Below are positions 1 through 17,305 of a DNA stretch of 17,305 nt, piece after piece. Position 1 is the stretch's first letter. Each line of letters starts with the position of its first letter. The translations under genes were made by a program, and so were the position numbers. The stretch lies in contig JAISXC010000249.1 in the NCBI GenBank assembly GCA_031270875.1, positions 1-17,305 of the forward strand. The letters run 5' to 3'. The notes beneath the pieces are model-generated. The model saw only the letters and a list, made by a program, of their open reading frames with translations, ran no database searches and was not told where the DNA came from. Origin of the DNA: Desulfovibrio sp. (GTDB lineage: Bacteria; Desulfobacterota; Desulfovibrionia; Desulfovibrionales; Desulfovibrionaceae).

Positions 1-479
1 GGCTTGGCGGCCAGGTCACGATAAAAATTGTCCCGCTGCTCAAGGATGTTCCGGGCAATCTCGGTATCCCGTCCGGCAAGCTCTTTGACCGTGAGCATGG
101 TCCTCGGCCCAAGCGCCCCGTCAACGGCAAGCTGCGCGGGCGTCATGGCATTGCAGGCCCGTTGCAGGAACTTCACGGCCTGCCCGGTTCCGGCGTTGAC
201 AGCCGTGTCGAACATGACTTCGGCAGTCTTGGGCGGGAAGTCGTCCAGTTTCAGGTAATCCCAGAAATAATGCTTGAAGAGATTCTTCGCGTCGTCCGGC
301 GTCAGGGCCCTGATGTCGGCGGCGTCGATTTTGCCGTCCTTGTTCACGTCCATGCCCTGCCCGTTGAGCCAGCGCAGGCTTACACCGTATTTCGTAGGCC
401 CGCCGGGATCGCCGGGGTCGTTGCAGTAGCCGCCCTCGTGGTCGAGCACAAAGGGCCATATCTTTTCAAATGCCTTCAT
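1..479 (-). CDS. Phage endolysin, glycoside hydrolase family 108 lysozyme (3' end cut by window)
   Basis: This is the phage lysozyme that would cleave peptidoglycan at lysis. From the ATG at 479 the protein begins MKAFEKIWPFVLDHEGGY and continues with NDPGDPGGPTKYGVS, the hallmark of GH108 lysozymes (TtsA/ZliS type); E15 of HEGG is the expected catalytic acid. Residues 44-55 (DVNKDGKIDAAD) look like an EF-hand-type calcium loop inserted in the catalytic domain. A C-terminal region with FDTAVNAGTGQAVKFLQ fits the peptidoglycan-binding part of this family. The reading frame is open to position 1, so the C-terminus lies outside the window. A longer in-frame start exists at 539 (GAAAGG 12 bases upstream), but 479 matches the usual family start and has GGTGA four bases upstream. 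It is the last visible gene of the tail-lysis operon. Confidence 0.88.
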   Translation of the reverse strand, partial: MKAFEKIWPFVLDHEGGYCNDPGDPGGPTKYGVSLRWLNGQGMDVNKDGKIDAADIRALTPDDAKNLFKHYFWDYLKLDDFPPKTAEVMFDTAVNAGTGQAVKFLQRACNAMTPAQLAVDGALGPRTMLTVKELAGRDTEIARNILEQRDNFYRDLAAK

Positions 480-548
480 ATCGTCACCAAACATTCCTTT
501 ATGGTCTGAAACATTCCTCAACGTATTGACTTCCGCCATTTTTTGATG

Positions 549-650
549 CTACCTTTCGCCCGGACAAAACAAGCGCAGGGCATCGTGCCCTGTAAGCCGG
601 GGCAGGCGCGGTGGTCGCTTCTGTCCCGGCTTTGTCGTTTTCATCCACAT
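549..650 (-). CDS. Possible 33-residue small ORF in the lysis region
   Basis: A short ORF (MWMKTTKPGQKRPPRLPRL...) starts at an ATG five bases after GAGGG, and that SD overlaps the TGA stop of the preceding membrane-protein gene. It ends with TAG at 549, just before the lysozyme. The tight packing suggests translational coupling, but the product is basic, proline-containing and has no recognisable domain. The same frame extends upstream to a GTG at 755, giving a 68-residue product whose N-terminus carries LLLSGC, a lipobox-like sequence (see findings). It may equally be non-coding space between two real genes. Confidence 0.3.
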   Translation of the reverse strand: MWMKTTKPGQKRPPRLPRLTGHDALRLFCPGER

Positions 651-658
651 CAGCGCCC

Positions 659-988
659 TCACGCCGCCAGCAGCATCACAATCAGCCATGCCGCCCCCTG
701 CGCGATCGCCCCGGCAACCGGAAAGTAAAAGTCCAGTTGCGAGTCCCAATCCCACAGAAAGCAGTTGAGCGCGCCTATGGCCGCGCCGCTGTCCGTCATG
801 TCCGGCAGTTTCTTCAGCAGCCGTTCATGCTGCGCGTGCTCCCGGCCAAAGAAGAGGAAACATCCCGGCATGGCCCCGGCAAAAATAATCGGAAACGACA
901 GTTCCCCGGCCATAAGCCACAGCAGCGGGGTCAAAGCAAGCTGTATCGCCCCGGCTATGGCCGCGTGTTCGAAGTTTGTTTTGTTCAT
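659..988 (-). CDS. Small phage membrane protein, possible holin
   Basis: A 109-residue protein with three hydrophobic stretches at about residues 9-27, 31-47 and 88-109, so probably an inner-membrane protein. The central segment carries GREHAQ (48-53), a motif I associate with small membrane proteins next to phage lysozymes. It starts two bases after the tip-protein stop, with AGGGG as SD, and is followed by the lysozyme gene, so a holin or holin-accessory role is the natural inference. No feature proves pore formation; it could be another lysis-cassette membrane protein. Confidence 0.65.
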   Translation of the reverse strand: MNKTNFEHAAIAGAIQLALTPLLWLMAGELSFPIIFAGAMPGCFLFFGREHAQHERLLKKLPDMTDSGAAIGALNCFLWDWDSQLDFYFPVAGAIAQGAAWLIVMLLAA

Positions 989-990
989 TT

Positions 991-3900
991 TTACTGCCCC
1001 TCAAATATGATTCGACACCATCCGTCGCTACCGGCGTTATACGTATCCCCGCCTTCCCCGCCAGCGCCGCCGCCGCCTTCCTGGTTGACGGAATTGCCGC
1101 CTGACCCGACGCCGGGGGAACCGGCCACGCTGCCAGTGATTTCCTCGTAGGCATATCCCCCTTCATCGTAGTATGTGGAATACGTGGCATATCCGCCCGT
1201 TCCGCCCGTGGCGGACAAATACCCGCTGATGGAAGAATCGCCGCCGGTTTCAGCCTGAGTCCTGCTTACATCCCCTCCCGCGCCCACGTCGCAGGTCAGG
1301 ATTCCGCCCCTGGTCAAACTTATATTCGTTGACTTCGCATACCCGCCCGCTCCTCCGGGCTGGGAATAGTGGGAAGTATACGAATAGGGCTTCAGGCTCC
1401 CGCCTCCCGCGCCGGCAACCTCAAGAGTGTACCTGCCTGTCGCGGGGACGGTGAGCGTGTGCGCGCCGGGCGACGAGAATGTGACGACCTCGCCGACAGG
1501 ATAGAGATTCGTCCTGAACTTGACCGGCGCGCTCCAGCCGGAAACGATGCCGTTCTTGTCCCGGACCCGGACACGGACGTAATAGGTCGTCAGCATGTTT
1601 ACAGTGGGCGTGGTGAACGTGCCGCCGGACCAGGCCGCCATGCCGCTGTCATATGACGCCGCCTTGAAGTCCTGCGTCAGCGACAACTGGACCTGTATGC
1701 CCGTCGCGGCGTTGCCGGCCGACAGAACCGGCGTCGCGCCCACAGGAATGCCGGAAAATTCCACATCGGACTGATTCTGCGTCGGGGACGTTATGACCGG
1801 CGCGTCGTTCCAGGGGGCGCTGTCTGTGGTGTTGATTTGCAGGACCAACGTGAAATTCAGGCCGCTTACGCCGCCGAATGCGTCATAAAAGCTGTCCTTG
1901 GCGGCCACCCGCAAATACTGCGGCGAATTGTGGTTGAGTCCGTCAAGCGTGTACGGCAGCGCGCCAAGCCCGACAACGCGCGTGTCAACGGATTGCGAAG
2001 GCGTGAAATTCTGGCTTGCGCCGCGAACAATGACAAAGCCCGTCACATCGGGATTTTCGTCAATTTCAACGCTGTTCACGGTGATGCTGTTGGCGCTGAC
2101 TTCCATGTCAATGTCGGTGGCGACAATTACGGGCGGCGCGGGATCATGGACTGTAACGCCGCCGGGGTCCGACATGCCCGCATTGTTGATTGCGTACACT
2201 GAGGCGTATATCAGCCGGTACGGGCCGCCCGTCTGGATTTCAGGGGTAATCCCGTATGTGATCGTTGTCTGGCCGGCGCCGGCCGTAACCGTGGCCGTAT
2301 GGAAGGGGGCGACATCCGTCGCGGAAGCCAGGGCGACATGGTATTTTGTGACAGGCGTTTTCGTGTCGTCGCCGACGTCGGGCCTGCCGTCCGCGCCGTG
2401 TTCATAGACGACCATCGGCCAGCGCAGCGTCGCCTCGCCGTCAACATAGCCGCCCGCCGTCACTACAGGGGCATCGGGGGGAACAAGCCGCGTGTCGCCC
2501 GACCATGTTGTCCAGGGGCTTTGCAGGCTGTCCGTCGCCGCGCGCGCACGGGCGTATATCAGGCCGGGCGAAACATCATGGTCAAAGGCGGCGCTGTTGG
2601 CGCGCCCGGCGGCATTCCACATCTTGTTGTCATAGCTGTACTCGACTTCGTACCACCACGCGCCGGGCACCACGTCCCATGTCAGGCGCAGCGTCGCCCC
2701 GCTGTCCGCGCCCTTGCCCCGCAGCATGGCCGGCGCTGAAAGCGCTGACTGCTGCGGAAGTTGACCTCGCCCATTCCAGGGCGGCGTCATGAAGTCGTCG
2801 TAATTGGATATTTCCGGCGCGTCGTTGACCAGGGTGACTGTGAAATGGTTGAAATCCTGCGCGGTGACGGATTCCACAATCATGCGTCTGCTGAACTCCT
2901 GCGATTCCTGCAACGTCCAGACTGTGGGCATGCCGTCACCATCCGCGCGGAAAAACTCAAACGGGTTGCCGTGATTCTGCATTTGAAGCGCGGCATAGTC
3001 CCCGCTGTCCAGAACAACCCGGCCGCGTTCGGTAACGGACGCCGCTTTGCAAGGCCCCCAGGGCGTCCCCTCCGGCTTTGTGAAGGCGATATACGGATGC
3101 TCCCCGACAGGCAGCGGACTGGTGGTGTCGCGCTTCAGCCAGACCGTCAGGCTTGCCTCGTCCCATGATTCCAGCTTCCCCGACGCCGTGTTCCGCAATC
3201 TCGGATGCGCGACCTGTACGACATCGCCGCGGTTAACGAGGCGTCCCATATTTTCTGTCTGGAATTCGGCCTTGATGCGTCGCCAGCGATTCCTTGCCGC
3301 GTACATGAGCCCGATGCGGAACGCATGGTCACGGTCGGTAATGCCTATCAATTTCAGACTGGCCGGTTTTTTGTTTTCGCTGTCAGGCAAAACGGCCCGC
3401 ACGTCGCGATTGGCAAAGCCGGCATCGGCATCCAGATACTCAATGCTCACGTCATCGGGCGTTTCATCGCTCCTTGTGCCCCATGTCAGTTGGAACGTGT
3501 TGCGCATGATGTTGCGCGGATGGAAAATATAGCGGACGGGACGGTTGGGAATGTCCCTGACGAAAGAAAGCGTGGCGCCTGTCAATCGCGGAATGACGCC
3601 GACACATTGGCACAGTTCATTGATGATCTGCCACATCGTATACGGGCCATCAATGTACGCATCAAAATACCATCCGTTTTCTTCCTGAATTTGCCTGTCA
3701 ATGGTCCACAGCGCGTCAAGGTCAATCTGGTTGTCTGTCAGTCCGCCGCCCCAGGATTGCTTGCATACGGCGGAAACGGCGGCCGCCCATGAGCGCGTGA
3801 CAACAGGCTCAGACCATGTTTTTGTATTCAAATCATAAAGCGGCAGCTTGCGCGTGGCGATTGCCGAGAACCGCGCGGATGCGTTCTGCGTGAGCGCGTT

Positions 3901-5163
3901 GCCGGCCCGGATGCGCACGGCGACGACAGTCTGCTTGTATGTGAGCGTTCCGGGCAAAATGGCGCGCAGGGCGGTCCATTGCAGTGTGTCCAGCGCCCTG
4001 CCGTCACCGGTCGTATTGCTGGTGCGGCTGCCGCGAATCTCATAGCGGCCCGGCGACACGTCGCAGGGAATGGTGAAACGCTGCGGCGTCCGCGTCGCGT
4101 CGCGGAACGTGTTGGAATACAGCGTTATCCAACTGGTGAGCGGATTGCCGTAATCGTCCACGGCGCGGTATTCAAAAAGGCAGGATACGCTGTTTGAATT
4201 CACGCCGCCGTTGTCATTGATCCAGCCAAGGCCGCTCTGAAAAACAAGGTCCAGCAATATGCGGGTTGTTTTCGTGCCGGGATTATTGGCGACATACGGC
4301 CCGATCGCGCCGTTGTGCTCATCCGCGTTGGGCGCGAAAAGCGTCTGCCCCGACACTTCCGTCGAAGTGACCACATTGTCGGGGAACAGCGTCACGGGAT
4401 TGCCGGGCGGGACAATCTCTATCGCAAGGGAGTCTTCGTCGGTGTAATAGCCGGATGTCTCGACAAACTGCCCATCGCGCCAGAATACCGTCTCCCCGAA
4501 CTGGAATGACTCAAATTCAAGCAGTCCGCGACCGCAGCCGTAAACAAAATACCCGTACTGCTCGTTCCCGGCGTACATCATGTATGTCTGCGCCACATAG
4601 TCCGGAACTATTTTCAGGCGTCCGAACAGTTCGGCGATAACCTGCCACAAACGCGCCTGATTGCCGCTGGCGTTGATGTTGTATGTCGGACTGGCGCTTG
4701 ACGCCTCCATAGCGGGCATGTGCATGCCGGGCACTTTCTGTTGTCCAAAAATAGCGCCCATGAGCAGAGAGCCGAGCATCATGATGCCCGCTCCGACAAG
4801 TCCGGTCCATAAGGCTGCCGAGCCGAAGCCAATCGCTTGTGAGAGTAAAGGCCCGGCCCAGGGAGCGACTATCGCGGCGGTGATGACCAGGGCCACCATC
4901 AAAATGGTCTGCAACGGATTGCTGCCGCCTCCCCCGCCGCCGCCGGCCGCAATCTCGTAAAAAACGACGGTTGCGTCGGCGGGAAGGGGGGCATCCCATT
5001 GCGCCCTCATGGCGGCGCGCGCGCCCACCAACGCTATGGTGGCCTTCGGGAAATCCCCGGTATCCGGGTAAAGTGTCCTGACGGCCTGATTGACGGTCAA
5101 GCCTTCGGCAAGCTCAAATTCCGCCGCGACGCTTGCGCCGCGCAGATACGTCACCCTGGCCAC
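991..5163 (-). CDS. Tail tip / host specificity protein, lambda J-like
   Basis: This is the large central tail-tip protein that closes the tail tube and carries receptor-binding parts. I chose the GTG at 5163 (1390 residues; begins ARVTYLRGASV after the initiator) because GGAG lies seven bases upstream and it sits one base past the stop of the NlpC/P60 gene; an ATG at 5247 would give 28 more residues and overlap that gene. Visible parts: an N-terminal small domain, a glycine run followed by a long hydrophobic segment (about 83-140) as in many J-like proteins, a central tip-attachment region (SIEYLDADAGF, a phage-tail motif zone), FN3-like repeats in the second half, and a final roughly 170 residues rich in Gly and Tyr (VEVAGAGGG-like and GGAGGY motifs), resembling the glycine-rich domain at the ends of phage receptor-binding proteins. 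The C-terminal domain is the likely host-recognition part. Confidence 0.9.
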   Translation of the reverse strand: MARVTYLRGASVAAEFELAEGLTVNQAVRTLYPDTGDFPKATIALVGARAAMRAQWDAPLPADATVVFYEIAAGGGGGGGSNPLQTILMVALVITAAIVAPWAGPLLSQAIGFGSAALWTGLVGAGIMMLGSLLMGAIFGQQKVPGMHMPAMEASSASPTYNINASGNQARLWQVIAELFGRLKIVPDYVAQTYMMYAGNEQYGYFVYGCGRGLLEFESFQFGETVFWRDGQFVETSGYYTDEDSLAIEIVPPGNPVTLFPDNVVTSTEVSGQTLFAPNADEHNGAIGPYVANNPGTKTTRILLDLVFQSGLGWINDNGGVNSNSVSCLFEYRAVDDYGNPLTSWITLYSNTFRDATRTPQRFTIPCDVSPGRYEIRGSRTSNTTGDGRALDTLQWTALRAILPGTLTYKQTVVAVRIRAGNALTQNASARFSAIATRKLPLYDLNTKTWSEPVVTRSWAAAVSAVCKQSWGGGLTDNQIDLDALWTIDRQIQEENGWYFDAYIDGPYTMWQIINELCQCVGVIPRLTGATLSFVRDIPNRPVRYIFHPRNIMRNTFQLTWGTRSDETPDDVSIEYLDADAGFANRDVRAVLPDSENKKPASLKLIGITDRDHAFRIGLMYAARNRWRRIKAEFQTENMGRLVNRGDVVQVAHPRLRNTASGKLESWDEASLTVWLKRDTTSPLPVGEHPYIAFTKPEGTPWGPCKAASVTERGRVVLDSGDYAALQMQNHGNPFEFFRADGDGMPTVWTLQESQEFSRRMIVESVTAQDFNHFTVTLVNDAPEISNYDDFMTPPWNGRGQLPQQSALSAPAMLRGKGADSGATLRLTWDVVPGAWWYEVEYSYDNKMWNAAGRANSAAFDHDVSPGLIYARARAATDSLQSPWTTWSGDTRLVPPDAPVVTAGGYVDGEATLRWPMVVYEHGADGRPDVGDDTKTPVTKYHVALASATDVAPFHTATVTAGAGQTTITYGITPEIQTGGPYRLIYASVYAINNAGMSDPGGVTVHDPAPPVIVATDIDMEVSANSITVNSVEIDENPDVTGFVIVRGASQNFTPSQSVDTRVVGLGALPYTLDGLNHNSPQYLRVAAKDSFYDAFGGVSGLNFTLVLQINTTDSAPWNDAPVITSPTQNQSDVEFSGIPVGATPVLSAGNAATGIQVQLSLTQDFKAASYDSGMAAWSGGTFTTPTVNMLTTYYVRVRVRDKNGIVSGWSAPVKFRTNLYPVGEVVTFSSPGAHTLTVPATGRYTLEVAGAGGGSLKPYSYTSHYSQPGGAGGYAKSTNISLTRGGILTCDVGAGGDVSRTQAETGGDSSISGYLSATGGTGGYATYSTYYDEGGYAYEEITGSVAGSPGVGSGGNSVNQEGGGGAGGEGGDTYNAGSDGWCRIIFEGQ

Positions 5164-5164
5164 G

Positions 5165-5584
5165 TCAGGACTCCAGTCTGGTACATCTGTACCAGCGCTG
5201 TCGCGTAAACCCCATCGCCGCGAGTTCCGCCGGGCTGTCCATGACAACTCCGGCGCCCTGCATGCAGTGCAGTATCAGCAGCCCGTCAGCCGTGCGGGCG
5301 CCTATGCCCACATGGTCAAGGTAGCGGGCTTTGCCCAGGAAACAGATGTCAAAATCACGCGGATGCTCCCCGTCCGGAAGCTTTTCGAGCGGGTACCCGT
5401 CCGGAGACATGGCGGCGATGCAATCCCGCAAAATGCCGGCGTCCGGTACGGGGATGGGGGCAGACTCAATGCCGTGCAGGTCAAGAAAGACATGCCGGAC
5501 AAGTTCGCCGCATGTGGCGCTCTCCGGCCATTCCGGCACAGCCGCCCATGGGATGCCCAGATAGCGTTCGTGCCAATTCCCCAT
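5165..5584 (-). CDS. NlpC/P60-family tail assembly protein, lambda K-like
   Basis: A 139-residue cysteine-peptidase-fold protein. The candidate nucleophile is C25 in TCGELVRHVF and the matching histidine is H91 in LDHVGIG, the spacing and motifs of NlpC/P60 enzymes; H106 in LLILHC could complete the active site. In lambda-like phages this position is held by the K protein, which helps assemble the tail tip and may locally cut peptidoglycan during entry. The ATG at 5584 follows the stop of the DUF1833 gene by one base, and its own stop is one base before the GTG of the tip protein, so the three are translated as a coupled series. The lambda K N-terminal JAB/MPN peptidase domain is absent; only the NlpC part is present. 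Confidence 0.85.
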   Translation of the reverse strand: MGNWHERYLGIPWAAVPEWPESATCGELVRHVFLDLHGIESAPIPVPDAGILRDCIAAMSPDGYPLEKLPDGEHPRDFDICFLGKARYLDHVGIGARTADGLLILHCMQGAGVVMDSPAELAAMGFTRQRWYRCTRLES

Positions 5585-5585
5585 G

Positions 5586-6149
5586 CTATCCCCCCACCAA
5601 GGCCGGGCTTTCTTCGGGCGTCAGATACTCGCCATAGGACTCGTTGACCCATCCGAGAATTGAGCCGGTCGCGTACATGTCGCCGGTGGCGGGGTCCAGT
5701 CTCGGACTCGTCACCTGAATCCCCGGCCAGACCTGCGCCGGGCCGGAAAGCTCCTCGCCCTGCTCGTACACGCGGAAAATCGCCGTGATGATTCCGCCGG
5801 ACAAAGCCGCCGCTTCCAGATCCGCATCCAGCGCATAGCCGACGTCCGCCACATGAAACGTGAATTCGCCCGGCGTGGTATTGGACTTTTCCGGCATGTT
5901 CAAATCAAAGGGCAGACCGATGAACTCAACAACCTCACCGGGGTTGTAGGGCGCATTGTCTTCAATCCTGCAAAGAAACCTTTTCGGTTCAGGCGCGGCG
6001 GCGCTCCATCGCGCGACGCGGGCGGGCTGCGTGAAAGCGTGATGAAAGAACTCAAGCGTGTATAAAACCCGCACGTCGCTCGGCGCGCTGGCGTATGCCT
6101 CCTCAATGGCGGCTTGCAGTTCTTCCATCTCGCTCATCTGTTCGCTCAT
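5586..6149 (-). CDS. Phage minor tail protein, DUF1833-like
   Basis: A 187-residue soluble protein. The core VRVLYTLEFFHHAFTQPARV with later FEFIGLPF-type strands (VVEFIGLPFDLNMPEK) matches the DUF1833 pattern of tail proteins encoded between the tape measure and the NlpC/tip genes (the lambda M/L position). It probably forms part of the baseplate hub that joins tube to tip. The start ATG at 6149 overlaps the tape-measure stop by four bases. The family assignment is from motif memory and gene order, not from a search. Confidence 0.7.
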   Translation of the reverse strand: MSEQMSEMEELQAAIEEAYASAPSDVRVLYTLEFFHHAFTQPARVARWSAAAPEPKRFLCRIEDNAPYNPGEVVEFIGLPFDLNMPEKSNTTPGEFTFHVADVGYALDADLEAAALSGGIITAIFRVYEQGEELSGPAQVWPGIQVTSPRLDPATGDMYATGSILGWVNESYGEYLTPEESPALVGG

Positions 6150-9100
6150 CTGAATGTCGCACTGGCGCGGTTGAGGCCGCGTGAACGGTCAAGCTGGTTG
6201 CCGAAGGTCGAACGCCCCGCCGCGTCCATCCGCGCCAGTTCCTTGTCCACCATCGGCGTCAGCGTGGTAATAATGTCAAAGCCGCCGCCGCCGTTTGGCC
6301 TGACTTCCGTTTCAGCCTGCACGTCCTTGCCGGTATTGTTGACGACAACGGGATTTATCTGGATGACGGGCTGCATGGCGCTGGAAAACGCCGCCGCAAT
6401 CCCCCGATCATAAGCCGCCGTTTCCGCTCGCGAAAGAATGCGCTCACCTGTTTGCGCGATGATTGGCACTTCGCCAGGGGCAAGGTAACCGCCCTTGTGG
6501 AAACGGGGCGCATTTTCAAAGACGAAATCAGGAACATTTTTGAATCCTGGAAAATCTTTGCCGACAATGCCGCCGGAGTGGTACGCGCCGTAGGCAGCTT
6601 GATAATTCGCCCATTGATTATTGACTGGCAGCCCCAGTGATGGTCCGTTTGTATTGCTCCAGCCGCTACTCAATCCGCCTGAGAACAGGTCCCCGATAAA
6701 GCCGCCGATAGCGCCGACAATGCCCCCAACGCTGCCGCTGCTGCTCATATTCCCGAAAAGGGCCATTTTCAGATAAAGCGAGGTCAGGTCGGCCATCATC
6801 TGCATGATGGTTTTCTGCACGGTCTGCCCGAACTGTGCCCATGCGTCGCCCGCGCTTGTCGTGCCCCAGGCGATGTCGGTCATCATGGAACCGAATGCGT
6901 CCGTTGTGGATTCAAAAGCGTTGGGAAGGCCCTTTTCCCAAAAATCGATATAGCCCTGTCCCGCTGCCGTTGAGAGGTTTTGCATCCCCGTGCGCAACAT
7001 CCCGGCAGGGTCAAGGTCGCGTTCGGCTGTAAGCTGTCTGATTTTTTCTTCAAGAAGGGCGCGGCGCTCTGCGGATTGCTTGCGTTCAAGCTCGACATTC
7101 AGCAGGTCAATTTCGGCCTGAAGCTGGTTTTTGAGAGCACCGGTTATTTTGTGGTATTCGGAAGCGTCGCTGAGGTTGCGCTTGAGTTCTTCCTGCTGGG
7201 CTATGGCAATGGTTGTTTCTTTGATTATCGCAAGCTGTTCTTTGCGCTTTTCGTTTTCCTGAAGCGTAAGATTGATAAATTCTTGCACTTCCGGAGTAAG
7301 CCTGCCCTGCTTTCGCCATATTTCAGCATCACCAAGCAGTTTTTCGTTGTCGCGATTTATGGCGTCAACTTGTTTCTCATATTCATTGGCCGCTTTCTGT
7401 TCGGCGACGCCGATGTTCTTTCCCCCACTGAGTTGCGCGTAAAGTTCTTCATTTTTGAGTTCAAGCTGGTTGGCGGCATCACGCGCCTTCAGATATGCCT
7501 GTTCGGCGCTGTTCGCCGTTCTGTTCTCGGCTATATCAGCTGAGGTGGCTGATTTATTGCCTTTTTGTTGGGCCTTCTTTATCTCTTCATCGAGTTGTTT
7601 AATTTTTTTGCTTAGATATTTCTCATCTAGAAATTCATATCCAAATTCATTCCTTCCCCTTGCCGCCAATGCCTCTTCAAGTTTTTTGCGTTGCCCTTCG
7701 AAGGATTTAACTATCTCCCCCGCGTCTGTCTTATCAAGTTTGTCGGTAATCTGTTTGACTTCGTGAAGTTTTTTTTCCACACCCCGCAACGTTGCAGCCA
7801 TTGGATCTGTGGCGGCAAGCTCTTTGGATTTGTTGATAAAGGCGTCAAAAAGAACTATCAGTTTTCCGAGTCTATCGGCAAGTAATTCGGCATCAGCGCT
7901 TTCATCGCTAAAATACCCACGTCCTTCCTTGAGTTTTTGTATTTCAATACCAAGAGAGGCTATCCGTGCTTTAAACTCGTCAGCATCATATGAACCAGCC
8001 TGAATATCCTGAATTATCTCCTTGAGGGCGCTCTTGACCTTCTCACCTTCCGCAGATTGAACAAGGTCGAGAGTGATTGTTTCACCCCATGAGTCTGTGT
8101 AGAAATCCTGAAAATCTCCAATGTTGTGCATTTCAGATAATAATTTGCCGACTTCCGCGCTTTTGGCTGCGCGTATTTTTTCCTGCGCTTCCTGATACGC
8201 GATGGACACATTCCCAATTTCTTGGGATACGGAGTCGATGGCCAAGGCGGTGGCTGCAAATTCTTTTTGTAGCCCAGATAACGAAACGCCATATTTTGCC
8301 GCGAGCTTTTCGCTCTCGCTCATTTTTGTGGAAAAGTGCGAAATAGCCTCAATGGCCGCGAATATTCCGATGACCGCGAGTCCGGGACCGCCGATCATGG
8401 CGCCAAGGGCGCCAAGCCCGCGTGTTGCCAATCCGCTTACTGCGGTTCCGGCGGCGGCGAATTTTTGAGATGCGGACAATGCCATGTATGCCCGCGTTTG
8501 CGCCATAATGTCAGCCGTAAGTTTGTTCATGACGACTGAGCGCGATGATGCTTGAGTTATCTCCGCTACGTCTGCGGCAATCATTTTTGCCCTGACGGCA
8601 TTAACCGCTATGCCCATCAGTCGATAGGAGGCATAGACTTGAACAAGAAACTTGATTGCGTCAGCATGTTGCAGGGCAAAGGCCGTAATTTGGGCAAATC
8701 CAGAAGCCACGTTGCCCAGGACTTTGCCTGTTTCGGTCAGTGTGTTTCTAATGTCATCACTTTTAAGCGATTCATGCAGTTGACGGGCGCCTTCACCGAT
8801 CCCCGCGAGAAAGCCGGCCTTGCCGATATGTTCTTGCGCAAATACAAATTCATTTGAAAGCCTTTGCAGTTCAGCCCGTGGCGTTTTTATGGCCTCCTCA
8901 AGTCCAGGGCCGAATGTCTCTTTAATGGTGGCGGCGAATTTCGGCAGAAATTCATCGGTCATGAGATTGCCGGTGGAGACGAGCTTGTTGAACTCCTGCA
9001 AATTCATACCCATCGCCTTCGCGCCAAGCTCGAACGCTCCGGGGAGGGAATCGCCCAACTGCCGCCGCAGTTCCTCCATGCTGACCTTGCCCTTGGAAAT

Positions 9101-10030
9101 CATCTGTTCCAGGGCCATCAATACAAGGCGTGTTTTTTCGCCGCTCAATCCGAGAACCGTTGATGCTTCGGAAATCGAAGTGAAAATTTCCTTTGTGGAC
9201 ACCGCGTCCATGTCGGCGAACTTCGCGGCTGCGGAAAAGCCCTTGTAGGAATCCGCAAGAGCCATGAAATCAAGGCCGAGGCGTTGCGCTTCTTCGCGGA
9301 CATAGGCCATTTCACCGCGAGCGCCTCCCATGCTGCCGGTGATGGCGTAGAAGGATTTTTCAAGGGAATCTATTTTGATGGAAGTCTGGGCAATGTCTTT
9401 GACTGTCTGGAAAGATGCGTAGGCGGCGACAAGTGTTTTGACCTTGTTGGTGAGCATGTCGGCGGCATTGGTGTCTTTATCAAAAACCTCCTTGGCGCTT
9501 TTCGGGGGAATGACGTTTTTGTATTCTTTCGCAAGTTCTTTGACTTTAGCCTTGAGTTGAGATTGCGCGACTTCAATTTCTTTCGCGGAAGCGACGCCAG
9601 ATGTTTTCAAGAACCTGTACGAATCGCCAAGTGATTTGATTTCAGCGGCCACCTGTTTTTGTGTCCGGAATCCAAGCGCATTTGCCGCTGAACTCCCAAT
9701 GGAATTTTTAAAATTCATTTTTTGGGCGAGTTCTGAAACTTGTTTTGCTGTCAGCACCCCCGTATCCCCAAGTTTTTTTAGCGCCCGCTCTGCCGCAAGA
9801 AGAGCCGTATTATCCTGAAACACAGCATAAAGTTTTTTATATTCTTCTGTTCCTTCTTTTACTCCAGCAGCAAGAGCTATGTTTTTGAAATTTTTTTCCA
9901 GTTTTTGTATTTGACTTTTTGTATTTTCCGCGAATGCGGATACGACCCTTTCAGCCGTGTCAAGACTATCTATGAGTGGTGACGTATCCGCCGCAATCGC
10001 CACTTGTATCTTGCCAATTACACGGGACAT
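6146..10030 (-). CDS. Tail tape measure protein
   Basis: A 1294-residue, mostly helical protein that sets tail length and is ejected at infection. Residues about 205-385 (SIKIDSLEKSFYAITGS ... KVSMEELRRQLGDSLPGA ... GNLMTDEFLPKFAATIKE) match the conserved tape-measure N-terminal domain. Hydrophobic segments follow (GGPGLAVIGIFAAIEAI), then long charged coiled-coil stretches rich in Glu, Lys and Gln, a second glycine-rich hydrophobic segment (SVGGIVGAIGGFIGDLF), and a C-terminal FHKGGYLAPGEVPIIAQTGERIL motif typical of the family. At about 0.15 nm per helical residue the tail would be near 190 nm, which is an inference. GGGAG eight bases before the ATG supports the start, which overlaps the preceding small gene by 13 bases. 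Confidence 0.95.
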   Translation of the reverse strand: MSRVIGKIQVAIAADTSPLIDSLDTAERVVSAFAENTKSQIQKLEKNFKNIALAAGVKEGTEEYKKLYAVFQDNTALLAAERALKKLGDTGVLTAKQVSELAQKMNFKNSIGSSAANALGFRTQKQVAAEIKSLGDSYRFLKTSGVASAKEIEVAQSQLKAKVKELAKEYKNVIPPKSAKEVFDKDTNAADMLTNKVKTLVAAYASFQTVKDIAQTSIKIDSLEKSFYAITGSMGGARGEMAYVREEAQRLGLDFMALADSYKGFSAAAKFADMDAVSTKEIFTSISEASTVLGLSGEKTRLVLMALEQMISKGKVSMEELRRQLGDSLPGAFELGAKAMGMNLQEFNKLVSTGNLMTDEFLPKFAATIKETFGPGLEEAIKTPRAELQRLSNEFVFAQEHIGKAGFLAGIGEGARQLHESLKSDDIRNTLTETGKVLGNVASGFAQITAFALQHADAIKFLVQVYASYRLMGIAVNAVRAKMIAADVAEITQASSRSVVMNKLTADIMAQTRAYMALSASQKFAAAGTAVSGLATRGLGALGAMIGGPGLAVIGIFAAIEAISHFSTKMSESEKLAAKYGVSLSGLQKEFAATALAIDSVSQEIGNVSIAYQEAQEKIRAAKSAEVGKLLSEMHNIGDFQDFYTDSWGETITLDLVQSAEGEKVKSALKEIIQDIQAGSYDADEFKARIASLGIEIQKLKEGRGYFSDESADAELLADRLGKLIVLFDAFINKSKELAATDPMAATLRGVEKKLHEVKQITDKLDKTDAGEIVKSFEGQRKKLEEALAARGRNEFGYEFLDEKYLSKKIKQLDEEIKKAQQKGNKSATSADIAENRTANSAEQAYLKARDAANQLELKNEELYAQLSGGKNIGVAEQKAANEYEKQVDAINRDNEKLLGDAEIWRKQGRLTPEVQEFINLTLQENEKRKEQLAIIKETTIAIAQQEELKRNLSDASEYHKITGALKNQLQAEIDLLNVELERKQSAERRALLEEKIRQLTAERDLDPAGMLRTGMQNLSTAAGQGYIDFWEKGLPNAFESTTDAFGSMMTDIAWGTTSAGDAWAQFGQTVQKTIMQMMADLTSLYLKMALFGNMSSSGSVGGIVGAIGGFIGDLFSGGLSSGWSNTNGPSLGLPVNNQWANYQAAYGAYHSGGIVGKDFPGFKNVPDFVFENAPRFHKGGYLAPGEVPIIAQTGERILSRAETAAYDRGIAAAFSSAMQPVIQINPVVVNNTGKDVQAETEVRPNGGGGFDIITTLTPMVDKELARMDAAGRSTFGNQLDRSRGLNRASATFR

Positions 10031-10266
10031 ACTTTAGTCTCCCTAGGCGTGTGCCAACTTTCCAAAGCATCCTGCCCTTGAGAGGTAAGGATGAAATATT
10101 TTCTCCGGCAACACATGCCGTCCACCGGACGCGCAAGCCCCAATGAGGTCATTTCAGCTATAAGCGCCCTGTTCTTCCTGAAATACAGGCTGCCGCCGCG
10201 CCGGTCGGTGTAAACCCGGTCGTTGGCTATGAGATTGAGAAGATTGCGATGGTTGGCCGTGAGCAT
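10018..10266 (-). CDS. Small protein between tail chaperone and tape measure, function unknown
   Basis: An 82-residue basic protein (MLTANHRNLLNLIANDRVY...). The stretch ALIAEMTSLGLARPV ... YFILTSQGQDALES has the look of a small winged-helix fold (helix, then a wing ending in LTxxGxxAL), but it is too short and divergent to name. The ATG at 10266 has AGGGAA six bases upstream, overlapping the end of the chaperone extension frame, and its 3' end overlaps the tape-measure start by 13 bases, so it belongs to the tail operon. It may be a tail-assembly accessory protein rather than a DNA binder. Confidence 0.6.
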   Translation of the reverse strand: MLTANHRNLLNLIANDRVYTDRRGGSLYFRKNRALIAEMTSLGLARPVDGMCCRRKYFILTSQGQDALESWHTPRETKVCPV

Positions 10267-10275
10267 GACTGTTCC

Positions 10276-10620
10276 CTAATGCGTTTTCGTGCCAGGCTGC
10301 TTGCGTTGCCATTCCGCCAGAATGACTTCGCCGATGGTCAACAACTGATTGGCGAGATACACGCTGTTTTCCTCGCCGATACTGTTTATTTTCAGGCAGG
10401 ATTCCACGGCGACTATGTCCATCGCTGCCGGCCCGTTAAAGGAAAATCGCCACTGTCCGCTGACCATTCGCCACAATTCAAAGGCTTTCCTGTTGCGCTC
10501 ATGCACGCCGGGGAAACACTTTTCACACGGCGGCGGCAGGTTCTTGAAATCGTAAACCTTGCGGCACCCCCCGCACGGCGGTCTGTCCACCTGCGAAAGC
10601 CAGCCCGCAAGGTCAATCAG
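10276..10620 (-). CDS. Frameshift extension of the tail assembly chaperone (lambda T-like, DUF1799-like)
   Basis: This frame is entered by a -1 ribosomal slip at 10626-10620 and adds 114 residues (LIDLAGWLSQVDRPPCGGC...) to the upstream chaperone, giving a fused protein of about 234 residues. The extension has CGGC and CEKC pairs (residues about 16-19 and 32-35 of the extension) that could bind zinc, then a helical part. The only internal start is a GTG at 10590 with no recognisable SD, which argues that the frame is normally reached by frameshifting. In siphoviruses such G-GT fusion proteins bind the tape measure and recruit tail tube protein. The position just upstream of the tape measure, with one small gene between, fits this role. 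Confidence 0.75.
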   Translation of the reverse strand: MIDLAGWLSQVDRPPCGGCRKVYDFKNLPPPCEKCFPGVHERNRKAFELWRMVSGQWRFSFNGPAAMDIVAVESCLKINSIGEENSVYLANQLLTIGEVILAEWQRKQPGTKTH

Positions 10621-10979
10621 TTTTTTTCCGCTTCCTCACGGGCTTTCATCCCCTCGTCCCGGACTTCATTGACCGCCGTAAGAATCACGTTGAACAATTC
10701 CGGCGTGTTCAACACCCTGACCTTGTTTTCGTATGTGCAAGGCAACAGTTCGCCCCTTTCGTTCAGGATGTTTTCCCAATCAAGGATATGACGGGAATAA
10801 AATTCACGCAGATATTCGCTTTCCGGGCTTACTTCGCTTCTGGCTGAACGCAGGGCTGCGGCGTTGACGACCTCAAATATGTCGGACTGGCTGGCCTCGC
10901 CTATGAGGATGCGGCCTTTGTCTGGATCATTCGGGATGTCGAACCATTTTTCGTGACGGTCAATGGGCTTGATGCGCAT
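10617..10979 (-). CDS. Tail assembly chaperone (lambda G-like)
   Basis: A 120-residue acidic protein (MRIKPIDRHEKWFDIPNDPD...) that ends EEAEKN with the stop directly after the slippery sequence. It is small, soluble, placed before the tape measure gene and carries a -1 frameshift site, so a G-type chaperone that helps wrap the tape measure during tail assembly is the best call. AGAGGGA upstream of the ATG at 10979 is a strong SD. It is the first minus-strand gene after the oppositely directed accessory island, so a promoter in 10981-11116 or readthrough from farther upstream must feed it. Confidence 0.75.
   Translation of the reverse strand: MRIKPIDRHEKWFDIPNDPDKGRILIGEASQSDIFEVVNAAALRSARSEVSPESEYLREFYSRHILDWENILNERGELLPCTYENKVRVLNTPELFNVILTAVNEVRDEGMKAREEAEKN
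10620..10626 (-). other. Programmed -1 ribosomal frameshift site, A AAA AAC
   Basis: Read on the minus strand the chaperone ends GCG GAA AAA AAC TGA. The last A of GAA plus AAA AAC is the canonical X XXY YYZ heptamer, in the correct phase, and the stop codon follows directly. A -1 slip continues at CTG (10620-10618) into an open frame that runs to 10276. Tail chaperone genes of siphoviruses nearly always carry such a site. Confidence 0.8.
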
Positions 10980-11042
10980 GTGCTGTCCCTCTCTTTTTTA
11001 AGAACAAGAATAGCCGCGCATCGCCGCCGCAGGTCAACCATG

Positions 11043-11064
11043 TTATGCCCCGTGTGGGGCATAA
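11043..11064. promoter_or_regulatory. Perfect 9-bp inverted repeat, candidate operator
   Basis: TTATGCCCC (11043-11051) and GGGGCATAA (11056-11064) are exact reverse complements around a 4-base centre. The palindrome sits in the 137-base gap between the divergent chaperone gene and the small gene at 11117. No T-run follows on either strand, so an operator is more likely than a terminator. On the minus strand a weak promoter-like pair (TTGACC, then TATTCT 19 bases on) lies just downstream of it. A repressor that controls either direction is plausible. Confidence 0.5.
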
Positions 11065-11116
11065 GTTGCTTGCGCCAGTCAGATAAGATAGTGTTCGGGG
11101 AAATCAGGAAAGACAG

Positions 11117-11365
11117 ATGTTTCAAAAAACCTTCACTCGCGCCGAAATCCTTGCCGCTCTGGAAAAACCGGAAGTCACCGAAGCGGCTGTTGACGTGTCC
11201 GCCGCCGTGAAAATGTACTCAAATCTGTGGGCCAAGCAGGTGGAAGAACAGGGCAGGAATGGGGTACAGGATATTCAGGTCACTTTGCCGGAACCAGAGA
11301 ACGAGGCTGAAAGAGTGGCCCTGGAATTGTTTATGCGAGTTTTGGAAGATGCGACGGAAGAATGA
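11117..11365 (+). CDS. Small acidic protein of unknown function
   Basis: An 82-residue acidic protein (MFQKTFTRAEILAALEKPEVTEAAVDVSAAVKM...), predicted mostly helical, with no signal peptide, membrane segment or motif I recognise. AGGAAA lies six bases before the ATG. It is the first gene of the plus-strand island and its stop is 12 bases before the ORF6N gene, so the two are probably co-transcribed. It could be a small partner of that regulator. Confidence 0.65.
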   Translation: MFQKTFTRAEILAALEKPEVTEAAVDVSAAVKMYSNLWAKQVEEQGRNGVQDIQVTLPEPENEAERVALELFMRVLEDATEE

Positions 11366-11377
11366 GGTCACGCCTTG

Positions 11378-11920
11378 ATGAGTAAAATTGCCTCGCCTTT
11401 CACGATTGACACGGTTGTCCGCCGCATCTTTGAATTGCGCGGCCAGCGGGTGATGCTTGATTCGGATTTGGCCGTTTTGTACGGGGTGGAGACAAGGTAT
11501 ATCCCGCGAGCCGTCAAGCGTAACCCCGGACGTTTTCCGCCCGACTTCGCGTTTCAATTGTCTCCTGATGAATGGGACAACTTGAAATCCACTTTTGGGA
11601 TCTCAAGTTTAAGTCCACAAAATGGGATCTCAAAATCTTGGGGCGGCAGGCGCTTTGCCCCGTATGTTTTCACGGAACACGGCGCACTCATGCTGTCCAG
11701 CGTTCTCAATTCTCCCCGCGCCGATGAAATAAGCAAGCTCGTCATCCGCGCCTTTGTCTGGCTTCGACAGACTGTGCCCGCGTATGCCGAGCTTGCCGCG
11801 AAGGTCGCGGAACTGGAGGCCGCCGTGGGAAGGCATGACGAATCCATAAATCTGGTGCTGCAAGCCCTGCGCGAACTCATGACGCCGCCGGACAAAGAAA
11901 AACAGCGTATCGGATTCTAA
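11378..11920 (+). CDS. ORF6N-domain regulator (phage antirepressor type)
   Basis: A 180-residue protein. Residues about 7-110 match the ORF6N domain: VRRIFELRGQRVMLDSDLAV, VETRYIPRAVKRNPGRFPPD, then SWGGRRFAPYVFTEHGALML and NSPRADEISKLVIRAF. This KilA-N-like domain occurs in phage proteins that modulate repression or DNA metabolism. The C-terminus (AELAAKVAELEAAVGRHDES) is a short coiled coil, probably for dimer formation. The domain carries a 9-codon near-repeat (TFGISSLSPQNGIS), so a segment was duplicated inside it. The ATG at 11378 is preceded by an in-frame TTG at 11375 that has GAGGT at better spacing, so the true start may be three bases earlier. Confidence 0.85.
   Translation: MSKIASPFTIDTVVRRIFELRGQRVMLDSDLAVLYGVETRYIPRAVKRNPGRFPPDFAFQLSPDEWDNLKSTFGISSLSPQNGISKSWGGRRFAPYVFTEHGALMLSSVLNSPRADEISKLVIRAFVWLRQTVPAYAELAAKVAELEAAVGRHDESINLVLQALRELMTPPDKEKQRIGF
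11586..11638 (+). repeat. Imperfect 27-base tandem repeat inside the ORF6N gene
   Basis: Two units share TCCAC and TGGGATCTCAA (11596-11606 and 11623-11633) at a 27-base period, that is nine codons, so the frame is kept. The encoded segments are FGISSL and NGISKS. It lies where most ORF6N proteins have a short loop before WGGRR. Confidence 0.6.
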
Positions 11921-11943
11921 CGAAAAAAACAAAGGACAACTCA

Positions 11944-12507
11944 ATGCGAAAAATCATTCATGTCTTGCTGGCCGTGGTGTTTGTCGGGGTGGTGGGGTGT
12001 GTTCAAAATGCGTATTCGCCTACAAGTATTTCGGTAACAAGAGATTGCTACGAAGCTGACACATCGAAAGCAGCGTACGAAGATAAAGAAATAAAGCTAA
12101 CCATAGCGCCAGTTTTTGTGGAAGTCGGCTTTATTAACGCATTTAACATGAGCATAGAAAATAAAACCAATAACGATATTTCTATTGACTGGAAAAATGT
12201 CTATTTTATTGAAAACGGTCGCCCAAATGGCGGCTTTATGTTTGAAGGAGTTATGTACGCTAAAAGAAATGAACCTCAACAGCCATTTCTTGTTTTTGCA
12301 AAATCATCAAATAATATAAAGATTTATCCAGTAAATTATGTCGCGTTCAGCAGTGGAATACGTGGAATATCGGCGAGGTGGCATAATCTGCGAATGGAGA
12401 ACGGCGAGTTTGGCGTTTACGCAAGCTTAAAAATTGGAAAAATGGAGAAAAAAATCCGTGTCTCTATGGTTATATCAGGGAATACATGCCCTGGGATGAA
12501 ATGGTAA
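11944..12507 (+). CDS. Predicted lipoprotein of unknown function
   Basis: A 187-residue protein that starts with a basic residue pair and hydrophobic run ending VGVVGC, a lipobox with C19 as the acylated residue, so it should be anchored to a membrane on the outer side of the cytoplasmic membrane. The rest is a beta-rich domain (ALTIAPVFVEVGF-like and FNMSIENKTNNDISIDW strands) without a family I can name. AAAGGA lies seven bases before the ATG. The body of the gene is markedly AT-richer than the tail genes. Prophage-borne lipoproteins often change the host surface or block superinfection, which is only an analogy here. Confidence 0.75.
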   Translation: MRKIIHVLLAVVFVGVVGCVQNAYSPTSISVTRDCYEADTSKAAYEDKEIKLTIAPVFVEVGFINAFNMSIENKTNNDISIDWKNVYFIENGRPNGGFMFEGVMYAKRNEPQQPFLVFAKSSNNIKIYPVNYVAFSSGIRGISARWHNLRMENGEFGVYASLKIGKMEKKIRVSMVISGNTCPGMKW

Positions 12508-12610
12508 AGAATAGCAACAGGTGCAAAGAACTTTACCGGAACTGAAATATATCCGGTTAAGCACCGAAGAGGAAGCGGCACAAATCAGGGCGAAAGAGGC
12601 GAGGCAATAA
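12486..12610 (+). pseudogene. Possible remnant of a small coding sequence
   Basis: The gap between the lipoprotein and exonuclease genes reads like a broken gene. One frame gives MPWDEMVKNSNRCKELYRN and stops; the neighbouring frame continues with LPELKYIRLSTEEEAAQI and RAKEARQ to a TAA at 12608. The two join if one base is added or removed near 12535. The second segment has a regular charged-helix character. Neither half alone has an SD, so I read it as decayed coding DNA, at low confidence. Confidence 0.3.
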
Positions 12611-12620
12611 AGCAGTAAAT

Positions 12621-13481
12621 ATGTTCGATTTCACTGCCATAGACGTTGAAACGGCCAACTCAAATTATGCATCAATCTGCCAGATGGGCATCGTTGGCTA
12701 TTCAAATGGCTTGATTGTTAAGGAATATGAGTCATTGGTAAATCCTGAGGATTATTTTGATGACATAAATATTGAAATTCATGGCATTGGGCCATCGGAC
12801 GTTCGGCATTCACCAACTCTGCCAGAAATATATCATATTGTCGCCTCATTTCTTGAAGGCAATATAGTCGTTTGCCATACTATGTTTGATAAACTGGCTC
12901 TGAACAGAGCTTGTAATAAATACCATCTGGTGCCTCTCTCATGCTCTTGGCTCAATTCAGCAAGCATCGCCCGCCGGGCATGGCGACAATTTGCGAGACA
13001 GGGGTATTCCCTTTTAAACCTCTGCGAATTTCTGGGATACAAATTCAGGCATCATGACGCGCTGGAAGATGCCAAGGCCGCTGGTCATATTGCGCTTAAC
13101 GCCTCGCGGAAAGAAGGCATACGGGTCAGCGATTGGCGAGAACGGATAAAGTTGAGTCCAGCCCAAAACGTCAAGCGTGATGGAAATGTTGACGGACATC
13201 TTTACGGTGAAGCGGTTGTGTTCACTGGTGGATTGTCTTTGTGCCCCAGAGATGTTGCGGCGCAGAAGGCGGCGGAAGCAGGATGCAAGGTTGAGCAAAA
13301 TCCGACAAAAAATACCACGATTCTTGTTCTCGGCGACTTGGATAAAAGAAAACTTGGCGGCAGTGACAAAAGCGCAAAGCAGCGGCGTGTTGAAAAATGG
13401 ATTTCCAAAGGTAAACAGATTCGGATAATTGATGAAGACGCATTTTGGGAAATGTTAACATATGCTAGTAATGGGGAATAA
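12621..13481 (+). CDS. DEDDh 3'-5' exonuclease fused to a BRCT domain
   Basis: A 286-residue protein with two parts. Residues 1-165 are a DnaQ-type exonuclease: D8 and E10 in AIDVET, D90 in CHTMFDK, and H145/D150 in HHDALEDA supply the DEDDh metal-binding residues. Residues about 193-282 are a BRCT domain (GEAVVFTGGL, AAEAGCKVEQNPTKNTTILV, KAKQRRVEKWI-like helix, RIIDEDAFWEML), similar to those of ligase and DNA-repair proteins. Such proteins are annotated in bacteria as exonuclease domain-containing and should degrade DNA or RNA 3' ends at a site the BRCT part selects. The SD is weak. It overlaps nothing and is followed two bases later by the next gene, so they form an operon. Confidence 0.88.
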   Translation: MFDFTAIDVETANSNYASICQMGIVGYSNGLIVKEYESLVNPEDYFDDINIEIHGIGPSDVRHSPTLPEIYHIVASFLEGNIVVCHTMFDKLALNRACNKYHLVPLSCSWLNSASIARRAWRQFARQGYSLLNLCEFLGYKFRHHDALEDAKAAGHIALNASRKEGIRVSDWRERIKLSPAQNVKRDGNVDGHLYGEAVVFTGGLSLCPRDVAAQKAAEAGCKVEQNPTKNTTILVLGDLDKRKLGGSDKSAKQRRVEKWISKGKQIRIIDEDAFWEMLTYASNGE

Positions 13482-13483
13482 AA

Positions 13484-13918
13484 ATGAAAGAGTACATTGA
13501 AAATTTAGAGCTTTCTAATGTAACAAAGAAAAATATAGATGGTAAAAGCAGGCAATCTATTATAAGAAAATGTGCTGGAATTGAAGAAAAGTTCATGGAA
13601 GAGTATGGAGAAGATTTTGGTCGTGGCGGATGTGACTATTATGCTTCTACGAAAAAAGACATACATGGAACTATATCTTTAGTTGTAAAAGCAAAAAAAT
13701 ATAGCATTAATGATGATAAATATATTGGAGAACTCGGAGAAATTGAAGAAGATTCATTGCCGATTATTCCGGGAATGGATATTTTTTCATATATCTTAAA
13801 TAAGCCTGCATCATTGCAGTTATCTCATAAGCCAGAATTCTTTGAAACAGTTGATGAAAAAGGCAAACAAATTGTGAATGTTAAATTTGAAGCTACATTT
13901 AAATGGTTCGAAAAATAA
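13484..13918 (+). CDS. Unknown protein, paralogue of the C-terminal domain of the gene at 14758
   Basis: A 144-residue protein beginning MKEYIENLELSNVTKKNIDG. I do not recognise the family. Its whole length aligns with residues about 84-225 of the protein encoded at 14758-15534: shared blocks are LSNVTKKNI, SRQ.II.KCA.IEE, VVKAKK, KYIGELGEIE, MDIFSY.LN and PVFFET.D.KGKQI.NV. The gene is AT-rich, starts two bases after the exonuclease-BRCT stop with GGGGA as SD, and is probably co-translated with it. The link to a nuclease gene suggests a partner in the same accessory function, but that is only inferred. Confidence 0.75.
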   Translation: MKEYIENLELSNVTKKNIDGKSRQSIIRKCAGIEEKFMEEYGEDFGRGGCDYYASTKKDIHGTISLVVKAKKYSINDDKYIGELGEIEEDSLPIIPGMDIFSYILNKPASLQLSHKPEFFETVDEKGKQIVNVKFEATFKWFEK

Positions 13919-13936
13919 GCTCGACATTTCTCAAAT

Positions 13937-14015
13937 TTGCCGGGTGTGCCAGACATGTCCAAGCGCAAGCCAAAGGCTGGCAGCGGTTCCTGTAGCCGTT
14001 ACGAACACCCGGCAA
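13937..14015 (+). ncRNA. C4-like structured RNA element, copy A (orphan)
   Basis: TTGCCGGGTGT (13937-13947) and ACACCCGGCAA (14005-14015) form a perfect 11-bp closing stem. Inside, GCCAG/CTGGC encloses a loop with the CGCAAG core, and CGG/CCG closes a loop TTCCTGTAG, which contains the anti-SD TTCCT. The layout is the same as copies B and C downstream. After the stem come AATCTTCAT, shared with copy B, and then at once the 3' end of brnA on the other strand. No gene with a matching ribosome-binding site follows and I see no promoter before it, so this copy looks like an orphan or remnant. Confidence 0.5.
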
Positions 14016-14018
14016 TCT

Positions 14019-14231
14019 TCATCGCTCCCAAATCAGTACCGGCTTTCTTCCCTTTGCGGCGCAATCCGCCAAATAGGCGTTAATCAATGTCTGATACGGC
14101 ATATTCGCTTCTTCAGAAAGCCCCTTGAAATAATCTACGGTTGCCTTGTCAAGACGCATGGTGACAGTTATTTTTTTCGGCCTGACATACGGGTTCTTGA
14201 TGCCTTCTGAAAAATCATATTCTTCGCGCAC
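14019..14231 (-). CDS. brnA: BrnA-family antitoxin
   Basis: A 70-residue protein whose core KKITVTMRLDKATVDYFKGL and PYQTLINAYLADCA fits the ribbon-helix-helix BrnA antitoxins, which bind their toxin and their own promoter. It starts with GTG at 14231, seven bases after AAGGA, and three bases past the toxin stop, the usual toxin-first order of brnTA. Its stop is only a few bases from the folded element at 13937-14015 on the opposite strand, so the two transcripts converge. Confidence 0.85.
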   Translation of the reverse strand: MREEYDFSEGIKNPYVRPKKITVTMRLDKATVDYFKGLSEEANMPYQTLINAYLADCAAKGRKPVLIWER

Positions 14232-14233
14232 GA

Positions 14234-14515
14234 CTATTTCCTTCTTTCATAGGTTGCTGATTCGGTCTTGGTGGCTTTCCGGGCTGATATGATTCTGATT
14301 TGTTCGTCGCTCTCCCGATAACAATGGCAGACCACCAGCAGATGAAGAACAGAACTCAAGCCTAGTAGCAAGAATCTGTCTTCATCGTCTGAATGGTCAG
14401 GGTCGTATATTCTCAGTGCGTTGCAATCCATGAAAACCGTTTGCGCCTCTTCAAAGGCGACTCCGTGCTTCTGCTGGTTGTCTGCCGCTTTTTCTTTGTC
14501 CCAGGTAAAAATCAT
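14234..14515 (-). CDS. brnT: BrnT-family ribonuclease toxin
   Basis: A 93-residue protein starting MIFTWDKEKAADNQQKHGV and ending with RIISARKATKTESATYERRK, the signature of BrnT toxins, RelE-fold ribonucleases that stop translation. The KHGV block and the terminal R..SAR.AT...E..YE block are the conserved active-site regions. I chose the ATG at 14515 because GAGGG lies five bases upstream and the length fits the family; a frame extension to 14647 crosses the promoter and is not used. Together with brnA it forms a two-gene toxin-antitoxin operon. Confidence 0.88.
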   Translation of the reverse strand: MIFTWDKEKAADNQQKHGVAFEEAQTVFMDCNALRIYDPDHSDDEDRFLLLGLSSVLHLLVVCHCYRESDEQIRIISARKATKTESATYERRK

Positions 14516-14536
14516 GCTTGCCCTCAATATATGTAT

Positions 14537-14565
14537 ATAATATTTACAAAGTAAATTATTGTCAA
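14537..14565 (-). promoter_or_regulatory. brnTA promoter with overlapping operator palindrome
   Basis: On the minus strand TTGACA (14565-14560) and TATTAT (14542-14537) are 17 bases apart, a near-consensus sigma-70 promoter directly before brnT. The palindrome ATTTAC-ttt-GTAAAT-type sequence at 14542-14556 fills the spacer. A repressor such as BrnA bound there would block RNA polymerase, the usual autoregulation of this family. Confidence 0.7.
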
Positions 14566-14587
14566 GGCTTTTCGCTGTAAAATTTTT

Positions 14588-14610
14588 CTTGACATCCCCA
14601 CCGCCCTGTG
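14588..14610 (+). repeat. 23-base direct repeat, copy 1
   Basis: CTTGACAT is followed by CCCCACCGCCCTGTG; the same 23 bases recur at 16073-16095 with two differences. It contains TTGACA, a perfect -35 hexamer, but no acceptable -10 box follows at normal distance. It lies upstream of the zinc-ribbon-like gene, as the other copy lies upstream of rha. Confidence 0.65.
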
Positions 14611-14615
14611 CAGTC

Positions 14616-14629
14616 ATTGTGCTGCCAAT
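14616..14629. promoter_or_regulatory. Imperfect palindrome, possible repressor site
   Basis: ATTGTGCTGCCAAT has ATTG/CAAT ends and a partly symmetric centre. Its GTGCTGCCAAT part is found in the inverse orientation (ATTGGCAGCAC) at 16118-16128, again a short way after the 23-base repeat. A shared phage regulator could bind both; nothing else identifies the protein. Confidence 0.35.
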
Positions 14630-14655
14630 GCCGATGTACCTAAACATGTGGAAAA

Positions 14656-14745
14656 CCCGCGTGCAGGCGGGAGAGAGGGCAAAAGCTCTCGCCTTGCATC
14701 GCTATGGGGCTTGCGGTTGTGACCTTTTGTGTGTGCCCACAAAAG
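14656..14745 (+). promoter_or_regulatory. Structured leader before the zinc-ribbon-like gene
   Basis: Three hairpins can form before the start at 14758: CCCGC/GCGGG (14656-14660, 14667-14671), GAGAG/CTCTC (14671-14677 region with 14686-14690), and a perfect CTTTTGTG/CACAAAAG (14724-14731, 14738-14745) just 12 bases before the ATG. The last would hold part of the poor SD (GAGAAAG). It does not have the closing stem of the C4-like elements, so it is a different leader. Confidence 0.4.
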
Positions 14746-14757
14746 AGAAAGACATTT

Positions 14758-15534
14758 ATGATAAACAAAATATTATTATCTATATTCAAGAATTTTAACA
14801 TCGATAAATGCGCGATATGTGGATGCCATATTACAACAACGCCTGATAATACAAGAAAAGAAAAAATCAAAGCGGAAAAAGAATACATTGAAATTTGTAA
14901 AAAAGAGGGTATTGAAATTTATAGTTATAAAATTTGTGAAAATTGCCTTTGTAAAAAGATAAAAATTTTTGAAGATGAAAAATATGATAGTTATCTAAAT
15001 ATGAAGGAAAGAACATACCTGGAGGAACTACAATTATCGAACGTGACAAAGAAAAACATTAGCGGAACGAGCAGGCAGAATATTATTAAAAAATGTGCAA
15101 AAATTGAAGAATCATTTAATGAAGAATACAGCGATTTTGTTAAACAGCATTTTAGAACAGGTTGCTATTACTATATTTCTGTAGAAAATGACAGAAATGG
15201 CATTGTAACAATTGTCGTCAAGGCTAAAAAAGATGATGAATATGGGAAATATATAGGTGAACTTGGCGAGATAGAACATGATGAAATAAATGTCATTTAT
15301 GGAATTGATATTTTTTCATACATGTTAAATAATCCCAAATCTATAGAATTGTATCATCCTGTTTTTTTTGAGACAAATGATAAAAAGGGGAAGCAAATTA
15401 TTAACGTCTGTTTTGACGCGACCGTTGAGTATCCACTAAGAATATCTAATTACATATTGCGTTCAGATTTCAGAATGGAGCGCTTTGGTTTTTATTATGA
15501 TATCCTATTGAAAAAAAATCTTGACCCATCCTAG
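14758..15534 (+). CDS. Unknown protein: Cys-rich N-terminus plus domain shared with the gene at 13484
   Basis: A 258-residue protein starting MINKILLSIFKNFNIDKCAI. CAICGCH near residue 18 and CENCLC about 48 residues later supply two Cys pairs that probably bind zinc. From about residue 84 (YLEELQLSNVTKKNISG) to 225 it matches the 144-residue protein at 13484-13918, and a further tail of roughly 33 residues follows. I know no family name for the shared domain. I chose the ATG at 14758; an ATG at 14704 would add 18 residues but has no SD and lies in the hairpin leader. The gene is strongly AT-rich compared with the tail genes, which points to separate acquisition. Confidence 0.72.
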   Translation: MINKILLSIFKNFNIDKCAICGCHITTTPDNTRKEKIKAEKEYIEICKKEGIEIYSYKICENCLCKKIKIFEDEKYDSYLNMKERTYLEELQLSNVTKKNISGTSRQNIIKKCAKIEESFNEEYSDFVKQHFRTGCYYYISVENDRNGIVTIVVKAKKDDEYGKYIGELGEIEHDEINVIYGIDIFSYMLNNPKSIELYHPVFFETNDKKGKQIINVCFDATVEYPLRISNYILRSDFRMERFGFYYDILLKKNLDPS

Positions 15535-15604
15535 CTTCTATGCCTATGTATTCCTACGGCTCTCAAAAAGCCTATCGGCGGTCACGCCACCCGTCAGTTT
15601 GGCC

Positions 15605-15633
15605 TTTATTTTTGCCCTTTTCTGGGGTATAAT
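15605..15633 (+). promoter_or_regulatory. Promoter for C4-like element B
   Basis: A perfect TATAAT (15628-15633) within GGGGTATAAT sits 12 bases before the closing stem of copy B; a weak -35 (TTTATT, 15605-15610) is 17 bases upstream. The same GGGGTATAAT with a T-rich upstream region precedes copy C, so the promoter was duplicated together with the RNA. Confidence 0.6.
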
Positions 15634-15644
15634 CATTGCCATAT

Positions 15645-15722
15645 TTGCCGGGCGTGGGCGAAATACAATACCCGCAAGGGAAAATAGGCCGGAGTTCCTA
15701 CGCTCTTTTCAGCGCCCGGCAA
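15645..15722 (+). ncRNA. C4-like structured RNA element, copy B
   Basis: TTGCCGGGCG (15645-15654) and CGCCCGGCAA (15713-15722) form a perfect 10-bp closing stem. The interior has CCGCAAGGGAA (15672-15682), identical to copy C, and a hairpin GAG/CTC whose loop TTCCTACG (15695-15702) carries an anti-SD. The gene that follows at 15780 has GGGGAGG as SD, which this loop does not match. CTTTTCAG (15705-15712) is complementary to CTGAAAAG (15753-15760) just before that SD, a possible substitute contact. RNA identity is inferred from structure and repetition only. Confidence 0.6.
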
Positions 15723-15743
15723 TCTTCATTGGAGAGGATTGCC
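15718..15743 (+). promoter_or_regulatory. Alternative hairpin overlapping the closing stem of copy B
   Basis: GGCAATC (15718-15724) pairs perfectly with GATTGCC (15737-15743) around a 12-base loop containing GGAGAG. The same GGCAA also closes copy B, so the two structures exclude each other. This could be a switch between a free RNA and a continued mRNA, or a 3' processing signal. Confidence 0.4.
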
Positions 15744-15779
15744 TGTGTGAACCTGAAAAGTTCCATTGGGGAGGTAGCT

Positions 15780-16055
15780 ATGAATGATAAAATTATCACT
15801 GTGCAGAATATTGATATTGTATTCGACATTGAAGACATCAACATAACTGAGAAGATTAGAGAAGCGTGTAATACCCTTGGTAAATTAACAAGAGAAGCTG
15901 CGAAACGCGGGCTAGTGGTGACTATTGAGATTGATAATAGTATGTTTGCTATAGCAGGACTGATATTAACGCCAATGGTGCTTAGACCAATGCCGGAGGA
16001 GGAAAAATCCAAGTCTGACAAATTGCGGCAACAATTGGGGCTTGCTGATGAATGA
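15780..16055 (+). CDS. Small protein of unknown function downstream of RNA element B
   Basis: A 91-residue protein (MNDKIITVQNIDIVFDIEDI ... IREACNTLGKLTREAAKRGL ... PEEEKSKSDKLRQQLGLADE), probably alpha/beta with a charged C-terminal helix; no family recognised. GGGGAGG lies five bases before the ATG, a very strong SD. An in-frame GTG at 15747 would add 11 residues. It occupies the place that an antirepressor or its leader gene would hold behind a C4-type RNA, so it may be a small regulator, but that is positional inference. Confidence 0.65.
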   Translation: MNDKIITVQNIDIVFDIEDINITEKIREACNTLGKLTREAAKRGLVVTIEIDNSMFAIAGLILTPMVLRPMPEEEKSKSDKLRQQLGLADE

Positions 16056-16072
16056 AAATAAATTACCAGCCT

Positions 16073-16095
16073 CTTGACATTCCCGCCGCCCTGTG
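16073..16095 (+). repeat. 23-base direct repeat, copy 2
   Basis: Same sequence as 14588-14610 with two differences (T for C, G for A). It starts the intergenic region before rha, 18 bases after the stop of the 91-residue gene. Confidence 0.65.
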
Positions 16096-16161
16096 TTTCC
16101 GTTGACTCATCAAGTCTATTGGCAGCACGAGCGCGGCTGTAAAAAATCGCGTTTAACACTG

Positions 16162-16189
16162 CCCGGCCTATTTTGTCGGGTTTCTTTTT
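16162..16189 (+). terminator. Intrinsic terminator ahead of RNA element C
   Basis: CCCGGC (16162-16167) pairs with GTCGGG (16175-16180, one G-U) around a 7-base loop and is followed by TTTCTTTTT. It would stop transcription coming from the upstream gene just before the promoter of copy C, so that the RNA and rha are under their own promoter. Confidence 0.6.
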
Positions 16190-16199
16190 GGGGTATAAT
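16171..16199 (+). promoter_or_regulatory. Promoter for RNA element C and rha
   Basis: TATAAT (16194-16199) in GGGGTATAAT has a poor -35 (TTTTGT, 16171-16176) at 17 bases, which overlaps the terminator loop. Transcripts would start near 16206 and include the folded element and rha. The same core promoter precedes copy B. Confidence 0.6.
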
Positions 16200-16205
16200 A
16201 TCCTC

Positions 16206-16303
16206 AATATTTAAGCCGATAAGATAATTGGCCGGGATGATAGCGCCTAATAACCGCAAGGGAATAAGCGCACTGCTCCAATAGACAGGATTGAGTCCCG
16301 GCC
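16206..16303 (+). ncRNA. C4-type antisense RNA candidate in front of rha, copy C
   Basis: GGCCGGGA (16230-16237) and TCCCGGCC (16296-16303) close the element. Inside are GCGC/GCGC (16243-16246, 16268-16271) around the shared CCGCAAGGGAA core (16254-16264), and CTG/CAG (16273-16275, 16286-16288) closing a loop that displays CTCCAATAG (16276-16284). That loop is the exact reverse complement of CTATTGGAG (16334-16342), which holds the SD of rha; pairing extends to ten Watson-Crick pairs plus one G-U. In phages P1 and P7 the C4 RNA is cut from the leader of the antirepressor mRNA and blocks its translation in this way. Size, position, structure and target agree; membership of the C4 family itself needs a covariance search. 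Confidence 0.72.
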
Positions 16304-16332
16304 TTTCTCGTACCCAAAGGCCCATCATCAAA

Positions 16333-16343
16333 TCTATTGGAGT
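16333..16343 (+). promoter_or_regulatory. rha ribosome-binding site and antisense target
   Basis: TCTATTGGAGT contains the GGAG that sits six bases before the rha ATG and pairs with the loop of element C (16275-16285). Occupation by the RNA would directly hide the ribosome-binding site. Confidence 0.7.
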
Positions 16344-16348
16344 TTCTC

Positions 16349-17278
16349 ATGACCAGCCTTATCCCTTCCCCGTCCGTTTCCCTCGTCAATGGCCGCCCGT
16401 CCGTAACTTCCCAACAAATCGCTGAGCATTTCGGCAAAAGGCACGATTCCATTTTGCGGGATATTCGCCGGGTTATGGCTGAATGCCCGAAAGATTTCAC
16501 TGACCACAATTTTGTGGCGAGTGAATATACAGACGAAACCGGGCGGAAACTTCTCATGTTCCTCATCTACCGCGACGGCTTCATGTTGCTCGTCATGGGC
16601 TACACCGGCAAGAAGGCCCTGCAAATCAAGCTGGCCTATATCGCCGCGTTTAATGCGATGGAGGCCGAGATTGCCGGGCAGAAAGCCCTTCCCGAAACCA
16701 CAACCCCCTCAACCCCTGCCGACCGCAAGCCGCTGCGCTCTCTGGTCAACGCATGGGCCAAAATCGCCAACGTGCATCATTCCGCTCTCTGGCCCCAGGT
16801 CCGCGCCCATTTCCAGCTTGAGCGCATTGACGACCTGCCGGTGGAATGGATTCCGCAGTCCCTTGCCTTCGTGCAGGGCAAGATTGACGAGTTTCAAAGG
16901 TTGCAGCAAAAGGCGTTGCCGGAAGCTCCCCGCCGGATGGAATCAAACGTCGTTCTTGCCAACACGCCGAAGTGGTATCAGATGCAACTGAAGCAACTTT
17001 GGAAAGACCTCAATGACGCGCACGAGTGCAGGCGGCGGCTTCTCGCCATCAACGCGGAAACGCGCAGGGTGACGGGGCCGCTTTACAAGGACGTTATGAA
17101 CAAACTGACCAGGGGCAACCGCTACGAGAACGGCAGCGCCATCGTTTGCCTTGACCGCCCCCTTTCCAACCTGCATTCGTTCGAGTACGAGGCCGGGAAG
17201 ATGATAGAGGACGGCTACTACATGATATTCGACGCCATCGGCCTTGGCCTGCAATACGCCAAGATGCTGGAGTTGTAG
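16349..17278 (+). CDS. rha: Rha-family phage regulatory protein (antirepressor type)
   Basis: A 309-residue protein. Residues about 10-105 are a Rha domain: VNGRPSVTSQQIAEHFGKRH, DSILRDIRRV, FTDHNFVASEYTDETGRKL, MFLIYRDGFMLLVMGYTGKKA, AYIAAFNAME. Residues about 126-185 (LRSLVNAWAKIANVHHSALW ... WIPQSLAFVQGKIDEF) resemble the ORF6C-like C-terminal part of phage antirepressors; the last hundred residues are not recognised. Proteins of this design act against phage repressors or host factors when induced. The ATG at 16349 has GGAG at six bases and is preferred over an in-frame TTG at 16337. Translation is probably controlled by the antisense element just upstream. Its GC content is like the tail genes, unlike the AT-rich genes before it. 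Confidence 0.85.
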   Translation: MTSLIPSPSVSLVNGRPSVTSQQIAEHFGKRHDSILRDIRRVMAECPKDFTDHNFVASEYTDETGRKLLMFLIYRDGFMLLVMGYTGKKALQIKLAYIAAFNAMEAEIAGQKALPETTTPSTPADRKPLRSLVNAWAKIANVHHSALWPQVRAHFQLERIDDLPVEWIPQSLAFVQGKIDEFQRLQQKALPEAPRRMESNVVLANTPKWYQMQLKQLWKDLNDAHECRRRLLAINAETRRVTGPLYKDVMNKLTRGNRYENGSAIVCLDRPLSNLHSFEYEAGKMIEDGYYMIFDAIGLGLQYAKMLEL

Positions 17279-17305
17279 CGTACGCAATAGCTCCCGCCAT
17301 GAGGT

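Follow-up and report, generated by a model that had tools for sequence, protein, structure and literature searches.

Features of the locus

The window, which comprised the whole 17,305-nt stretch of Desulfovibrio sp. DNA analysed, was phage-like. Long frames resembling tail genes were recognised by eye, and ORF6N and Rha regulators were identified by profile searches. The product of the rha gene scored 102.2 bits with PF09669 against a cut-off of 29.9 bits, in agreement with the preliminary description, in which a Rha-type partner gene had been named; the named organisms among its best matches were Desulfovibrio or other Desulfovibrionaceae. The features of the window are given in Table 1.

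Table 1. Features identified in the window (R2, model built from relatives of the RNA; L249, orthologous rha locus; both are described in the text)
Feature	Position	Strand	Basis and remarks
Third RNA, weak	13938-14015		31.3 bits RF02221, 28.6 bits R2; L244/L247 type by eye
BrnA antitoxin and BrnT toxin genes	14022-14515	-	PF14384, PF04365
Element 1, RF02221 RNA	15646-15722		58.9 bits RF02221 (above cut-off), 84.5 bits R2
Candidate upstream contact a1, CTCATC	16106-16111	+	Pairs with linker GATTGAG with one bulge; by eye, weak
Upstream second target b1, GTCTATTGG	16114-16122	+	Counterpart of b1 in P1; exactly complementary over 9 nt to the P3 loop region; co-varied and at same place in L249
Possible antiterminator, GGCAG (16121-16125)/CTGCC (16159-16163)	16121-16163	+	By eye; overlaps b1 and terminator stem
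Intrinsic terminator-like hairpin (16161-16181) and T run	16161-16189	+	Between b1 and RNA; kept in L249
TATAAT, candidate -10 box for separate transcription of the RNA	16194-16199	+	Sequence; 30 nt 5' of RNA
Putative antisense RNA (element 2)	16230-16303	+	RF02221 and R2 model matches; fold z -3.0
Element 2 P1 stem, GGCCGGGA/TCCCGGCC, 8 bp	16230-16237/16296-16303	+	Fold
Element 2 P2, with GCAA loop	16243-16271	+	Fold
Element 2 P3 stem	16273-16275/16286-16288	+	Fold
P3 loop, antisense segment b', CTCCAATAGA	16276-16285	+	Exact complement of b2
Element 2 linker	16289-16295	+	Fold
Hairpin GGCCTTT/AAAGGCC between RNA and target	16300-16322	+	Folds
Target b2, TCTATTGGAG, holding Shine-Dalgarno GGAG of rha	16333-16342	+	Exact complement of P3 loop
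rha, Rha-type phage regulator, 309 aa	16349-17278	+	PF09669, E 2.4e-29; PHROG Rha-like/transcriptional regulator

Element 2, located ahead of rha, folded into a closed stem with two inner hairpins as had been claimed, and C4 RNA of phage P1 folded alike. Exact reverse complementarity had been reported between CTCCAATAG (16276-16284) and CTATTGGAG (16334-16342); this was correct, and the pairing was found to be longer, 10 nt. The GGAG within the target (16339-16342) lies 6 nt ahead of the rha ATG at 16349. A match of at least 10 nt was obtained in 27 of 20,000 dinucleotide shuffles of the target stretch. The complementarity between P3 loop and ribosome-binding site (RBS) of the next gene that characterizes C4 was observed here as an exact 10-nt match which co-varied in relatives.

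A terminator-like site was found ahead of the RNA, where a terminator had been expected, and the second target b1 precedes it. At the a1 site, an exact run of at least 6 nt was not found in the upstream-pairing scan. The promoter that the preliminary description had assigned to the RNA was borne out in part: a TATAAT is present, but the site was not listed in a scan for consensus promoters. Its place in L249 is occupied by TGCAAT, and TATAAT stands 11-12 nt ahead of the RNAs in element 1 and in L001. Before RF02221 RNAs in general, an own promoter found little support, with a TATAAT-like site at 39 of 169 elements compared with 20 of 169 control stretches.

Two further RNA elements were detected in the window. 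Element 1 is followed by an uncharacterised 91-aa frame (15780-16055), and matched this next gene by its linker only (CTGAAAAG at 15753-15760); the sequence of its P3 loop, TTCCTACG, has no counterpart at the RBS or in the upstream piece, as would be expected after an exchange of modules. By eye, the loop of element 2 could form 7 bp, one of them G-U, with the RBS of the gene behind element 1. The third RNA has no target gene behind it and runs into the end of the minus-strand BrnA/BrnT pair (to 14022), and it therefore looks orphaned. The ORFs at 13484-13918 and 14704-15534, for which no Pfam or PHROG match was obtained, have the stretch LSNVTKKNI.G.SRQ in common, and each is followed by an RNA element.

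Assignment of the RNA to a family

A search with the Rfam C4 model (RF01695, cut-off 45 bits), proposed in the preliminary description, was negative, with no hit at E ≤5 across the window or at E ≤10 within 16150-16360; on these two scans, membership of element 2 in Rfam C4 was dropped. Element 2 was matched by RF02221 (sRNA-Xcc1) with 32.3 bits, which is under the 53-bit cut-off of that family (E 0.028 across 4227 families; E 3.4e-4 in a 211-base stretch). Model R2 was built from alignment A4, consisting of 16 hand-picked relatives in the same stem register and containing no window sequence, and matched element 2 with 28.4 bits (E 6.7e-5, filters off). A4 was used in place of alignment A3, in which the P1 strands were out of register with 3 pairs only and the genome elements were those containing ATACAA (59 of 87); A3 and its model R1 were left unused.

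Of the P2 core of RF02221, AATACAATACCCGNAAGGGGAAT, just CTAATA..ACCGCAAGGGAATAAG is left in element 2; the core is largely retained in L249 and element 1. The P1, P2 and P3 structure of the RF02221 type was found together with co-variation. Judged from its sequence, element 2 belongs by descent with RF02221, many members of which have the complete layout, but it has diverged and falls outside the family by Rfam's threshold.

Rfam classifies RF02221 as plain sRNA without a clan, and C4 as antisense RNA in clan CL00128. When P1 C4 was scanned with R2, no match was obtained and a sequence-profile link between RF02221 and C4 was not established; the link with C4 therefore rests on layout and pairing. 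In the available parts of the published reports, sRNA-Xcc1 is an 88-nt RNA in Xanthomonas with ends mapped by RACE, and all seven copies of the family in Xylella were detected as transcribed. These reports place it in integrons, upstream of symE, describe it as controlled by HrpG/HrpX, and give targets that were only predicted.

Co-variation at related rha loci

L249 is an orthologous locus, whose Rha protein is 58% identical to that of the window over its best-matching segment, and its RNA scored above the RF02221 cut-off (56.6 bits). The L249 sequence could be aligned to the window over the span between the upstream target and the leader of rha, both included. The loop in L249 is CTCCAGTTA, the Shine-Dalgarno region TAACTGGAG and the upstream site TAACTGG, all three having changed together relative to the window. 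Other loop/RBS pairs at rha loci were CCAGTAG/CTACTGG (L001), TCCTAGAG/CTCTAGGA (L244 and L247), CCTTAGG/CCTAAGG, present both downstream and upstream (L252, the same as L003), and CTCCGATGG/CCATCGGAG (L251, the same as L046).

Following omission of near-identical loci, 65 of 80 rha loci were scanned with R2 and 20 of 80 with RF02221 and C4. R2 matched at E ≤0.025 in 17 of the 65, including L245, L246 and L251, whose contigs had also contributed sequences to the R2 model; 15 of the 17 matches were within approximately 200 nt ahead of the rha match. L003/L252, whose element is visible by eye and by pairing, was missed by R2.

Matching was measured over 95 bases 3' of the RNA. In 17 rha loci (16 and the window), the longest own match averaged 7.59 nt, compared with 5.59 (sd 0.27) in 5000 permutations, the maximum of which was 6.82. 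The longest run was formed by the loop with the leader in 11 of the 17 and by the linker in 5 (L254, L259, L275, L284, and L311); in L246, it was a chance match within the gene. Eleven downstream proteins from two other element sets were Rha-like in phmmer searches, and their own RBS-region matches were 5 to 9 nt each. The preliminary description had named failure of loop and Shine-Dalgarno to co-vary among related prophages as evidence against its reading; co-variation was observed in the orthologue and across the 17 rha loci.

Pairing with the next gene in the RF02221 family

Viral contigs were scanned for the P2 core, and at least 120 stretches yielded 123 elements, 99 of them distinct; among the matches listed, 13 of the 99, to which no gene could be assigned, were removed, leaving 86. 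In these 86 elements, among the matches listed, the P3 loop matched positions -26 to +3 relative to the next gene over 6.41 nt, against 3.89 (sd 0.10) in 1000 permutations with a maximum of 4.20, and the linker matched -45 to -12 over 6.05 nt, against 4.30 (sd 0.11) when permuted. The loop match, again among the matches listed, began between -20 and -12 in 69 of the 86 and was below 5 nt in 13 of the 86, some with a mis-called loop or gene and some apparently orphaned. Whole-duplex energies were -19.3 kcal/mol for own and -11.9 kcal/mol for swapped pairs, but the own target ranked first in just 14 of the 86 among the matches listed; because GC-rich partners win, this ranking was given up as blunt, and the longest exact run with permutation was used.

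The genome set was obtained blind to targets by an RF02221 search of 397 genomes of Pseudomonadota, the phylum of a Commensalibacter MAG. Matches at E ≤0.001 were found in 52 of the 397 genomes, 36 above the cut-off, and in none of 14 control genomes. Four of the 91 elements, to which no gene could be assigned, were removed; for the other 87, loop plus linker matched over 6.29 nt compared with 4.89 (sd 0.105) in 2000 permutations (maximum 5.23), and the longest run was 5 nt or less in 29 of the 87.

Structure and order of contacts were examined likewise. A P1 helix of at least 8 bp was formed by 92% of 173 elements and by 24% when swapped. Two-sided changes occurred in 9 of 18 pairs in the 16 hand-picked relatives, with 4.4 in shuffles. 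An ordered double match downstream, with runs of at least 5 nt, was present in 108 of 173 elements, compared with 7.0% when swapped. Although the P2 core is not involved in pairing with the target, ATACAA occurred in 59 of 87 genome elements, which had not been selected for it; the viral set, unlike the genome set, was selected by the P2 core.

Targeting of the next gene, tested as a rule for all RF02221 RNAs, does not hold in two multi-copy genomes, G233 (9 elements) and G346 (5 elements), comprising L167, L170, L186, L189, L190, L191, L193-L195, L198-L201, and L226. Their next-gene match was 5.07 nt versus 5.25, with 1580 of 2000 permutations as high, and there was no excess over swapped partners within 300 bases either (6.50 versus 6.44); the SymE gene L194 and L226 are individual exceptions that do match. 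These elements matched their own upstream copies (8.0 versus 6.26; none of 2000 permutations as high), and the remaining 73 genome elements gave 6.52 versus 4.89 (none of 2000). These results indicate that some family members retain the upstream partner, and not the next gene, as target, and the RNAs of G233 and G346 may be free-standing antisense RNAs directed at other targets. Small look-alike genes follow several of them (GYL.T...L..L).

Upstream copies of the targets

Both contacts were repeated upstream in the right order, each with at least 6 nt, in 131 of 170 elements, as compared with 101 of 3383 swapped combinations (3.0%). The double targets were 61 to 130 nt ahead of the RNA in 123 of the 131, and 117 of the 131 upstream modules ended in at least 4 T, a count made without a control. 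In the loci scanned, Rfam c4-a1b1 (RF03163) and isrK (RF01394) were detected only beside C4 RNAs and not beside RF02221.

Genes located behind the RNAs

Short, cut-off or doubtful gene calls were omitted from the Pfam analysis, which covered 77 viral targets (76 of the 86 genes and that of the window) and 62 of the 87 genome targets; 10 of the 14 G233/G346 genes were thereby omitted, and L167, L170, L194 and L226 were retained. Among the matches listed, the 77 viral targets included Bro-N (24), KilA-N (15), P22_AR_N (12), Rha (9), AntA (6) and ORF6N (1), so that up to 67 of the 77 were of the antirepressor type. The genome targets included Rha (8), Bro-N (6), SymE (5), P22_AR_N (2), KilA-N (2) and AntA (1), up to 19 of the 62 being of the antirepressor type, and the rest were mostly family-less. 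Phage genes directly 3' of DNA resembling the RF02221 consensus were ant of Aaphi23, ant of Rac-SA53, and the KilA-N gene of Acinetobacter phage 4316.

The SymE genes (L154, L174, L194, L202, and L219) had longest leader matches of 6 to 7 nt, situated at the RBS in 4 of the 5; that of L219 was made by the linker. In the available part of a 2025 paper, the cassette with sRNA-Xcc1 upstream of symE is reported to be more widespread than any other in Xanthomonas integrons, and the mechanism is left open there. By eye, the loop in L159, L169 and L171 fits the RBS of a short leader frame before the main gene, like the icd/ant coupling of P1. Look-alike small proteins (..T..IRV...GK.R..DA....PYQK.H) are encoded behind the RF02221 RNAs of L157, L166, L173, L180, L181 and L210; the leader match was 7 to 10 nt in five of these and just 4 nt in L157.

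Proposed mode of action and alternatives

The structured RNA is very likely an antisense RNA that silences rha in the lysogen, as C4 silences icd/ant in P1. The P3 loop would pair with the Shine-Dalgarno sequence of rha and exclude the ribosome, and the linker 3' of P3 may contribute contacts just upstream. The target copy before the terminator would let the RNA also meet transcripts arriving from further upstream. This upstream piece may be mainly a decoy, as is the short IsrK in Gifsy-1; firing of the upstream promoter would then give a terminated transcript that soaks up the antisense RNA, whereby rha would be released. The analysis shows the complementarity, its co-variation in relatives, the fold and the three-part arrangement; from there we infer production and processing of the RNA, action both in cis and in trans, repression of rha, and the role of the upstream copy. 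The RNA probably keeps rha switched off, so that in the window both the promoter and RNA pairing would determine rha expression. Rha proteins are harmful to phage growth in some hosts, as older phage genetics showed, which would explain so tight a lock.

Upstream copy and terminator might, tentatively, serve mainly as an attenuator, in which the RNA, by binding b1, blocks the GGCAG/CTGCC antiterminator and transcripts stop before rha. We take this to be a real possibility, if not the favoured one: both in the window and in L249, b1 overlaps a GGCAG that could pair with the CTGCC forming the base of the terminator stem (GGCAG and CTGCCCGGC are both conserved in L249), most upstream modules end in T runs as counted above without a control, and CI/seqA of phage P4 causes termination according to the available part of the report. 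The antiterminator helix, however, was present in one fold and absent from another, and the short upstream RNA of Gifsy-1, in the portion of that work available, activates its target in trans, which favours a decoy role.

It is unlikely that the element acts solely as a cis-acting leader of the rha mRNA, with no separate small RNA in trans; in such a leader the loop would pair with the Shine-Dalgarno sequence of its own transcript, or leave it free when P1 is closed. When RNA and leader were folded as a single strand, an 11-bp loop-Shine-Dalgarno helix with the closing stem P1 open was favoured, and the hairpin at 16300-16322 has GGCC in common with the 3' strand of P1, so that the two compete; the sequence therefore cannot separate cis from trans action. 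In IsrK/anrP, as far as the report was available, the RBS is locked by a cis structure. The relatives, on the other hand, accumulate as an RNA of approximately 88 nt in Xanthomonas and were detected in Xylella in the reports cited above, and C4 of P1 is annotated as a separate RNA. An upstream target in 131 of 170 elements also fits an RNA that meets other molecules, chiefly where the next gene is unmatched.

A coincidence of two Shine-Dalgarno-like sequences, with the RNA having another, unrelated target, is very improbable, since variable loop bases tracked variable target bases beyond the swapped controls, upstream too, and three sites changed together in L249, even though CTCC loops suit any GGAG, shuffling yielded the 10-nt match at the frequency given above, and G233/G346 RNAs without a next-gene match indicate that other targets occur in the family.

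Returning to silencing of rha by antisense pairing, many RF02221 relatives look set to lock other genes of phages and mobile elements in the same manner. At about even chances, in our estimate, RF02221 may be a portable RNA lock of three parts, namely an upstream terminated decoy or attenuator, an antisense RNA of the C4 type, and in most cases the following gene, the RBS of which the RNA would cover. Its targets would be antirepressors in prophages; sRNA-Xcc1 would be a same-direction upstream antitoxin of SymE; the lock would be opened by transcription of the decoy; and copies matching upstream only would be free-standing antisense RNAs. This proposes a testable function for a common RNA family so far unexplained, and connects that family with the C4 immunity RNA of P1. 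For most RF02221 matches the target would be predictable as the next gene, with the P3 loop as seed; otherwise the upstream copy gives the seed. It also suggests that many prophage antirepressors, and SymE on some loci, are held off by one exchangeable RNA device, which escapes protein annotation.

Comparison with known systems

In the available parts of the literature on sRNA-Xcc1/RF02221, on antirepressor antisense RNAs and on Rha with C4 or isrK, a description of RF02221 as C4-like was not found, and earlier notice is possible.

The preliminary description had likened the locus to the immI design of P1 and P7, and in the parts compared the layout agrees with that of P1 C4. In the P1 record, C4 is a separate 77-nt RNA at 48343-48419, with a2 and b2 before icd/ant and with a1 and b1 upstream. 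As read from the sequence, CTGTCAA in the linker is complementary to a2 (TTGACAG), and TCACTAAC in the P3 loop to b2 (GTTAGTGA), just ahead of icd; by eye, b1 is followed by a hairpin and then TATTTTT. Element 2 shares with C4 of P1/P7 the closing stem P1, P2, and a P3 loop with an RBS-matching segment. It is also C4-like in that a further pair of target sites, followed by a terminator-like hairpin, precedes the RNA, and in that the presumed object of silencing is the same-strand gene immediately 3' of it. The linker at C4-type loci matches the stretch just upstream of the RBS; in the window, a contact of 6 bp only, with one bulge, was read by eye. Two differences in layout were noted. C4 has a small P2, whereas that of the RF02221 type is longer with a conserved core. 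In P1 the promoters are situated ahead of a1b1, but in the window the candidate promoter of the RNA stands 3' of the terminator. The 5' end of C4 is made by RNase P, according to the part of the source available. The P1-P2-P3 plan of sRNA-Xcc1 is found in element 2 as well, which lacks part of the P2 core.

True C4 (RF01695) occupied the corresponding position before rha in 5 of the 20 loci scanned (L255, L256, L261, L269, and L286), with isrK above its cut-off upstream in three of the five, an equivalent arrangement made with the other RNA family. Genes for Rha thus stand behind both RNA types.

Two other systems are alike in the portions of their reports available. In the Salmonella prophage Gifsy-1 (IsrK/STnc1160/anrP), a terminated RNA, an RNA of approximately 80 nt and an antirepressor-type gene follow in order, and the upstream and middle RNAs carry complementary sequences; unlike in the window, it is orf45, coupled to anrP, that is targeted. 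The short IsrK transcribed upstream is reported to work in trans and to raise anrP translation 139-fold. The CI RNA of phage P4 is likewise a single antisense RNA with complementary sites, seqA and seqC, upstream and downstream of itself. It is different in causing transcription termination on replication genes, and the likeness was drawn by description only.
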